Below, one piece after another: positions 1 through 64,000 of a stretch of 64,000 nt of DNA. The notes beneath the pieces were generated by a model. It was not told the origin of the DNA, searched no databases, and saw only the letters and a program-made list of their open reading frames with translations. The stretch comes from Bacteroidota bacterium (GTDB lineage Bacteria > Bacteroidota > Bacteroidia > Chitinophagales > Chitinophagaceae). Position 1 is the first letter of the stretch. Every line of letters begins with the position of its first letter. The position numbers were made by a program, and so were the translations under genes. The DNA is taken from assembly GCA_018267955.1 (NCBI GenBank), contig JAFDXL010000005.1, positions 372,001-436,000 of the forward strand, given 5' to 3'.

Positions 1-118
1 TATGCATTCCAAAATCACTCAATACTAAACTGTAAAAATCTTGATTCTCATTAAACTTCTGAGCAATAGTAGATTTACATACTAATAGTACAGCTAAGAA
101 CAATAGCATTTTTTTCAT
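1..118 (-). CDS. Secreted protein, N-terminal fragment (cut by window edge)
   Basis: An ATG at 118 on the minus strand opens a frame that stays open to the left edge (39 codons seen). It begins M-K-K-M followed by a run of hydrophobic residues (LLFLAVLLV) and an S-T-I-A-Q end, which is a typical signal peptide with cleavage near residue 19. The mature start (KFNENQDFYS) is not diagnostic. It lies 87 bp beyond the stop of the ketosynthase on the same strand, so it could be in the same transcript. The function cannot be judged from this fragment. Confidence 0.6.
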   Translation of the reverse strand, partial: MKKMLLFLAVLLVCKSTIAQKFNENQDFYSLVLSDFGMH

Positions 119-180
119 AGATACAAATATGAATTCTCACGTATAGTCATAAATTATGCTTGAAATTTCATGCTACTTCC

Positions 181-204
181 CAATCAACCAATCAACCAAT
201 CAAC
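181..204. repeat. Three perfect copies of an 8-bp tandem repeat
   Basis: CAATCAAC occurs three times in a row, starting one base beyond the ketosynthase stop codon (206-208). Read on the transcript strand it is GTTGATTG repeated. A longer degenerate relative sits at 2567-2644, at the 3' end of the ammonia-lyase gene. Confidence 0.85.
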
Positions 205-205
205 C

Positions 206-1423
206 CTACTCCCACCTCCTCACTACCAGCGAAGAATTAGTACCCCCAAAGCCAAATGAGTTGGACAGGAACAGGCCGAAGTCCTGCCTCAGGGTTTCGG
301 GGATGATATTGATCTTGGCGCTGTGCTCGTCGGGGTTCTCGAAGTTGATATTCGGTGCTATAAAACCATTCTGCATCATCAGCATACTGTATACTATTTC
401 ACTGGCGCCCGCCATCCAGCATTCGTGGCCGGTCATGCTCTTGGTGCTGCTCACCGGTACTTTGCCGCCAAACACTTCAAATATGGCTTCGGCCTCGCTG
501 CCATCGCCTGCAGGTGTGCTGGTGGCGTGGGCATTGATGTATTGTATATCGGCAGCCGTCATGCCGCTATCTGCCAGTGCGCGGTTGATGCTGCGCACCT
601 GTCCCTCTGTACTCGGGTTGCTGATGTGCTGGCCATTGCTGCTAAAGCCATAGCCTAATACCTCTGCCAGTATGGTAGCACCGCGTGCCTGCGCGCTTTC
701 CAGGCTTTCCAGTATCACGGTAGCGGCGCCGCCACCAGGTACCAGCCCGTCCCTGTCGCGATCGAAAGGACGGGATGCTTTAGCCGGTTCGTCTTCTCGC
801 AGTGAGAAGGTGCCGAGCGCATCAAAATTGGGCATGGAGTAGATGTTCACTTCCTGGGCGCCACCGCAGATAACACGGTCCTGCAGGCCCTGCTTTATGA
901 ACATATAACCCAGCCCTATGGAATGTGATCCGCTGGCACATGCCGCGCTTATAGAAAAGTTAATGCCTTTTAGTTTGAAGATGGTAGAGAGGTTCATCGT
1001 CACCGTACTGTTCAGCACCTGGAACACAGAGCCCGAGCCTACCAGTGTAGTATCCTTTTTTTCGCGTACCAGGTCTATGCCTTCTATCACCGGCTGCGCG
1101 CAGCTGTCGTTGCCATAGATGATGCCTGTTTCGTTATGTTCCAGGTAATCATTGCTCATGCCGGCCTGTGCCAGCGCCTCTGTAGTAGCCATGTAGGCAA
1201 ATTCTGCATGTTCGGGCATCATAATGCGGGCGCGCCTGTCGAGCAGGCCCTTCAATTGCGGACGTTCTACAAAACCCGTTAACCCCGAGCGGTAGCCCAT
1301 TTCTTTACGCCTGGGATCGAGGATAATACCCGACCTGCCGTTGAATAAAGAATCTGTTACCGCTTCCCTGTTCTTACCCAAAGAAGAATAGATGCCTAAA
1401 CCTGTGATTACTACGCGACTCAT
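206..1423 (-). CDS. Beta-ketoacyl-ACP synthase, flexirubin/aryl-polyene type
   Basis: A 405-residue condensing enzyme of the FabF/FabB thiolase fold, which would join malonyl-ACP units to an acyl chain. The full catalytic triad is visible: Cys162 in SAACASGSHS, His298 in NAHATSTPAGD and His332 in KSMTGHECWMAG, so it is an active ketosynthase and not a chain-length factor. The neighbours in the same direction are a FabG-type reductase and a tyrosine ammonia-lyase. That combination is characteristic of flexirubin pigment clusters, in which 4-coumarate primes a polyene chain. A small plus-strand gene and a hairpin separate it from fabG, so it probably has its own promoter; a perfect -7 motif TAACTTTG lies at 1431-1438, only 7 bases before the ATG. 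A housekeeping FabF is less likely because no acpP or fab genes are adjacent. Confidence 0.88.
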   Translation of the reverse strand: MSRVVITGLGIYSSLGKNREAVTDSLFNGRSGIILDPRRKEMGYRSGLTGFVERPQLKGLLDRRARIMMPEHAEFAYMATTEALAQAGMSNDYLEHNETGIIYGNDSCAQPVIEGIDLVREKKDTTLVGSGSVFQVLNSTVTMNLSTIFKLKGINFSISAACASGSHSIGLGYMFIKQGLQDRVICGGAQEVNIYSMPNFDALGTFSLREDEPAKASRPFDRDRDGLVPGGGAATVILESLESAQARGATILAEVLGYGFSSNGQHISNPSTEGQVRSINRALADSGMTAADIQYINAHATSTPAGDGSEAEAIFEVFGGKVPVSSTKSMTGHECWMAGASEIVYSMLMMQNGFIAPNINFENPDEHSAKINIIPETLRQDFGLFLSNSFGFGGTNSSLVVRRWE

Positions 1424-1430
1424 ACAGTTG

Positions 1431-1438
1431 CAAAGTTA
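1431..1438 (-). promoter_or_regulatory. Possible -7 promoter element of the ketosynthase gene
   Basis: On the minus strand this reads TAACTTTG, an exact match to the Bacteroidota -7 consensus TAnnTTTG. It ends 7 bases before the start codon, so the transcript would be almost leaderless. I see no clear -33 TTTG. Confidence 0.3.
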
Positions 1439-1515
1439 ATTTTTAAATGCATGCGTGCCATAATCCGCCGGCTGGTAGCATGGTATTTGCAGCAGATGCA
1501 GTAAAATATTGCCTC

Positions 1516-1704
1516 ATGGAAAAGATAACTTCGTTCGAGAACTGGGAACAGACCAAAAAACAGCTGAAAGCACAATATCCACACCTTACAGAAGATGACC
1601 TCTGCTACGAAATAGGCAAGGAAGAAGAATTACTGAAACACCTGGAGCAGAAACTGGGCAAGACCAAAAAAGAGATACGTAACTGGCTGCATATAATGGG
1701 CTAA
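1516..1704 (+). CDS. Small CsbD-like stress protein
   Basis: A 62-residue soluble, charged protein (MEKITSFENWEQTKKQLK...). It has the CsbD-type pattern: a W/K-rich start, then LTEDDL, then a G-K-E-E-E-L stretch and a second helix ending G-K-T-K-K-E-I-R-N-W. CsbD-like proteins are small general-stress proteins without known enzymatic activity. An in-frame ATG at 1447 would add 23 residues that do not resemble the family, so I prefer 1516. It is the only plus-strand gene inside the pigment gene group and is probably unrelated to it. A hairpin follows 8 bp after its stop. Confidence 0.72.
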   Translation: MEKITSFENWEQTKKQLKAQYPHLTEDDLCYEIGKEEELLKHLEQKLGKTKKEIRNWLHIMG

Positions 1705-1712
1705 AAAAGAAA

Positions 1713-1731
1713 GGCCGGCGTTACGCCGGCC
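1713..1731 (-). terminator. Rho-independent terminator after fabG
   Basis: Perfect 8-bp GC stem (GGCCGGCG/CGCCGGCC) with a TTA loop. On the minus strand it is followed by TTTCTTTTTT, so it ends the fabG transcript. It may also act on the plus-strand small gene. Confidence 0.8.
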
Positions 1732-1754
1732 CTATAACGAGTTTACAAAAGTCT

Positions 1755-2483
1755 TTAGCTATATAATCCGCCGTTGATGGAGATGACCTGGCCGGTGATA
1801 TAAGATGCATTCTTAGAGGCGAGGAAGCCAGCAAGATCTGCCACTTCATCTGCCAGCCCGAAGCGCTTCATCGGTATCAGGTTCACCAGTTCTTTTTCAT
1901 TCAATTCTTCGGTCATATCGGTTTTTACAAAGCCGGGAGCAATAGCGTTTACAGTAATGTTTCGCTTGGCTATCTCCTGTGCCAGTGCTTTGGTAGCGCC
2001 TATCATACCGCCCTTGGCAGCAGAATAGTTTACCTGGCCGGGCATACCCTTCAGTCCGCTTAGCGATACCATATTAATGATGCGCCCATAGCGGTTCATC
2101 AGCATAGGGTTCAGCACCTGTTTGGTAACATGGTACATACCGCCGAGGCTAGTGTCCATCACGCTATCCCATTGCTCGTTGGTCATAGACATCAGCAAGG
2201 TATCCTGCCGTATGCCCGCGTTATTGATGAGTACTTCGATGATATCTTCTTTGTGTGCTTCCATCCAGCCACCTAACACTTTCTCTACATCTTCTTTGCT
2301 GGCTACATCAAAATTCAGTGCTTCTGCATCTACCCCTTTATCTTTTACCAGTTGCACCGTTTCTTCTGCAGCTGCTTTATTCCCTTTATAGTTTACCAGC
2401 ACAGCATATCCCAGCTCTGCCATCTTCAGGCAGCAGGCGCGGCCTATACCTCTTGATCCACCGGTAACCAATGCATATTTCAT
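1755..2483 (-). CDS. fabG: 3-oxoacyl-ACP reductase (FabG-type SDR)
   Basis: A 242-residue classical short-chain dehydrogenase. It shows the NAD(P)-binding TGGSRGIGRA at residues 7-16, the NNAG motif at 87-90 and the Ser140/Tyr153/Lys157 catalytic set (YSAAK). The C-terminal region INGG is typical of FabG. Known FabGs reduce the beta-keto group of acyl-ACP with NADPH. Sitting between an ammonia-lyase and a ketosynthase, it most likely works in the flexirubin-type polyene pathway and not in general fatty acid synthesis. The start ATG at 2483 matches the beginning of the SDR fold. Confidence 0.88.
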   Translation of the reverse strand: MKYALVTGGSRGIGRACCLKMAELGYAVLVNYKGNKAAAEETVQLVKDKGVDAEALNFDVASKEDVEKVLGGWMEAHKEDIIEVLINNAGIRQDTLLMSMTNEQWDSVMDTSLGGMYHVTKQVLNPMLMNRYGRIINMVSLSGLKGMPGQVNYSAAKGGMIGATKALAQEIAKRNITVNAIAPGFVKTDMTEELNEKELVNLIPMKRFGLADEVADLAGFLASKNASYITGQVISINGGLYS

Positions 2484-2566
2484 AATTCAAAATTCAAAAG
2501 TAAAAATTCAAAAACTGTTCCGATTCCGGCCAATGTTCAAAGTGAAAAACCAAAAACAGTATCGTG

Positions 2567-2644
2567 CAAACTATTCAACTAACCAATCAACTATTCAACC
2601 AATCAACTAACTAACCAACCAATCAACTAACCAACTACCTTCCT
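2567..2644. repeat. Degenerate CAAC/CAAT/TAAC simple-sequence tract
   Basis: A 78-base stretch without any G on the plus strand, built of degenerate four-base units (CTAACCAATCAACTATTCAA and similar). It contains the stop codon of the ammonia-lyase gene (2627-2629), whose last codons GTA GTT GGT TAG are themselves repeat sequence. It resembles the 3x8-bp repeat at 181-204. The adjoining 2484-2520 is also simple, with repeated AATTCAAAA units. Confidence 0.75.
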
Positions 2645-4183
2645 GAACTGCGCTATGATATCTGTTTCGCTCATCCATTGTTTTACATCCTGCAGTTTTT
2701 GTGATGCTGCAAAATCTTCTTTGAAGAATGGTATCTGTTCGCGTATAGCCGTGTACATCCATTTTGTAGCCGGCGACAATTTGTTTGCAAAACCGCGCAG
2801 GTCTATCGCCTGCACCAGCGCTACGGCTTCTACACTCAGCACTTCGTACGCATTGTCTATCACACGGCTGCACATCATAGCTGCGTTACAACCCATACTC
2901 ACGATATCCTGGTTGTCGTTATTGTTAGGTATGCTGTGTATATACATGGGGTTGCTCAGCGTTTGGTTCTCGGCAACCGTAGATGTTGCAGGATACTGCA
3001 TGCCTTGTATACCAAAGTTGAGCCCCAGCTTGCCTGCATTGGCAAACGGTGGTAATTTCTGGTTCAGGTGCGGATTCAGCAAAAAGTTGAGCTGGCGTTC
3101 TGCAAGCATCGACAGCTTTGTTACCGCTATTTTCAGCTTATCCATTTCCAGCGCTATATAATCTCCGTGGAAGTTGCCCCCGTGGAAGATGTTCTTATTC
3201 TTGCGGTCTACAACAGGGTTATCGTTTACAGAGTTCAGCTCGTTCACGATCACCTGCTCGGTGTTCAATACCGTATCCAGTATCGGCCCTAATATCTGCG
3301 GCACGCAACGCAGGGAATAGTATTCCTGTACCTTGTCTTCTATCACATCTTCGGTGATCTTCTTATCGTACAGGTGCTCATGACGTTTGCGCATCAGCTT
3401 GCTTTGAGCACCCAGTTTGCGCATCCATTCTGCTACCTGCCTTTGCCCGCGGTGTTGTTTTACATTGTTCAGCTCGGCCGAGAAATGGTCGTCGTACGCT
3501 TCCATCATCTCATTTACCATCAGCGACAGCAAAGTGCTCCACATTACCAGCCTGTGCGCCATCAGCACATTTACGCCACCAATACCCGTCATGGCCGATG
3601 TGCCGTTGAGCATAGCCAGCCCTTCGCGTATATGGATACTTAAAGGTTGCAGTTTCAGTTTTTTGAATACCTCTTTGGCAGGAGTCACCTTTCCTTTCAG
3701 CCAGAAGTTGCCCTCGCCTATCAGGCCCAGTGCCAGGTGTGCCAGTTGCACCAGGTCGCCGCTGGCGCCTACACCGCCGTGCGCATACACACAGGGATAA
3801 GCATCATTGTTCAGCAGCGATACCATTAACTGAACGGTATCAGGATGTATGCCCGAATAGCCTAGCAGCATAGTATTGAGCCTTGCCAGCAACATAGCCC
3901 TGCTATGCTGTGGAGATAGCAACTGCCCCATGCCAGAGCTGTGGCTGCGGATGAGGTTGTATTGCAATTGCTTGCGGTCGGCATCATTGATGCGGTATTG
4001 TGCCATAGGCCCAAAACCGGTATTGATACCGTATATCAGTTTGTTCTTAGAGAAAGACTGTAAAAATTCAAAGCTCTTGCTCACATCCCTGACAGCGGTT
4101 GCCGAGAGGTTTACTTCATTGTGTTGAAGCACCACCTGCTCAAATGTTGCCAGATCTATTGCTTTGCCACCTAGGGAAATCAT
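2627..4183 (-). CDS. Tyrosine ammonia-lyase (aromatic amino acid lyase family)
   Basis: A 518-residue MIO-dependent lyase. The Ala140-Ser141-Gly142 triad that forms the MIO cofactor sits in GGVGASGDL; the catalytic Tyr51 lies in YGINTGFGPM; YSLRCVPQILGP and the N-D-N-P motif follow. It would release ammonia from tyrosine to give 4-coumarate, the starter of flexirubin pigments. The substrate-specificity position reads Ser80-His81, as in histidine ammonia-lyase. However, the wording around it (QYNLIRSHSSG, GGNFHGDYIALEMDKLKI) closely matches the Flavobacterium johnsoniae tyrosine ammonia-lyase as I remember it. No hutU, hutI or hutG is nearby, and fabG and a ketosynthase are. The 3' end runs into a simple-sequence repeat. 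Confidence 0.85.
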   Translation of the reverse strand: MISLGGKAIDLATFEQVVLQHNEVNLSATAVRDVSKSFEFLQSFSKNKLIYGINTGFGPMAQYRINDADRKQLQYNLIRSHSSGMGQLLSPQHSRAMLLARLNTMLLGYSGIHPDTVQLMVSLLNNDAYPCVYAHGGVGASGDLVQLAHLALGLIGEGNFWLKGKVTPAKEVFKKLKLQPLSIHIREGLAMLNGTSAMTGIGGVNVLMAHRLVMWSTLLSLMVNEMMEAYDDHFSAELNNVKQHRGQRQVAEWMRKLGAQSKLMRKRHEHLYDKKITEDVIEDKVQEYYSLRCVPQILGPILDTVLNTEQVIVNELNSVNDNPVVDRKNKNIFHGGNFHGDYIALEMDKLKIAVTKLSMLAERQLNFLLNPHLNQKLPPFANAGKLGLNFGIQGMQYPATSTVAENQTLSNPMYIHSIPNNNDNQDIVSMGCNAAMMCSRVIDNAYEVLSVEAVALVQAIDLRGFANKLSPATKWMYTAIREQIPFFKEDFAASQKLQDVKQWMSETDIIAQFRKVVG

Positions 4184-4274
4184 ATTCAGTAGAGGTATGG
4201 TAAAGTTTGCAAAAATATAAAAACTATATGTAGCAAGCTATACCGGCTACTATATTGCACTATGTATATATGAG

Positions 4275-5072
4275 TTATTTATTTATCTGGGCAGTAAAGG
4301 GATTGCGCAGCTTTACATATCCTGCAAGATCTACCTTGATGCTACCCACCAGTATGGGGCTATCTACACGCACGGGCACATGGTTCTCATCATCACTTAC
4401 CCATACGGTCATCTTTTCACCACCTTTAAAAATAGTGCCTTCGATCAATAGCGGAGATATTTTAATGGTATTGAAAGTTCCGTATTTGGTGGTTACCTGT
4501 TCCTTACCCAGGTAGCGAATGAATAGATTATATACCTGGTCGTCAAGAAACATGCTGAAAGGTATCTTATCGCCGGGATTGTATTTACTGTAATCGATAT
4601 TGCGGGCATAATAGATCGCCGACAATACATCCTGCACACAACGTGGTATCTTAAATACGCCGTTGGTAGATATTGCCTGGCCCATTTCGTGGTTGAACGT
4701 AACATGGTTGTATATCTTAAAGCCGCCCTCATCTACATTGCGGATGAATTTTTGGGGCAGCATTGTTTCGGCATCCAGGAAGGTCTCGTACCTGTCGCGC
4801 ACTTTATAGAACCATTCGTAAGACTTCATGGTCTTGCCATCGCCGGTGATGTGATATACTTTTTTGTTATTCAGCGTCTCGAGCGATGTGGTGAAAGATG
4901 CATAGCCCGCGCCCACCCATATACTACCCATATTGTAGTACACTTTAAAGATCAGTTTCTCGCCATCTTTAAAGCTGGTGTTTTTGATGCCGCAGAAATC
5001 GCTCTGGGCATGAGCGAGGGTGTTTAGCAGTAATAAGGCAAACAGTACACTATATTTTATCCTACGTTTCAT
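4275..5072 (-). CDS. DUF3108 domain protein, exported
   Basis: A 265-residue protein with a clear signal peptide (cut near A-H-A-Q, residues 20-23) and a beta-rich body starting F-K-D-G-E-K-L-I-F-K-V-Y-Y. This beginning and the later VWVSDDENHVPVRV stretch are typical of DUF3108, a periplasmic lipocalin-like beta-barrel family of unknown role. It lies 91 bp upstream of the ammonia-lyase gene and 38 bp downstream of a flippase-like membrane protein gene, all on the minus strand, so the three could be co-transcribed. The pairing with the flippase-like protein hints at lipid or envelope work, but this is only context. Confidence 0.8.
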   Translation of the reverse strand: MKRRIKYSVLFALLLLNTLAHAQSDFCGIKNTSFKDGEKLIFKVYYNMGSIWVGAGYASFTTSLETLNNKKVYHITGDGKTMKSYEWFYKVRDRYETFLDAETMLPQKFIRNVDEGGFKIYNHVTFNHEMGQAISTNGVFKIPRCVQDVLSAIYYARNIDYSKYNPGDKIPFSMFLDDQVYNLFIRYLGKEQVTTKYGTFNTIKISPLLIEGTIFKGGEKMTVWVSDDENHVPVRVDSPILVGSIKVDLAGYVKLRNPFTAQINK

Positions 5073-5110
5073 ATTTCCTATCCAAGGGTGAGTTTTAAAT
5101 ATAACTGAAT

Positions 5111-6076
5111 TTATCGAACCAGCCTTGCTCTCGCTATCATCAGGCTACCTACTACAGACGGTATCGCCAGGTTGATACACCATATTCCAAACGTTGCAGT
5201 AAGGATGCCTATTGTATTATCAGAAAAATGCCCGAACAGGAAGATACCCAAACTACCTCTCGCACCCAGCTCTACCAACGCTACAGAAGGCACCACGGCT
5301 ATCACCCAAAAAAACAGGGCCGACATAAAAAAACCTTCTACCGGTGGCATCATTACATTCATCCATCTTAGTAAAATCAAATATTGTGCCGTGTAAATAG
5401 CGTACCGCAGCAAGGAGATCATTAATATCTTAGCCTGCTGTTTGTCTGTAAACCTTCCCAGCAATTTGCCGTACACATTATACCTGCGCAGCCATTTTAT
5501 TTTACCTATCAGTGGTATCCAGGTATCGAAACGCCAATAGGCAATGAAGGTGATGATCGTAACAATAATGCAACCTATTAATAACATCATGGCAATGCTG
5601 CCGGAGAACGCGATATTATAGTAAGCAAGCCCGAGGCATCCATAAACAAACAGCGTAAGTAATTGCGCCACAGAACCTAATACAGACACAGCAACAAGGC
5701 GCGTGGTATTTTTCCGCTGCATATAGATGAGCCTGCCGGGATATTCACCAATACGATTGGGGGTAACAATGGAAAATGCGATACCTGCTATATAACTCAT
5801 GAATGCCTGCCTGTAGCTGGTGGGCTGGGCAGAGTTGGCCAGCAGTTGCCATTTCCATGCTTCCAGCGCTACGTTAATGGGCATCAGGATCACCACGGTG
5901 GAAAGTAAATACCAAGGCCCTGTATCCCACAGCGTATTCATATCTACCTTCTCCAACTGCCTGATCACCTGCTCGTAAATGCCCCATAGCAACAGTGCAG
6001 ATATAGCCCCGCCCAAAACATAGTTGAGCCATATTTTAGTACTTTTGTTCAAATCCTTTCTTTTTGCAGCAAGCAC
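5111..6076 (-). CDS. Flippase-like integral membrane protein (LPG synthase TM-region family)
   Basis: A 321-residue protein with about eight hydrophobic segments. The pattern resembles the transmembrane half of lysylphosphatidylglycerol synthase (UPF0104/YbhN): an early W-x-x-L-L-x-N segment, then G-I-A-F-S-I-V-T-P-N-R-I-G-E-Y and E-L-G-A-R-G-S near the C terminus. Relatives lack the catalytic domain and may move lipids or precursors across the membrane. The only start that keeps the N-terminal positive stretch is GTG at 6076. That makes its 5' end overlap the divergent ruvC gene by 13 bp. A TTG at about 6055 is an alternative start. Confidence 0.78.
   Translation of the reverse strand: MLAAKRKDLNKSTKIWLNYVLGGAISALLLWGIYEQVIRQLEKVDMNTLWDTGPWYLLSTVVILMPINVALEAWKWQLLANSAQPTSYRQAFMSYIAGIAFSIVTPNRIGEYPGRLIYMQRKNTTRLVAVSVLGSVAQLLTLFVYGCLGLAYYNIAFSGSIAMMLLIGCIIVTIITFIAYWRFDTWIPLIGKIKWLRRYNVYGKLLGRFTDKQQAKILMISLLRYAIYTAQYLILLRWMNVMMPPVEGFFMSALFFWVIAVVPSVALVELGARGSLGIFLFGHFSDNTIGILTATFGIWCINLAIPSVVGSLMIARARLVR
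6040..6047 (+). promoter_or_regulatory. Possible -7 promoter element of ruvC
   Basis: TACTTTTG is an exact match to TAnnTTTG. The expected transcription start is near 6054, about 10 bases before the TTG start of ruvC. The motif lies inside the first codons of the divergent flippase-like gene. No well-spaced -33 TTTG is visible. Confidence 0.35.
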
Positions 6077-6654
6077 CCCATATTATTCTTGGTATAGACC
6101 CCGGTACTACCGTTATGGGATATGGCCTGATCGCTATTGACAAAAATAAGGTTTCGCTGGTGGAAATGGGGGTATTGCAATTATCAAAACATGACGGGCA
6201 TGCTGAACGCCTGGAACTGATCTACCGAAAGATGGAGGCTCTGATACATACGCATAAGCCCATATCCGTAGCTATAGAAGCGCCTTTCTATGGCAAGAAT
6301 GTGCAGAGTATGCTGAAGCTGGGCCGCGCGCAGGGCGTGGCTATAGCCGCCGCCATGAAGTTCGGCCTAAGGGCTGAGGAATACGCCCCGAGAAAAATAA
6401 AGCAATCCATCACGGGCAGGGGTAATGCTACTAAAGAGCAGGTATGGGAGATATTGCAGCATACGCTGCAGTTCAAAGAAGACATCCGTTTTATGGATGC
6501 TTCTGATGCTGTTGCAGTGGCTTTGTGCCACCATTACCAGAACAGACTGCCGGAGCTATCCGCAAAATCCGCTGCCACCATCGCCATCCCCAAAGCAAAA
6601 AAAGGAAACTGGGAATCTTTTATTGCCGCGAATCCGGGCAGGGTAAAAAAATAG
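6064..6654 (+). CDS. ruvC: Holliday junction resolvase RuvC
   Basis: A 196-residue RNase H-fold endonuclease that cuts Holliday junctions at branch migration complexes. All four acidic catalytic positions are visible: Asp12 in LGIDPGTT, Glu72 in AIEAPFYGKN, and Asp145 and Asp148 in MDASDAVAVAL. The start is TTG at 6064. An in-frame TAG at 6037 and the absence of any other start codon before the conserved GIDPG leave no alternative. The extra C-terminal tail (residues 170-196) is lysine-rich and variable in the family. No ruvA or ruvB is adjacent. Confidence 0.93.
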   Translation: MQQAPHIILGIDPGTTVMGYGLIAIDKNKVSLVEMGVLQLSKHDGHAERLELIYRKMEALIHTHKPISVAIEAPFYGKNVQSMLKLGRAQGVAIAAAMKFGLRAEEYAPRKIKQSITGRGNATKEQVWEILQHTLQFKEDIRFMDASDAVAVALCHHYQNRLPELSAKSAATIAIPKAKKGNWESFIAANPGRVKK

Positions 6655-6770
6655 GCTAACCGTTTGTTTTCATTAGCCTGAGAATCCCTGTAAATCAGTA
6701 ATAAATTTCGCCGAAACCCGCTACTAATTTGCATGAATAAAGGGTATTACCTATTTTTAAACTTTAAATC

Positions 6771-6799
6771 TTGTTTATACAACTTAGATTGTATTTTTG
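6771..6799 (+). promoter_or_regulatory. Promoter of the OmpR-type regulator gene
   Basis: TTG at 6771-6773, an 18-bp spacer, then TATTTTTG at 6792-6799, an exact TAnnTTTG -7 box. The predicted start near 6806 gives a leader of about 80 nt before the ATG at 6888. Confidence 0.6.
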
Positions 6800-6887
6800 A
6801 AGTTGTATATTAGAGAAACACATAAGATAAAAAGCACACACTTCATACTTTTAGGTTTTATCCGGGAAAAACAGAATTAAACTAAAT

Positions 6888-7583
6888 ATGGCTGATAAAG
6901 CTAAGATTTTACTTGTAGAGGACGATCCCACATTGAGCTACGTTGTCAGGGATAGCTTATCCAACAACGGATATGACGTAGTGCATTGTGCTGACGCGGA
7001 GACCGCCTGGGCTCAATTCATGAAACACAACTTCGACGTATGCCTGCTGGATGTAATGCTGCCTAAAAAAGACGGTATGCACCTGGCCACACAGATACGA
7101 CAGAAAAACGAAGCTATTCCCATCTTGCTGCTTACATCCAAAAACATGGATGATGACAAGATCGCTGGTTTCAAAAGCGGTGCGGATGACTATATCACCA
7201 AGCCATTCAATATGCAGGAATTGCTCCTGCGCCTGGAAGTGTTCCTGAAACGTACCCGTAAGAAGGAAGAAGATGTGCAGCCTGAGGTGAAACTCGGTAA
7301 CCTTACTTTCGATTATAACAACCTGGTGCTGGAAGGTGATGGCGTATCTCACCAGCTTACACAGCGCGAGGCCGACCTGATCAAATACTTCTGCGCTAAT
7401 GCCAATAAGGTATTAAAGCGCGATGAGATATTACTGAACGTTTGGGGTAAAGAAGATTATTTCCTGGGCCGCAGTATGGATGTGTTCATCACCAAGGTGA
7501 GGAAATACCTGAAAGGCCAGCCGGGCGTAGAGCTGCAAACCATCCACGGAATCGGCTTTAAGTTCGTTTACAATCCCCAATAA
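6888..7583 (+). CDS. OmpR/PhoB-family response regulator
   Basis: A 231-residue regulator. The receiver domain (1-120) has the acidic pocket E11-D12-D13, the phospho-acceptor Asp55 in CLLDVMLP, and the later T/S and Lys switch residues (LLLTSKN, DDYITKPF). A winged-helix DNA-binding domain follows (residues 130-230: LTQREADLIKYF, then GRSMDVFITKVRKYL and IHGIGFKF). Bacteroidota RprY is similar. No histidine kinase gene is next to it, so it is an orphan here. It sits alone between a predicted promoter and a strong bidirectional terminator. A second regulator of the same type is at 19856-20563. Confidence 0.92.
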   Translation: MADKAKILLVEDDPTLSYVVRDSLSNNGYDVVHCADAETAWAQFMKHNFDVCLLDVMLPKKDGMHLATQIRQKNEAIPILLLTSKNMDDDKIAGFKSGADDYITKPFNMQELLLRLEVFLKRTRKKEEDVQPEVKLGNLTFDYNNLVLEGDGVSHQLTQREADLIKYFCANANKVLKRDEILLNVWGKEDYFLGRSMDVFITKVRKYLKGQPGVELQTIHGIGFKFVYNPQ

Positions 7584-7610
7584 TATTTAATCCACCCTCT
7601 TTAAAAAGGC

Positions 7611-7638
7611 AAGGCGAATGGTAGATACCATTCGCCTT
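7611..7638. terminator. Bidirectional terminator between two convergent genes
   Basis: Perfect 13-bp stem (AAGGCGAATGGTA with its complement) and a 2-base loop. It is followed by TTT on the plus strand and by CCTTTTTAAAG on the minus strand, serving the regulator gene and the PorP/SprF gene. Confidence 0.85.
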
Positions 7639-7659
7639 TTCTATCCTCTATATGTAACG

Positions 7660-8739
7660 CTAAAAATCTGTAGCGGAGTGGTCGAGCATTTGCTCAAACC
7701 TCGGACAAGCAACCTGGCCGCCCATACGGTCGTTATGCTTGTAGTTTCCGCGTATATATAATGACATCTCGTAACCGCCTGTACCGTTTGTTGCGGGTTT
7801 CAGCGAAGACGTGTTCACATCGTAAGACATAGTAATGGAATACTTATCATAATCCAGCTTAATAGTTGGTATCAATGCATCTTTTACCCTTAAGAAGCAG
7901 CCTGCATATACCGCAAAATTGTAGATAGACTCACTCCTTGTATGCCAGCTTACCAATCCACCACCAATTATTTCCTGGTAAGGGCCTTGCTGGCTATAGT
8001 TTACGTGTACGATCAGCGAATATTGTTCGTTGAAGGCGGCGCGTATACCCAGGTTTCCGTTCCATTTGGTATCGAGCCTCAGCATATCCTGGTCACCTGC
8101 AAATGTTTCTTTCGGCTTTGCTACGTGATATGCAGCTGCACCAATGTAATAGTTCACCATGTGCGCTTCGCCAATGGTACTGTTAAAGCTCATGCCCGCG
8201 CCCAGGTCGAAATACTGAAGGCTGGTGTTGGTCATATTCTCACCCGATGGCCTCAGCGGATCATACTGGCCGTTTGCGTATTGCGAACTATAAGTGGCCT
8301 TAGACAGATCGTAAGAACGCTGAATATAACCGCCGGTAAAACCTATCGACAGGTAAGATCTGTGCCCGTCTGCCATTGCTTTGTTGTAGTTGATGGCAGG
8401 ATAGATCTGCATACTGTTGAAGTTGATAGATCCCGCACGATCGTAAGTAGCAGTAGCGCCGAAGCTGATGTAATCACCCACTTCCTTGTTCACTGCAACA
8501 CGTGTTTCTGCTGATGCCAGTATCGTTTTGAATGGTGCGGAAATATTGCTCCATTGTGTACGATAGTTAACACCTGCTTTGTAGTCGCCACTAAAAATAC
8601 CTGTCAATGCAGGGTTGCGCAGTATTGCATTCTCGTAAAACTGCGAGAAGTGAATATCCTGTGCTTTGGCCTCCGGCCCGCTACATGCTGTAGCCGCCAG
8701 CATGCACCCGATTAAGTAAATTTTGTTTGTTTTTGTCAT
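7660..8739 (-). CDS. PorP/SprF-family outer membrane protein (T9SS partner)
   Basis: A 359-residue protein with an N-terminal export signal. It then shows the family hallmark QDIHFSQFYENAILRNPALTG and a following N-Y-R-T-Q-W motif, and an alternating hydrophobic pattern of a beta-barrel. PorP/SprF proteins sit in the outer membrane and are needed to export or anchor a specific type B sorting-domain protein. The gene begins 9 bp after the stop of the giant adhesin gene on the same strand, an arrangement like sprB-sprF. I infer it serves that adhesin. A paralogue with the same arrangement is at 20631-21683. Confidence 0.9.
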   Translation of the reverse strand: MTKTNKIYLIGCMLAATACSGPEAKAQDIHFSQFYENAILRNPALTGIFSGDYKAGVNYRTQWSNISAPFKTILASAETRVAVNKEVGDYISFGATATYDRAGSINFNSMQIYPAINYNKAMADGHRSYLSIGFTGGYIQRSYDLSKATYSSQYANGQYDPLRPSGENMTNTSLQYFDLGAGMSFNSTIGEAHMVNYYIGAAAYHVAKPKETFAGDQDMLRLDTKWNGNLGIRAAFNEQYSLIVHVNYSQQGPYQEIIGGGLVSWHTRSESIYNFAVYAGCFLRVKDALIPTIKLDYDKYSITMSYDVNTSSLKPATNGTGGYEMSLYIRGNYKHNDRMGGQVACPRFEQMLDHSATDF

Positions 8740-8748
8740 AAACGTTTT

Positions 8749-11700
8749 TTAGCGTATCAATGAAATATCACCCTTCAGCTCTATCGGCTCTCCCGATTCA
8801 CAATAAGCTCTTACAATATAAACATATACATCCGGTTTTAGAGGGGCATTTTTATAGGTTCCGTCCCATCCTGCCATCGGATCGTTCAGCGGCATATCAT
8901 CCCTTGAGAACATCAGTTCTCCCCACCTGTTGTATATCTTAAAGCTTTTTACAGTCGTTATGCCTTTACCCTGTGGGAAAAACTGGTCATTCACTCCATC
9001 GCCATTCGGCGTAAAGGTATTGGCAAGGAATATCTGGCTGCCGTCGCATGATACATGCACGGTAATATCGTCTTTAGCCTGGCAACCCCATTGGTTGGTA
9101 GCTACCACGGTGTATGTAGTTGTTTTAAACGGTGATGCCTGCGGCGACTTGCAATCTGCACAGCTTAGGTGATCTGTAGGTGTCCATACATAAGTTACCT
9201 GCTGATTGGTTTGCGCATTCAGTTGCACCGCATTACCGCCACTAAGGTTTACATCAGGGCCCAGTTCTACTTCCGGCAGATCGTGGACGATTACTACCAC
9301 ATCATGAGATTCTGCAAAGCAATCGCCCTGCTGCACCTGCACACGGTAAGTAGTTGTTTTATCAGGTGTTGCAACCGGGTTGGCCGATGTAGGATCATTC
9401 AATCCTTCTGCAGGTGTCCATAGATAAGATGATCCACCCGCTGCGTGAAGCACAACTGATTCACCTTTACATATCTCCGCACCCGGGCCAACTTCTATCG
9501 GCCCTTTATCGATCACGGAAATAGTAACGCTATCTTTATTAGAACATCCATGGGCGTCTGTACCGCGCACGGTATAACTTGTTTTGGTCGTAGGACTAAC
9601 CGTAGGATTAGCACAGGATATACAAGATAACTGGCTGCCGCCTGACCATGTATAGCTCACGCCACCGGTAGCATTTAGTGTTGTACTTGATCCGCTGCAT
9701 ATTGTTTTGTCCTCGCCCGCGTCAATATTCGGTAACGGGTTTACTGTCACCGTGATGCTTGCTGTATTCACACAACCATTTGCATCTGTTCCCGTAATGG
9801 TATATTTCGTTGTTGCAGACGGATTAGCATTCGGATTAGCACAATTTGCACATGACAGGCCTGTTGATGGCGACCATATATAGCTTGCGCCACCCGTTGC
9901 CATCAGTGATGTGCTTGCACCTATACATATTTCTTTATCGGATCCGGCAGTGATATTAGGCAATGGCCTTACTGTAACCGTAACAGAAGCAGTAGCGCTA
10001 CATCCGTTGGTGGTACCGGTAACCACATAAGTGGTGGTAGCAGCCGGCGATGCATTCGGGTTAGGGCAAGTGGTACAAGATAAGCCTGTTGCCGGCGACC
10101 ACGCATAGTTGTTAGCCCCGGTTGCAGAGAGCGCTGCTGTTTCTCCGGGACATATTGTTTTGCTGCCCGTGGCTGTAACATCAGGAAGCGGATTCACCGT
10201 CACTTTAACGCTTGCTGTATTTACACAACCTTTGGCATCTGTACCGGTAACTACATAAGTGGTAGTAGCTGCGGGATTTGCTACAGGGCTTGCACAATTA
10301 GCGCAGGACAATCCCGTTGCGGGGCTCCATGTATAAGACGCAGCTCCCGTTGCCGTTAATGTAGTATTGCTACCGTTACAGATAGTAACCGGGGCAGTAA
10401 GCCCTATCGTTGGTAATGGATTTACAGTTACCGTTACGGTTGCCGTATTGGTACAGCCATTGCTATTGGTACCAGTTACAATATAAGTAGTGGTCGCAGT
10501 AGGAGTAGCTACCGGGCTTGCACATGAAGTGCAGGACAGGCCTGTTGCAGGAGACCAGCTATAAGTAGATGCACCGGCGGCAGTAAGTGTTGATGAACTA
10601 CCTGCACATATTGCAGCCTGGCTTGCACTTGCAGTAACTGTAGGTTTGGGGTTCACTGTCACAGTGACCATACCTGTATCTGTACAACCATTACCATCGG
10701 TACCGGTTACTATATAAGTTGTAGTAGTGTTTGGATTAGCCGTAGGCGATGTACAGCTTGCGCATGATAAGCCTGTAGATGGCGACCATGTATAGCTACT
10801 GGCGCCGCTACCGGTTAATGTAGTAGATGTGCCATCGCAGATAGTAACATTACTGCTTGCCGTTACATTTGGCAAACTGTTTACTGTTACCGTAACGGTT
10901 GCCGTATTGCTGCAACCCAATGCACTGGTGCCTGTTACTGTATAAGCTGTAGTGGTTGCGGGATTAGCTACAGGGCTTGCGCAGTTGCTGCATGACAACC
11001 CGGTTGAAGGAGACCATGTATAGCTTGCCGCACCCGTTGCAGTTAATGTTGTACTGCTGCCTGCACAAATAGCCAGGTTGCTGCCTGCGCTTACTGTTGG
11101 TTTCGGATTTACGGTAATAGTAACTGTTGCGGTATTGGTGCAACCGGTGCTATTAGTACCTGTTACCGTATATGTAGTAGTAGCGGTGGGGCTAGCTACA
11201 GGGTTGGCGCAGGTGGTGCAGGATAATCCTGTTGCCGGAGACCAGCTGTATGTAGTTGCTCCGCTCGCGTTTAATGATGCGGCACTTCCTGCGCATATTG
11301 TTTGCGTACCTGTTGCGGTAACTGTTGGCTTCGGATTCACGGTTACATTTACTATGCCCGTATCAGTACATCCGTTACCATCGGTACCGGTAACTATATA
11401 AGTAATAGTTGCAGAAGGCGATGCTGTAGTGCTGGCACAAGAAGTACAGCTCAGTGATGTTGCAGGCGACCAGGTATAGCTGGTTGCCCCATAGCCTGTA
11501 AGCGTTGCCGACGCACCATCGCAGATAGTAACATTTGCACTTGCGGTAACATTAGGTTTTGGATTCACCGTGATCGTTACCCTTCCGGTATCAGAGCAAC
11601 CATTGGTATCGATACCTGTAACGATATAAGTAGTAGTGCTGGTTGGCATTACTGTAGTCGTAGCGCAAGTATCGCAACTCATGCCGGTAGTTGGCGTCCA

Positions 11701-14700
11701 TGTGTAAGAACGTGCACCTGCAGCAGTTATCGTCAGCGCTGTTGTATAACCCTGGCACACGGCCTGCGCATTACCTGCTGTTACATTTGGCAGCGGATGC
11801 ACTACAATAGTCTTTATTGTAGTATCCTGGCAACCTTGCGAATTGGTTGCAATAAAGCGCACAGTATAGTTACCCGCAGCATTATAAGTATGTGCAGGAT
11901 TGTGTGACGTGCTGGTATTGCCATCGCCAAAATCCCATGATAAACCCGTTACCGTGCTTAGTGTAGATAATATAGTATCCCTGAATTGCACCGTACTGGT
12001 ACCGCAGTTGTTAGATGGCGTAAATGTGAAGTCCCCATCTGTATGGTCCACTTTGACAGTATCCAGGCCCTGCACAGGCACTAGGCAATTGGCGCCATCA
12101 CTCAATATAAGTTTTGGTATGTATTTACCGGTTTGTGTGTATGTATAAGAATAAGTAGACCCTGTTGTAGTATGGGTGTACCCATTATTCATATCCCATA
12201 TCAATTGAGTTGCACCACTTGTGGTAGCAGAGAAGTTTACGGTGAGTGGCGAACAACCTGTCAGCGGAGAATAAGAGAATGTGCCTGTAGGGCCGTGAAC
12301 AGTAACGTTCTTGGTAACAGAATCCTTACATCCTGCCGAGCTGGTACCAATCAGCTTTACATGGTACACGCCGGGATAAGTAAATAAGGTAGATGGATTT
12401 GCCAGTGAAGAGCGCGAACCATTATCGAACACCCATGTATAAGATGATACAGATGAAGATGTATTCGTAAAGTTTACCGCAAGCGGCGGGCAATTAGCCG
12501 CAGTATCGCTCATGGTAAAATTCATATTCGGGCTTTGCACTTTTACAATACCGGTATGTGATGCGGAATCCATACATCCATAGGTATCTGTTATCACCAG
12601 CTTAATAGTATATGTGCCTGCGGTCGTATAAGTATGCGTTGGTGTTAATTGGGTAGAAGTGCTGCCATCGCCCCAGTACCAAACACAGGTGAAGTTGTTA
12701 CCACCTGAATTATTGTGAATAGTTACCTGCTGGCCCGCGCAAACTACCGTGTCATTAGTGTAGAACTGTGCAACAGGTTTGCTGGCGGTTATGTAATTGG
12801 GCCTTGTAAGCGTACTCACGCATCCGTTGGCATCTGTCACCTTCAGAGCTACAGACCAGGTACCTCCATAAATATAATCCTTAGATATAGTGTCTGCTGT
12901 AGTAAGAACATCAGCGCCATATCCAAAATTCCATGAACGGCTCACAATAGCAAAACCACCATTAGGCGTGCTGTTATCTGTAAATGCCACATGCAGCGGA
13001 AGACATCCTACAGTAGGCGTGCCGGAAAACGAAACAGATGGCCCACCCACATGCATGTAGTTGGTTTTTGTAAGTGAGTCTTTACAACCGTTTACATCTG
13101 TCACTACCAGCTTCACCGTATAGATGCCACCATTACTATACTGTGTATAGAACGAACTGGCGGTATCGCTGAAAGTAATACCATTGCCAAGATCCCAGTA
13201 ATAAGATTTGATATTTGCACTTGCACCTGCAGACATCAAAAAGAACATGTTAGCGCAAATCGTTGTATCGGCATTGAAGGTTGGCGTAAGCGGCTGCAGG
13301 TTGATCGTGCGGCTCCAGCTACTGTTACATCCGTAGGTATTATTAGCCACATTCAATGTTATGGTATAAGATCCGTACGATGAATAGGTATGTGTCAGCG
13401 TACCACCTGTTTGTGTAGAGGTATTGCCATCACCCCAGTTCCAGGAATAAGTATCTGCGCCGAGTGAGCTGTCAACTATTGTAACAGTACGCCTGTTGCT
13501 GCAGGAATATACTACACCAAAATTGGCCAGTGGCGGATGTACTGTTATATAGTTGTTGCGTGTAAAGGTGTCTTTACATCCATTGTTGTTTGCTACAAGT
13601 GTTACACTGTACTGTGAGCTGCCGCCGGGGTAAGAATAACCTGTATACACCGGGTTGGTAGCATTTGATGTGGCACCGTTGCCAAAATACCAGGTATAAC
13701 TGCCGGCGCCGGTAGAACCGTTCGTAAATCTTACAGAGTCTCCCGGACAAATAGTAAGCGGCGATGCCGTAAATGCAGCCGTTGGCTTGCTGGCGATTAT
13801 TACGGTAGTTTGTGTAGAGAAGTTACAACCGGTACCGGTACTATAACTCATAGTTACCGTATATGTGCCCGCTGTTGTATAAGTATGTGATTGTGTAGAG
13901 CAGGATGCACAGGTTACAGTACTGCTGGCATCGCCAAAATCCCAGGTAATGCTGCTGACCGTCTGTAAGGTAGTAATGGTGGCATCAAACGTTACTGTTA
14001 CCGGCACACATCCTGAGAAGCTGCGCTTGGTAATCGTAGCCGTAGGTGCTTGCACATGTATGAAGTTATTGCCTACAGCAGTATCAGAACATCCGTTAGA
14101 TGCTGTTGCAACAAGTGTTACATTATAAGTTCCAAGAGCGGTGTACGTATGGCCTGGTGCGGTTGCTGTTGATGTATTGCCATCTCCGAAAGTCCAGTAG
14201 TAAGAACTGCCACCGGTACTTCCGTTACTGAATGTAGTGGAAAAAGGAGCCGAGCAGCCCACAGACGGCGATGCAGAGAAATTTGCCCTTGGTGATTGAT
14301 TAATGGTAACTGAATGATAAACAGTATCCCTACATCCGTTTTTAGTGACTATCAATCTTACGCTGTAAGTTCCTGCAGTTGTATAAGATTTAGAAGGATT
14401 AGCCGAAGTGGATGTAGTATTGTCCCCAAAATCCCAGGCACTGGTGTAGCCCGATGGGGAAGATGTATTGGTAAAATAAATGGTTCTGCCACTGCATATA
14501 GTGCTGGCACTGGTATTAAATGCCGCTGTTGGGTGGCTGATATTGATGTAGGAACTCTTAGTCATGGTATCCTTACATCCTGCAGCATTTGTAGTGATGA
14601 GGCGGACATTATAACTACCCAATGCATTATAGGTGTTGGAAGGGCTGGTACTTGTTGAAGTATTGCCGTCACCAAAATCCCAGGCATAGCTAACACCTGA

Positions 14701-15360
14701 ACCGGAGTTATTCGTAAATGCTACCGTAGCCGGTGCAGCACAAAAATTGGTATTGTTAGCGGCAAAGTCGGCAGTAGGCTTTGTCGATACTTTGATATAA
14801 TTAATTTTTGTAAGCGACTGGCTGCAACCGTTACCATTGGTTACCAAAAGCGTAATAGTGTAATTGCCGCCAGTAGTATATGTTTTTGATGGATTCTGAG
14901 CTGTTGAAGTAGTACCATCACCAAAATCCCAGAGATAAGTTGTAGTGCCCGAACCGCCCGGCGATGATGTGTTATTGAAAGTAACTGTACGTGGTAAGGT
15001 ACAAGACGGTGTAGAATCTGCCGTAAAGCTTACAATTGGCGTAGGTGCAACCGTAATGTAATTAGTCTTGGTTACACTATCACGTCCGCTGGCGTTGGTC
15101 ACTACCAACTTCACTGCATAGGTGCCCGCAGTAAAATAAGTGGTAGATGGATTCTGCAAAGTAGATGTTGTACCATTTCCCAGGTCCCAGTACCAGTTTG
15201 TGGGGCTATTGGTACTCAGATCGGTGAAATTGGTTACAATAGGAGAACATCCCGTGGTAACATTTGCTGAAAAATTAGCGACCGGAGCCTGCGCGAATGC
15301 AGCCACGGAAAAAATGGTCGAAAAGGTAATACACAGGATAGCGTGTATATATCTATTCAT
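8749..15360 (-). CDS. Giant T9SS adhesin: 14 PKD domains, 12 cysteine-rich repeats, type B sorting domain
   Basis: A 2203-residue secreted protein. Residues 1-24 form a signal peptide. Residues 26-1190 hold 14 PKD domains of about 83 residues, each recognisable by a W-D-F-G-D-G-like core. Residues 1191-2104 hold 12 repeats of about 76 residues with a shared pattern: I-C-x-G, then Y-x-W-S-P-x-x-G-L-S-C-x-x-C, then T-Y-x-V-T-G and G-C. The last 99 residues (FTPNGDGVNDQF ... YNRWGELMF ... WDGTY) form a CHU_C type B sorting domain for type IX export. PKD-rich proteins of this kind act as surface adhesins or gliding filaments. It is followed after 9 bp by its likely PorP/SprF partner. I see no catalytic domain. 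Confidence 0.93.
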   Translation of the reverse strand: MNRYIHAILCITFSTIFSVAAFAQAPVANFSANVTTGCSPIVTNFTDLSTNSPTNWYWDLGNGTTSTLQNPSTTYFTAGTYAVKLVVTNASGRDSVTKTNYITVAPTPIVSFTADSTPSCTLPRTVTFNNTSSPGGSGTTTYLWDFGDGTTSTAQNPSKTYTTGGNYTITLLVTNGNGCSQSLTKINYIKVSTKPTADFAANNTNFCAAPATVAFTNNSGSGVSYAWDFGDGNTSTSTSPSNTYNALGSYNVRLITTNAAGCKDTMTKSSYINISHPTAAFNTSASTICSGRTIYFTNTSSPSGYTSAWDFGDNTTSTSANPSKSYTTAGTYSVRLIVTKNGCRDTVYHSVTINQSPRANFSASPSVGCSAPFSTTFSNGSTGGSSYYWTFGDGNTSTATAPGHTYTALGTYNVTLVATASNGCSDTAVGNNFIHVQAPTATITKRSFSGCVPVTVTFDATITTLQTVSSITWDFGDASSTVTCASCSTQSHTYTTAGTYTVTMSYSTGTGCNFSTQTTVIIASKPTAAFTASPLTICPGDSVRFTNGSTGAGSYTWYFGNGATSNATNPVYTGYSYPGGSSQYSVTLVANNNGCKDTFTRNNYITVHPPLANFGVVYSCSNRRTVTIVDSSLGADTYSWNWGDGNTSTQTGGTLTHTYSSYGSYTITLNVANNTYGCNSSWSRTINLQPLTPTFNADTTICANMFFLMSAGASANIKSYYWDLGNGITFSDTASSFYTQYSNGGIYTVKLVVTDVNGCKDSLTKTNYMHVGGPSVSFSGTPTVGCLPLHVAFTDNSTPNGGFAIVSRSWNFGYGADVLTTADTISKDYIYGGTWSVALKVTDANGCVSTLTRPNYITASKPVAQFYTNDTVVCAGQQVTIHNNSGGNNFTCVWYWGDGSTSTQLTPTHTYTTAGTYTIKLVITDTYGCMDSASHTGIVKVQSPNMNFTMSDTAANCPPLAVNFTNTSSSVSSYTWVFDNGSRSSLANPSTLFTYPGVYHVKLIGTSSAGCKDSVTKNVTVHGPTGTFSYSPLTGCSPLTVNFSATTSGATQLIWDMNNGYTHTTTGSTYSYTYTQTGKYIPKLILSDGANCLVPVQGLDTVKVDHTDGDFTFTPSNNCGTSTVQFRDTILSTLSTVTGLSWDFGDGNTSTSHNPAHTYNAAGNYTVRFIATNSQGCQDTTIKTIVVHPLPNVTAGNAQAVCQGYTTALTITAAGARSYTWTPTTGMSCDTCATTTVMPTSTTTYIVTGIDTNGCSDTGRVTITVNPKPNVTASANVTICDGASATLTGYGATSYTWSPATSLSCTSCASTTASPSATITYIVTGTDGNGCTDTGIVNVTVNPKPTVTATGTQTICAGSAASLNASGATTYSWSPATGLSCTTCANPVASPTATTTYTVTGTNSTGCTNTATVTITVNPKPTVSAGSNLAICAGSSTTLTATGAASYTWSPSTGLSCSNCASPVANPATTTAYTVTGTSALGCSNTATVTVTVNSLPNVTASSNVTICDGTSTTLTGSGASSYTWSPSTGLSCASCTSPTANPNTTTTYIVTGTDGNGCTDTGMVTVTVNPKPTVTASASQAAICAGSSSTLTAAGASTYSWSPATGLSCTSCASPVATPTATTTYIVTGTNSNGCTNTATVTVTVNPLPTIGLTAPVTICNGSNTTLTATGAASYTWSPATGLSCANCASPVANPAATTTYVVTGTDAKGCVNTASVKVTVNPLPDVTATGSKTICPGETAALSATGANNYAWSPATGLSCTTCPNPNASPAATTTYVVTGTTNGCSATASVTVTVRPLPNITAGSDKEICIGASTSLMATGGASYIWSPSTGLSCANCANPNANPSATTKYTITGTDANGCVNTASITVTVNPLPNIDAGEDKTICSGSSTTLNATGGVSYTWSGGSQLSCISCANPTVSPTTKTSYTVRGTDAHGCSNKDSVTISVIDKGPIEVGPGAEICKGESVVLHAAGGSSYLWTPAEGLNDPTSANPVATPDKTTTYRVQVQQGDCFAESHDVVVIVHDLPEVELGPDVNLSGGNAVQLNAQTNQQVTYVWTPTDHLSCADCKSPQASPFKTTTYTVVATNQWGCQAKDDITVHVSCDGSQIFLANTFTPNGDGVNDQFFPQGKGITTVKSFKIYNRWGELMFSRDDMPLNDPMAGWDGTYKNAPLKPDVYVYIVRAYCESGEPIELKGDISLIR
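9049..11790 (-). repeat. Twelve tandem ~228-bp coding repeats inside the adhesin gene
   Basis: Encodes residues 1191-2104. Repeats 2 to 9 are the most alike; the first and the last two are diverged, and repeat 11 lacks the C-x-x-C. Each typical unit has four cysteines (one after T-I, two in S-C-x-x-C, one in G-C near the end), so two disulfides per unit are possible. This tract may vary in copy number between strains. Confidence 0.85.
11791..15285 (-). repeat. Fourteen PKD-domain coding repeats
   Basis: Encodes residues 26-1190 of the adhesin. The units are more diverged than the 76-residue repeats and share the W-x-F-G-D-G core and a Y-T-T-A-G-T-Y-like end. Most have one cysteine near the start and one in a G-C-x-D-T motif near the end. 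Confidence 0.8.
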
Positions 15361-15441
15361 AAAAATTCTTTAAAGTTCCTCTAAATGGTAATCACACAAA
15401 CCAAACTACACGCGGTATAAACGTTACATATTATTCGAGAG

Positions 15442-15449
15442 CAAATTTA
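15442..15449 (-). promoter_or_regulatory. Possible -7 element of the giant adhesin gene
   Basis: Minus-strand TAAATTTG matches TAnnTTTG exactly. The implied start near 15435 would give a leader of about 75 nt. No clear -33 box is seen. It lies next to the DnaA-box region. Confidence 0.35.
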
Positions 15450-15456
15450 TACAAAC

Positions 15457-15465
15457 TGTGGATAA
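15457..15465 (-). promoter_or_regulatory. DnaA box (perfect TTATCCACA)
   Basis: Reads TGTGGATAA on the plus strand. It is one of two perfect TTAT(C/A)CACA boxes in the same orientation within 40 bp. A degenerate box TTATACAAA precedes it at 15447-15455 on the plus strand. Confidence 0.5.
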
Positions 15466-15487
15466 ACTGTTAGCTTTTAACGTAAAT

Positions 15488-15496
15488 TGTGTATAA
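15488..15496 (-). promoter_or_regulatory. DnaA box (perfect TTATACACA)
   Basis: Reads TGTGTATAA on the plus strand, 31 bp (about three helical turns) from the first box and in the same orientation. A very AT-rich stretch follows to 15603. Confidence 0.5.
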
Positions 15497-15529
15497 GTTA
15501 ATAAATATTTCATATAAAATATACGACTA

Positions 15530-15562
15530 TTTGTAAATAAATGAAAAATATTTATTTACAAA
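15530..15562. repeat. 13-bp perfect inverted repeat in AT-rich DNA
   Basis: Arms TTTGTAAATAAAT (15530-15542) and ATTTATTTACAAA (15550-15562) around a 7-base loop. It lies between the giant adhesin gene and pdxJ, beside two DnaA boxes. There is no U-tract, so a terminator is unlikely; it is more likely a protein-binding or melting site. Confidence 0.75.
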
Positions 15563-15603
15563 CAAAACGTAAGTTTAGAAAATGTTGATTAACTGTTAAT
15601 TAC

Positions 15604-16323
15604 CTACTTAAGACATCTTTTATAGAGCTGAATGGTATTTTCTAACCCATAGTAAAGTGCATCAGATATAAGTGCATGGCCTATAGATACTTCTGCAAGG
15701 CCCGGAATGGAAGATGAGAAAAATGCGAGGTTTTGCAAATCCAGGTCATGGCCGGCATTCAGCCCTAAACCATTGCCAGCCGCTACTTTCGCGGTATTGA
15801 TATAGTCAGCTATCGCCGCGTCTTTATCGGTATGGTAGTTTTTGGCATAAGCTTCCGTATATAATTCTACCCTATCTGTACCGGTATCTGCTGCAGCGGC
15901 AGCCATATCAGTTATCGGGTCTATAAATATCGACACACGGATGCCTTCTTTTTTAAATACAGGGATGATACTTTGCAGGTAACTGCTTTGTTTGATGGTA
16001 TCCCAGCCATGATTAGAGGTAAGCTGCCCCGGGTCGTCGGGCACTAAAGTCACTTGGTGGGGTTTTACCTCCAGCACCAGCTGTACAAACTTATCCTCCA
16101 TAGGGTTGCCCTCTATGTTGAACTCTGTAGTAATGATCGGCATGATCTCGCGCACATCACTGTAGCGTATGTGGCGTTCATCAGGACGGGGGTGAACTGT
16201 GATACCATCTGCTCCAAACTTCTGGCAATCAATAGCCGCCTGCAGCACGCTGGGATTATCGCCGCCGCGGCTGTTACGTAAGGTGGCTATCTTATTGATG
16301 TTTACAGAAAGCTTGGTTGGCAT
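15604..16323 (-). CDS. pdxJ: Pyridoxine 5'-phosphate synthase
   Basis: A 239-residue TIM-barrel enzyme that joins 1-deoxy-D-xylulose 5-phosphate and 3-amino-2-oxopropyl phosphate in the DXP-dependent vitamin B6 pathway. It has the characteristic start LSVNINKIATLRNSRGG, the ITVHPRPDERHIR motif, the QVTLVPDDPGQLTS region, and GLGLNAGHDL with S-I-G-H-A-L at the end. I chose the ATG at 16323 because the family begins a few residues before L-S-V-N; an upstream ATG at 16356 would add an atypical tail. A perfect -7 box TAATTTTG on the minus strand at 16341-16348 supports this start. The next gene diverges after 52 bp. Confidence 0.95.
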   Translation of the reverse strand: MPTKLSVNINKIATLRNSRGGDNPSVLQAAIDCQKFGADGITVHPRPDERHIRYSDVREIMPIITTEFNIEGNPMEDKFVQLVLEVKPHQVTLVPDDPGQLTSNHGWDTIKQSSYLQSIIPVFKKEGIRVSIFIDPITDMAAAAADTGTDRVELYTEAYAKNYHTDKDAAIADYINTAKVAAGNGLGLNAGHDLDLQNLAFFSSSIPGLAEVSIGHALISDALYYGLENTIQLYKRCLK

Positions 16324-16375
16324 CAGTCCTCTATTTTCGCCAAAATTAAGGAGCATTTCAATTAAATTGCAGCTA

Positions 16376-18031
16376 ATGCGCTACGCCCTGGTAAAAAGCT
16401 ATCTTTCCATACTGCTGATATTGCCGGCGCTGTCCGCCAGCTTGATACTTACGGGATGCTCCGGCAACCGACACAGAGAACAAGACAACAAAACCTTTCA
16501 TCTTAATTTCTCCAGCGGCACACTGGAATCCATGGACCCGGCATTTGCCAAAGACCTGTATTGCATGTGGACGGACCACATGCTGTATAATACACTAGTG
16601 GAAACCAATACCGATCTGCATATCATTCCCAGCCTTGCCAAAAGCTGGGATATAAGCGAAGATGGCCTCCTATATACTTTCCATTTGCGTACAGATGTCT
16701 ATTTTCATGATGCGCCGGAATTTCCGCAGGGCAAAGGGAGGAAAATGACCGCGGCAGACGTGGTATATAGTTTCAACCGCATTGCCGACCCTGCCACCGC
16801 CTCTACAGGAGCATGGATATTTAATGGCCGGATAGATACGCTGCATCCGTTCACCGCTGTTGACGATAGTACGTTCCGGGTAAAGCTGCTTGTACCCTTT
16901 CACCCGCTGATAGAGATACTCACCATGCCGTATTGCAGCATTCTGCCGCACGAAGTGGTAGAAAAATGGGGTAAGGACTTTCGCGCGCATCCCTGCGGCA
17001 CCGGGCCATTTCAATTTAAATATTGGGATGAAGGTAACATCCTGGCAATGGAGCGCAACCCGCACTATTGGGAAAAAGACAACTTGGGACATCGGCTGCC
17101 ATATCTTGATGCAGTTACCATCAGTTTTGTAGATAGCAAGGCTACCGAGTTCCTGCTATTCAGGCAAGGCAAGATCGATTTTATCAATAATATAGATGGC
17201 TCTTTCAAAGACAATGTGTTATCTAAAGACGGCAAGCTCAAAAAAGAATTCGCATCCAAATTTAACCTCACGGAAGAAACCTACCTGAATACAGAATACA
17301 TAGGCATACTGGTAGATAGCGCCAATCCGCTTACCAAAGGTTCTCCTTTATTGAATCCATTGGTAAGGCAGGCTATCAACTATGGCATCGACCGCCAGAA
17401 GATATGCACCTACTTTAAGAATGGAGTGACCACCCCTGCCACCAAAGGCTTTATACCAGAAAGCATGCCGGGGCACAATCCAAATGCCACCTGGGGGTAT
17501 CATTATGACCCGCAAAAGGCTTTGGAATTGCTAAAAAAAGCCGGGTACCCCAACGGGAAAGGTATGCCGCCGATAACCATTACCACGCAGGATGTATGGT
17601 CTGATATAGTAAATTTTATAGCTACAGAGCTGCAGGAACTGGGTATGACGGTGCAGGTAGATATTATGCAGCCCAACATCATCCGGCAGCAGATGAGCCG
17701 TTCGGGGTTAGCGGCGTTTCGTGCACAGTGGATCGCCGACTATCCTGATGCAGAAACATACCTGGTATTCTTCAATGGCCAGTCTCCCGCGCCGCCTAAC
17801 TATACGCGGTTTAAAAACGCAACTTTCGACAAATGGTATAATGAAAGCCTGAACCAGCCGGATACCATCCGCTGGAAAACCTATGAGCGCATGGACAGCC
17901 TGGTAATGAGCTATGCCCCGGTGATACCATTATATTACGACCGGATGCTTCATTTCACACAAAAGAATGTACATGGATTCTCATCCACACCAATGAACAT
18001 CATTGAATTGAAGCGAGTACAAAAAGATTAG
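16376..18031 (+). CDS. Peptide-type ABC transporter substrate-binding lipoprotein
   Basis: A 551-residue family 5 solute-binding protein (oligopeptide/dipeptide class). The lipobox is L-I-L-T-G-C near residue 27, so it is a lipoprotein. The body has the family motifs: M-D-P-A-F-A near the start, W-x-I-S-E-D-G-L-L-Y-T-F-H-L-R, A-A-D-V-V-Y-S-F, G-T-G-P-F-Q-F, and R-Q-A-I-N-Y-G-I-D-R. The ATG at 16376 gives a proper lipoprotein signal; the frame stays open upstream but reads through the divergent pdxJ start. No permease or ATPase genes are adjacent, so the ligand and transporter partners are unknown. It converges on rsmI with one base between stop codons. Confidence 0.88.
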   Translation: MRYALVKSYLSILLILPALSASLILTGCSGNRHREQDNKTFHLNFSSGTLESMDPAFAKDLYCMWTDHMLYNTLVETNTDLHIIPSLAKSWDISEDGLLYTFHLRTDVYFHDAPEFPQGKGRKMTAADVVYSFNRIADPATASTGAWIFNGRIDTLHPFTAVDDSTFRVKLLVPFHPLIEILTMPYCSILPHEVVEKWGKDFRAHPCGTGPFQFKYWDEGNILAMERNPHYWEKDNLGHRLPYLDAVTISFVDSKATEFLLFRQGKIDFINNIDGSFKDNVLSKDGKLKKEFASKFNLTEETYLNTEYIGILVDSANPLTKGSPLLNPLVRQAINYGIDRQKICTYFKNGVTTPATKGFIPESMPGHNPNATWGYHYDPQKALELLKKAGYPNGKGMPPITITTQDVWSDIVNFIATELQELGMTVQVDIMQPNIIRQQMSRSGLAAFRAQWIADYPDAETYLVFFNGQSPAPPNYTRFKNATFDKWYNESLNQPDTIRWKTYERMDSLVMSYAPVIPLYYDRMLHFTQKNVHGFSSTPMNIIELKRVQKD

Positions 18032-18032
18032 A

Positions 18033-18701
18033 TCAGGGCTTGCCTGCAATTACCATTACGATCTCCCCTTTAGGAGCCGTTACCTCATAGTGTACTGCAA
18101 GCTCCTGTAAAGTACCCTTACGTGTTTCTTCAAACATCTTGGTGAGTTCCCGGCAAACTGCTGCTTCGCGGTCGGGGCCCAGATAGGTTGCCAGTTCCTG
18201 CAGTGTTTTTACAAGGCGGTGCGGCGATTCATAAAGTATGATGGTGCGCTCTTCTTCCGCCAACTGCTTCATAGCCGTTTGCCTACCTTTTTTTATGGGC
18301 AGGAACCCCTCGAAAACAAACCTGTTGGATGGAATACCCGACTGCACCAATGCCGGAACAAAAGCTGTTGCTCCCGGCAGGCATTCTACCGGTACGTTAT
18401 TGCGCAGGCACTCCCGCAACAGCAGGAAACCGGGATCGGAGATACCCGGCGTACCGGCATCCGTAAGCAGGGCAAATGTTCTGCCTGCCTGCAGTTGTTC
18501 TACCAGGTGTGCCAGCACTTTATGCTCATTGTGCTGGTGGTAGGGCGTTAATGGTTTTTGAATATTATAATGCTTCAGCAGTACCTGGCTGGTACGTGTG
18601 TCTTCGCACAATATCACATCAGCATTCTTCAGCACTTCCACCGCGCGATAAGTAATATCGCCCAGGTTGCCGATAGGAGATGGTACCAGGTACAGGCGCA
18701 T
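18033..18701 (-). CDS. rsmI: 16S rRNA (cytidine1402-2'-O)-methyltransferase RsmI
   Basis: A 222-residue SAM-dependent methyltransferase of the tetrapyrrole-methylase fold. Signature stretches are YLVPSPIGNLGDIT at the start, ILCEDTRTS, ALLTDAGTPGISDPG and CLPGATAFVPALVQSGIP, followed by FEGFLP and YESPHRL. It modifies C1402 in the decoding centre of 16S rRNA. The length is a little under the longer family members, which carry an extra C-terminal domain. The start of purS lies 3 bp upstream of its ATG, so rsmI, purS and pssA probably form one minus-strand operon. Confidence 0.94.
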   Translation of the reverse strand: MRLYLVPSPIGNLGDITYRAVEVLKNADVILCEDTRTSQVLLKHYNIQKPLTPYHQHNEHKVLAHLVEQLQAGRTFALLTDAGTPGISDPGFLLLRECLRNNVPVECLPGATAFVPALVQSGIPSNRFVFEGFLPIKKGRQTAMKQLAEEERTIILYESPHRLVKTLQELATYLGPDREAAVCRELTKMFEETRKGTLQELAVHYEVTAPKGEIVMVIAGKP

Positions 18702-18704
18702 ACC

Positions 18705-18956
18705 TTAACCTTCTGTCAGGGAGTATTCGAAAGATTCCATCACCAGGTTGGCCAAAAGCCTTTTACAAGCTTCGTCTACCGCTTTTTCGGCTTCCTGCCT
18801 GTTAGCTGCTTCCAGCGCTACTGTGATGTGCTTGCCTATACGTACATCAGCCACTTGAGTAAGGCCCAGGTTATGCAGGCTGTTGTTTACAGCTTTACCC
18901 TGGGGATCCAGTAATTCTTTATGCGGCATTATGTTTATATGTGCAGTGTATTTCAT
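18705..18956 (-). CDS. purS: Phosphoribosylformylglycinamidine synthase subunit PurS
   Basis: An 83-residue protein that matches PurS in length and pattern: Y-T-A-H-I-N-I-M-P near the start, L-D-P-Q-G-K-A-V, G-L-T-Q-V-A-D-V-R-I-G-K and a final L-L-A-N-L-V-M-E-S-F. PurS bridges PurL and PurQ in the three-part FGAM synthase. The start is the ATG at 18956; the codon before it is TTG. PurL of the matching short type is far away at 54867-57077, and no purQ is present in the window. Confidence 0.9.
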   Translation of the reverse strand: MKYTAHINIMPHKELLDPQGKAVNNSLHNLGLTQVADVRIGKHITVALEAANRQEAEKAVDEACKRLLANLVMESFEYSLTEG

Positions 18957-18968
18957 CAATATTAATAT

Positions 18969-19733
18969 TTATGCTTCTTTCGGTTTGTAAATAAAGGACA
19001 AAAGTACGTAGAGAATAAATGCCAAAGGCAATGCCGCTACTTTTAGTACCGGAATAGATGCCAGCGTTACAATTATGATCACCAACTGCGGCCATGCAGT
19101 TGCCAAACTAAACTTCGAAGGCATGAATTTGAAAAACCGTACTTTAGAGACCATCAACCAGCTGAGTATAGCTATTACCAGGTACAGTATCCATTTGTTA
19201 TGCAGCAGGTTGCCAATTCCGTAAGGGTTATACCAGTTGAGCAGCGGGAAGGTAGCCACAAATAAGCCTACAGCCGGTATGGGCATCCCTTTAAAAAATG
19301 CAGTTTGCTCGCCCGAAGAAATATTGAATGTAGCCAGTCTTAATGCGCCAAAACAAGCCAGCAAAAACGCCGGAGCCATAGAAAGCATACTTACATCCAG
19401 CGCATTGGGTTCGCCCATATATGATGCCCACAGCATTTTATATAATATCATAGATGGCGCCACCCCAAATGATACTACATCTGCAAGGGAGTCCAGGTCT
19501 TTGCCTATGGGCGAAAATATTTTTAAAGCACGGGCGGCAGCGCCATCCAGCATATCGCAAATGGCGGCTATCAATATAAATACGCTGCCCCAGTAGGCCT
19601 GCTCGGTACCGGTTACCCAATATTCCACTCCGTTCACATCCGCCAAAAAGGGCTGCGCATTCAATATAAAGGCAATAGCTATGCAACCGCAAAACAGGTT
19701 AGCTAATGTCAGCAGGTTTGGTAAATGCTTCAT
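18969..19733 (-). CDS. pssA: CDP-diacylglycerol-serine O-phosphatidyltransferase
   Basis: A 254-residue membrane enzyme with several hydrophobic segments that makes phosphatidylserine. It carries the CDP-alcohol phosphotransferase motif, D-M-L-D-G-A-A-A-R followed by S-P-I-G-K-D-L-D-S-L-A-D (pattern D-G-x2-A-R-x8-G-x3-D-x3-D). The opening K-H-L-P-N-L-L-T-L-A-N-L-F-C-G is typical of PssA. PssA is the first step toward phosphatidylethanolamine. It ends 12 bp before purS begins on the same strand. Confidence 0.93.
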   Translation of the reverse strand: MKHLPNLLTLANLFCGCIAIAFILNAQPFLADVNGVEYWVTGTEQAYWGSVFILIAAICDMLDGAAARALKIFSPIGKDLDSLADVVSFGVAPSMILYKMLWASYMGEPNALDVSMLSMAPAFLLACFGALRLATFNISSGEQTAFFKGMPIPAVGLFVATFPLLNWYNPYGIGNLLHNKWILYLVIAILSWLMVSKVRFFKFMPSKFSLATAWPQLVIIIVTLASIPVLKVAALPLAFILYVLLSFIYKPKEA

Positions 19734-19812
19734 GAGGCATCAAAAGTAGCAAAAATAAAATACTGGTTCAGGGTTTGTACGGGCGGCATTCTGCCTGCCA
19801 GCTATAAAAAAA

Positions 19813-19830
19813 TGCCTGCAATTGCAGGCA
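19813..19830 (-). terminator. Terminator after the second OmpR-type regulator
   Basis: Perfect 8-bp stem TGCCTGCA/TGCAGGCA with a two-base loop. On the minus strand it is followed by TTTTTTTATAGC. It lies 26 bp beyond the regulator stop codon. Confidence 0.8.
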
Positions 19831-19855
19831 CTATATATTCAATTATTTTATCCTG

Positions 19856-20563
19856 TTATTCAGGAACCACCAAACGGAAACCATTGCCGTGGATATTCAC
19901 GATCTCTACGCTGCTATCTTCCTTCAGGTATTTCCGCAGCTTGGCTATATACACATCCATACTGCGGCCGTTGAAATAAGTATCACTACCCCAGATGCGT
20001 TTCAGCGCGGCGTCACGTGGCAGCAGGTCGTTCTTATATTCGCACAGCATCAGCAGCAATTCATTTTCCTTCGGCGAAAGTGTCAGCACATCCCCGGCAT
20101 CGCCGAGTTGCAGGGTACGCAGTTTGCTGTTGAAGTGGTAGTGTCCTATATTGAACTCTACCTGCGAGTGTTGCTTTTCCTGCAGCTCCTGGTTGCGTTT
20201 CAGGATGGCTTTTATTTTATGCAGCAGCACTTCGCTGTCAAATGGCTTGGTAATGTAATCGTCCGCGCCCAGTTTATACCCGTTCAAGATATCTTCTTTC
20301 ATGCTCTTTGCAGAAAGGAAGAACAGGGGCACATCAGGATCTACATTCCTTATTTCTTCTGCCAGTGTGAAGCCGTCCATATTAGGCATCATCACATCCA
20401 GCAGGCATATATCAAATTTTTCTCTGCGGAAGGCCGCTAAACCAAGTATACCATCCCTTGCCAGTTCTACTACAAAATCATTCAGCTCCAGGTAATTCTT
20501 CAGTACTTGTCCAAAATTGGTATCATCTTCAACCAATAAGACTTTAAATTTTTCTTTTTCCAT
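19856..20563 (-). CDS. OmpR/PhoB-family response regulator
   Basis: A 235-residue regulator with a receiver domain (acidic pocket E12-D13-D14, phospho-acceptor Asp56 in CLLDVMMP, switch residues LSAKS and DDYITKPF). A winged-helix domain follows (LSPKENELLLML, GRSMDVYIAKLRKYL, IHGNGFRLV). It shares the architecture and the G-R-S-M-D-V motif with the regulator at 6888-7583, but the two proteins differ at many positions, so they are paralogues and not recent copies. No kinase is adjacent. It stands alone between the convergent pssA region and a PorP/SprF gene, with its own terminator. Confidence 0.92.
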   Translation of the reverse strand: MEKEKFKVLLVEDDTNFGQVLKNYLELNDFVVELARDGILGLAAFRREKFDICLLDVMMPNMDGFTLAEEIRNVDPDVPLFFLSAKSMKEDILNGYKLGADDYITKPFDSEVLLHKIKAILKRNQELQEKQHSQVEFNIGHYHFNSKLRTLQLGDAGDVLTLSPKENELLLMLCEYKNDLLPRDAALKRIWGSDTYFNGRSMDVYIAKLRKYLKEDSSVEIVNIHGNGFRLVVPE

Positions 20564-20630
20564 CAGTGTATGATTGGTATGTTGCTATAAAAGTAATACC
20601 CCTGCGGTTAATGTCGTAACAAATGTTTTG

Positions 20631-21683
20631 TTAATAAAACCTCGGGCAGTTCATATTTTTAGCTCCGCGGGAATGTTCCCCGTATCTGCCCATAAAAACC
20701 AGGCCAAATTCCATTCCTCCATAGGCTTTAATGTTTTGCCCCAACGACGACATTGCATAATCATAGCTTGCCATGATGCGCAGATCGTTCCACTGCAGCC
20801 CTATAGAGCCTATCAATGATTCCTTATAACGGTAATGCAACCCTGCTATCAGGCTGCCTTCGCCCTTATGCTCGCCATAATTGTTCCCTCTTTTTGTAAA
20901 CTTGCCCTGCACCAATGTGCCAAACACCAGTTCACTGGCACCTTTGTCCATACTATAGTATATAGATGGATTGAGTGTAAAGATATCATCCATTACAAAG
21001 GTACCATCCATATTTACAGTAGGGCGAATGCCCAGCTCGTTGATACCCGATTCGTAAAATGTTTCTTTGGGCTGATTGATATGAGCAAAACCAACGCCTA
21101 CTTTCACAAATGCGAGCTCACTGGGGAAGTAAGAAAAATTGATACCGGCGCCGATGTCAAAGAACTGCGTTTTGATCACATTGATATTATTCTCCCCACT
21201 TGCAAACGACTGGTTGAATTTAAACCCATCCCACTGCATACCAAAGTATAGCTTGTTATAGTCTATGGTACGGGTAGCATAGCCGCCCTGCAAGCCTGCC
21301 GATATCATAAACACGTCGCTGGTCTGCACGTGATAGGCAAGTGTCAGGTCGCCTCTTGTAAGCGTCAGGTTACCATCGCCTGCCACATCGTTATAAAAGG
21401 CGATACCTACGCCCAGCCAGTTGGTAGTATTTTGCCCTTTGAATGCCTGGAAATCTGCATAGGCCGAAAAAGTCTTGTACGGTACAGGTACGGCGGTCCA
21501 CTGTGTACGGTAGTTAGCACCCAGCCTGTAGTCGTTATCACTCATCAGCGCGGTATTTGCCGGGTTTACCAGCATCGGCGTATTGTAGTACTGCGAAAAA
21601 TGCATATCCTGAGCCCCGGCTGTCCCGGCAGCTGCAACACCTATCAGTGCTGTGATTATTACCTTGTTCAGCCCGTTCCTCAT
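20631..21683 (-). CDS. PorP/SprF-family outer membrane protein (second T9SS partner)
   Basis: A 350-residue paralogue of the protein at 7660-8739. It has a signal peptide followed by the same hallmark (AQDMHFSQYYNTPMLVNPAN) and the N-Y-R-T-Q-W-T-A-V-P motif. Its ATG overlaps the last codon and stop of the upstream adhesin gene by 4 bp, which points to translational coupling. By analogy with SprF I infer that it anchors or exports that SBBP/PKD protein through type IX secretion. The C terminus ends in a basic C-P-R-F-Y tail, like the first copy, which has ACPRFEQ. Confidence 0.9.
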   Translation of the reverse strand: MRNGLNKVIITALIGVAAAGTAGAQDMHFSQYYNTPMLVNPANTALMSDNDYRLGANYRTQWTAVPVPYKTFSAYADFQAFKGQNTTNWLGVGIAFYNDVAGDGNLTLTRGDLTLAYHVQTSDVFMISAGLQGGYATRTIDYNKLYFGMQWDGFKFNQSFASGENNINVIKTQFFDIGAGINFSYFPSELAFVKVGVGFAHINQPKETFYESGINELGIRPTVNMDGTFVMDDIFTLNPSIYYSMDKGASELVFGTLVQGKFTKRGNNYGEHKGEGSLIAGLHYRYKESLIGSIGLQWNDLRIMASYDYAMSSLGQNIKAYGGMEFGLVFMGRYGEHSRGAKNMNCPRFY

Positions 21684-24600
21684 TTTAATAGCGTTACATT
21701 ACCTTTTTTAAACATAGAGGTGTCATCTATAAAGCGCACATTCAGTGTATATGCATAGGCATCCACTTCCTGGCGTTTTCCGTTATAGGTACCATCCCAA
21801 CCCTTCTTAACATCTGTCGACTCAAAAACCAGCTGTCCCCAGCGGTTGTATATCTTCAGGTCTATTGATTCTATTGCCGCGCCCACTACAAATAGTATAT
21901 CATTATTGCCATCTCCATTCGGGCTAAAGGCATTGGGTATATCTGCCAGCGGCAATATATCTGCTGTAACAGGTTTACAGGTGGTATCTGCACAGCCCTC
22001 TTTGTTCATCGCTACCAGGCATACATCATAAGTGCCCGATCGTTTGTAAAAATGTTCGGGGTTGGTTTCCGTTGTGCCGGTACCATCGCCAAAGTTCCAG
22101 TTATAGGATACCGCATTTTTCGACAGGTTGGTAAACCTGTTGATCTCGTTAGTAACAGGTATGATCGGTGTATAACTAAAATCTGCCAGCGGAGATGGTT
22201 TTACGGTGATTATCTTACTAAGGGAATCTACTTTGTTACAGGTGTTGGGGTTGTATGCCATCAATGTAACCTTATAGGTACCTGCAGAATCAAATTTGTG
22301 AAACGGCCTTGCCTGTGTAGAGGTTTTATTATCGCCAAAATTCCATAAATAGGTTTCTGCCAGAACAGATGTATTACTTGGCGCAAAAGAATCTCCCAGG
22401 CATACCAGGTCGGGCACATCAAAACCGGCCTTTACCAGGTCGTCCCTGAATGTTACTGTTTGCGATACGCTATCGGGCGAGTTACACGCGGTTGGGTCTG
22501 TCATTACCAATGTTATAGTATAGGTGCCTGCCTTAGCATAATTCTTGCCTGGCGGGCTTTGCCCTGTATAAGTGCTTCCATCGCCAAACTCCCAGAAATA
22601 TACAGTACCCGAAGGGGTAGCGCTTACCTGCGATGTATTTTTGAACGTGGTTAAGAATGGCGCACAGGTATCCACAACAGTGGCAACAAACGAAGGATTT
22701 ATTTTATTGTTGTCTACCGTCACGGTAAGGGAAAAAGTATCTGCAAGGTTGCAGGCTATAGGGTTGGTGCCTATCAGCCTGATCTTGTAAGTACCGGCGG
22801 CAGTATAGGTATGCGGCGGCGGTGTCTGTGCAGTGCTGGTAGGGCTGCCATCACCAAAATCCCACTGATAAGATGTTGCGTTTACTGAAGTGTTTACAAT
22901 GGTTACCGGTGTGCCTAAACAAACGTGCGTGCCCGGCTGCAGGGTGAAGCTGGCATCTACCGGCCCCAGGAAGAAGGCTATCTTTAACGCAACCAGGTTA
23001 CAGTTAGGGCCTGTGTTCTTAGTGGCATAGGCACCTGCGGTAGTAGGGAAAGTGCCTTTGCTGCACCCACCGCATATAGCCTGGTATACAATACCGTTTT
23101 TATCAAACCTGCTGGTGCCACCATCTACGTGCTCCGGTACACCACCATTGCTACCCATGTAAGTAGCGTATAAGAGGTTGGCCATGTTAGTAGACAATAC
23201 TATAAAGTAAAAGTCTGCCCCATCGGTAGTGGATTGTGCTGCCGGGCCCGCCAGTCCACCTATCGGCATTCCATTTGTTGTTCCTGTACCGGGTGGTGGT
23301 GTAAAGCCACTGGAAGAATATATATCTCCTCCCCATCCGGAAATGTAAATATTTCCGCAGGTGTCAATCAAAAAGGCAACAGGAGAGATGTTAGTATGCG
23401 AAGGATCGCCCGATCCGAACACCGTAGATCTTAAATTCGCAGAAAGATTCGCATCGAGTTTAATAATAAACTGGCTGGAGCCGGGATTGGAATAAACACC
23501 GGTGCTGACAGGAAATGTGCCTCCCAGAGTTTGCCCCATTGCGTACACATTATTCACTGCATCTACCTGGATACCATAACATTGGTCATAGGCATTGCGG
23601 CCTATGTAGGTAGATCTTAAACATGGGTAGCTACCACTATTCAGGAATTTAGAAATAAACCCATCAGTACCACCTGGTGCAGAAGAAATATAAGCCCCTG
23701 TGGTAAAAGGGAAGTTGGTGCTTTGGGTACCGCCAGCCACGTACAGGTTCGATTCTGTTTTGTCTAAGGACAATACATACGCAGCATCATTATCATCGCC
23801 CCCCAGGTAGGTACTCCATATCAGGGAGGTAAGCGAGCTGTTCATTTTCAATACCACACCGTCCTGTGCATCGCCTACTATCAGTGTAGTTTTAATAGCG
23901 GCAGATGTTGTAGGGAAATCCGTGGAGCGCGTACTTGCAGCCACATAAATATTCCCTGATTGATCTACGATAACTTCGCTTCTGGCATCGTCTCCGTAGT
24001 TATGCTTTAAATTGCCGTAACCAAATTCTGCTGCTGTATCATTGGTAATATCCGTTCCGCTTCCACCTACGTACGTCGATCCCAACAGGGCAGTACCACT
24101 TGCATTAAATTTGGTAAGGATCAGATCTCCATTACCATTATAACTTGTATCATAACCGTTTGGTGTAACAGGAAAATTTTTGGAATAAGTTCGTCCCGCA
24201 ATAATAAGGTTACCCGCCTGGTCTACTATCAAACTATGCGGCTGTTCATTACTCTTCCCGCCCAGGTAAGTGGAATAAATAAGCGCGCTGCCAGTTGCAT
24301 TGAATTTTGAGATGGAAATATCAGCGGGATAATTATTACCGTCTGTACTAGAACCTCCACCAAAAGATGTTTGTATTGCACCGGTAGCAGGAACTACGGG
24401 ATAACCTGACCCACCTAAAACATTACTTGTAATTCCACCTGCATAAAAATTGCCCGCGGCATCGTAAGTAGCCGTATAGCCCCAGTTGTCGTAACCGGAG
24501 CCTGTAAATGTTGCAAAAACTACCGTCGGGTCAATAACCAGTTCTTTTGTTTTATCATACCCATCCGGGAAATCATAGCTTACCCTGTTGCCATTTACCT

Positions 24601-25249
24601 TATAACGGCAATATACTTGTACCCGCTGTCCGTTTACTACCTGGTAGGCATAAGGCTTCATTTCTTCTGTAGTTACCACACTGTTAGGTATCTCTAGGTT
24701 GCCGTTTTTTATATGCAGTTCTTCGATGCCATCATAGCGCAGCTTAATGGTTTCGGGATCAGCGCCCGGCTTCACAATAAAATCGTAGGTAAGGCGGCTG
24801 CCATCAGACGTGGCACGCAGATCGATATTCGTATAGAGGTTTAAATAATCCACCTCCATACATGGGTGGATGCCTGACTTCCACCTTTGAGGATCATTTC
24901 CTAAAAAAAAATTGTAGTAATGATCCTGTACCTGCTGCTGTTCTATTACCGGGCGGGGGTTAGCATTCTCAAATACCATTTTATAAGCATAGTAGTTGAG
25001 CGTTACCTTTTCATACTTACCCGTCTTGAAACCCTGTATCTGGTCTATATTCCCTGCCGCACCCACTACATAGGTAAACACATTATTCTCAAGAAATATA
25101 TTACCGTTAGTGTTAGACATTTTAAACCGGAATGCTTCCGGCCACTGGCCTTTGTTCTCTACAAACTCCAGCGTGCCACTCCCCGGAATGGCGAACAATT
25201 GCAGAGGCAGTATGAAAACTACCAGGCATACATATAAAAACTTCCTCAT
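21680..25249 (-). CDS. SBBP-propeller/PKD surface protein with type B sorting domain
   Basis: A 1189-residue secreted protein. After a signal peptide (F-L-Y-V-C-L-V-V-F-I-L-P-L-Q-L-F-A) comes an N-terminal domain with V-E-N-K-G-Q-W-P-E, typical of SBBP proteins. A series of beta-propeller repeats (Y-S-T-Y-L-G-G ... D-x-x-G-N-x-Y-V-A-G-x-T ... F-P) runs to about residue 740. Four PKD domains and a CHU_C tail follow (NAFSPNGDGNNDI, IYNRWGQLVF, GWDGTYNGK). I use the ATG at 25249, which begins the signal peptide; the upstream GTG at 25273 adds eight residues. It is translationally coupled to a PorP/SprF gene and is the second adhesin/partner pair in this window. Confidence 0.92.
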   Translation of the reverse strand: MRKFLYVCLVVFILPLQLFAIPGSGTLEFVENKGQWPEAFRFKMSNTNGNIFLENNVFTYVVGAAGNIDQIQGFKTGKYEKVTLNYYAYKMVFENANPRPVIEQQQVQDHYYNFFLGNDPQRWKSGIHPCMEVDYLNLYTNIDLRATSDGSRLTYDFIVKPGADPETIKLRYDGIEELHIKNGNLEIPNSVVTTEEMKPYAYQVVNGQRVQVYCRYKVNGNRVSYDFPDGYDKTKELVIDPTVVFATFTGSGYDNWGYTATYDAAGNFYAGGITSNVLGGSGYPVVPATGAIQTSFGGGSSTDGNNYPADISISKFNATGSALIYSTYLGGKSNEQPHSLIVDQAGNLIIAGRTYSKNFPVTPNGYDTSYNGNGDLILTKFNASGTALLGSTYVGGSGTDITNDTAAEFGYGNLKHNYGDDARSEVIVDQSGNIYVAASTRSTDFPTTSAAIKTTLIVGDAQDGVVLKMNSSLTSLIWSTYLGGDDNDAAYVLSLDKTESNLYVAGGTQSTNFPFTTGAYISSAPGGTDGFISKFLNSGSYPCLRSTYIGRNAYDQCYGIQVDAVNNVYAMGQTLGGTFPVSTGVYSNPGSSQFIIKLDANLSANLRSTVFGSGDPSHTNISPVAFLIDTCGNIYISGWGGDIYSSSGFTPPPGTGTTNGMPIGGLAGPAAQSTTDGADFYFIVLSTNMANLLYATYMGSNGGVPEHVDGGTSRFDKNGIVYQAICGGCSKGTFPTTAGAYATKNTGPNCNLVALKIAFFLGPVDASFTLQPGTHVCLGTPVTIVNTSVNATSYQWDFGDGSPTSTAQTPPPHTYTAAGTYKIRLIGTNPIACNLADTFSLTVTVDNNKINPSFVATVVDTCAPFLTTFKNTSQVSATPSGTVYFWEFGDGSTYTGQSPPGKNYAKAGTYTITLVMTDPTACNSPDSVSQTVTFRDDLVKAGFDVPDLVCLGDSFAPSNTSVLAETYLWNFGDNKTSTQARPFHKFDSAGTYKVTLMAYNPNTCNKVDSLSKIITVKPSPLADFSYTPIIPVTNEINRFTNLSKNAVSYNWNFGDGTGTTETNPEHFYKRSGTYDVCLVAMNKEGCADTTCKPVTADILPLADIPNAFSPNGDGNNDILFVVGAAIESIDLKIYNRWGQLVFESTDVKKGWDGTYNGKRQEVDAYAYTLNVRFIDDTSMFKKGNVTLLK

Positions 25250-25450
25250 TATATCGAAGGTTGAAACCCGCACGGGTGCTAAGTAAATGTAAGATTTTTA
25301 TGCTATATGCCGGCGATAATTTAAGACGGATCAGACTATAACCAGTGGTTAAAAACCAGTGATAAAATTCTGGCAGAAAAGCGCTGCAAATGGGGTGAGT
25401 ATGGCAGGAGACGATGCGATCGCCTTAAAATAAGGGAAAAGGTGGATAGC

Positions 25451-25930
25451 CTAATTGACTATCTTATCGGCACAGCAGCTGCTGGCAAAGGCGTCGGGCT
25501 TGGCTTTGAAGGCAAATCCCATACCCAGGATGTAGCCCATTGCCTCGCGGAGGGCTTCGTTGCTTTTGAACTGCGGGCTGGTGTTGATGTCGGCATGCAC
25601 TTCCATTTCAATATCATAGGTATTGAAAAGATCACATAGCTCGTAGGCTATCTCAATGCTTTTAGCCACTTCTACCAGCATCCGCTCTTTTACGGTAAAA
25701 GGTTGCCGGGTTTTGTCGTTGCAGATGAACATGAAGCCGCCTCGCTTTTCGCGCAGAAAAACGATCACTGTTGCAAACTCTGTTTCCGCACCACGCACCT
25801 GGGAATCCGTACCGATACATACTTTCAACTTGTATCCTGCATTGGTCTCCCGGATAATGGTTTCTTCTACAGATTTCTTAACCGGCTCCTTTAAAGGTTC
25901 TCCACTAAATGTCCGCCATATCATAGGCAT
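25451..25930 (-). CDS. YkuK-family RNase H-like protein (DUF458)
   Basis: A 159-residue soluble protein. The region VCIGTDSQVRGAETEFATVIV resembles the first strand of the RNase H fold with an acidic residue in the G-T-D-S motif. A later H-A-D-I-N-T and G-Y-I-L-G-M-G-F-A-F-K-A-K-P-D-A-F-A-S end match the DUF458/YkuK family, whose biochemical role is unknown to me. The C-terminal S-S-C-C-A-D is a family-type ending. It diverges from the unknown membrane protein gene at 26250, and a large dyad-symmetric site lies between the two. Confidence 0.85.
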   Translation of the reverse strand: MPMIWRTFSGEPLKEPVKKSVEETIIRETNAGYKLKVCIGTDSQVRGAETEFATVIVFLREKRGGFMFICNDKTRQPFTVKERMLVEVAKSIEIAYELCDLFNTYDIEMEVHADINTSPQFKSNEALREAMGYILGMGFAFKAKPDAFASSCCADKIVN

Positions 25931-25998
25931 ATATTTTAGGTTTTCTTAAAGTTACCCACATTTATGTTACCCTCATATTAGTGCAAGGTTAATATACT

Positions 25999-26034
25999 GT
26001 GAAATGCACAGTTTATCAACACTGTAGATTTCAC
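25999..26034. promoter_or_regulatory. 36-bp dyad-symmetric site, possible operator
   Basis: Outer arms GTGAAAT/ATTTCAC (7 bp), a 2-base internal mismatch, inner arms ACAGT/ACTGT (5 bp) and an 8-base centre TTATCAAC. ATAC/GTAT flanks extend the symmetry to about 25994-26040. It sits 69 bp upstream of the YkuK-like start and about 60 bp upstream of the -33 element of the divergent gene. No U-tract follows on either side. Confidence 0.55.
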
Positions 26035-26096
26035 CTGTATGTTCCAAAAATGACAAATCAATAACATCTCTTTAATGCCGCTATGGCGCTCGCAAC

Positions 26097-26128
26097 TTTG
26101 ATTTATCGCTCTGCTTTACATAATTTTA
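26097..26128 (+). promoter_or_regulatory. Promoter of the unknown membrane protein gene
   Basis: TTTG at 26097-26100, a 20-bp spacer, then TAATTTTA at 26121-26128, which matches TAnnTTTG at all but the last base. The predicted leader is about 115 nt. Confidence 0.5.
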
Positions 26129-26249
26129 CAGGATAGAATTTCCATTCCGTAATTACTATTACCTTTCTTCGGAAGTTCGTACATATAGAGAAATAGGAGA
26201 TGATACAGAACTAACAAAAAACTGGTCAATCTCTAAACGAACGAATAGA

Positions 26250-27617
26250 ATGGACGACAAGTCAAGAGAAAAAGGTAGTGTGGAGATGCTCAACCCGGCA
26301 TACTGGACAATAGGCAGATGGTTTACATTATTGATTGTTTTGCTCGCATTCTGGTGCGGGCTGTACCTTGCTGCGCACTCAGACTATGGCATGCCCGGTT
26401 ATGAATACACCAGCTTCAGCACCACCCAGGTAAGGGAGATCAACACTATTCTTACCAGTGACAATATCGCCATTAACGTTACACCGGCACACAATCCCCA
26501 AACACTTATAGACAGTGCTAATACTATAGCGCCGGTAAATGAAATGGGCACCGTAAATACTACACTCGGTTGTGATCTTGCATGCCGAACCGATAAAGTA
26601 CTGATATACCTGAACAGCGAATACGATCATAAAATAGCGACCGAACAAATGGCCACCATTCGTCAGTATATCTCCACCTTCGGGCCGCGTGAGGTGGGCG
26701 TATTCCTTGCCGATTACAGGCTGAAAGTACGTTCTTACTTCTGGCTCTCGGGCCCGATGATCTATGCCGAGCTGGTATCATGGGTTGTATTTGGTGTATT
26801 ATGCAGCCTGTTGTTTGCAGCGGGTAATGGCCTGCGCAAATCAAACAGGCAGGCTTTTGATAACAGGGATGTCCTTTACCAGATAGCCAAAGTCTTCTAT
26901 GCGCCTTTTATAGCAGTTGTGCTGCTGCTTACTTATAATTATTTCAGGAACAACAGCTCCTTGAATACCGGCTTGGGCCAGGGCGTCATCATCTTTGCAT
27001 TCATCGCGGGCTTTTATTCGGGCAGGCTGATGAATTTTATGGACCGCCTGAAGCAGCTGATCTTACCTGACAGCGCTGATCATTACCCTACCCCTGCTGT
27101 GGTACCTGCTATGGCTATGCCTTCTTACGCAGCGGAAACCATAACACCTGTGCACCAAAGCGCCCCGGAACCTGTAAGCATACCAACCGTTAAGGAAGAA
27201 CCTGCACCCGAACAGGTACCAGGAAGAAATGCGGAAGCTTATCAACCTGCACCGGCACCACCAATGCCTAAAAAAGATGATGGATTGATCGAAGCGCAGA
27301 TAGAGATAAAGCTGGATACCGCCGGCATGTATGACGATGAAAAAGCAAGGCTCAGCAGGCAAGGCTTTGCAAAGGCTATCGTTACCCTGCACAATGTAAA
27401 TGGCAAGGACATCATACCTGCTAAAAAGGCAAGCGAGGATGGATCGTTATTCATTGCAAAAGGAGTGAGGCCCGGCATCTATATAGCGCGCGCCACTTTA
27501 TCACAAAAAGTAATGGAAGATCATATCATTAATTTGTTTGGTGAGCGCACCTCATATATAACTGTAGATAAGCCGGGACTGGAACTATACATACGTAAGT
27601 ATGAACTCGTAGACTAA
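26250..27617 (+). CDS. Unknown membrane protein with Pro-rich linker and C-terminal beta domain
   Basis: A 455-residue protein I do not recognise. Four hydrophobic segments are visible at about residues 23-42, 169-191, 212-232 and 244-264. The first loop (43-168) would be periplasmic, with a pair of cysteines (T-L-G-C-D-L-A-C) that could form a disulfide. Residues 280-345 are rich in Pro, Ala and Glu and look disordered. The last 110 residues (E-A-Q-I-E-I-K-L-D ... A-I-V-T-L-H-N-V-N-G ... G-V-R-P-G-I-Y-I-A) resemble a small carboxypeptidase-regulatory-like beta sandwich. It has its own promoter-like signal and a strong terminator, so it is probably monocistronic. Confidence that it is a real gene is high; the role is unknown. 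Confidence 0.85.
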   Translation: MDDKSREKGSVEMLNPAYWTIGRWFTLLIVLLAFWCGLYLAAHSDYGMPGYEYTSFSTTQVREINTILTSDNIAINVTPAHNPQTLIDSANTIAPVNEMGTVNTTLGCDLACRTDKVLIYLNSEYDHKIATEQMATIRQYISTFGPREVGVFLADYRLKVRSYFWLSGPMIYAELVSWVVFGVLCSLLFAAGNGLRKSNRQAFDNRDVLYQIAKVFYAPFIAVVLLLTYNYFRNNSSLNTGLGQGVIIFAFIAGFYSGRLMNFMDRLKQLILPDSADHYPTPAVVPAMAMPSYAAETITPVHQSAPEPVSIPTVKEEPAPEQVPGRNAEAYQPAPAPPMPKKDDGLIEAQIEIKLDTAGMYDDEKARLSRQGFAKAIVTLHNVNGKDIIPAKKASEDGSLFIAKGVRPGIYIARATLSQKVMEDHIINLFGERTSYITVDKPGLELYIRKYELVD

Positions 27618-27639
27618 ACAAACTTTAAATAAATCTTAA

Positions 27640-27667
27640 AAAAACCACCTGTATCAAGGTGGTTTTT
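27640..27667 (+). terminator. Terminator after the unknown membrane protein gene
   Basis: Perfect 11-bp stem AAAAACCACCT/AGGTGGTTTTT with a 6-base loop, followed by CTTTTAT. Confidence 0.85.
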
Positions 27668-27713
27668 CTTTTATCATTACTTTCAATTTCAACACTTCAT
27701 TTAATACATTCTT

Positions 27714-28229
27714 ATGAAAAACTTTTTGCTCATAGCAGTAATGCTGCTCACCACATTTTCTATATCCGCGCAAGAGAAAAAGGATAAAAAGCCTTTGCTC
27801 AGTCCGCGTGCATTTGTAAAAACTGCTGATATCAATATCTCTTATGGCCAGCCCTCAAAACGCAATCGCGAAATATTTGGCGCGCTTGTTCCTTACGGGC
27901 AGGTATGGCGTGCAGGGGCCAATGAGGCTACCGAGATCACGTTCAAAAAAGATATGATGTTTGGCGGCACTGCTGTTCCTGCAGGTACTTATTCTTTATT
28001 CGCCATACCAAACGAAAATCAATGGACCATTATACTCAACGGCCAGCTTGGGCAGTGGGGCGCATTTGAATATGATAAATACAAATCAAAAGATGCAGCG
28101 CATATAGATGTGCCGGTACAAAAACTGGGCAAGGTGCAGGAAAAACTGGTGTATGAAGTAAAGAAAGACACCCTGAAAATATCATGGGATAAGACTTCTG
28201 TATCGGTTCCTGTGACGGTAAAAAAATAA
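27714..28229 (+). CDS. DUF2911 exported protein
   Basis: A 171-residue protein with a signal peptide ending S-I-S-A-Q. The body has the DUF2911 signature: L-S-P-R-A, I-S-Y-G-Q-P-S-K-R-x-R-E-I-F-G, L-V-P-Y-G-Q-V-W-R-A-G-A-N-E-A-T-E and P-A-G-T-Y-S-L-F-A-I-P. The family is common in Bacteroidota and is thought to be periplasmic or secreted; its function is not known to me. Terminators on both sides make it a single-gene unit. Confidence 0.9.
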   Translation: MKNFLLIAVMLLTTFSISAQEKKDKKPLLSPRAFVKTADINISYGQPSKRNREIFGALVPYGQVWRAGANEATEITFKKDMMFGGTAVPAGTYSLFAIPNENQWTIILNGQLGQWGAFEYDKYKSKDAAHIDVPVQKLGKVQEKLVYEVKKDTLKISWDKTSVSVPVTVKK

Positions 28230-28354
28230 TACTATTCGTCCGTCATTCTTCCCGTTTCGTCCGGTTTCAATTTATACGCCTGTTTTTACATACTATTTTT
28301 ACGTCAGCTTCTTAAAAGTAGGAGCATAGGAGTAAACATAGGTAAACGGCAATT

Positions 28355-28385
28355 GCGGCTGGTTTTTTAACCCGCCGCTTTTTTT
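28355..28385 (+). terminator. Likely terminator downstream of the DUF2911 gene
   Basis: GCGGC (28355-28359) pairs with GCCGC (28374-28378); the inner bases pair partly. Seven T follow at 28379-28385. It lies 125 bp beyond the stop, so a closer end could also be used. Confidence 0.6.
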
Positions 28386-28441
28386 ATGCCTGTACATTAA
28401 ACAATTCATTTCCAAATCGTTTTCCTGCATTATTTTGCAGT

Positions 28442-29326
28442 ATGAGAATAGTTCCCGGTGAGATAAAAACGGCAGACCTTCATGCATACCTGCTAGGTTC
28501 CGTTGCCCCAAGGCCCATATGTTTCGCAAGCACGGTAGATAAAGACGGCAATCGAAATCTTTCGCCCTTCAGTTTTTTCAATGTTTTTGGCAGTAACCCT
28601 CCTATACTGGTATTTTCTCCATCCCGCAGGGTTCGGAACAATACCATCAAGCATACGCTGGAAAACATACAGGAGACCAAAGAAGTAGTGATCAATATGG
28701 TCAACTACAATATGGTACAGCAAACCAGCCTTGCCAGTTGCGAGTATCCAAAAGAAACAGATGAGTTTATAAAAAGCGGCTTTACACCTATAGCATCAGA
28801 TATAGTGAAGCCCTTCCGCGTAAAGGAATCTCCGGTGCAGATAGAATGTAAGGTGCTACAGATCATAGAAACAGGGCAAGGTGGCGGTGCCGGCAACCTC
28901 ATTATATGCGAAGTTGTATGCATGCATATAGATGATAATATTTTGAACAGTGCCGGCAGGATAGACCCACACAAGATCGACCTGGTAGCACGCATGGGTG
29001 CCGATTATTATTGCAGGGCATCCGGCAATGCGGTTTTCGAGGTACCAAAGCCTAATACACAACTGGGTATTGGTATAGATGCCTTACCGGCTACTATTCT
29101 TAACAGCACTATACTTACCGGTAACAACCTGGGTATGCTCGGCAATAGTACCAATATACCTGTTGTAAGCGATGTGCTCTATGACGACAGGCTCATCAGC
29201 ATATTAAAGGAGTACACTGCCGATAACGATGGCCTGCATAACGCGCTGCACACATATGCAAAAGAACTACTGGATGCGGGCGATGTAGATAAAGCATGGC
29301 AGGTATTACTTGCAGGCGAAGAGTAG
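28442..29326 (+). CDS. Flavin reductase family protein (FMN-binding split barrel)
   Basis: A 294-residue protein of the DIM6/NTAB flavin reductase type. The N-terminal half shows GSVAPRPICFASTVDKDG, then N-L-S-P-F-S-F-F-N-V-F-G-S-N-P-P-I-L-V-F-S-P and K-H-T-L-E-N-I, which build the FMN-binding split barrel; E-C-K-V and the H-x-D-D region follow. The C-terminal 90 residues (from about 205) are an extra extension without a domain I recognise. Relatives reduce flavins or act as flavin-dependent oxidoreductases; the substrate cannot be read from the sequence. It stands alone with a strong terminator. Confidence 0.85.
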   Translation: MRIVPGEIKTADLHAYLLGSVAPRPICFASTVDKDGNRNLSPFSFFNVFGSNPPILVFSPSRRVRNNTIKHTLENIQETKEVVINMVNYNMVQQTSLASCEYPKETDEFIKSGFTPIASDIVKPFRVKESPVQIECKVLQIIETGQGGGAGNLIICEVVCMHIDDNILNSAGRIDPHKIDLVARMGADYYCRASGNAVFEVPKPNTQLGIGIDALPATILNSTILTGNNLGMLGNSTNIPVVSDVLYDDRLISILKEYTADNDGLHNALHTYAKELLDAGDVDKAWQVLLAGEE

Positions 29327-29348
29327 CATTACATATCTAAATGAATTG

Positions 29349-29379
29349 AATAGCCACCGCGAAAACCGCGGTGGCTATT
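29349..29379 (+). terminator. Terminator after the flavin reductase gene
   Basis: Perfect 13-bp stem AATAGCCACCGCG with its complement around a 5-base loop, followed by GTTTTG. It lies 22 bp beyond the stop. Confidence 0.85.
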
Positions 29380-29504
29380 GTTTTGAGCCATACTGTGTTT
29401 TATAAGCATTTCTCATGTTTGTTAATCGCTCGTTAACCGCTTGCTAATTACGGGTTAAGGAAGCCTGAAAATTTCTGTATGCGGCCACCATACCCCCATA
29501 TTTG

Positions 29505-29571
29505 CATCATCAAACGAACAAACAACACAAACGAACAACAAACCATAACAACACAACAAACAACAACCAAA
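29505..29571 (+). promoter_or_regulatory. A/C-only 5' leader of a small secreted protein gene
   Basis: From about 29516 to the ATG the sequence is almost entirely A and C (repeats of ACAAC and AACGAAC), with no Shine-Dalgarno and almost no G or T, so the leader cannot fold. A near-consensus -7 box CATATTTG lies just upstream at about 29508-29515, which would make this stretch the whole leader. Confidence 0.5.
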
Positions 29572-30120
29572 ATGAAAAAGATCATCGCCATCGCAGCTAT
29601 CCTTACTTCAGCTTACGCAGCTAATGCTCAGGTTTCTTCTACAGCTACACAAACTGTAAACCTGAACCTGGCTAACGCTATCGAACTTACCTTCACAGGA
29701 ACAGGTAATGCTGATGGAGCAGATGTTAACCTGGCATTCAATACTGTAAATGATTATGCAAACGGTGTTACATCGGGCGCACAGGAACTGAAAGTACGTT
29801 CTAACAAAAACTTTAGCGTAACTGTAAAATCAAGCGCTGCAAGCTTTTCTTATACAGGTTCTACTACACCGGCACCGGTTATGCCTGTAAGCGGTGTATT
29901 AGCGCTTAAAGTAAGTGCAAATGCTACCAGCGGAACAGTAGCTACTCCGTTCTCTACTACCGCTTATGCAGGCTTAACAAGCACTAACCAAAACCTGATC
30001 ACCAATGGTAGCCGTGGCGGTAACCAAACATTCAGTGTAATGTACCAGGCAACACCGGGCTTTAGCTACCCTGCAGGTACTTATACTACAGATGTAGTAT
30101 ATACTGCTACACAGCTTTAA
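29572..30120 (+). CDS. Small secreted beta-sandwich protein, possibly fimbria-like
   Basis: A 182-residue protein with a clean signal peptide (I-I-A-I-A-A-I-L-T-S-A-Y-A-A-N-A cleaved before Q). The mature part is rich in Thr, Ser, Asn and Ala with no cysteine: N-L-N-L-A-N-A-I-E-L-T-F-T-G, V-R-S-N-K-N-F-S-V-T-V-K, and an end F-S-V-M-Y-Q-A-T-P-G-F-S-Y-P-A-G-T-Y-T-T-D-V-V-Y-T-A-T. This pattern resembles the DUF4402/WxL-like or pilin-type sandwiches found in abundant surface proteins, but I cannot name the family firmly. I chose the ATG at 29572 because the 31 codons before it are the A/C-rich leader. The unstructured leader, strong hairpin terminators on both sides and preferred codons suggest high expression. 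Confidence 0.8.
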   Translation: MKKIIAIAAILTSAYAANAQVSSTATQTVNLNLANAIELTFTGTGNADGADVNLAFNTVNDYANGVTSGAQELKVRSNKNFSVTVKSSAASFSYTGSTTPAPVMPVSGVLALKVSANATSGTVATPFSTTAYAGLTSTNQNLITNGSRGGNQTFSVMYQATPGFSYPAGTYTTDVVYTATQL

Positions 30121-30149
30121 TCAGTTCTCTCTCTTATCCCTTATACAGA

Positions 30150-30181
30150 AGGGCCCTTTATAGGGCTCTTTTATTTTTTTG
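30150..30181 (+). terminator. Terminator after the small secreted protein gene
   Basis: AGGGCCC (30150-30156) pairs with GGGCTCT (30163-30169) with one G-T pair around a 6-base loop, followed by TTTATTTTTTT. Confidence 0.85.
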
Positions 30182-30194
30182 TTCAAACCCGCAG

Positions 30195-30839
30195 ATGTTA
30201 TTTATTTTACAGCCTCAACGTGCGGGTGTGCTGAAATCTTTTTATTCAAAGACTATAATAGAGGCGGGATGCGATGAAGCAGGGCGCGGTTGCCTTGCAG
30301 GCCCCGTTTTTGCGGCTGCCGTGATACTTCCAAAAAACTTTCGCAACAAGCTGCTCAATGATAGCAAGCAACTCAATGCGGAAACACGCAACAAGCTCAG
30401 ACCGATTATAGAAAAAAAAGCACTGGCATGGGCGGTTGCTTCTGTCGACCATGAAGAAATAGATAAGATCAACATACTGAACGCTTCCTTCAAAGCCATG
30501 CACCTGGCGATAGACCAACTGCACCTCCGGCCCGAATTACTGCTGATTGATGGCAACAGGTTCTCTCCCTATTTCGGCATTACGCACGAATGTGTAATAC
30601 AGGGTGATGGCATCTACGCCTCCATCGCTGCAGCAAGTATCCTCGCAAAGACTTACCGCGATGAATATATGATGAAGGTTCATGAAGAGTATCCTCAATA
30701 CGGCTGGAATGATAATAAAGGCTATGGCACTCCCTTCCATCGCGAACAGTTGAAGATACATGGCATGTGCCATTATCATCGTAAGACATTCAAATGGGAT
30801 AAGTCGGAAGAGGCTTTAAGCGTCGGCGAGGATTGGTAG
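30195..30839 (+). CDS. rnhB: Ribonuclease HII
   Basis: A 214-residue RNase HII that removes RNA from RNA/DNA hybrids, including single ribonucleotides. Catalytic acids are visible in EAGCDEAGRGCLAGPV (Asp-Glu), L-L-I-D-G-N and A-K-T-Y-R-D-E. The family usually begins only a few residues before E-A-G-C-D-E, so the GTG at 30228 (residue 12 here) is a plausible alternative to the ATG at 30195. The 3' end overlaps the convergent histidine kinase gene by 24 bp. Confidence 0.93.
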   Translation: MLFILQPQRAGVLKSFYSKTIIEAGCDEAGRGCLAGPVFAAAVILPKNFRNKLLNDSKQLNAETRNKLRPIIEKKALAWAVASVDHEEIDKINILNASFKAMHLAIDQLHLRPELLLIDGNRFSPYFGITHECVIQGDGIYASIAAASILAKTYRDEYMMKVHEEYPQYGWNDNKGYGTPFHREQLKIHGMCHYHRKTFKWDKSEEALSVGEDW

Positions 30840-31793
30840 GGTTATTTCAAATACAGAGCCTACAGGCTTATTGTTGGCTATTGTTATCTTTCCGTTGTGC
30901 TGTTTAATGATTTTTGATGTCAGGTACAGCCCCAGGCCTGTACCTTTTGTTCTGCGGGTTTCTTCATTGCCCACCCGGTAAAATTTATTGAATATTTTGT
31001 CCTTCTCAGAATCAGGTATGCCGGGCCCTTTGTCTGCAACGGCCAATGTTACAATATTATCTTTACCATGAAGTGTCACATCTATTAAGGTACCTGCGGG
31101 CGTGTACTTAATGGCATTTTCCAGCAGGTTGTTGATAGCCATTTGCAGCAGCAGCCTGTCGCCGGTAAGCCTTGCATTCACATCAGAATAAAAGCTAAAC
31201 CTGTCGTGGTACCTGCCTGCATAATCTTTCACGCTTTGCGATACGAGGTCGGTAAAATCAATGGCCTCCCTTGCCGGTACATACTGCCGGCCTTCCATCT
31301 GCGATGCTATCAGCATATTATTGCACAGATCGTTCAAGCGATTAGACTCGCTGATGCATCGGTCTATCAGTTGTTTCTTCTTTTCTTCATTCAACTGGTG
31401 CCGTTCCAGCGTCTGCAGGTTTAGCTTCATGGCCGCTATCGGCGATTTCAGCTCATGCGTTACCGAAAGCATAAAATTATTTTGCTGGCGCGATAACCGG
31501 ATGCGTCTCTGAAAAGAAGTGTATACGACTGCTGCACCTATCAATATGATCACTAAAAATGTAGAACCCTCACCCAGGTATTGTATAGTACGTTTATGCC
31601 TCTTCTCCTTCAGCGTTGCGATGTGCGAATTGTACATCTCGGGTTGAGTAGTACTATCGATCTCCGTTTTCAGCAAAGCCACATCCTGCTGGTATATCTG
31701 TTTACTTTGCTTATTAAGACTTACCCCCCAAAACACAAGGGCAGATATGATGTAGGCAAGTAACAGGAGGTGTACCGAGGTAAAGAAACGCAT
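30816..31793 (-). CDS. Sensor histidine kinase
   Basis: A 325-residue two-transmembrane kinase. Segments at about residues 7-25 and 76-93 flank a short 50-residue sensor loop. The HisKA box has phospho-acceptor His113 in SVTHELKSPIAAM, and the ATPase domain shows N-N-L-L-E-N-A-I-K-Y, D-K-G-P-G-I-P, and G-T-G-L-G-L-Y. It is the last gene of a yicC-gldH-kinase operon (11 bp after gldH). No response regulator is adjacent. Because gldH belongs to the gliding/type IX machinery and PorX is encoded at 48109, a PorY-like role is conceivable, but this is only inference. Confidence 0.9.
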   Translation of the reverse strand: MRFFTSVHLLLLAYIISALVFWGVSLNKQSKQIYQQDVALLKTEIDSTTQPEMYNSHIATLKEKRHKRTIQYLGEGSTFLVIILIGAAVVYTSFQRRIRLSRQQNNFMLSVTHELKSPIAAMKLNLQTLERHQLNEEKKKQLIDRCISESNRLNDLCNNMLIASQMEGRQYVPAREAIDFTDLVSQSVKDYAGRYHDRFSFYSDVNARLTGDRLLLQMAINNLLENAIKYTPAGTLIDVTLHGKDNIVTLAVADKGPGIPDSEKDKIFNKFYRVGNEETRRTKGTGLGLYLTSKIIKQHNGKITIANNKPVGSVFEITLPILADA

Positions 31794-31804
31794 GGGGCAT
31801 TGTT

Positions 31805-32320
31805 TTAATGCCTAAAGTTACCAAAAGGCTTTTTTTCAATACGTAAGCCTACCTGTAATACTTCCGGCAGTGGGTTTACGCGCATGTTTTGTTCTATCTG
31901 TATTTCCCAAACGCCTTTCTTGCGCAGCATTACGGTATCACCATCATTACTTATGGGCATACGTTGCTCCCATATAGAGCCCATGCCTCTGCCCATCCAT
32001 TTACCGGATGGCTCTGCCAATGGTATTTCCAGCCTGGTCTTCTCAAATATTTTTGATCCCGGCTTTTTGGTATATACCCATACCCAGATGTTTGAATAAG
32101 GATACGCTTCCGTATGCCTTACCAGGAAATAAAGATTATATAAAGCGTTGGTATCTGTTACTTCAAACTTAAACGTAGGCTTGTTGTTATATGACCATAC
32201 GTTTTGCTGCATGTTATACTCCTTCTGATAATAAGGAGATTGTACGCAGCCCGTAAATGTTATTGATAATACCAGGAGCAATATCATTATACTCCCCGGC
32301 GTGTATTTTTTATTCAACAT
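31805..32320 (-). CDS. gldH: Gliding motility lipoprotein GldH
   Basis: A 171-residue lipoprotein: the lipobox S-I-T-F-T-G-C sits near residue 25. The body has the GldH-type course Y-N-M-Q-Q-N-V-W-S-Y ... P-T-F-K-F-E-V-T-D-T and Y-L-V-R-H-T-E-A-Y-P-Y-S-N-I-W-V-W, with P-L-P-E-V-L-Q-V-G-L-R-I-E near the end. GldH is one of the lipoproteins required for gliding in Flavobacterium and is linked to the type IX system. It starts 5 bp after yicC and is followed by a histidine kinase gene, all on the minus strand. Confidence 0.88.
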   Translation of the reverse strand: MLNKKYTPGSIMILLLVLSITFTGCVQSPYYQKEYNMQQNVWSYNNKPTFKFEVTDTNALYNLYFLVRHTEAYPYSNIWVWVYTKKPGSKIFEKTRLEIPLAEPSGKWMGRGMGSIWEQRMPISNDGDTVMLRKKGVWEIQIEQNMRVNPLPEVLQVGLRIEKKPFGNFRH

Positions 32321-32325
32321 AAATA

Positions 32326-33201
32326 CTATAAAATATTCAGCACTTGTTCTTTTGCTTTTTCCAGCTCGTCCTTCATATTGATCACTATCTGCTGTATCTC
32401 GGCATAGTTGGCCTTCGATCCCAGTGTATTGATCTCGCGGCCAATTTCCTGCAGTATAAAGCCCAACACCTTACCTTTTGAGATACCGCTTTTTTCTACC
32501 GTTGTATGAAAGTATTCGCAGTGCTGTTTCAATCTTATTTTCTCTTCGCTAAAGTCTATACGCTCCAGGTAATAGATCATCTCCTGCTCAAAACGGTTAG
32601 GGTCGATGTTTTCTGTGCCTACTATATCCTGCAGTGATTGAGAGATGCGGCTTCTTATCTTTTCGGTACGCGCAGCTTCGAACGGAAGCACCGTCTGCAG
32701 CAGGCTTTCTATATTTTGTATCCTGCTGTGCAGGTCTTTATGCAGGGCTGCCCCTTCATGCTTGCGGTGTTCCATCAGGTGTTTTGCCGCCAGTTCTACC
32801 ACGTTTTTCAGCTGTATCCATTCACTCTCGGGCAGTACATCGGTTTCCGGTGCTACTACTTCTGGCATGCGCATCAGCGTAGCCAATACATTTTCCTGGG
32901 GCAGACCTAGCTGCTGTGCTATTTGCTGCATACCCTGGTAATAAAACACAGCCAGCCCCGTGTTTACAGTCATGGGCTTGGTGGCACCTTCCTGCTTGAT
33001 GGATATGGTTACATCTATGCTGCCGCGCATCAGTGTCGCGTTCAGCATATTTCTTATATCTAACTCGTAAGGACGCAGTATTGGTGGAAATTTGGTAACA
33101 ATATCAAACTGCTTGCCGTTAAGGGATTTTATCTCCACAACTACCTGCCTGCCATTGATATTGGACTCAGCCCGTCCGAAACCGGTCATCGAATAGAGCA
33201 T
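32326..33201 (-). CDS. YicC/YloC-family endoribonuclease
   Basis: A 291-residue protein with the family opening MLYSMTGFGRAE, the middle E-I-K-S-L-N-G-K-Q-F-D and R-P-Y-E-L-D-I-R, and the C-terminal K-G-K-V-L-G-F-I-L-Q-E-I-G-R-E-I-N-T-L-G-S-K-A. YicC-type proteins are reported as endoribonucleases with stress-related roles. I use the ATG at 33201 since the family begins with this M; the 22 residues upstream in frame do not belong. It heads the yicC-gldH-kinase operon and diverges from the EnvC-like gene. Confidence 0.92.
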   Translation of the reverse strand: MLYSMTGFGRAESNINGRQVVVEIKSLNGKQFDIVTKFPPILRPYELDIRNMLNATLMRGSIDVTISIKQEGATKPMTVNTGLAVFYYQGMQQIAQQLGLPQENVLATLMRMPEVVAPETDVLPESEWIQLKNVVELAAKHLMEHRKHEGAALHKDLHSRIQNIESLLQTVLPFEAARTEKIRSRISQSLQDIVGTENIDPNRFEQEMIYYLERIDFSEEKIRLKQHCEYFHTTVEKSGISKGKVLGFILQEIGREINTLGSKANYAEIQQIVINMKDELEKAKEQVLNIL

Positions 33202-33318
33202 ATTCTTTTCTTTGGAAACAAAGAAACTATAAAAAAATGAAAGCGGTGGTTTTATATAAAAAAACACTAAAATCGGGTATAAAACCTTTTACAGGCTTTA
33301 TTGCCCATGATATTTGGT

Positions 33319-33326
33319 TATTTTTG
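33319..33326 (+). promoter_or_regulatory. Possible -7 element of the EnvC-like gene
   Basis: TATTTTTG is an exact TAnnTTTG match. A TTG lies at 33301-33303, with a short 15-bp spacer. The implied leader is about 22 nt before the ATG at 33355. Confidence 0.4.
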
Positions 33327-33354
33327 TTTCTTACCGAAAAAGAGATAGTCATTA

Positions 33355-34794
33355 ATGCGCCTTACCGCAATCGTTATATTCATCCTGTTTTGTTTACCCG
33401 TACATGCACAGCAACCTACCAGTGCCGAGCTGGAGGCAAGGCGTAAAAGCATCCTGGAGTCGATCAGGCAGACGGAAGAACAACTGGAAGCTACCAAGAA
33501 CGATAAAAAGGCAACTATGGGGCAATTGCGTGCCCTGCAGAGCAAACTCGCAGAACGCCAGAGGCTTATCTCTAATATCAATGACGAAATAGAAAGGCTC
33601 AACAGTAATATCACTACCTCTACCCAGGAAGTAGCACACCTGCGTGAAAACCTGGCAACACTTAAGATCCGTTATGCGCAATCTGTGCGATATGCATACC
33701 GCAGCCGAAGCTCTTATGATATGCTGGCTTTCCTTTTTTCATCCAAAGATTTTAACGAAGCATTGCGCCGGATGAAGTACCTGAAAAAGATACGGGACTA
33801 TCGGAAGCTGCAGGCTGATGAGATACGCCGCACACAGGGCATCATCATCAAAAAAATAGATGTTTTAAACTCTGAAAAATCTACAAAAGATAACCTGCTG
33901 ACCGACCAGGAGAAACAAAAACTGGAGATACAGAAAGAAACCAATGAAACCAATAGCGTTGTAAACGAACTGAAGGGAAGGGAAAAACAACTGCAGGTGA
34001 AGGTGGAAAAGGATAAGCGTGCTGCCAAACAGCTGAATAAAGCCATCCAGGACGTTATCCGCCGCGAAATAGAAGCGCGCCACAAAGCGGAGGAAGAGGC
34101 ACGCCGTCGCGAAGAAGCACGCAAGGCAGAAGAAGCACGCAAGCTTGCTGCCGCGCAGGCTGCCGCTGCATCCAAAGGTGCCACCGTAGCCCCGGGCATC
34201 AACTCAAGACCATTGCCCGAAGGGCCTATTAATAATGGTAAAAACAATACCCAACCGGCTAAAACAAATAATACTGCTGCAAATACACAACCTGCATCCA
34301 GCGCGGCTGTGCAGCCACCACCTAAAACTAACGTTGCGCCGAAGAATTACGATCTCTCGCTGACACCGGAAGCCAATGCCTTGTCCAACAGCTTTGAAAG
34401 CAGCAGGGGACGCCTGCCATGGCCGGTAGAAAAAGGCTTTATTTCGCAAGGGTTTGGCCGCTATCATCACCCCATTGCCGAAAAAGTAGAAATGGAAAAT
34501 TTTGGTGTCGACATCAGTACCGCACACAATGCCCCGGCAAGATCTGTATACGATGGTAAGGTATTGAAGGTGCTGTCTGTTGATGGTAAAGAATGGACTG
34601 TTATCATTCAGCACGGCGATTATTATACCGTATATACCAACTTATCAAAAGTAAGTGTACAGGCAGGCCAGGATGTTCGCACCAAACAACCTATTGGTAC
34701 GGTGAATATGAATGATGAGGGTGAGAGCATTATCAACTTCCAGGTATGGAAAGGTGGTACTAAGCTCAATCCTGAAACCTGGATAGCGCGCTAA
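33355..34794 (+). CDS. EnvC-like murein hydrolase activator (coiled coil + LytM domain)
   Basis: A 479-residue exported protein: a signal peptide (I-F-I-L-F-C-L-P-V-H-A), long coiled coils at about residues 20-110 and 160-270 with an A-E-E-A-R-R-R-E-E stretch, a low-complexity Asn/Ala/Pro linker (285-340), and a C-terminal LytM/M23 domain from about 355. The zinc-binding set of active M23 peptidases appears degenerate: the first site reads F-G-V-D-I, but the usual H-x-H is replaced in I-N-F-Q-V-W, and Y-x-H-L-S is Y-T-N-L-S. That fits EnvC-type activators of amidases, which are themselves inactive. It likely works in septal peptidoglycan splitting. Confidence 0.88.
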   Translation: MRLTAIVIFILFCLPVHAQQPTSAELEARRKSILESIRQTEEQLEATKNDKKATMGQLRALQSKLAERQRLISNINDEIERLNSNITTSTQEVAHLRENLATLKIRYAQSVRYAYRSRSSYDMLAFLFSSKDFNEALRRMKYLKKIRDYRKLQADEIRRTQGIIIKKIDVLNSEKSTKDNLLTDQEKQKLEIQKETNETNSVVNELKGREKQLQVKVEKDKRAAKQLNKAIQDVIRREIEARHKAEEEARRREEARKAEEARKLAAAQAAAASKGATVAPGINSRPLPEGPINNGKNNTQPAKTNNTAANTQPASSAAVQPPPKTNVAPKNYDLSLTPEANALSNSFESSRGRLPWPVEKGFISQGFGRYHHPIAEKVEMENFGVDISTAHNAPARSVYDGKVLKVLSVDGKEWTVIIQHGDYYTVYTNLSKVSVQAGQDVRTKQPIGTVNMNDEGESIINFQVWKGGTKLNPETWIAR

Positions 34795-34806
34795 TAAAAA
34801 GTGATT

Positions 34807-35673
34807 TTATGATTCCTCTTCGTTCTTCTCGTGCAGCTTGTGATGCTTCGGGAAATTGAACAGTATGGAACTGATAACCGGCAGTACAAAAATAGCGATA
34901 CTGAATACCGACGTAAGCACATCGCCCCAGACGATAGGATGCTCGCCAACAGGCAGCTCTTTACCTTGGTGCAGCAGGCATTCTGCTTCTCCTTCCATAA
35001 AAATGGTAAACGGGGAACATGGATAAAAATGCCCGATAATAGAAGATGTAAGTTTTAAGCCGAGCAGCGCAATCACTATATAAGCGGCTTTTTCAAGAAA
35101 AGGATATTTTTCCAGCAGTTTTACAAACGCCTGTGCTACAAACCGCATGGCCAATATGCCAATAAATACGCCTATCCATATCAATATGATATTAGGCGTA
35201 TATGCATTTGCTGCTATTACGTTGTCAACAGAAAAGGCCAGGTCCATGATTTCTACCATGATGACTGTAGACCAAAAAGGACCAAACATCCCCAGCGTTT
35301 TGCGGTAAAGCCAGCTTTTGTGCGCATGCTCCAGCTCTTCGGCTATCGTCTCCTCTTCGTTTTTCTTTTTTGTAAAAAAATATTTTACTGCGAGAAACAG
35401 CAGGTAGATGCCTCCCAATGGCTTAAACCACCAGATCTGTATCAGCAGGAAAGCGAACAAAAGGCATAGTCCACGGAATACGTAAGCGCCAATAAGGCCA
35501 ATCTTCAAGGCCCTGTTGCGCTGGTCTTTAGGCAGGTCTAGTACCATAGTGGCCAGCACGGCGGCATTATCTACCGATAGCAGGCTTTCTATGAGTATCA
35601 GGTTCAGGATGATCATAGCAGACGGCAATGGATTGTCTACTATATGCTGAAAAAGGTGGCCGAGATTTTCCAT
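34807..35673 (-). CDS. TerC-family integral membrane protein
   Basis: A 288-residue membrane protein with about seven hydrophobic segments. It shows the TerC-type pair of acidic membrane motifs E-S-L-L-S-V-D-N-A (residues 29-37) and M-D-L-A-F-S-V-D-N-V-I-A-A, followed by R-F-V-A-Q-A-F-V-K-L-L-E-K-Y-P. TerC proteins are linked to tellurite resistance and to manganese efflux, which the buried Asp residues could support. It converges on the EnvC-like gene with 12 bp between stops. A perfect -7 box lies just upstream. Confidence 0.88.
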   Translation of the reverse strand: MENLGHLFQHIVDNPLPSAMIILNLILIESLLSVDNAAVLATMVLDLPKDQRNRALKIGLIGAYVFRGLCLLFAFLLIQIWWFKPLGGIYLLFLAVKYFFTKKKNEEETIAEELEHAHKSWLYRKTLGMFGPFWSTVIMVEIMDLAFSVDNVIAANAYTPNIILIWIGVFIGILAMRFVAQAFVKLLEKYPFLEKAAYIVIALLGLKLTSSIIGHFYPCSPFTIFMEGEAECLLHQGKELPVGEHPIVWGDVLTSVFSIAIFVLPVISSILFNFPKHHKLHEKNEEES

Positions 35674-35693
35674 TAAACAAACACAGGTGTATG

Positions 35694-35701
35694 CAAATGT
35701 A
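35694..35701 (-). promoter_or_regulatory. Possible -7 element of the terC-like gene
   Basis: Minus-strand TACATTTG matches TAnnTTTG exactly and would give a leader of about 14 nt before the ATG at 35673. No convincing -33 box is seen. Confidence 0.35.
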
Positions 35702-35729
35702 GGTTAGTTGTGTTAATGCACTGTTCTTA

Positions 35730-37679
35730 TTACCTGATCAGTTGCATGCATTTTACCGCGCCTTCATTTGTCTTTATTTTTAAGAAATACACACCTTGTG
35801 CCAGCTGCGCCGCAGGTATGGATATTTTAAAATTTGCAATGCTATGCCATATACTTTTGCCGGTGGCATCGGTAACCAGGCAATCAGCATTTTGCGGCAG
35901 GTTGGTTACCTGCCAGCTTTCCTGTGTAGGATTGGGGTACACCTGCACCTGATCTAACTGTGCATTGGCAACGCCAAGAATACTTGCGTCCTGTACAATG
36001 CTGGTGGTTCTGTTCAAAATGTTATCATAGGGATCTATTTCCATACCTGTCATTACGCTGTCAAACCCTGTAACGAATGTTTGCACATTTGCATTGTTAT
36101 ATAGCGTGATCACTTTATCTCCCGCGGCAGATTTTAATTTTATCTGCACCGGCATCCAGAAACAGGGTACTGAAGATGGTGCAGAAGTGTTTTGTGAAAG
36201 TCGTATTACAACATCGCTGCCCTGCTGATACCATTTTGCACTATAGATGGGAAAGCCCTGCCCGTAGATCCATTGTGAGAAGAAGCTATCCAGCGATGAG
36301 CCATATTCCTGCTCGGCAATATTTTTGAGATCATCGGTGAAGGCATAGCTACCACCATACGTAGACTGGTATCTTTTCATAGCACGGAAAAACATACTAT
36401 CTGATGGCGCCAGGTAACGTAACATATGTACTACGGATGCCCCTTTATAATAAGTAAGATTCTGGCTAAATATCCGGTTCACGTTCGTAGTATCGTCTAC
36501 ATACACACTGCCGGTTGTTTGCCCTATAATATACCCAAATACATTTTTACGGTACGCCAAAAATGCTGCCTCTCCTCGAAAATGTTCTACAAACAATTGC
36601 TCACAATAAGAGGCGAAACCTTCACTCAGCCATATATCGCGCCAACTGCCATAGGTTACATTATCGCCCCACCACTGGTGCCCCAGCTCATGTGCTATCA
36701 GGCTTTCATCTGCAAATGCTGCCGTACCCATAGTAGTCATGGTCTGGTGCTCCATGCCGCCAGATAGCGGCGACATACAATGCCCATACTTCTCCTTATC
36801 AAAAGGATACCTGCCAAACAGGTTAGAGAAATGATCGATGATCAGGCCGGTGCTATCAAATGCTGCTTTTTCACGTGCTGTTAATGTACCGGGCTTGTTA
36901 TAATAAAAGTTCTGCACCAGCATAGAATCTCCGCTGCCATCCGTATAATGCATGTAATAGCTATACTCATTGTACGGCGCTACGGCTACAGATATTAAAT
37001 AGTAATCAATGGGGTAAGAAGTATGCCATTCATATCTTTTCTTGTTTACCGGTAGTGGTGTAACATTTTTTAACAGGCCGTTGCTTCCTACGGTGAGTGA
37101 ATCATCTACTGTCACCCACATGGTTACACTGTCTATCTTATCCTGTATATTTTGTTTGGCCGGCCACCAGTCACTCGCAAGGTCTTTATCGCTGAGGCTA
37201 TACATAATATTATAGTTACCATTCAGCAATACAGGGTTTAGTCCTGCGGTGAAGAATTGCCCGTTACCGGCTGGTGGTTGTCCATGATAATACACTTGTG
37301 CTGTAAACGTGCTGCCGTTCGTGAGCGCCGACGACAAGGATACCTTATGTACATTACCCGTCGTCGTTATAGTGTTTATCAATTGATTATTAAAACGAAC
37401 GGAGTCTATCGTGATCACACTATTCAATTCAAACGCATAGGTGCTCATGGTAGCAGCTACTACCTTGCCTGTTGTTATTACACTGCCGCTCACTGCTGTT
37501 GATGTATTGGTGAGTGCAATATCAAACTTCAATGACAGCACATCATAATCATCCTCTTCCGGCGCTGCACTCGTTGTTTTATTGGCAGAGCCTGTTTGTT
37601 TTGATTGCTCACGCTGACAATATCCTGCATAACTAATAGCAGGTGTCATCAATAATAATAGTAAGTATTTCAGCCGCAT
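35730..37679 (-). CDS. Secreted M1-family zinc aminopeptidase with type A sorting tail (copy 2)
   Basis: A 649-residue protein with a signal peptide. The M1 gluzincin site is complete: His330-Glu331-His334 in AHELGHQWWGD and Glu353 in WLSEGFASY. The substrate motif reads GGMEH, where GxMEN is typical of aminopeptidases. The last 80 residues (V-Y-P-N-P-T-Q-E-S-W, then I-P-A-A-Q-L-A-Q-G-V-Y-F-L-K-I) form a T9SS type A sorting domain, so it is exported to the surface or medium. It starts one base after the stop of a paralogue of nearly equal length with the same residue numbering, so the pair arose by tandem duplication and is co-transcribed. Confidence 0.92.
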   Translation of the reverse strand: MRLKYLLLLLMTPAISYAGYCQREQSKQTGSANKTTSAAPEEDDYDVLSLKFDIALTNTSTAVSGSVITTGKVVAATMSTYAFELNSVITIDSVRFNNQLINTITTTGNVHKVSLSSALTNGSTFTAQVYYHGQPPAGNGQFFTAGLNPVLLNGNYNIMYSLSDKDLASDWWPAKQNIQDKIDSVTMWVTVDDSLTVGSNGLLKNVTPLPVNKKRYEWHTSYPIDYYLISVAVAPYNEYSYYMHYTDGSGDSMLVQNFYYNKPGTLTAREKAAFDSTGLIIDHFSNLFGRYPFDKEKYGHCMSPLSGGMEHQTMTTMGTAAFADESLIAHELGHQWWGDNVTYGSWRDIWLSEGFASYCEQLFVEHFRGEAAFLAYRKNVFGYIIGQTTGSVYVDDTTNVNRIFSQNLTYYKGASVVHMLRYLAPSDSMFFRAMKRYQSTYGGSYAFTDDLKNIAEQEYGSSLDSFFSQWIYGQGFPIYSAKWYQQGSDVVIRLSQNTSAPSSVPCFWMPVQIKLKSAAGDKVITLYNNANVQTFVTGFDSVMTGMEIDPYDNILNRTTSIVQDASILGVANAQLDQVQVYPNPTQESWQVTNLPQNADCLVTDATGKSIWHSIANFKISIPAAQLAQGVYFLKIKTNEGAVKCMQLIR

Positions 37680-37680
37680 A

Positions 37681-39639
37681 TTATTCTTTGATCAGCTTTA
37701 TTGATTTTATTTTTTTCTTCCCTTGCAGCAGCACGTATACATAACTGCCACGTGCAAGTCCGTCGGTATATATCACATCCCAGGTTTGTGATCCCGTATT
37801 ACCTTTCCTGGCAACCCGGCCATTCATATCTGTCAATATCCAGTCAGTATTCGGCGCCAGTCCTATGATGCTCCAATAATTGTCTGCAGGATTAGGGAAT
37901 GCCACAATGTCGTTTGAAGTTACTGTATTTATTCCTAACTCAGGATCGTGATAAGCTCCCAGGTCGCCATTAAGAATGTGGTTACCGGGGTCGGTGATTA
38001 TACCTGTCATCGTATTATTCCATTTCAGCTGCAGCAGCTGCTCATTAGCTGTGTTATAGATGCGCAGTGAACTATCTCCCTGCCTGCCTTTTAGCTTTAG
38101 CTCTAATGGTGTATTGTACAGGCTAACCGACTGCGGCACCGCAGTGGTTTGTTGTACCTTGATGAACACATCATCATTCACCTGGTTCCAGCTCAGGCGA
38201 TATATGGGGTAGCCTTCTTTATAGATCCACTGATCAAAAAAAGTATCCAGGTTTTGGTGCACAAAATTGGCTGCAAGGTTTTTAAATTGCTCTGTAGTGG
38301 CATTACCAAATGCAAACTGCTGCTGGTAGGCCCTGAGCATGGCAAAAAACAGGGAATCATTATCTATTACAAAGCGCAGGCTATGTATCACGGCCGCTGC
38401 TTTTGCATAAGACAGCCTGCCATCAAATATTCTGCCATCGTTGGTAGTATCATCTACATACACCGCGCCATGTTTTTCTGCTTTGTTCAATACCGCGTCG
38501 TGAAACTGCTGCATGTGTGCGGCTGCGTCCTTCGGTCGAAAATGTTCCAGGAACAGGTATTCGCCATAGGATGCAAAACCTTCATTCAGCCATACATCCT
38601 TCCAGGTAGCGCAGGTTACATGATCGCCAAACCACTGATGCGTTAGCTCATGAGATACCAGCATACTGCCAAAATCGCCACAGCTGGTCATGGTCTGGTA
38701 TTCCATACCACCCGGCAGCGGTACGATGCAGTGTCCGTATTTCTCTTTCATAAAAGGATAGGTGCCAAATATGGCAGAGAAATACTGCAGCATGTCTGCG
38801 GTGCTGTCGATACTTTGTTTATAGTTGTCTAATGCCCCCGGCGCATCATACACATAGTTTTGAAACAACAGGCTATCGGCACCACCGGGTATCGCAATCT
38901 TATAGTGGTAATCGATGTACGGTGCAACCGATATCGCCAGCAGGTAATAGGCTACCGGGTAGCCTGTATGCCATTCATACCGTTGTTGCCCACCGGCTAT
39001 ATTTCTGATATTTTGCAGTAAACCATTACTCCCGGCCTTCAGCCCTGCAGGCACTGTTATCCATATATCCGCACTGTCTATTTTATCTTGCAGCGATTGC
39101 TTGCAAGGCCACCATTTATAGGCCAGGTAGGGCTCTGCGAGCGAATAGGTGGTTTTTATTTTATACGGGTTGGCATCTGTATTATTGAGCCCCGCCTGGT
39201 AGTACCCGTTGCCGGCATCTGCAGTACCACCGTAATATATAGTTGCAGTAAATGGCGCATCATGGGGTAACGGAACATCGAGCATAGCAGATCTGATATG
39301 GCCGTTATTGCTTACGGGCATCTTTATACCATTCAGCAAAAAAGAATCTACACGCAACATCGTATCCAGTTCAAATACGTACGTATCCAGTTGCGATACT
39401 ACAACGCTGGCCTGCACCGTTACTACTCCATGAATATCTGTAGATTGGTTAGTGAGTGCTATATCGATCTTTACATGCTTTATATCATACGCATCCTCAA
39501 CAACATCGGCTACCGTCAATTTGCCGGCTGCCTGCGTGGTTTTATATTTAGCACACTGCTGCCATCCTGCAACGGTTTGTCCATTACTGTTAATGCAAAT
39601 CAATAAACTAAGTACAGCCCCGGCTATCCTCCCAAGCAT
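37681..39639 (-). CDS. Secreted M1-family zinc aminopeptidase with type A sorting tail (copy 1)
   Basis: A 652-residue paralogue of the downstream gene. The zinc site is His330-Glu331-His334 in SHELTHQWFGD with Glu353 in WLNEGFASY; the substrate motif reads GGMEY. A signal peptide opens the protein, and the C-terminal A-F-P-N-P-A-D-N-Y-W ... G-L-A-R-G-S-Y-V-Y-V-L tail is a type A sorting domain. These enzymes would trim peptides outside the cell. The protein carries a different residue after G-G-M-E (Tyr, against His in copy 2), so the two may have different substrate ranges. It diverges from a small plus-strand gene. Confidence 0.92.
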   Translation of the reverse strand: MLGRIAGAVLSLLICINSNGQTVAGWQQCAKYKTTQAAGKLTVADVVEDAYDIKHVKIDIALTNQSTDIHGVVTVQASVVVSQLDTYVFELDTMLRVDSFLLNGIKMPVSNNGHIRSAMLDVPLPHDAPFTATIYYGGTADAGNGYYQAGLNNTDANPYKIKTTYSLAEPYLAYKWWPCKQSLQDKIDSADIWITVPAGLKAGSNGLLQNIRNIAGGQQRYEWHTGYPVAYYLLAISVAPYIDYHYKIAIPGGADSLLFQNYVYDAPGALDNYKQSIDSTADMLQYFSAIFGTYPFMKEKYGHCIVPLPGGMEYQTMTSCGDFGSMLVSHELTHQWFGDHVTCATWKDVWLNEGFASYGEYLFLEHFRPKDAAAHMQQFHDAVLNKAEKHGAVYVDDTTNDGRIFDGRLSYAKAAAVIHSLRFVIDNDSLFFAMLRAYQQQFAFGNATTEQFKNLAANFVHQNLDTFFDQWIYKEGYPIYRLSWNQVNDDVFIKVQQTTAVPQSVSLYNTPLELKLKGRQGDSSLRIYNTANEQLLQLKWNNTMTGIITDPGNHILNGDLGAYHDPELGINTVTSNDIVAFPNPADNYWSIIGLAPNTDWILTDMNGRVARKGNTGSQTWDVIYTDGLARGSYVYVLLQGKKKIKSIKLIKE

Positions 39640-39745
39640 AAGCTTATAAAGTTACCCAATATATAGCTGGCAAATCCCCCTTTAAGGGGTAAGTTTTTAG
39701 GTTATGATATGCAATAATTTTATATTCGCTTCAATATACAACCTC

Positions 39746-40003
39746 ATGAAACAGCAGTATTCTTCCAGGATGACATTTATCGGCAAGTCACTTTTGTGGT
39801 CGGTTCTATTTTACATAACTATAACCGTAGCATTGGATTGGCAGGAGCTGATGCAACATCTTAAAAATGAACAACCGGTTGCCCTGGTTAAAAAAACAGA
39901 ACAACCGGCTGAGGTTTCGCCTAAGGCAGTGATGTATAGTATGAAAATAATGAACTTGTGTAATGCCTTATGGCAGCAGCTTTCTATGCAGGGCAGGTTT
40001 TAG
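39746..40003 (+). CDS. Small putative membrane protein
   Basis: An 85-residue protein I do not recognise. One hydrophobic segment (S-L-L-W-S-V-L-F-Y-I-T-I-T-V-A-L) near the N terminus is followed by a charged region (E-Q-P-V-A-L-V-K-K-T-E-Q-P-A-E) and an amphipathic end. I use the ATG at 39746; an in-frame ATG at 39704 adds 14 residues. Its stop overlaps the stop of the convergent XRE regulator by 4 bp, a compact arrangement that supports both genes being real. Confidence 0.5.
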   Translation: MKQQYSSRMTFIGKSLLWSVLFYITITVALDWQELMQHLKNEQPVALVKKTEQPAEVSPKAVMYSMKIMNLCNALWQQLSMQGRF

Positions 40004-40329
40004 GCCGCCGTTTCTGCATGTTCTATCAGCTGCTTATGCTCTGCGCTTACTATCTGCAAAGCAAGATTCTTGATAGACGGAAACAACATCTCATACACAT
40101 TTTTGCGGCTTTCAGGCACATCCGTATCCTGCATTCCTAATATGTAAATGATTGATTCCGGCACATCCAATACTTCACAAACTTTCTTGATGGTTCGGGC
40201 GCTTGGTCTTTTTACCCCATTCTCTATCTGTGATAGAGAAGTTTGGGATATATTGCACCTGTCTGCAAGTTGATACTGAGTGATATCCAACTGCCTTCTG
40301 ATCGATTTGATAGCTAGTCCTATATTCAT
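40000..40329 (-). CDS. XRE-family helix-turn-helix regulator
   Basis: A 109-residue protein. Residues 1-60 form a Cro/CI-type HTH: I-K-S-I-R-R-Q-L-D-I-T-Q-Y-Q-L-A, then C-N-I-S-Q-T-S-L-S-Q-I-E-N-G-V-K-R-P-S. The C-terminal half (60-109) is a short helical tail that may mediate dimerisation. The target is unknown. In the upstream 160-bp AT-rich gap, GTTCTTT and AAAGAAC form an interrupted inverted pair around 40336-40410 that could serve as operator sites, but the spacing is wide. Confidence 0.88.
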   Translation of the reverse strand: MNIGLAIKSIRRQLDITQYQLADRCNISQTSLSQIENGVKRPSARTIKKVCEVLDVPESIIYILGMQDTDVPESRKNVYEMLFPSIKNLALQIVSAEHKQLIEHAETAA

Positions 40330-40489
40330 GGGTTTTGTTCTTTAGCAGCGAACTGCGGTTATATATTATTAGACGAATAGATTATTAAAAAGGTTGGAAA
40401 AAAAGAACATTTAGTTAAACAATTAAAATGACAAAATTTGCAGGCATGATATTGAACAGTTAATACATTCTACTTTTTTATTCTCTGAA

Positions 40490-40729
40490 ATGGCCGCAAA
40501 CTTTACACAACGCATTCATTATAACGGCAAAACCGTCCTGGCAGTATTTGTACCGCAGCACAGGCGGGACGGCACCTACTACGAGGTGAATATTGCCGGT
40601 GTTCCCCGTTTCTATGTAACATGGACGGCGCTCGACCGATATGACCTGGTTAATGAAGAAGGAATTGACATACCCTACGAACTGGTATTGGCGGTTAGTG
40701 ATGCGCTTGAAAAACGGAAGGGTCATTAG
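40490..40729 (+). CDS. Small conserved-looking hypothetical protein
   Basis: A 79-residue soluble protein (M-A-A-N-F-T-Q-R-I-H-Y-N-G ... Y-E-V-N-I-A-G-V-P-R-F-Y-V-T-W-T-A-L-D-R-Y-D-L) with a balanced composition. It looks like a small Bacteroidota protein of unknown function. The minus-strand frame over the same DNA gives an uneven hydrophobic and cysteine-rich product and is likely a shadow. A strong bidirectional hairpin lies 180 bp downstream. Confidence 0.6.
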   Translation: MAANFTQRIHYNGKTVLAVFVPQHRRDGTYYEVNIAGVPRFYVTWTALDRYDLVNEEGIDIPYELVLAVSDALEKRKGH

Positions 40730-40907
40730 TCGATGAGCCGGCAACGAAGCACTGATCCCTAGTAAAATATCTTTGAAAAACTGAAATCCCACGGCTAAGA
40801 AAACGATGGCCGGGAATAAAATAACATGCAGGGTTACAAGTTTCACTTTATAGGTAGTTATAAGGGTGGTTACGGACCGCTAAATTAATAACAATCGATT
40901 AAAAAAT

Positions 40908-40935
40908 AAAACCGCTCTCAAATGAGAGCGGTTTT
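40908..40935. terminator. Bidirectional terminator after gcvP
   Basis: Perfect 13-bp stem AAAACCGCTCTCA with its complement and a 2-base loop. On the minus strand it is followed by ATTTTTTAATC. It lies 22 bp beyond the gcvP stop. Confidence 0.88.
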
Positions 40936-40957
40936 ATAAAATAATTATTGCGCCGGC

Positions 40958-43843
40958 TTATTGTGCTTCTGCTTCCATATAAGAAGAAACAGGTTCACAG
41001 GTACATACCAGGTTACGATCTCCGTAAGTATTGTTGATACGGGCGATGCTTGGCCAGAATTTATTGTTCTTTACCCATGACAGCGGATATGCTGCTGCCT
41101 GGCGGCTATAAGGACGTGTCCATTCATCCGCAGTTACGATGAACTGTGTATGCGGCGCATGTTTCAGTACGTTCTCTTTCTTATCAGCCTTACCTTCTTC
41201 TATAGCGCGTATCTCTTCGCGGATGCTCAGTAATGCATCGCAGAAGCGGTCCAGCTCTGCTTTATCTTCACTTTCCGTTGGTTCTATCATGATGGTACCC
41301 GGAACAGGGAAGCTCAAGGTTGGTGCGTGGAAACCATAGTCCATCAGGCGTTTGGCAACATCTTCCGCTTCTATTTCTGCTGTTTTCTTCAGCGGGCGCA
41401 GATCTACGATAAACTCATGCGCACATGTACCGTTAACACCTGTGTACAGAATTTCATAATCGTTCTGTAAACGAGCACGCATGTAGTTAGCATTCAGTAT
41501 TGCATACTCTGTTGCTTTGCGAACACCTGTAGCGCCCAGCATACGGATGTATGCGTGAGATATCAGCAGGATACTTGCAGAACCATAAGGAGCAGCGGAT
41601 ACCGCATGACCGGCACCACCGTTGGTATTCACTATGTGAGATGGCAGGTGCGGAGCCAGGTGTGCTTTCACGCATATTGGTCCCATGCCGGGGCCACCAC
41701 CACCGTGAGGTATTGCAAATGTTTTGTGCAGGTTCAGGTGGCAAACGTCTGCGCCTATAAGGCCGGGAGCAGTAAGCCCTACCTGTGCGTTCATGTTCGC
41801 GCCATCCATATATACCTGTCCGCCATACTGGTGTACTATGTTCGTGATGTCTTTGATCGTTTCTTCATACACACCGTAGGTAGATGGGTATGTTACCATG
41901 ATACCTGCCAGGTTATCAGCGTATTGCGCTGCTTTCACTTTCAGGTCTTCTACATCTATGTATCCATTCTCAAGAGCCTTTACTACTACCACTTTGTAGC
42001 CTACCATTACTGCTGATGCAGGATTGGTACCGTGTGCAGATATAGGTATCAGCATCACGTTGCGATGTTTATCTCCGCGGCTTTCGTGATAAGACCTGAT
42101 GGTCAGCAGACCTGAATATTCTCCTTGCGCACCGCTGTTTGGCTGCAGGCTGCAGGCATCAAATGCAGTGATCTCGCAGAGGTAGCTTTCCAATTCTTTA
42201 GCCATTTGCAGATAGCCCTGCGCCTGGTCGTTTGGTACAAACGGATGCATCTTGCTCCAGTGTGCCCAGCTCAGCGGCATCATTTCAGATGCAGCATTCA
42301 GCTTCATGGTACAAGATCCCAGGGATATCATGCTGGTGTTCAGGCTCAGGTCCTTGTTCTCCAGCATTTTTATATAGCGCATCATTTGCGATTCGCTATG
42401 ATAAGTGTTGAATACCGGGTGTGTCAGGAAATCAGAGGTACGTGTCATTGCGGTACCTATGTTTGACAACACATCGTCATTTGCAATTTCAAAGCTTACC
42501 GGCTCACCGCTGTTATCAAATACGCTGATGATGTTGAACAGGTCGCTGGTAGTGGTAGTTTCATCAAGTGAGATACCTACCAGTGTGTTATCAGCAAAAT
42601 ACCTGAAGTTGATCTCTTTAGCTTCAGCAGCAGTTTTAATAGCTTGAGCATCTGCTACCTTCACAACGATGGTATCAAAATAAGAATCTGATACCAGGCT
42701 ATGGCCCATTCCTTTCAGCTGGTTTGCCAGTGTATGGGTAAGGATGCTTACTCGTTTAGCAATGCGTGTCAGCCCGTCAGGACCATGATACACCGCATAC
42801 ATCGCTGCCATGTTAGCCAGCAATGCCTGTGCAGTACAGATATTGGAAGTTGCTTTTTCGCGTTTGATGTGCTGCTCACGTGTCTGCAGCGCCATGCGCA
42901 ATGCACGGTTGCCGTTAGCGTCTATGCTCACACCAATGATACGGCCAGGGATGGCACGTTTGAAATCATCAGAACAAGAGAAGAATGCTGCGTGCGGTCC
43001 ACCATAACCCAAGGGCACACCAAAACGTTGTGCAGAACCTAATGCCACATCAGCGCCCAGCTCACCGGGAGAGGTGATCAGCGTTAATGCTAACAGGTCT
43101 GTAGCCATCGCTACATATGCGCCTGCTGCATGTACTTTTTCTATAAAGCCGCGGTAATCTTCTACGCTACCTTTATCATTAGGATATTGCACCAAAGCAC
43201 CGAAATAAGTATTGTCGATAGTTGCAGTACGGTAATCGCCTGTTACTATTTCCACACCCAGCGGAGTAGCACGCGTAAGCACTACATCTTTTGTTTGCGG
43301 GAACACATCCTCATCCACAAAGAATTTAGGGCGATCCAGTTTTTCATGGTCTTTATTCAATGTAGCCAGGAACATGTGCATCGCTTCTGCAGCAGCTGTA
43401 GCTTCATCCAGCAGGGATGCATTGGCTATTGGCAGGCCTGTCAGGTCGCTCACCATCGTCTGGTAGTTCAGCAGGCTTTCCAGGCGACCTTGTGATATTT
43501 CTGCCTGGTAGGGAGTGTATTGTGTATACCATCCCGGGTTTTCAAAAATGTTACGCAGTATCACGCTTGGTGTCAGCGTATCATAATAACCCTGGCCTAT
43601 ATAATTCTTAAATACTTTGTTCTTGGTAGACAGCTCTTTAGAAATACGCAGGTACTCCGCTTCGCTAATGCTTTCCGGTATATTCAGCTTCCTGTTCATC
43701 CGGATAGCCTCAGGCACCGTTCGGCTTATCAGTTCTTCCATATCTGCCACGCCAATGGTCGCCAGCATTGCTTTTGTATCATGCTCATTAGGGCCTATAT
43801 GGCGTCCTATGAACTCCTGATTTTGAAGAGAGAATAGATTCAT
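40958..43843 (-). CDS. gcvP: Glycine dehydrogenase (decarboxylating), P protein
   Basis: A 961-residue single-chain P protein of the glycine cleavage system, which decarboxylates glycine with PLP and passes the aminomethyl group to the H protein. The N-terminal R-H-I-G-P-N, the Y-T-P-Y-Q-A-E-I-S-Q-G-R-L-E-S-L-L-N region and the PLP-lysine region H-L-N-L-H-K-T-F with G-G-G-G-P-G-M-G-P are all present. The length equals the usual single-chain form, in contrast to the split P1/P2 type. No gcvT or gcvH is nearby. I looked for a glycine riboswitch in the 168 bp upstream and saw none. A strong terminator ends the gene. Confidence 0.97.
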   Translation of the reverse strand: MNLFSLQNQEFIGRHIGPNEHDTKAMLATIGVADMEELISRTVPEAIRMNRKLNIPESISEAEYLRISKELSTKNKVFKNYIGQGYYDTLTPSVILRNIFENPGWYTQYTPYQAEISQGRLESLLNYQTMVSDLTGLPIANASLLDEATAAAEAMHMFLATLNKDHEKLDRPKFFVDEDVFPQTKDVVLTRATPLGVEIVTGDYRTATIDNTYFGALVQYPNDKGSVEDYRGFIEKVHAAGAYVAMATDLLALTLITSPGELGADVALGSAQRFGVPLGYGGPHAAFFSCSDDFKRAIPGRIIGVSIDANGNRALRMALQTREQHIKREKATSNICTAQALLANMAAMYAVYHGPDGLTRIAKRVSILTHTLANQLKGMGHSLVSDSYFDTIVVKVADAQAIKTAAEAKEINFRYFADNTLVGISLDETTTTSDLFNIISVFDNSGEPVSFEIANDDVLSNIGTAMTRTSDFLTHPVFNTYHSESQMMRYIKMLENKDLSLNTSMISLGSCTMKLNAASEMMPLSWAHWSKMHPFVPNDQAQGYLQMAKELESYLCEITAFDACSLQPNSGAQGEYSGLLTIRSYHESRGDKHRNVMLIPISAHGTNPASAVMVGYKVVVVKALENGYIDVEDLKVKAAQYADNLAGIMVTYPSTYGVYEETIKDITNIVHQYGGQVYMDGANMNAQVGLTAPGLIGADVCHLNLHKTFAIPHGGGGPGMGPICVKAHLAPHLPSHIVNTNGGAGHAVSAAPYGSASILLISHAYIRMLGATGVRKATEYAILNANYMRARLQNDYEILYTGVNGTCAHEFIVDLRPLKKTAEIEAEDVAKRLMDYGFHAPTLSFPVPGTIMIEPTESEDKAELDRFCDALLSIREEIRAIEEGKADKKENVLKHAPHTQFIVTADEWTRPYSRQAAAYPLSWVKNNKFWPSIARINNTYGDRNLVCTCEPVSSYMEAEAQ

Positions 43844-44011
43844 TTTTTTTGAGCTCCTTATATGAATTAAAGAAAGTGCAAAGTTAGCCGTATGGTATGT
43901 AATTGCAAAGTGTATCTGTCATAACCCTCAATATGACAAATACTGATATATACGGTTCCTATAATATCCCTGGAAGGGAAACATTTAAATAAAAAACAAA
44001 TATGGGAACCA

Positions 44012-44752
44012 CTACTCCAGCACCCCTTCTTTTATCTCGTTCCACAAGGCGCGGTAGCAGGTAGCCGCGTAGCTGGAGGGGGCAAAAGCACCAAGCGGAG
44101 CATGGTGTACACCCATCTTCTCTACATCCGACAGGTAAGGGATGTAATATTCAAAGAAGCGCTTGTCTTTATACAACTTCGCCATCACGTCTTTGTGCAT
44201 GTTCTTTCGGATGTCCACCATCGTAAAAAAGCACATCAGTTTTTCCACCCCGGCATCCTTATCTTCAAAATAACTTTTCACCAAGTCGTACGTACGTACC
44301 GACAGCGTAGTAGGTATCACCGGCATCAGCACTACATCTGATGCATAGAATATATTGTCTGCAAGCAGGGAGAATCCCGGCGGGCAATCGATGAATACAA
44401 AATCATAGCTATTTTCCAGCCATTTCAACAGGTTGCTCAGCTGCTTTTTAGAATTCTTGTCTTCGAGGAACAGGTCCATCTTACGGGCAGAGATGTCTGC
44501 CGGTATAATATCCAGCCCTTCGTAAGGCGTGCTCATGATTGCCTCTTCAATACTTACCGTATGCGCAATGATCTTCTTTGCCGATATCTTTTCCTTTGGC
44601 TGCGCGTTGAAGTAAAAGGAGGCAGCACCCTGCGGATCGAGGTCCCAAAGCAGGGTTTTATAACCGTCCTTAGCGGCCATAAAGGCAAAATTGACGCAGG
44701 ATGCGGTCTTACCAACACCGCCTTTCAGATTATATAGCGAGGTGACGAACAT
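44012..44752 (-). CDS. ParA/MinD-type ATPase, orphan
   Basis: A 246-residue ATPase with the deviant Walker A K-G-G-V-G-K-T-A-S-C near the N terminus, Walker A-prime D-L-D-P-Q-G-A-A-S and the Walker B F-V-F-I-D-C-P-P-G-F. These are typical of ParA proteins that position DNA or protein cargo on the nucleoid. I use the ATG at 44752; two codons earlier is a TTG. No parB and no parS-like palindrome (TGTTTCACGTGAAACA type) is visible nearby, so it is probably an orphan positioning ATPase and not the chromosomal partition protein. Upstream on the same strand are the helical-repeat protein and MoxR genes, 59 bp away. Confidence 0.88.
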   Translation of the reverse strand: MFVTSLYNLKGGVGKTASCVNFAFMAAKDGYKTLLWDLDPQGAASFYFNAQPKEKISAKKIIAHTVSIEEAIMSTPYEGLDIIPADISARKMDLFLEDKNSKKQLSNLLKWLENSYDFVFIDCPPGFSLLADNIFYASDVVLMPVIPTTLSVRTYDLVKSYFEDKDAGVEKLMCFFTMVDIRKNMHKDVMAKLYKDKRFFEYYIPYLSDVEKMGVHHAPLGAFAPSSYAATCYRALWNEIKEGVLE

Positions 44753-44811
44753 AGACAAAGAATACTATATAAAACTAAACTTTTATCTCTGCCTGTGGAA
44801 ATGATCCTATA

Positions 44812-46833
44812 TTATTTTTCTTTCGCCGGATCTTTACCGCCAATATTAAAAAGGCGATATGCCAGCTCTACCCCTGCATCTTCAGCTTTGGTATATCCAA
44901 ATGATTGGCGCGGCACTACATAGTTACCGGCACGGTCCATCACATAGTATTCAATACGCTTTTTACCACCCGCATTTAGGAAGCTGATGTATACTTCCGG
45001 CGCAGGCGATGTGGTAACCCAGTTGATATTGCAATCCTTCAATCGGTCCACTACTACCTTATCCTGTTGCCCCATAATGCGGATGTTCATATTCATGGAC
45101 ATTCCGGTGGTAGGCACCAGTTGCGGGTATATCACATAGGCGCGATATATCCAATCGTTGTACCCTGCTTTATCATCCATTTCCTTAGCACAAGTCGCCT
45201 GGTCCTGGTACACACGTGCAAGGAACAGCTTTTCATATTCCGGGTCAATATTCGGATCGCGCAATATCTCGTTTAGCAATACACGTGCTTCTTTATAATT
45301 GCCCTGTTTCATGGTAAGCTGGGCTACAAATAGCTTAAAGTATTTGCGCACGTACTTCCGGTCATCGGTACGGAGTTCCTGTTGAAATTTCTGCAAAAAG
45401 AATTTGGTGCTGAAATCGCGTATCAGGTACCATACCTCATCCCAGCTAACAGTACTCTCGGTAGAGAACAATTTATAGACAACCCTGTCCCTTTCAGGGT
45501 TCAGGGCAAACTGGTTGATGATCAGGAATTGCTGCATGTACTTTTCAGTGAGCATTTGCCCCATGTCTGCCAATACAGATGGATTATACCACCAGTTCTT
45601 ATGCTCAAACCGCTGACGGTCTAATGCAGCCTGTTTGTTCAGCAGTTTGATAAGCTGCACACTGAAATCATAATGTGTTTGCCCCAGTGTGGTGCCTATG
45701 TGCAGTTCTTTAAACTCAGCCGCTTTATTGATGTACCGTTCCGATTCCTTTTCCTGCCCATCATAAAACAGGCAACGTGCCAGCGCTATATTATACCATC
45801 CAAAGCCGGGTGTAGAGCCATTCGCTTTGATCATTTCCCGCATCAGTTCGGCACCGAGTTTGGGCTGCGATTTATATATCTTCAATATCGAAGTATAGTA
45901 AGCCCATTCCTTCAATCTTTTATCGGCGCCATCCTGTGCTACTGCTTCTTCGTATTCGCGCTCTGCCTCCCTGAAATCGCCGCACACTTCTCTGAATGTT
46001 GCATAGTTGTTATGCGGGAAGAAAGGGCTCTTGCGCAGCAGGTCGTAGTAATAAGTGGCAGAATCAATCTTCAAAGCATAGCTATAGAGCATGGCCTTAT
46101 AATGATACACTCTTTGCTTTTCTTCCAGTTCGTATCCCTGTGGAAATATAGTCGCATTGATACGCTTGTTGATGTTGATACGACGCAGGCCGGAATCAAG
46201 ATAACTATTGGCCAGCCTTTCATTTGCATCAATAGAATTTTTCAGGAAAAAGTATTTGCTGCTGTTATAAAACCTGTTACGATGCACCGTCCAGCCAAGG
46301 TAGTTATACGCATCTAACTGGTAGTCGCGCTGAAAGTTCCATTTCAATGTGCGGCGCATCAGGTTATATACTTTAATCGGCTCTTCAGTATTGGCATAGC
46401 AATCCATTAGCAGGTATGCTATGGTTGTATAGTCTATCTGGAATTTGTAGGCAAATACATATACCGCCACATCAGGGCTGCGTGTTGCCAGTTCTTTCCT
46501 GTAATCCCTTTCTATCAGGTCCAGCGCTTTCTCCAGGGGTTGTGCCGCATTCTTATACCCAAGGTAGTCGGCAGCATGTTCGTGTTTATATGCGCCTTCA
46601 AACAACCAGCCCACATAATAGCTGCTATCTATTCTTTTAAATTCGCGGCTGCGGGGCAGCGCATCATCGCTGAGCATGTTACTTGCCATCCGCTTGGCAT
46701 CTATCTCCCATCGCTGCGTTGGGTTTTTACGATGTATTAGCTGCTGTGCCTGTATAGGGGATATGGCCGCAAGGCACAGGCATAGCAACAAAACAATCCT
46801 GCGCCCGGTGGCTTCAAGATCGATGCTATGCAT
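44812..46833 (-). CDS. Exported helical-repeat (TPR-like) protein of unknown role
   Basis: A 673-residue protein with a signal peptide ending I-Q-A-Q. From about residue 100 to 560 it is mostly helical with irregular TPR-like pairs (for example Y-N-L-M-R-R-T-L-K-W ... A-Y-N-Y-L-G-W, Q-G-N-Y-K-E-A-R-V-L-L-N-E-I-L). The last 100 residues appear more beta-rich. I do not recognise a named family. Its ATG overlaps the 3' end of the moxR gene by 8 bp, so the two are translationally coupled. A link to an AAA ATPase may reflect envelope protein assembly, but this cannot be read from the sequence. Confidence 0.82.
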   Translation of the reverse strand: MHSIDLEATGRRIVLLLCLCLAAISPIQAQQLIHRKNPTQRWEIDAKRMASNMLSDDALPRSREFKRIDSSYYVGWLFEGAYKHEHAADYLGYKNAAQPLEKALDLIERDYRKELATRSPDVAVYVFAYKFQIDYTTIAYLLMDCYANTEEPIKVYNLMRRTLKWNFQRDYQLDAYNYLGWTVHRNRFYNSSKYFFLKNSIDANERLANSYLDSGLRRININKRINATIFPQGYELEEKQRVYHYKAMLYSYALKIDSATYYYDLLRKSPFFPHNNYATFREVCGDFREAEREYEEAVAQDGADKRLKEWAYYTSILKIYKSQPKLGAELMREMIKANGSTPGFGWYNIALARCLFYDGQEKESERYINKAAEFKELHIGTTLGQTHYDFSVQLIKLLNKQAALDRQRFEHKNWWYNPSVLADMGQMLTEKYMQQFLIINQFALNPERDRVVYKLFSTESTVSWDEVWYLIRDFSTKFFLQKFQQELRTDDRKYVRKYFKLFVAQLTMKQGNYKEARVLLNEILRDPNIDPEYEKLFLARVYQDQATCAKEMDDKAGYNDWIYRAYVIYPQLVPTTGMSMNMNIRIMGQQDKVVVDRLKDCNINWVTTSPAPEVYISFLNAGGKKRIEYYVMDRAGNYVVPRQSFGYTKAEDAGVELAYRLFNIGGKDPAKEK

Positions 46834-47821
46834 ATAATTTCAGTTTCGCCAGTCGTTCTGCTTCTTTATTGATAATACTGTCTAATGCTTTTTGCTTGCC
46901 TTCTTTATTGCGATAGATGAGCCTGTGCTCGAGCACCGCGCGTGCTATATCTTTCACATCATCTTCTATAACAAAGCTTCTGCCGCGTACTAGTGCGTAT
47001 GCACGCAGGCATTTGATGAATGCGATACCGCTACGTGTAGAGGCACCTAATGATATATCCTGGTGTGCACGTGTACCGCGCACTATATTATTTACTGCTT
47101 TTAATATTTCCTCATGCACGAATACATTTTCTGCTTCCTGTTGCAGGTTCAGGATATCATGAAAGCTCAACACCTGCTGCAGGCTTTCCAGGTTGTGTGC
47201 TATGTCTACATACTCGCGATAGATGTTCAATTCCACATCTTCATCTACATAGCCAAATGTGATCTTCATAAAGAAACGGTCTAGCTGTGCTGCGGGCAGC
47301 GGATAGGTACCTTCCATTTCTATCGGGTTTTGCGTAGCTATGGTAAAGAACAAACGCTCCAGCTTTATAGTAGTATCACCTACGGTTATCTGGTGTTCTG
47401 CCATCGATTCCAGCAAGGCGCTCTGCACTTTTGGGGATGCACGGTTGATCTCGTCCGCCAGCAGCACATTACAGAAAAGCGGGCCTTTTTTAAACACAAA
47501 TTCCTTGTTCCTGTCATCGAATATATGGGTACCTATCAGGTCCATCGGCAGCAGGTCGGGTGTAAACTGTATCCTTTTGAATATTACATGGTCATTATCT
47601 TTTTCGCCACTGATGCACTGCGCCAGTGTTCTTGCCAGTACGGTCTTGCCGGTACCGGGGTTATCTTCCATCAGGATATGACCGCCTGCCAGCAGGCAGG
47701 TAACCACCATTTCTACCTGGTATTGCTTACCACGTATTACCTTCTCTATCTGCGATATTAATTCCTGTACTTTATGGGTTGGTGTGTTGTTTGTAACCTG
47801 TTCAGAGATAGGTTCCATCAT
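46826..47821 (-). CDS. MoxR-family AAA+ ATPase
   Basis: A 331-residue ATPase. Walker A is in M-E-D-N-P-G-T-G-K-T-V-L-A, Walker B in V-L-L-A-D-E-I-N-R-A, and a sensor region in A-T-Q-N-P-I-E-M-E-G-T-Y-P-L-P-A-A-Q-L-D-R-F. The order and the H-I-L-M-E-D start are typical of MoxR proteins, which act as chaperone-like ATPases, often with von Willebrand A domain partners. No VWA or DUF58 gene is adjacent here; instead it is coupled to an exported helical-repeat protein. I use the ATG at 47821 and note an adjacent ATG at 47818; the longer frame would begin with TTG. Confidence 0.92.
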   Translation of the reverse strand: MMEPISEQVTNNTPTHKVQELISQIEKVIRGKQYQVEMVVTCLLAGGHILMEDNPGTGKTVLARTLAQCISGEKDNDHVIFKRIQFTPDLLPMDLIGTHIFDDRNKEFVFKKGPLFCNVLLADEINRASPKVQSALLESMAEHQITVGDTTIKLERLFFTIATQNPIEMEGTYPLPAAQLDRFFMKITFGYVDEDVELNIYREYVDIAHNLESLQQVLSFHDILNLQQEAENVFVHEEILKAVNNIVRGTRAHQDISLGASTRSGIAFIKCLRAYALVRGRSFVIEDDVKDIARAVLEHRLIYRNKEGKQKALDSIINKEAERLAKLKLYA

Positions 47822-48108
47822 ATATGCCAAGCTTTTTACAAGTTTACTGATTTATACGCTGTGATGAATTAGGATGGGCTATAAATTTTTGTGAAAAGGA
47901 TATGCCATAAAACAGAAAACCTGCCTGTAGAGTACAGGCAGGCCTTTTTCTTGCTAACTTAACGGATTAGGGTATGTTGAGTATATGGATAAACACACCT
48001 GTTGCCGATGAGATCTTTGGGATCTCATTCCTATGCTATTGCAGCACAAGATGAGACATCCATGTTACCGGTAGTTTCCTAAAGCATTAAGCCTGTATTA
48101 TGGTTTTG
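47822..48108. other. 287-bp intergenic region between moxR and porX
   Basis: It contains the terminator at 47920-47942 and an 8-bp hairpin ATGAGATC/GATCTCAT at 48008-48028 without a U-tract. I see no gene and no -7 box with a good -33 for moxR. Confidence 0.6.
47920..47942. terminator. Terminator downstream of porX
   Basis: Perfect 10-bp stem CCTGCCTGTA/TACAGGCAGG with a GAG loop. T-rich runs lie on both sides (TTTTCTGTTTT on the minus strand and CCTTTTTCTT on the plus strand). Confidence 0.8.
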
Positions 48109-49671
48109 TTACTTACTTGACAACCGCACAACAGGTACCAACATTTCTTCGAGCGAAATGCCGCCGTGCTGGAATGTATTGCGGTAATAATTCACGTAAT
48201 AATTGTAGTTATTTGGATAGCAGAGGAACACATCTTCCTTCGCAAATATGTAAGTAGAACTTACATTAGGGCGTGGCAGCCCTGCTTCGCGCGGATCGCG
48301 AAATGCAAGTACATCTTTCTCCTCGTACTGCAGGTTCCGTCCATGTTTATAACGCAGGTTGGTAGTGGTTTGCCTGTCGCCCACGCACTTGCTCGGTGTC
48401 TTTACACGCTGTGTACCGTGGTCTGTTGTAATGATGATCTGTATATTCTTATCAGCTATCTTTTTCAGCGCGCGATAAAGTGGTGAGTGTTCAAACCAGC
48501 TTACAGTCAGTGAGCGGTAAGACACCTCGTCACCCGCCAGTTCTTTCAATACTTCCATTTCGGTACGTGCATGTGACAGCATGTCCACGAAATTGTACAC
48601 GATCACGCTCAGGTCATTATTCAGGTAGTTATGGATATTATCTTCCAGGTCCTTACCATGCTCGTTATTGGTGATCTTAGTGTACTGTACTTTCAGTTTG
48701 TCCAGCTTCAGTTGTTTCAACTGGTTGCGCAGGAAGGTTTCTTCATACAGGTTCTTACCGCCTTCTTCATCATCATTCTTCCATTCGTTCGGGAACTTGG
48801 CTTCTATCTCGATCGGCAACATACCGGCAAACAGGGCATTGCGTGCATACTGTGTTGCTGTCGGCAATATGCTATAGAACATATCCTCCTCCAGCAGGCG
48901 GAAGGTCTCGGTAATGATAGGCTGCAATACTTTCCACTGATCGAAACGCAGGTTATCTATTACCACCAGGAAGGTTGGCTTGCCGGGCTCCAGGTATGGC
49001 GCTACTTTCCTTTTAAACAACTCGTGCGACATCAACGGTGCATCGCCCGATTTATCTTTAATCCACTTGGCGTAATTCTTCGATATGAATTTGAAGAAGT
49101 CTGTATTGGCCTCTGCTTTTTGTGTTTGCAATACTTCCATCATCTCAGCACTATCGCTGCGTGCCATTTCCAGCTCCCAGTACACCAGTTTTTTATAAAG
49201 CTCCTTCCATTCTTCCTGGTTGGGGTTAGAGCTGAGCGCCATAAACAGGTTGCGGAAATCCTGCTGGTAGGCAACAGTTGTCTTTTCGCTTACCAGCCTC
49301 TTGGTATCCATGATCTTCTTCAGCGAAAGCAATACCTGGTTGGGGTTCACAGGTTTTATCAGGTAGTCTGTTATCTGCGACCCGATGGCTTCCTCCATGA
49401 TGTTCTCCGCCTCATTTTTGGTCACCATAACCACCGGCAGCAGCGGATGTATCTCCTTGATCTTGGCAAGTGTTTCCAGGCCAGTCATGCCAGGCATGCT
49501 TTCGTCCAGCAGCACTACATCTACCATTTTATCTTTCAGCATTTCCAGGGCGTCATACCCATTGGATACCGCTGTCACATCATAACCTTTGTTCTTCAAA
49601 AAAACGATCTGCGATTTCAGAGAATCTATCTCGTCATCGATCCAAAGTATCTCGCCTTGTAGTGTATTCAT
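48109..49671 (-). CDS. porX: PorX: response regulator fused to PglZ/alkaline-phosphatase-like domain
   Basis: A 520-residue two-domain protein. Residues 1-120 are a receiver domain (I-D-D-E at 11-14, phospho-acceptor Asp56 in LLDESMPG, M-V-T-K-N and L-I-K-P switch residues). Residues 200-520 are a PglZ domain of the alkaline phosphatase superfamily: F-L-V-V-I-D-N-L-R-F-D-Q, then T-A-T-Q-Y-A-R-N-A-L-F-A-G-M and I-I-T-T-D-H-G. This architecture is that of PorX, the regulator of type IX secretion in Porphyromonas gingivalis and relatives. It has no adjacent kinase gene. In this window it would sit above the type IX cargo and the PorP/SprF partners. Confidence 0.93.
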   Translation of the reverse strand: MNTLQGEILWIDDEIDSLKSQIVFLKNKGYDVTAVSNGYDALEMLKDKMVDVVLLDESMPGMTGLETLAKIKEIHPLLPVVMVTKNEAENIMEEAIGSQITDYLIKPVNPNQVLLSLKKIMDTKRLVSEKTTVAYQQDFRNLFMALSSNPNQEEWKELYKKLVYWELEMARSDSAEMMEVLQTQKAEANTDFFKFISKNYAKWIKDKSGDAPLMSHELFKRKVAPYLEPGKPTFLVVIDNLRFDQWKVLQPIITETFRLLEEDMFYSILPTATQYARNALFAGMLPIEIEAKFPNEWKNDDEEGGKNLYEETFLRNQLKQLKLDKLKVQYTKITNNEHGKDLEDNIHNYLNNDLSVIVYNFVDMLSHARTEMEVLKELAGDEVSYRSLTVSWFEHSPLYRALKKIADKNIQIIITTDHGTQRVKTPSKCVGDRQTTTNLRYKHGRNLQYEEKDVLAFRDPREAGLPRPNVSSTYIFAKEDVFLCYPNNYNYYVNYYRNTFQHGGISLEEMLVPVVRLSSK

Positions 49672-49736
49672 ATTGCTGGTATGGTGTTTAAAGCACTGGA
49701 ACGCTTAAAAATACGTTACTGTTGCGTCAATGCCTA

Positions 49737-49764
49737 TTGTTTTAACGCAAGTTTTACATCTTTG
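49737..49764 (+). promoter_or_regulatory. Promoter of the GNAT gene
   Basis: TTG at 49737-49739, a 17-bp spacer, then CATCTTTG at 49757-49764, one base off TAnnTTTG. The implied start near 49771 lies downstream of the 49730 ATG, which supports the later start at 49808. Confidence 0.45.
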
Positions 49765-49807
49765 CATCCTTATAACGCTTTTAGCTTCAGCATATTGCTA
49801 TAAAACA

Positions 49808-50269
49808 ATGCCAATGAATAATAACGTTGTGATCCGTACCGCTACCAAAGAAGATTGTGCTGCCATGCTGCAACTGGTGCATGAACTTGCCGTTTATGAG
49901 CGCGCGCCGGACGAGGTAACTGTTTCAATGGAGCATTTTATTGAAAGTGGGTTTGGGACTAATCCTGTTTGGTGGGCACTGGTAGCAGAGGTAGATGGGA
50001 AAGTAGTTGGTTTTGCACTTTATTACATCCGGTATTCTACCTGGAAGGGACAACGCATGTACTTGGAGGATATACTGGTAACGGAAGCATGGCGTGGCCA
50101 AGGAATAGGATCGATGCTAATGGACGAGTTAGTGGTGATTGCAAAAGAAAAAGGCTTTCACGGTATCAACTGGCAGGTGCTCGACTGGAACGAACCGGCC
50201 ATTAATTTCTACAAAAAATACAATGCAAATTTTGACCCTGAATGGGTGAACGTGGGCATTACGTTTTAG
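49808..50269 (+). CDS. GNAT-family N-acetyltransferase
   Basis: A 153-residue acetyltransferase of the GCN5 fold. The opening V-I-R-T-A-T-K-E-D-C-A-A-M and the acetyl-CoA loop E-A-W-R-G-Q-G-I-G-S-M-L-M are visible, followed by the end W-Q-V-L-D-W-N-E-P-A-I-N-F-Y-K-K. The pattern resembles the diamine/spermidine N1-acetyltransferase-like branch, but I would not assign a substrate. The frame is open from 49730; I prefer the ATG at 49808 because the promoter-like element falls inside the longer version. The 3' end touches a duplicated unit (50259-50901). Confidence 0.88.
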   Translation: MPMNNNVVIRTATKEDCAAMLQLVHELAVYERAPDEVTVSMEHFIESGFGTNPVWWALVAEVDGKVVGFALYYIRYSTWKGQRMYLEDILVTEAWRGQGIGSMLMDELVVIAKEKGFHGINWQVLDWNEPAINFYKKYNANFDPEWVNVGITF

Positions 50270-50508
50270 AATTTATTAAAGCGAGCCTGATCCTTTTTTA
50301 GCTTATACCATTTTCCTGTAGCTACGATAATATTATAAATACTTATTGACAGAAGCATACAAAAAACACGAAGCCGCGAATGTTCTTGCATAGCGATATA
50401 TAAAACATACCCGGAGAGAAGCAAGCCGAACAGTCCTGTAGCAAATACCAACCTTATTCCAAACTTTTTGAAATAAACAGGATCAGATAGTTTCAGGAAG
50501 ATGTTAAT
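50266..50508 (-). pseudogene. Diverged left copy of a small membrane protein gene, start codon lost
   Basis: Eighty codons without a stop that align with the right copy at 50598-50831. The first 17 residues after the start are nearly identical (N-I-F-L-K-L-S-D-P-V-Y-F-K-K-F-G) and the rest is only distantly similar (two hydrophobic segments, then a basic end). The start codon of the right copy is ATG; here it is ATT (50506-50508), and a one-base deletion just upstream shifts the preceding frame. It may be dead, use ATT, or start at TTG 50451. Its stop overlaps the GNAT stop region. Confidence 0.5.
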
Positions 50509-50597
50509 AGCAGTTGGTTGATTTTAGTACATGAAATAGCCATCTTTTAAGTAAGACGGGCATTTATATGTCTTGAAGTTACGTTTTAAAAATGGAA

Positions 50598-50831
50598 TTA
50601 TAGCCCTTCCTGTCGTAGTTTTTTAGCTGACCTTATTGCACGGTAAATATTGTGTATGCTAAGTAACACAAACATGGCGAGAAAAGCTGCATTCCAGGGC
50701 TTATGGTTCTGCATGGAACGATAACTAATGTAGGTGAATAGAAACACACCTATGATACCGATGATAATGGTTAGCCTATTACCAAACTTTTTGAAATAAA
50801 CAGGATCAGATAGTTTCAGGAAGATGTTCAT
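50598..50831 (-). CDS. Small two-helix membrane protein (right copy)
   Basis: A 77-residue protein with two hydrophobic segments (L-T-I-I-I-G-I-I-G-V-F-L-F-T-Y-I and A-A-F-L-A-M-F-V-L-L-S-I) and a basic C terminus. I do not recognise it. The start ATG at 50829-50831 lies 17 bp after the stop of the DUF6089 gene on the same strand, so it is likely co-transcribed with it. An upstream in-frame ATG at 50867 overlaps the DUF6089 coding end and is less likely. It is the intact partner of the frame at 50266-50508. Confidence 0.6.
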   Translation of the reverse strand: MNIFLKLSDPVYFKKFGNRLTIIIGIIGVFLFTYISYRSMQNHKPWNAAFLAMFVLLSIHNIYRAIRSAKKLRQEGL

Positions 50832-50847
50832 AGCAGTTGGTGAGTTT

Positions 50848-51714
50848 TTAGTACATGAAATAGCCATCTTTTAAATAAGACGGGCATTTATATGTTTTGA
50901 ACTGGAAAGACAGGTTGAACACAAACATCATATATTGGTCTTTCGTAGCGCTATTGCCTCTTTGCTTGCCCGGGCGCCCCAATTTGCCCCCCCCGTTCTC
51001 GCCCGACCTGTCCTGCAACTGGTATGCAGCGCTGGCATTGCCGTTACCTGTATTTGCGTCAAATAATTTGCTGTCTACATAGGTGGTGCTTACATCATCG
51101 AGGTAATCCGTAAGTGTAAGCCTGTCGGTTATTTCAAATCCTACATTTACGCCCGGTACTACCCAGTATTTAACGCCTACACCAATCGGGAAGCAAACAT
51201 TGAAATTGCTGTATATCCTGCCGGCATAGCCTACATACTGGCCTTCAGTACCCAATGGTTTCAGGTTATACCTGTCGCCATTAAGATAAGTGTACGGGTT
51301 GAAGTAAAATGCACCGATACCACCTGTAAGGTATGGGGTAAAACGGCTGCCTAATTCCCCTGTTGTAAAGCGGAAGAAGTTAAACTCAGTCTGGAAAGCA
51401 ACTTCTATTACATCACTCCGGAAACTGAGGTTGCGTGTTTTATTGAATGTGTTGCTCGAAAAAGCGTCATCGTAGCCGATCTTGGCATAGTTGCCGGAGA
51501 AGCGTACTGCTATGTAGGGATTCAGATGGATGCGTGCAAAAATGCCACCCGCCGGGCGTACATACTGAAATCCATAGTTATCATTCAGATCGCCAAAATA
51601 CTGGGAACCGCCAATTGAAATGCCGTATTCTTCAGAGGTAAAAAAACTCTGAGCCTGCAGTTTACTACACGCTATACTGATAAGAATTATTGTCAGTCCT
51701 AAGAATTTCCTCAT
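50848..51714 (-). CDS. DUF6089 outer membrane beta-barrel protein
   Basis: A 288-residue protein with a signal peptide (I-S-I-A-C-S-K-L-Q-A-Q) and an outer membrane barrel pattern: E-Y-G-I-S-I-G-G-S-Q-Y-F-G-D-L-N-D, then P-A-G-G-I-F-A-R, T-P-Y-L-T-G-G-I-G-A-F-Y-F-N-P, and a long loop (S-G-E-N-G-G-G-K-L) before the last strand. This is typical of the Bacteroidota DUF6089 family. It follows nadK on the same strand after 58 bp, so nadK and this gene are probably co-transcribed. Its last codons are duplicated in the left unit of the tandem duplication at 50259-50901. Confidence 0.85.
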   Translation of the reverse strand: MRKFLGLTIILISIACSKLQAQSFFTSEEYGISIGGSQYFGDLNDNYGFQYVRPAGGIFARIHLNPYIAVRFSGNYAKIGYDDAFSSNTFNKTRNLSFRSDVIEVAFQTEFNFFRFTTGELGSRFTPYLTGGIGAFYFNPYTYLNGDRYNLKPLGTEGQYVGYAGRIYSNFNVCFPIGVGVKYWVVPGVNVGFEITDRLTLTDYLDDVSTTYVDSKLFDANTGNGNASAAYQLQDRSGENGGGKLGRPGKQRGNSATKDQYMMFVFNLSFQFKTYKCPSYLKDGYFMY

Positions 51715-51772
51715 GTTCGGCTCCCGATAATGTATAACTACAAATGTAACGGTTTATTGTGTGCACAGGTAG

Positions 51773-52651
51773 CTAATTGCGCCTGTCTACACCCCAATAC
51801 AGTTTTTGACGAATGGTTTTCAGGAAATTATGCTCATCTGGGCGCACCAGGGATATGGTAAAAGCTTCCTTTTTCACAGCTATCTGTACATTGCTGGTAA
51901 TGATCTCCGTACGGCTATCCAGTGTACACAAGAACTGCTCTGTTCGGCCTTCCACCTCGAAAGAGATCACATTATCATCGGGTACTACTACAGGCCTTGT
52001 ATTCAGGTTGTGCGGAGAAACCGGTGTGATAATGAAACTGGACGTTTGCGGAAATACTACCGGGCCACCACAGCTCAAGGAATAGCCGGTGGAGCCCGTA
52101 GGTGTAGCCACGATCAGTCCATCTGCCCAATAAGTATTCAGAAATTCGCCGTTCAGATAGGTATGTATCTTGATCATGGAGGAAGAATCCTTCCTGTGCA
52201 GCGTAAATTCATTGAGCGCGTAGGGCGCACCGTCAAACAATGGTATGCTGGAATCGAGGTGTATCAGGCTCCGTTTTTCCAAAGTGTAAGACCCGCGTAC
52301 CAGGGATATGATCGCATCTTCCACTTCTTCTTCGGGTATGGCAGCAAGGAAGCCCAGCCGCCCCAGGTTGATGCCAATTAATGGTATATTGGTATTACCC
52401 ACGAAACAAACCGTATCGAGCAAGGTACCATCGCCACCCAAGCTAAAGAGCATGTCCGTATTCAGCGGCAGGTCCTGACGTCCTGTAAACACACGGGGCA
52501 TTGCCTTTAAAGTAATATACGGCTGTATGCGCTCATAAAACTCCTTAAAGAATATCAACTGGATACCATGCGTTTCCAGCATGGTGATGATATGCTGAAG
52601 CGTAGGAATATCCTGTTCTTCAAACGTTCTGTTATATATGGCAACCTGCAT
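51773..52651 (-). CDS. nadK: NAD kinase
   Basis: A 292-residue ATP-NAD kinase that makes NADP from NAD. The GGDGT motif (residues 72-76, Asp74 catalytic) is in F-S-L-G-G-D-G-T-L-L-D-T; the second motif A-L-N-E-F-T-L-H-R and the G-S-T-G-Y-S-L-S-C-G-G-P region are present. It lies 9 bp after the BamA-like gene on the same strand and upstream of a DUF6089 gene. Confidence 0.95.
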   Translation of the reverse strand: MQVAIYNRTFEEQDIPTLQHIITMLETHGIQLIFFKEFYERIQPYITLKAMPRVFTGRQDLPLNTDMLFSLGGDGTLLDTVCFVGNTNIPLIGINLGRLGFLAAIPEEEVEDAIISLVRGSYTLEKRSLIHLDSSIPLFDGAPYALNEFTLHRKDSSSMIKIHTYLNGEFLNTYWADGLIVATPTGSTGYSLSCGGPVVFPQTSSFIITPVSPHNLNTRPVVVPDDNVISFEVEGRTEQFLCTLDSRTEIITSNVQIAVKKEAFTISLVRPDEHNFLKTIRQKLYWGVDRRN

Positions 52652-52660
52652 GTTCGCTGT

Positions 52661-54046
52661 TTATTCTGTGTCGAGGTGTAAAAATAGACCTTTTTGCTGC
52701 AGATGGTTGAACGAATACTCCAGCCTAAACTTAAACTCGTAAGAAGATACTACATCCACCCCTACACCATAACCTATTAAAGCCCGTTCATTCAGGAAAC
52801 TATTGCCCGGATATTTATAAGTGGCATAGCCCGCATCGACAAATATCTTGGGATACACCCGTATAGGTATCACCGACAGAAAGCTGATGGGCACATGCCT
52901 GATCTTTATGTTCAGCGCCTCAAATTTCAGATCGGCCCGGCCAATAGCATACTGGGAGCCATCTACCACATAATACTCATACCCCCGTACATATTCGCTG
53001 TTAGAGCCCAAAGCATTCCGGAAGTAATAAGGCACATCGTTAGGCGCGGTAAGCCTGCCACGGAATATACCGGCAACATACAGCCTGTTTGCCAGTTTCC
53101 TGAAATAGCCCAGCTCTGCATGTGCATAGGCCTGCCAGTTCATCCCTTTGAAACCCTGCCTGCCAACCAGGTGCCCCACCATTTTAAGGCCGGTAAGCGG
53201 GTAGTTCCAGTTATCAACCCCATTGTAGTCAAACCTGTAGGTCAATTCCAGTAACTCCAACCGCCTGCTTGCATTCTTAAAATAGTCGGGGTTAAGCTTT
53301 GTTATAGTATCATCTATTTTGAAATCGCGGAAACGGAGTTCAACTGTATGTTTGGTGGCATAGCCGGGACGATGTACATATTGCATAGCAGCCTCGAACT
53401 GCCGGATGATATAGTTACCCGGCTTACGCACGAAGAGCAATTTATTAGAGTCGGTGATGTAATAGATCTCCTCGTTCTTAGCCAGGAAGAAAGAAGCACC
53501 TATCCCATTTTTCTGTTGCTTATCGATGTATGGCCTGAAGTACTCTAAACCCAACTTTTGCGTATACCCTACCTGTACAGTAGCACTCAATTGCTCGAGA
53601 TTGCCGCGGAAATTACGGTGCTTCAGGTTGACCCCGGCGTTAAGGCGACGCAGGTTATGGTTCTTCTCATTCCACCAAACGTTGAAGTTGCGGTCAGCCA
53701 ATTTTAATGTCAGCTCCGGCAAAATAAAGAACTGCTCTTTCACGTCTATCTTCCAATCTATTTGCCCCGGCTTTAAAGTATCTGTTGTCACTATTACTTC
53801 AGAGAACAATGGGAGGTTCATCAACCTTTTCCGGTTTGTTTCCATCAGTTCTTCGTTATCGGCAGATGCTATTTTCTGCCCTTCCTTCACGCTCATTTCG
53901 CGCAACATCACCGTAGCGCGGGTACGTTTATTGCCTGAAAAATAGATCTTTCTCAGCACTACACTATCCTGCGTTTTCTGTGCCGCAGAACGGTACGTAC
54001 AAAAGCAGAATAAGAGTAACAAATATGTGCTGATCCCTGATTTCAT
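52661..54046 (-). CDS. BamA/TamA-family outer membrane protein with N-terminal POTRA domain
   Basis: A 461-residue outer membrane protein. After a signal peptide (S-T-Y-L-L-L-L-F-C-F-C-T-Y-R-S-A-A-Q) comes one POTRA-like domain (V-V-L-R-K-I-Y-F-S-G-N-K-R-T-R ... I-D-W-K-I-D-V-K-E-Q). The barrel that follows is short, with an F-V-D-A-G-Y-A-T strand near the end and a final Y-S-F-N-H-L-Q-Q. With one POTRA domain it is far smaller than BamA, so it is a paralogue in Omp85 style and not the main assembly factor. I use the ATG at 54046; TTG at 54061 would add five residues. Confidence 0.85.
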   Translation of the reverse strand: MKSGISTYLLLLFCFCTYRSAAQKTQDSVVLRKIYFSGNKRTRATVMLREMSVKEGQKIASADNEELMETNRKRLMNLPLFSEVIVTTDTLKPGQIDWKIDVKEQFFILPELTLKLADRNFNVWWNEKNHNLRRLNAGVNLKHRNFRGNLEQLSATVQVGYTQKLGLEYFRPYIDKQQKNGIGASFFLAKNEEIYYITDSNKLLFVRKPGNYIIRQFEAAMQYVHRPGYATKHTVELRFRDFKIDDTITKLNPDYFKNASRRLELLELTYRFDYNGVDNWNYPLTGLKMVGHLVGRQGFKGMNWQAYAHAELGYFRKLANRLYVAGIFRGRLTAPNDVPYYFRNALGSNSEYVRGYEYYVVDGSQYAIGRADLKFEALNIKIRHVPISFLSVIPIRVYPKIFVDAGYATYKYPGNSFLNERALIGYGVGVDVVSSYEFKFRLEYSFNHLQQKGLFLHLDTE

Positions 54047-54130
54047 CAATAACCGCTGCAAGATAATACGAACATGGCAAGCCTGCTACATTGCCACAGC
54101 TATTTACATAAACTGGCCTATCTTTAGGCT

Positions 54131-54469
54131 ATGCTTACTGTTTCCTTGCATGGCATTACCATTGTTGCGCCAATAGGTTTATACCCCGAAGAAAAGATAC
54201 ATCCCAATACATTTGAAGTAGATGTGGATGTAGAAGTACGAACAAATAAAGATAAGCCATGGCCCTTTGTTGACTATGCACAGATCAACGATATTGTAGT
54301 TAACGCTTTTACGCCAGATGTAGAATTGCTCGAAACGCTGGTAGCCAACATACATAATCATATCAAGACGCAAATAGCGGATGCTATGAAGGTGAAAGTA
54401 GCCGTAAGAAAGATGGCGCCACCATTGCAGAACAACGTGCGCTATTCGCAGGTGTGCTATGAGGGGTAG
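54131..54469 (+). CDS. folB: Dihydroneopterin aldolase
   Basis: A 112-residue tunnel-fold enzyme of folate synthesis. The pattern S-L-H-G-I-T-I-V-A-P-I-G-L-Y-P-E-E-K and the mid-region V-D-Y-A-Q-I-N-D-I-V match DHNA, and the length equals the usual ~115-120 residues. It splits dihydroneopterin to 6-hydroxymethyl-dihydropterin. No other folate gene is adjacent. It converges on the YrdB-type gene with 6 bp between stop codons. Confidence 0.9.
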   Translation: MLTVSLHGITIVAPIGLYPEEKIHPNTFEVDVDVEVRTNKDKPWPFVDYAQINDIVVNAFTPDVELLETLVANIHNHIKTQIADAMKVKVAVRKMAPPLQNNVRYSQVCYEG

Positions 54470-54475
54470 CCATCT

Positions 54476-54817
54476 CTACTGCCGCCACACATATAGCAAT
54501 AGCGTATTAACCAATACTACTATTGCGAAGATGAGCGACCAGCGTGTACTGCCGGCGAGGTATAACAGGTATGCAGCCAGACCGAATAACAGCAACTTTG
54601 CAATTGCCTTGAAAGGCTCTGCCAACGGCACTACTGCTTTGGGCGACAGGAATACACCCCAGGCAACAGCCACCAGCACAGGCAACCCGATACCAGCGAG
54701 TATCCGCAGGAACAAGCCCTGCTTCAACTGGAAGCCCCAGTAGCCGATAGCTACAAGCATAGCCAGCTCAATGAAGAAGGCCAGTGCAAGATTGAGCGTT
54801 TTGAGGGTTGCTAACAT
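54476..54817 (-). CDS. YrdB-like DUF2568 membrane protein
   Basis: A 113-residue protein with four hydrophobic segments. It opens L-A-T-L-K-T-L-N-L-A-L-A-F-F-I-E-L-A and contains L-A-G-I-G-L-P-V-L-V-A-V-A-W-G-V-F, a pattern of the YrdB/DUF2568 family of small membrane proteins with unknown role. It starts 23 bp from a PurL-terminator hairpin and lies between the convergent folB and purL genes. Confidence 0.8.
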   Translation of the reverse strand: MLATLKTLNLALAFFIELAMLVAIGYWGFQLKQGLFLRILAGIGLPVLVAVAWGVFLSPKAVVPLAEPFKAIAKLLLFGLAAYLLYLAGSTRWSLIFAIVVLVNTLLLYVWRQ

Positions 54818-54839
54818 ATTTAACTTATTGTAGAAACAG

Positions 54840-54861
54840 AAGGGCTGCGATTGCAGCCCTT
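54840..54861 (-). terminator. Terminator-like hairpin after purL
   Basis: Perfect 9-bp stem AAGGGCTGC/GCAGCCCTT with a 4-base loop, 5 bp beyond the purL stop. The T content after it on the minus strand is weak (TCTGTTTC). Confidence 0.6.
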
Positions 54862-54866
54862 GTTCA

Positions 54867-57077
54867 TTATGCGTTCAGCAGGTTTACTATTGCTGTATCG
54901 TATGCTTCTTTCCAGTCTTTGATATAGCCCCAATCTGCATTGTCGATGCGGATGTTGCCGTTCGATTTCACGGTACCAATTTTGCTATATGGATGGCTAC
55001 CCATTACGGCCTCGAAAGCGGCGATCTTATCTGCGCTCACACTTACTACTACACGGCTCTGCGCTTCACCATACAGGAAGGCATCTTTGCGGATATTGCT
55101 ATCGGTAGCTATTTCGAAGCCCATGTTCTTTTGCATAGCGCTTTCTACCAATGCTACAAACAGACCACCTTCTGCGGTATCGTGTGCAGAGTTTACCAGC
55201 TTTTCGCGTACTACTTTCAGTACCAGTTCCTGCAGGCGATATTCTTCTTCCATATCGAAATGCGGAGCAGGGCTATGTGTTACACCACATATTTGATGCA
55301 GGTATTCAGAACAGTTGATATCGTTGCGGTTCTCGCCGATCACATAGATCGCATCTCCGTCGTTCCTGAAGTACATAGTCATCTTCTGGCCCAGGTTATC
55401 CAGCACACCCACCATACCGATTGTTGGGGTAGGATATACGGGACCATCATCACTGCTCTGGTTGTAGAAGCTTACGTTACCACCGGTAACAGGTGTACCT
55501 AATTTAAGGCAGGCATCACCCATACCCTTCAACGCATGTACAAACTGGTAGTACACTTCTTTATTGTAAGGGTTACCGAAGTTGAGGCAGTTGGTAATAG
55601 CTACCGGAAGGCCACCGCTACATACAATATTACGGGCTGCTTCGCTCACAGCAATCATACCACCTTTATAAGGATCGGCAAACACGTAGCGGCTGTTACA
55701 ATCGGTAGTCATAGCGATACCTTTTGCAGAACCATGTACGCGTACTACCGCTGCATCACTCGGTTCATTGGTTTGTGTATTACCTGTACCCACCATGCTA
55801 TCGTACTGCTCGTACACCCAGCGCTTGGAAGCGATAGATGGTTGTTTGATCAGCTCCATGCCCACAGCCAGCAGATCACCCGGAACTGCAATGGTATCAG
55901 GATTGAAAGCATTGATCTGCGCAAAGTATTTAGGCTCTTCGTATTCGCGATCATACACCGGAGCACCACCACCCAGTACCAGGCTTTCTGCGGGCACATC
56001 AGCCACCAGTTCGCCATTCATATAGTACTTCAGGTTTTTGCTTTCCGTTACTTCCCCTATCTGCACGCAGTGGATATCCCATTTGTCGAATATCTTTTGA
56101 ACCTCAGCTTCATAGCCTTTCTTCACTACGATGAGCATACGCTCCTGGCTTTCGCTCAACAGCATTTCCCAGGCCTGCATGTTCTTCTGGCGTGTAGGTA
56201 CTTTATCCAGGTAGATGTTCATACCATGCTCACCTTTGGCGCTCATCTCGCTGCAAGAGCAAGTGATACCGGCAGCACCCATATCCTGCATACCAATTAC
56301 TGCGCCTGTAGGAATCACTTCGAGGCAGGCTTCCAATAATTTCTTCTCTTCGAACGGATCGCCCACCTGAACTGCAGGAAGGTCTTTAGCACTGTCTTCG
56401 CTGATATCTGCAGATGCAAAAGATGCACCGCCGATACCATCCTTACCAGTAGCAGCACCTACGATGAATACCGGGTTACCGGCACCATAAGAAGTAGCGG
56501 ACACTGTTTGACCGGCTTTAACGATACCTACGCTCATAGCATTTATCAGCGGATTGGTCTGGTAGCAGCTTTCGAAATATATTTCGCCCGCAACGGTAGG
56601 AACACCGAAGCAGTTACCATAATGTGCAATACCTTTTACCACACCTTTCAGCAACCATTTGGTCTTTGGATTATCGAGCTTACCGAAACGCAGTGAATTG
56701 AGCGAAGCGATAGGCCTTGCACCCATGGTGAAGATATCCCTGTGGATACCACCTACGCCGGTTGCGGCACCCTGGAACGGCTCGATAGCAGAAGGGTGAT
56801 TGTGAGATTCTATTTTGAATACGCAACCCAGGCCATCACCAATATCTACCAGCCCTGCGTTTTCTTCGCCGGCTTTTACCAGCAGGCGCTCACCGTCACG
56901 TGGCAGTTTTTTAAGATACTTAATGGAGTTTTTATAGCTGCAATGCTCGCTCCACATTACGGAGTACATAGCAGTTTCATTAAAATTGGGCGTGCGGCCA
57001 AGTATTTGCTTTATCTGCTCAAATTCTTCTTCGCGGAGGCCCAGTTTTACGGCCTGTTCAAGAGTTGCTTCCTGCAT
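54867..57077 (-). CDS. purL: Phosphoribosylformylglycinamidine synthase subunit PurL (short type)
   Basis: A 736-residue protein, the length of the small PurL that works with separate PurS and PurQ. It shows M-Y-S-V-M-W-S-E-H-C-S-Y-K-N-S, E-S-H-N-H-P-S-A-I-E-P and G-A-A-T-G-V-G-G-I-H-R-D near the N terminus, the middle G-M-Q-D-M-G-A-A-G-I-T-C-S-C-S-E-M and the C-terminal D-T-A-E-G-G-L-F-V-A-L-V-E. It makes FGAM in purine synthesis using ATP and ammonia from PurQ. The partner PurS is 36 kb away at 18705, and PurQ is not in the window. The gene has its own terminator-like hairpin. Confidence 0.96.
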   Translation of the reverse strand: MQEATLEQAVKLGLREEEFEQIKQILGRTPNFNETAMYSVMWSEHCSYKNSIKYLKKLPRDGERLLVKAGEENAGLVDIGDGLGCVFKIESHNHPSAIEPFQGAATGVGGIHRDIFTMGARPIASLNSLRFGKLDNPKTKWLLKGVVKGIAHYGNCFGVPTVAGEIYFESCYQTNPLINAMSVGIVKAGQTVSATSYGAGNPVFIVGAATGKDGIGGASFASADISEDSAKDLPAVQVGDPFEEKKLLEACLEVIPTGAVIGMQDMGAAGITCSCSEMSAKGEHGMNIYLDKVPTRQKNMQAWEMLLSESQERMLIVVKKGYEAEVQKIFDKWDIHCVQIGEVTESKNLKYYMNGELVADVPAESLVLGGGAPVYDREYEEPKYFAQINAFNPDTIAVPGDLLAVGMELIKQPSIASKRWVYEQYDSMVGTGNTQTNEPSDAAVVRVHGSAKGIAMTTDCNSRYVFADPYKGGMIAVSEAARNIVCSGGLPVAITNCLNFGNPYNKEVYYQFVHALKGMGDACLKLGTPVTGGNVSFYNQSSDDGPVYPTPTIGMVGVLDNLGQKMTMYFRNDGDAIYVIGENRNDINCSEYLHQICGVTHSPAPHFDMEEEYRLQELVLKVVREKLVNSAHDTAEGGLFVALVESAMQKNMGFEIATDSNIRKDAFLYGEAQSRVVVSVSADKIAAFEAVMGSHPYSKIGTVKSNGNIRIDNADWGYIKDWKEAYDTAIVNLLNA

Positions 57078-57219
57078 ATATTTTTAAGAAAGTGCAAAGG
57101 TAAGCTAAAACTAAAAAGTGGGTAATACCAATTCATCATACATGCAAAAAACAGATAAATGATAAAAATCCATCTTTGTTGTTATCATTTGCTAACAATG
57201 CTAACAGTAAAAAATAATA

Positions 57220-57726
57220 TCAGTCGCCATAGCGGGTACCCGTATCGCCAAAATGGAGCGCCTGCTTCCATTCTAGTTCCATAGCGTTATCGAGCCGTAT
57301 GGCATAGAGGAGATCGCGGATATTCACCGGAACTTTGACAACTGTCTTTTCGCCATCGGCATTAATAGTTTCTCTTTCAGAGAATATCTCGCCGCGGATG
57401 ATACGCGCCAGCACCATTCTTTTTTCCTCGGGATCGGTAATGCGGCCTTTGTATTGTTCCTTTAATTCGTCAATAGCCAACTGGCGGGCCTGCATTTGTC
57501 CTTTTTGAATGCATGCAGCGATTTCGGGATTGGCGAGCAGGCGGCTTGCACAGGTGCGGGCGGCATTGTTGGAACAGTCGGGATAAGCAGCCTGGTAAGC
57601 AAGGCGGCGGTTGCCATGGGCGATCATTTCGCTGATAAATACCTGGTGTTTTTTCTGCAGGGCAGGCTTTGCTGCAGACTCATTGCCGGACGGATCTCCG
57701 GCCGTAGTAATAATAATTCGTGACAT
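57220..57726 (-). CDS. Lone terminase small-subunit-like protein
   Basis: A 168-residue protein. Residues 25-75 have the pattern of the phage terminase small subunit HTH: K-H-Q-V-F-I-S-E-M, then R-R-L-A-Y-Q-A-A-Y-P-D-C-S-N-N-A-A-R-T and A-S-R-L-L-A-N-P-E-I-A-A-C-I. A helical region and a short basic stretch follow. No large terminase, portal, capsid or other phage gene is near. It may be a domesticated single gene with a role in DNA binding; I cannot say more. Its neighbours are purL (opposite end) and a PEBP-family gene that diverges. Confidence 0.75.
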   Translation of the reverse strand: MSRIIITTAGDPSGNESAAKPALQKKHQVFISEMIAHGNRRLAYQAAYPDCSNNAARTCASRLLANPEIAACIQKGQMQARQLAIDELKEQYKGRITDPEEKRMVLARIIRGEIFSERETINADGEKTVVKVPVNIRDLLYAIRLDNAMELEWKQALHFGDTGTRYGD

Positions 57727-57840
57727 GGTTTATAGTCATTTAAGGTTTATACTGCAAAGTTACGCAGGGTATATGGCACTGCCAAAAAACGGGTATGCTG
57801 GTCTAGTTTTTTAATCAGAACTTTAAACAAATAGTTTTTT

Positions 57841-58344
57841 ATGCGATCACTATTAATACTCAGCACCGGAATTATTGCAGCCGGTTTTGCCATCGCCGCC
57901 ACCGGTAGCGGCCTGGATGTAACCAGCCCTGTATTTAACAACAACGGGATGATACCGAAGAAATATTCCTGCGACGGGGATAATGTGAATCCGCCATTGA
58001 GCATTGACCATCTGCCGGTAGGCACTAAGACCGTGGCCCTGATCGTGCACGACCCGGACGCCCCTAAGAAGGGAGGGTTTACGCACTGGGTGATGTGGAA
58101 TATAAAACCGGGAATGCTGATCACAGAAAATTATAAAGATGCGGAACAGGGATTGAACGGATCGGGCAAGAAGGGCTATACCGGTATGTGCCCGCCATCC
58201 GGTACTCATCATTATCATTTTATGGCGTATGCATTGGATGTAAGCCTGAACATTGATAAACGCACTGATAAAAAATACCTGGAGAAAGCCATGAAGGGAC
58301 ATATACTGGCGCAGGGTGATTTGGTGGGGTTGTATAAGAAGTAG
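57841..58344 (+). CDS. PEBP-family protein (YbhB/YbcL type), exported
   Basis: A 167-residue protein with a short signal peptide (I-L-S-T-G-I-I-A-A-G-F-A-I-A-A). The PEBP core is visible: F-N-N-N-G-M-I-P-K-K-Y-S-C-D-G-D-N-V-N-P-P-L, then V-A-L-I-V-H-D-P-D-A-P and the H-W-V-M-W-N-I motif, with G-Y-T-G-M-C-P-P-S-G-T-H-H-Y-H-F. The D-P-D-A-P and G-x-H-x-Y parts line the ligand pocket of the family. The bacterial role is uncertain. The first copy of the hairpin repeat array lies 6 bp beyond its stop. Confidence 0.9.
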   Translation: MRSLLILSTGIIAAGFAIAATGSGLDVTSPVFNNNGMIPKKYSCDGDNVNPPLSIDHLPVGTKTVALIVHDPDAPKKGGFTHWVMWNIKPGMLITENYKDAEQGLNGSGKKGYTGMCPPSGTHHYHFMAYALDVSLNIDKRTDKKYLEKAMKGHILAQGDLVGLYKK

Positions 58345-58350
58345 GATCGT

Positions 58351-58597
58351 ATTGTTACTTAACACCACCTCCCCCTCGTACCTCGGGTACTCCTCCTATA
58401 AACAGGAGGAGAGATTTATTTTTGGGGGGGTGTTCTCTCATTGTGACACATAACCACCTCCCCCTCGTGCCTCGGGGTACTCCTCCTATGAACAGGAGGA
58501 GAGATTGGTTGTAGTATTCCTTACCCTCATTGTTACTTATAACCACCTCCCCCTCGTTGCACTCGGGGTACTCCTCCTATGAACAGGAGGAGAGATT
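58351..58597. repeat. Left array: three ~67-bp hairpin repeats
   Basis: Copies at 58351-58416, 58440-58506 and 58529-58597, spaced 89 bp apart. Each has the order ATTGTTAC...ACCACCTCCCCCTCG, then CTCGGG(G)TAC, then a hairpin CTCCTCCT/AGGAGGAG around a 6-base loop (ATAAAC or ATGAAC), and ends GAGATT. The spacers are 22-23 bp and are weakly alike. The last copy ends one base before the stop codon of the DUF559 gene. Confidence 0.92.
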
Positions 58598-58966
58598 TTA
58601 ATGGTTTTCAAAACATAACTGGATTTGGTATAGTACCTGGTTGATATTATTTAATACATCATTGTTTGGGAAACGAAGCACTTTATAGCCAAGTTCGTGA
58701 AGCCGGGTATCACGTTCTTTATCGTTGATTATATTCATTGGGGCTTGATGTATTTCTCCATCGAGTTCTATGATGAGTTTTTCGGAGGAGCAATAAAAAT
58801 CGACGATATAATTTTCGATGCTGTGCTGGCGACTGAATTTATGATTAGCTAGCTTTTTATTTTTCAGATAGTTCCACAGGGCTGCCTCTGCCGGTGTGGC
58901 GTTGTTGCGCAGTTCTTTTCGGATTTCTTTAAGGTGGCGGGCGTTGTGTATCCAGTCGTGGGACAT
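58598..58966 (-). CDS. DUF559 endonuclease-domain protein embedded in the repeat array
   Basis: A 122-residue protein of the DUF559 family, related in fold to very-short-patch-repair (Vsr) endonucleases. The pattern is clear: A-T-P-A-E-A-A-L-W-N-Y-L-K-N-K, then F-S-R-Q-H-S-I-E-N-Y-I-V-D-F-Y-C (Asp56), then L-I-I-E-L-D-G-E-I-H (Glu67, Asp69, His73). These acidic residues are the expected PD-(D/E)XK-like metal site. The gene lies between copies 3 and 4 of a five-copy repeat and accounts for nearly all the extra length between them. The role is unknown. Confidence 0.88.
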   Translation of the reverse strand: MSHDWIHNARHLKEIRKELRNNATPAEAALWNYLKNKKLANHKFSRQHSIENYIVDFYCSSEKLIIELDGEIHQAPMNIINDKERDTRLHELGYKVLRFPNNDVLNNINQVLYQIQLCFENH

Positions 58967-58994
58967 GAAATGAAGATAGCAATTAGTTTCTCTT

Positions 58995-59152
58995 ATTGTT
59001 ACTTATAACCACCTCCCCCTCGTTGCACTCGGGTACTCTCCTATGAACAGGAGGAGAGATTGTTCGTAGTATTGCGTTTCCCGCATTATTACACATAACC
59101 ACCTCCCCCTCGCTGCACTCGGGTACTCCTCCTATAAACAGGAGGAGAGATT
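58995..59152. repeat. Right array: two ~67-bp hairpin repeats
   Basis: Copies at 58995-59061 and 59085-59152, spaced 90 bp apart. They have the same order as the left copies, including CTCCTCCT/AGGAGGAG; copy 4 has lost one base in the left arm (ACTCTCCT). Copy 4 begins 28 bp upstream of the DUF559 start codon. The spacer GTTCGTAGTATTGCG resembles the GGTTGTAGTATTCC spacer of the left array. Confidence 0.92.
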
Positions 59153-59183
59153 TTTATATTGGTTGGGGGTGAGGTTGTATATT

Positions 59184-59609
59184 TTATTCTTCTTTTACCA
59201 ATCTCAGAAACTCGCGGATGAGGCGCCAGGTACTGATGATAAAACCCAGCCAGGCAAAAAGAATTAAAGTTGTGAATTTGGATACCTTTTTGAAATTGTT
59301 ACTATAAAAAGCTGTCAATGAAGGTTGGTTGTAAGAGCTATGGTTTTGGACTATCGAGAAATGGAAATAGACAAATGACAGTAATATGAGTATCGACAAA
59401 AAGCGTGTCCACCAGTTATTGATCTTACCGGCGGAAAGGAATGGAAGAGAAATAAAATACAGGAAGGAACATGCATCGACAAAAAGCAGTGTAAGAAATA
59501 GCACGATAGCATCCCCGAAGCTATCGCTGTTTAAAGGGTCTGCATGGACGGTGAGGCTGCATAGCAGCAATAATATTGTAGCATGGAGGAATTTGGGTTT
59601 GATGGGCAT
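59184..59609 (-). CDS. Small membrane protein of unknown function
   Basis: A 141-residue protein with a signal-like N-terminal hydrophobic segment (H-A-T-I-L-L-L-L-C-S-L-T-V-H-A) and three further segments (A-I-V-L-F-L-T-L-L-F-V, S-I-L-I-L-L-S-F-V-Y-F, T-T-L-I-L-F-A-W-L-G-F-I-I). I do not recognise a family. I use the ATG at 59609, which begins a regular signal segment; an ATG at 59624 would add five residues. It is next to the repeat array on one side and a terminator on the other. Confidence 0.65.
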   Translation of the reverse strand: MPIKPKFLHATILLLLCSLTVHADPLNSDSFGDAIVLFLTLLFVDACSFLYFISLPFLSAGKINNWWTRFLSILILLSFVYFHFSIVQNHSSYNQPSLTAFYSNNFKKVSKFTTLILFAWLGFIISTWRLIREFLRLVKEE

Positions 59610-59632
59610 AGAGTAAAGATACATTTTGAATT

Positions 59633-59663
59633 AAAGAGGTCCCAGTAATACCGGGACCTCTTT
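59633..59663 (-). terminator. Terminator after the low-G+C T9SS cargo gene
   Basis: Perfect 11-bp stem AAAGAGGTCCC/GGGACCTCTTT with a 9-base loop, 25 bp beyond the stop of the 59689-61740 gene. The tail on the minus strand is AATTCAAAATG, so it ends weakly. Confidence 0.7.
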
Positions 59664-59688
59664 CTTCAACTCTTCTTATAATGCGAAC

Positions 59689-61740
59689 TTATTCAATCAC
59701 TATCTTCTTAGTGTACTTTGAACCATTTAGATCTACATTGCCAATATATACTCCGGGAGTTAACGCGGGCAAACTGATGTTTACCACACTGCTACCAGCT
59801 TCAGCTTTACCTGTTTTATAAACAATTTTGCCTGTAACATCTGTGATATTGAACGTAAAGGCATCGCTATTACTTAATACTTTTGGTAAAATGATATTCA
59901 GCTTATCTGATGCAGGATTAGGGTAGATATCAATACCTCTGTTGGTAGTAAGAGAATTGATGTTTGTTGTTTTATAGTATCCCAATGCGCAATTATGCTC
60001 AATAGCCGTAGGGTAATCATTTTGTGGTTCTAAAATAGAGGTTACCTGTACAGAATATGTTGCTGGTAAAAAATTTAGAGAATGGTCCATGTCAGACATA
60101 AAAGTATTTGTACAATCATTTACCTGATTTTGGCAACTATTTTCATCGCCATTGTTATCAGTTCTCAAATATTTTGTACCAATATTTGCCGTAGTAGGGC
60201 TACTTATGGGACTTATAGTAATAATATCTTTCGAAGGATCATTATTAACTTGAAGAGACGGCGTGCACAATCTTTTAAAATCCTGTAGAGTCGAACCCAC
60301 TGGTGGTGGATTATATGTTGGGAAGCCGGAATAGTAAGCTGCAGTCCCATTGGCCGACAAATGTATGGTGTGCTTGGGAACAGATCCTGACATTCCTGCC
60401 GATGAATTCCAGCTAAGAGTGAACTGCGAGATAAAAGGATTTACATTTGTATAATTTGGAGCCAAACTTCCTGGATGATTAGTATTAATATCAGTAAGTG
60501 TTGATTGGCAAAATACATCTGCTTGTTCTCCTACAACTTTAAAAATCGCGCTTCCATTTGTTTCATTATAGCTTTGATAAAAGAACTGTTTTGCCCATCC
60601 ATCATGCGTAGCGCTCCTACCAACATAAGATGGCATACCATAAGGATAAGTAGTAAGATCACCTTTCAATTTAGCAATACCCCAAGAATTCCCTGTATTA
60701 TTATCAAAGTAATTTGAAAGAATATAAACATCCTGCTTAGAATTCTCATATATATCAATCCCATAAAGGCCATTTATCAATGGTGTCAGCCAACCAACAT
60801 AATATGAAACAGGGATTACACAATTGCTTGCTGTGACAGATAAACTTGACGAATTTAAACGCATTGCCAGAATTCCGGCGGGCGTTCCTTTACCCGTATT
60901 GATACCTCCAGTAACTAATATCTCTCCCGGATGACCTTCAGACAGTCTCATTTTAAGAGGCATATCATAATCTGCATAATCGCAATATGTATCCCAAGCA
61001 TAATTAGAAATTGCATGAGTATTTATATCACATTTAATTACCACGCCAATTTTATCTGTACTAGTATTTAAAGGATAGTTGTTGTATGCAACATTCCCAT
61101 TCGCAGCAAAACCGCATATGTATAATTGATCATTGTAACATAGGGCATGTGTTGGGTATAGATTTGTATATGTGATTTGTGATGTTGCATTTTTAATATA
61201 AAATCTATTTGTCGGGGTTGGGTCAGAAAGATTGACATCTATCTGATGACAATAAATAAAATCTTTTTGCGTACCAACCGGCCTCATTTGTCTAGCCTGT
61301 GCTATGATCCAGAAATTATTTGTAAAAGACCCAAGGTTGTTATACTCTGGCGTAATTCTAACTGACTCATATCCAACTAATGGATCAATATTTGTACCTA
61401 TTGGAGCCCATATTAGTCTTGAAGCTAAAATATTTCCAGATGCATTAAGTTTAATAATATGGAGTGCAAACACATCAGGATAATAAGTAGACAAAGTTTG
61501 TACACCTCTTTTTGTTCCTACAGCGATAAACTCTTCGGGAACACCGTTTATTCCGGTACCAGGAATTTGTTCGATAGAATATCCATCGTAATCATTTATC
61601 CATTCATGACTGTTGACGATAGCTGATGTCTTAAGGCTAATACCAAGCAATAAAGTAAGGAGCAGTAGATGAAAGAATGAAGTATTCTTTGTGTGGAAAG
61701 CAAATTTGTCTGCATAGAGCAGAACTTTGTTAGTGATCAT
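59689..61740 (-). CDS. Secreted protein with T9SS type A sorting domain, low G+C
   Basis: A 683-residue protein. After a long N-terminal region comes a hydrophobic export segment (L-L-L-L-T-L-L-L-G-I-S-L). The body is rich in Asn, Tyr, Ser and Thr and shows no domain I can name; it has repeated beta-like stretches such as D-I-Y-E-N-S-K-Q-D-V-Y-I-L-S-N-Y. The last 80 residues (I-D-I-Y-P-N-P-A-S-D-K-L-N-I, then I-T-D-V-T-G-K-I-V-Y, then L-T-P-G-V-Y-I-G-N-V) are a classic type A sorting domain. The DNA is strikingly AT-rich: sampled lines 61021-61080 and 61141-61200 are 25 and 30 percent G+C, against 52 percent for 62101-62160 in the next gene. That suggests acquisition or fast evolution. Confidence 0.85.
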   Translation of the reverse strand: MITNKVLLYADKFAFHTKNTSFFHLLLLTLLLGISLKTSAIVNSHEWINDYDGYSIEQIPGTGINGVPEEFIAVGTKRGVQTLSTYYPDVFALHIIKLNASGNILASRLIWAPIGTNIDPLVGYESVRITPEYNNLGSFTNNFWIIAQARQMRPVGTQKDFIYCHQIDVNLSDPTPTNRFYIKNATSQITYTNLYPTHALCYNDQLYICGFAANGNVAYNNYPLNTSTDKIGVVIKCDINTHAISNYAWDTYCDYADYDMPLKMRLSEGHPGEILVTGGINTGKGTPAGILAMRLNSSSLSVTASNCVIPVSYYVGWLTPLINGLYGIDIYENSKQDVYILSNYFDNNTGNSWGIAKLKGDLTTYPYGMPSYVGRSATHDGWAKQFFYQSYNETNGSAIFKVVGEQADVFCQSTLTDINTNHPGSLAPNYTNVNPFISQFTLSWNSSAGMSGSVPKHTIHLSANGTAAYYSGFPTYNPPPVGSTLQDFKRLCTPSLQVNNDPSKDIITISPISSPTTANIGTKYLRTDNNGDENSCQNQVNDCTNTFMSDMDHSLNFLPATYSVQVTSILEPQNDYPTAIEHNCALGYYKTTNINSLTTNRGIDIYPNPASDKLNIILPKVLSNSDAFTFNITDVTGKIVYKTGKAEAGSSVVNISLPALTPGVYIGNVDLNGSKYTKKIVIE

Positions 61741-61857
61741 TATATAGGTTTTTGTTTGGTGACGTTTTCAAGTACTATCTTATTAGGTTGCAGAAAATAG
61801 TAGAACCAAATATATAACTTGTGTAATAACTTGCAAAAACATTTTATATTATTTTTT

Positions 61858-61888
61858 AATAAAGCACAGGCATCACCTGTGCTTTATT
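61858..61888 (-). terminator. Terminator-like hairpin after the glycosyltransferase gene
   Basis: Perfect 13-bp stem AATAAAGCACAGG with its complement and a 5-base loop, one base beyond the stop. The minus-strand tail is A-rich and not T-rich, so termination is less certain. Confidence 0.55.
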
Positions 61889-61889
61889 G

Positions 61890-63242
61890 TTATACAGTTC
61901 TCAATGCAGGTAGTTTATCAATATACTGCTCTACTAATTTTTCGGGCTGGTATTGGCTGAATTCTGCGGAGAGCTTTTCTATGTTTTGGGTGTATGTTTT
62001 ATCGCGCAATACCTGCTCTACGGCTTTCTTTATTTTCGCCGGACATGGCCTTTCGGTGCGCAGGTTGATGCCTAATTTGAAATAACCTACCCGTGCGCAT
62101 ATCTCGTTCTTTCCTTCGTGGATGCCGCCAACGACCATTGGCAACAGGTTGTTGATGCTGAGCATCACGCTGCCAAAGCCTCCGTTGGATACAAATACAT
62201 CTGCATGCGGCATGATGTCGTTGAACGGGATGAAGTCTTCGACCACTATGTTGTCATAAGATGCATAGCGTTGTCTTAATGTCTCTGTATCGGAACCTGC
62301 AGTGCATGCCACTACCAGGCAGTTGCTGTTTTTAAAAGCTTCCAGGGTAGGTACGATGAGCTTGGTAACATCTCGCTCGAAGGTACCCTGTGATACCAGT
62401 ATCACCTGCGGATATTTATGGAGCTTGTCATGAAAATTGATGCGGTATGGCTTGCCGGACTGGTAAGGCAATAATGGCCCGATGAAATGTATATGGCTGC
62501 TGATATGGCTGCGCTTATACTCAAAGCTTGGTGTACCGCTCTGCAGGTATAGTGTAGAGCGTTCTATCTGCACATCGAAGATGTTTTTATCGCCCGTAAC
62601 GATGCCATACTGGTTGTGATAATGATGCATCATCGCGATGGGCTTTTTCAGCAATACGTTATCTGCCATATAGCGCAGAAATGCATGGAAGCTGCGGCCA
62701 AGGAATGTTTTGGCAGGAGTAAGTCCCATAATAGGTGGCGCTAATTCCTTTGACGTTTCATTAAGCGGCAGGATGCCAATGGTAACTGTATGCTTCTTCA
62801 GCTTCTCTTTTACAAAGGTGATACCTGTAAATGCATTGTCTGCAATGAGTATATCGAAATTGAAGCTGCGATTGATGTCTTTGATATCTTCAAAGAACTC
62901 GGCACCCCGCTCTATAAAATAGGTGCAGATATCGAATACTACTTTCTTTACCGGATTTTTTATCTGTTTACGCTGCGGAAATACCTCATCAATATTATCT
63001 ACCGTTACCTCTTTTGCTTTGCTGAATACATAATAAGGAATGCCCAGCTTCTCTACCTTGGCAGCATAGCTGGGGCCTGTGTACCATCGCACATCATGGC
63101 CAGCCTGTTTCAGGTGCACCGCCAAAGCTGTAAGCGGATTGAAATGCCCGTCTGCGGGAATGTTGGCGAAAAGGATCTTTTTCTTCTTGTTTTTGCTGAT
63201 ACCATTAATCGTTTCAAAGGTGTGTCGTGTTGTTACGCTCAT
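61890..63242 (-). CDS. GT1-family (MGT/UGT-like) glycosyltransferase
   Basis: A 450-residue enzyme of the GT-B fold. It begins K-I-L-F-A-N-I-P-A-D-G-H-F-N-P-L-T-A-L-A, typical of UGT-like family 1 enzymes, and has the donor site near the C terminus: V-S-Q-G-T-F-E-R-D, then D-F-I-P-F-N-D-I-M-P-H-A-D-V-F-V-S-N-G-G-F-G-S and G-I-H-E-G-K-N-E. These enzymes glycosylate small lipophilic acceptors such as macrolides or sterols, or pigments; the acceptor is unknown here. I use the ATG at 63242; the longer open frame starting at 63380 reads through the divergent regulator start. Confidence 0.88.
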   Translation of the reverse strand: MSVTTRHTFETINGISKNKKKKILFANIPADGHFNPLTALAVHLKQAGHDVRWYTGPSYAAKVEKLGIPYYVFSKAKEVTVDNIDEVFPQRKQIKNPVKKVVFDICTYFIERGAEFFEDIKDINRSFNFDILIADNAFTGITFVKEKLKKHTVTIGILPLNETSKELAPPIMGLTPAKTFLGRSFHAFLRYMADNVLLKKPIAMMHHYHNQYGIVTGDKNIFDVQIERSTLYLQSGTPSFEYKRSHISSHIHFIGPLLPYQSGKPYRINFHDKLHKYPQVILVSQGTFERDVTKLIVPTLEAFKNSNCLVVACTAGSDTETLRQRYASYDNIVVEDFIPFNDIMPHADVFVSNGGFGSVMLSINNLLPMVVGGIHEGKNEICARVGYFKLGINLRTERPCPAKIKKAVEQVLRDKTYTQNIEKLSAEFSQYQPEKLVEQYIDKLPALRTV

Positions 63243-63330
63243 ATAAACTGTGGATTTGTTGCTGCAAAGAAACCACGCTATCAAAGGGTGAAAAAGTGTA
63301 ATTTGTGCCCGAAACAGGTCATTTTGCGCC

Positions 63331-64000
63331 ATGGGATTACAAGCTACCGTCATCAGGAACATATTATTTGCCGCTACCACTTATGGAGAGGCTTACGATA
63401 ACCTACGCGTACAGGCAGGCTTTACAGATAAAGAGATCAGCGACTCATCTGAAACGGTGGAGTGGCAGAAAGCCGCTAAGCTGTTTGACCTGCTGGCAGA
63501 TCTCACAAATAACGAACAAATAGGGCTGGCACTGGGATTTGAGACCGGGCTGAGTATGCTGGGGATGCTGGGCTTTATGATGCAGGCCAGTAAAAACCTG
63601 GAAGAGGCGATAACGGTATATTGCCGGTATGGCTATATGGTATGCCCGATGATCACCTTTCATTATTACAAAGAAGGTAATAAAGCCATCATAGAACTGA
63701 ACCAGAACCCGCTATGGAAAAATACCTATCCCCGTAATGCACGCATAGGGGTAGACCATACTATAGCGAGCATTGTACATCATACACGCCTGCTCACGGG
63801 TAAAAGCATATTCCCCGAAGCCGTAGAGGTAGAATTTGGCAAGATAGCGGTGGATGCCTATAAGCAGGCGCTGCATTGCCAGGTACTTTTTAACGCGCCA
63901 ATACATAAGCTGGTATATGATGCCTCTGTCATGAGCACGCCGGTGATCACCAGTGATATATCGCTCTTCGAAATGTTCCAGGAGATACTGGCACAGAAAA
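63331..64000 (+). CDS. AraC-type transcriptional regulator, N-terminal part (cut by window edge)
   Basis: An ATG at 63331 opens a frame of 223 codons that is still open at the right edge. The protein (M-G-L-Q-A-T-V-I-R-N-I-L-F-A ... G-L-A-L-G-F-E-T-G-L-S-M-L-G-M-L-G-F-M-M-Q-A-S) resembles the N-terminal arabinose-binding-type domain (PF12625) found in OruR/GadX-like AraC regulators. The DNA-binding HTH would lie past the window. It diverges from the glycosyltransferase gene with 88 bp between, so it may regulate that gene; this is inference from position. Confidence 0.75.
   Translation, partial: MGLQATVIRNILFAATTYGEAYDNLRVQAGFTDKEISDSSETVEWQKAAKLFDLLADLTNNEQIGLALGFETGLSMLGMLGFMMQASKNLEEAITVYCRYGYMVCPMITFHYYKEGNKAIIELNQNPLWKNTYPRNARIGVDHTIASIVHHTRLLTGKSIFPEAVEVEFGKIAVDAYKQALHCQVLFNAPIHKLVYDASVMSTPVITSDISLFEMFQEILAQK

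Follow-up and report, generated by a model that had tools for sequence, protein, structure and literature searches.

In the window, the 64,000-nucleotide stretch of DNA analysed here, a small nuclease gene of the DUF559 family sits inside an array of five hairpin repeats, which raises the question of whether the gene is a bystander among the repeats or whether gene and repeats form a unit that moves. The original prediction, which had proposed that the gene either inserted into the array or moves together with it, was confirmed as an observation and partly supported in its interpretation. Our analysis suggests that the window contains one copy of a putative small mobile element common in Bacteroidota, probably the intergenic form of a mobile nuclease-palindrome element. 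A larger fact lies beyond that prediction: judging from their sequences, relatives of the nuclease are found in frame inside essential genes.

The repeat array and its nuclease gene

The features of the locus are as follows.

57841..58344, plus strand: PEBP-family gene (PF01161, E 4e-37), left neighbour, outside the element
58364..58411, plus strand: repeat copy 1, ACCACCTCCCC tail and hairpin at 58390-58411
58453..58501, plus strand: repeat copy 2, hairpin at 58480-58501
58542..58592, plus strand: repeat copy 3, hairpin at 58571-58592
58598..58966, minus strand: gene for a 122-aa DUF559 nuclease, located where the spacer separating copies 3 and 4 would be; homing-endonuclease/Vsr fold predicted
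59008..59056, plus strand: repeat copy 4, left hairpin arm without one base
59098..59147, plus strand: repeat copy 5, hairpin at 59126-59147
59184..59624, minus strand: gene for a 146-aa protein without a Pfam match at E 0.001, right neighbour, outside the element

The five repeats with a period of 89-90 bp were found where they had been placed (tails 58364-59098): the ACCACCTCCCC tails start at 58364, 58453, 58542, 59008 and 59098, and the tail-to-tail periods are 89, 89, 466 and 90 bp. The 466-bp period and its excess of 377 bp (466 - 89) at the DUF559 gene are as originally described. The predicted positions of the gene ends were also borne out, with the stop codon abutting copy 3 and the start lying ~28 bp from the repeated flank of copy 4 and 41 bp from its ACCACC tail.

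The hairpin pattern CTCCTCCT-N6-AGGAGGAG occurs five times in the window when up to 3 mismatches are allowed, four times perfectly. Shuffled windows gave a mean of 0.06 matches and 0 of 100 shuffles reached five, ruling out chance. The claim that all five repeats carry the same hairpin held for copies 1, 2, 3 and 5 but not for copy 4, whose left arm is one base short; the shorter hairpin still folds, but no better than shuffled sequences (z -0.48), whereas the other four copies reached z values of -1.9 to -2.1. Among 17 distinct hairpins gathered from genomes of the genus with a pattern allowing 3 mismatches, the second stem pair was T-A in 12, C-G in 4 and unpaired in 1. It alone of the eight pairs varies on both sides, so that the covariation, which comes from one stem pair, is a small sign that pairing is kept. 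Because the repeats of the window array are direct and not inverted, the array is not a textbook terminal-repeat element. A CRISPR array was considered and rejected, as the spacers are semi-conserved between units and not unique (judged from the array alone); a reading as a known RNA was likewise rejected, the Rfam search around the window having returned three sub-threshold matches that we took as chance. Outside the array, two 15-bp arms that are 93% complementary and 1 base apart lie at 59633-59663, just past the 3' end of a minus-strand open reading frame ending at 59689, and are possibly a terminator.

The open reading frame in the array encodes a DUF559 protein, in agreement with the original prediction (PF04480, E 5e-35, 120 bits against a curated cut-off of 20.6). 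When an AlphaFold2 model of the protein (pLDDT 85) was searched with Foldseek, it matched the homing endonuclease I-Bth0305I (3r3p; E 1.5e-5, TM 0.64/0.79) and 3hrl, with Vsr far weaker (1vsr, E 0.029). A profile search agreed, finding 3hrl and I-Bth0305I (profile E 1.3e-4), and by its predicted structure the protein has the Vsr/EDxHD homing-endonuclease fold. Residues D56, E67, D69 and H73 were invariant in 32 of 32 sequences, both solo and in-frame, and are presumably catalytic, a role that we take from the superfamily. In 15 nuclease pairs, synonymous sites were saturated in 6; among the 9 computable pairs, 8 had dN/dS values of 0.05-0.19, indicating purifying selection, and the ninth, formed by tandem DUF559 genes in a relative (G244), had a value of 0.66.

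Association of DUF559 genes with hairpin repeats

The genome that contains the window (4.18 Mb in 10 contigs) has two DUF559 genes. The second encodes a protein of a different lineage and also lies in an array, with four direct copies on the left and one inverted copy on the right, built from a different hairpin family. The window hairpin family was counted 9 times in this 4.18-Mb genome (up to 3 mismatches; 0 for a backwards-pattern control), with 4 hairpins in the window array, where copy 4 fell below the threshold, and 5 elsewhere, none of them near either DUF559 gene. On contig C8 of the same genome, a third repeat family (CATTGCGGGCCCGACCCGCAATC type; L016:1390-1467 and 1563-1640) is interleaved with two orphan window repeats. 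This genome also has degenerate tandem repeats with an 8-bp period beside orphan hairpin repeats, at L016:1282-1369 and L018:1578-1728.

The window repeat family was present in 6 of the 12 genus genomes searched; one genome without it (G094) yet has three DUF559 matches. The six repeat-bearing genomes, including the window's own, contain 61 repeats. The expected clustering at DUF559 genes was seen for 23 of these, which lie within 1 kb of such a gene where 0.1 would be expected under a uniform distribution (15 in G244, 4 in the window array, 3 in G251, 1 in G250 and none in G245 or G246; 19 of the 23 sit in the window array and its G244 orthologue), but not for the other 38, orphans lying more than 1 kb from any DUF559 gene. 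The orphans point to an element with dispersed solo repeats, not to a closed array. The same six genomes have 13 DUF559 matches, 9 of them with flank repeats of at least 30 bits; the remaining 4 are two full-length (L155, L156) and two partial (L164, L165) matches. Only 2 of 13 outer control windows reached 30 bits, both in the G244 array.

The orthologue of the right neighbour (59184..59624) in G244 marks the same locus, where a count of tails gives 17 units for the array; 15 of its hairpins match the pattern, and it holds two DUF559 genes, each replacing a spacer. Copy and gene number thus differ between relatives, with 5 repeats and one gene here and 17 units and two genes in G244. No empty version of the window site was found among 14 other genomes of the genus, the right neighbour occurring only in G244, which is also element-bearing. 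The match to this neighbour in G244 (L049, G244:C23:400296-400730) contains one TAA.

DUF559 was present in 128 of 244 genomes of the family and 170 of 296 genomes of the phylum. Each domain was scored by the best repeat within its two 500-bp flanks with the domain masked, and 30 bits was taken as the threshold. In Set 1 (85 of 86 domains from 80 fetched loci, chosen among the best matches listed, and the window locus), 55 of 85 domains had flank repeats, compared with 12 of 320 control windows 2.2-3 kb away, with five loci included whose repeats were already known or suspected (L001, which is the window locus, L075, L078, L079 and L080). Set 2 comprised 26 of 30 phylum loci picked automatically, the other 4 being cut by contig ends, and gave 19/26 against 4/26 controls. 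Set 3, consisting of 82 of 85 domains from 80 named loci selected by similarity to the window protein, gave 69/82 against 25/297 controls; because the closer alignment A2 replaced the whole-diversity alignment A1, which was too varied, these loci lean to the window's clade. When Sets 1 and 3 were pooled and five duplicated loci removed, 119 of 161 domains had flank repeats, compared with 30 of 258 windows centred on intergenic gaps, and 42 of 161 had none at the threshold. The pooled domains divide into solo genes (98/121 with flank repeats) and in-frame copies (21/40). Since the loci are mutually related and not phylogenetically independent, p-values overstate the certainty of these comparisons and are indicative only.

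The repeats were arranged either as direct tandem arrays or as inverted repeats flanking the gene at short distance; the best repeat was inverted in 16 of 16 Pontibacter loci tested, and the repeat family varied from locus to locus. These counts support a partnership of DUF559 genes with hairpin repeats throughout Bacteroidota. A similar habit was found for GIY-YIG genes of the same family of genomes, in which 20 of 24 loci had flank repeats compared with 0 of 24 outer windows; 6 of 30 loci were excluded as cut, and part of this signal comes from tandem gene copies. Such tandem GIY-YIG copies often have a period of ~340-380 bp (G071:C11:46873-47761, G055:C1:638659-640009, L286-L315).

In-frame copies inside housekeeping genes

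Among the best family matches listed, 88 of 150 lie in open frames of at least 260 aa, and in the 80 fetched loci 34 host ORFs hold 36 in-frame DUF559 domains. Hosts were named by scanning representatives, and the remainder were assigned by BLAST clusters.

Leucyl-tRNA synthetase (LeuRS): 13 loci, two with two inserts
Isobutyryl-CoA mutase IcmF: 5 loci
Methionine synthase (MetH): 4 loci
CinA: 2 loci
Chorismate synthase (AroC): 2 loci
Acetylglutamate kinase (ArgB): 2 loci, N-terminal, possibly read-through fusions
Nucleotidyltransferase: 1 case, N-terminal, possibly a read-through fusion
Further hosts: M23 peptidase, methionyl-tRNA synthetase (MetG), ligase-associated helicase, IspG and Eco57I-type methylase

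The LeuRS genes have two insertion sites, of which site 1 was filled in 9 of 13 loci and free in 4, and site 2 was filled in 6 of 13, so that both sites occur in filled and in empty form. In-frame inserts contain translated hairpin ends, and in one locus (L136) the repeat forms an in-frame tandem run. LeuRS was single-copy (one locus above the cut-off) in 13 of 13 insert-bearing genomes, suggesting that LeuRS remains functional with the insert. Insertion in frame into conserved genes that are apparently still in use, as in Rickettsia palindromic elements (RPE), is thus seen for relatives of the window copy, itself intergenic.

In the phylogenetic tree, which was built on only 104 columns and whose bootstrap is unsettled, in-frame lineages mix hosts: one starred clade contains LeuRS, IcmF, MetH, CinA, MetG and M23 peptidase, and another contains LeuRS, AroC and the helicase. 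For LeuRS site 1, the branches with strong support require 3 or more changes, a number that a single gain with two losses could account for. Solo and in-frame copies lie largely apart, with 6 changes of the solo label compared with 36 in shuffles.

In L019 (G052:C9), a 1380-aa frame that looks HsdR-like by eye contains a DUF559 domain and a GIY-YIG domain, each of them in frame. L253 and L257, from Cyclobacterium, have DUF559 together with repeat-derived peptides in frame in an HsdM-like methylase (host named by eye). L246, from a Desulfosarcina MAG, and L151 have in-frame DUF559 in methylase-like proteins (Eco57I-type by Pfam for L151, named by eye for L246); they come from two phyla and are sisters on the tree, possibly because the complete gene was transferred or because a contig was misbinned.

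Movement of the element and comparison with known systems

We compared the near flanks of the 161 domains with the ends of the nuclease genes masked, using only pairs without similar outer flanks, after four duplicated loci had been removed and L075, which is the same place as L196, had been excluded. The near flanks were related in 4 of 1854 pairs below 40% protein identity, 32 of 6258 at 40-50%, 74 of 2728 at 50-60%, 181 of 1494 at 60-70%, 82 of 130 at 70-80% and 2 of 4 at 80% or above. At the level of sequence, this comparison shows that relatedness of the nucleases goes with relatedness of their repeats even in different genomic contexts.

A more direct case was found in genome G064, which has two copies that are identical at 458 of 461 bases and whose flanks are otherwise unrelated. 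Hairpin-like repeat sequence lies within ~20 bp of both ends of this unit, although the ends fold no better than shuffles. A related short repeat, alike in 22 of 23 bases, lies 55-69 bp upstream in both places. Besides the 2 full copies, the genome has 7 partial matches, all of them gene-less and restricted to the unit's right end; the 461-bp unit itself shows no gene other than DUF559. In G219, elements in metG and cinA are close on the tree and share 72% DNA identity over 365 bp, which is an older relationship. The claim that the gene moves together with its repeats thus gained support from both the G064 copies and the flank sharing, and we are highly confident that nuclease gene and repeats constitute a mobile unit.

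What moves this unit can be explained in several ways. A RAYT/HUH transposase, or one of another kind, might act on the repeats in trans, DUF559 being a passenger caught between them; the anatomy is indeed REP-like, in that each repeat combines a tail with a hairpin and copies occur both solo and dispersed and as close inverted pairs, and PMC3733652 names RAYTs as the presumed movers of such repeats. However, the same pairing is seen again across the phylum with other repeat families and other DUF559 lineages, GIY-YIG as a second small nuclease family shows the same habit, and DUF559, with purifying selection in 8 of the 9 scorable pairs, is too constant a partner for a chance passenger, so that we consider a trans-acting transposase unlikely. 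Alternatively, DUF559 could be a Vsr-like repair or restriction nuclease serving the host, with hairpin-rich arrays merely permissive for small genes. Its predicted fold is also Vsr-like (1vsr, E 0.029), and PMC12907096 makes the case that Caulobacter VsrA, which belongs to DUF559 and is linked to a solitary cytosine methyltransferase, is a Vsr of mismatch repair. This explanation, already weakened by the G064 copies and the intergenic control, is distinctly unlikely, since near-identical copies at two sites and insertions into aminoacyl-tRNA synthetases are unexpected of a repair gene, intergenic control windows were rarely repeat-bearing (30/258), and even copies in coding sequence were repeat-flanked in 21 of 40 cases.

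Two further explanations concern the in-frame domains. They could be ordinary fusions with a regulatory or moonlighting role, unrelated to the intergenic elements, as might be suggested by their separation from solo copies on the tree (6 label changes against 36), by purifying selection on in-frame copies where scorable, and by the three N-terminal cases (ArgB twice and the nucleotidyltransferase) that could be read-through fusions. We consider this quite improbable, because single starred clades span as many hosts as LeuRS, IcmF, MetH, CinA, MetG and M23 peptidase, LeuRS site 1 is filled in 9 of 13 loci and free in 4, and the inserts carry translated hairpin ends. It seems hardly tenable that the inserts represent self-splicing introns or inteins that encode a Vsr-like homing nuclease. 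I-Bth0305I is filed as a mobile intron protein and Vsr-like nucleases occur beside split inteins, but Rfam gave no hit at gathering score for the 11 in-frame loci scanned, the hits listed for 15 host proteins in NCBIfam (E up to 1e-10) and for 8 in Pfam (E up to 0.001) included no intein family, and the reading frame runs through the inserts without a stop.

We return to an element spread by its own nuclease. The fold, the pairing of nuclease with repeats, the purifying selection and the lack of any other gene in the 461-bp unit are the grounds for proposing that the nuclease drives the movement and, with more reserve, that the repeats are its target; that the nuclease causes the movement is reasonably probable, and that the repeats are what it cleaves is a more tentative suggestion. 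The nuclease would nick or cut at or beside its cognate palindrome, or at a new site, and repair of the break would copy from the element-bearing locus with the repeats as homology, leaving nuclease and repeats at the new site. Solo repeats may then be landing pads as well as non-autonomous (MITE-like) derivatives, and repeated cutting and repair could lengthen or shorten the array, which has 5 units here and 17 in sister genome G244. Insertions into genes would survive only if the element can be read through in the host frame over its full length and falls in a tolerant loop, and some lineages appear to be specialised for such insertion. The element is likely a new type of selfish gene. It could even represent a new class, nuclease-driven palindromic elements, a proposal that we put forward with some reserve, in which a Vsr/homing-type or GIY-YIG nuclease without a transposase would spread itself and its hairpin repeats through Bacteroidota, and stop-free lineages would jump between essential genes and stay there as permanent unspliced inserts.

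This reading joins three puzzles, namely the role of DUF559, the mover of the hairpin repeats of Bacteroidota, and the presence of palindromes in frame in essential genes. DUF559 is rarely named in the open-access literature, in which, with few subscription journals covered, we found no account of DUF559 genes with repeats, in line with the original statement that no named system of this kind was known. If the nuclease moves the element, homing-type mobility without an intron, intein or transposase would add another route to those of RAYT transposition and classical homing, and it would explain why a nuclease domain lies in the sole LeuRS of at least 13 genomes of the window's family. If the proposed class is real, the same principle could supply the missing enzyme for Rickettsia-type in-frame palindromic elements.

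Among known systems, MITEs and small insertion sequences resemble the element in their short units, many of them with inverted ends, and non-autonomous solo copies. They differ in that no known transposase is seen in the unit and no target-site duplication was established. Inverted ends occur in many loci; in the window the repeats are direct. RPEs are described in the parts of PMC10969869 and PMC3733652 that were available as palindromes of ~150 bp lying in frame in genes of working proteins, with no gene of their own mentioned there. In-frame palindromic insertion in genes is common to both, but here a nuclease gene is carried inside and the unit with its gene measures 461 bp.

The comparison with REP/RAYT systems made in the original prediction is apt as an analogy. 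Like a REP/REPIN system with its RAYT (REPtron), the element has tail-plus-hairpin repeats, solo and paired copies dispersed in the genome, and an enzyme gene flanked by the palindromes. It is not a member of that system, because its gene encodes no HUH Y1 transposase and instead a DUF559 protein with a predicted Vsr/PD-(D/E)XK-type fold; in addition, in-frame insertion in housekeeping genes is frequent among the element's relatives. Homing endonucleases offer the other parallel, I-Bth0305I (EDxHD) being the nearest functionally named match by both fold and profile, and selfish spread by cutting and repair being what we propose for the element. The element differs from them in its hairpin ends and in occupying many different sites instead of one conserved target. 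It is also not housed in a self-splicing intron (11 loci, Rfam) or an intein (listed host-protein hits), but homing endonuclease genes also exist in free-standing form, and the element may still belong to that subtype. Our best reading is a self-spreading nuclease-palindrome element that would work like both a REP/RAYT system and a homing endonuclease.
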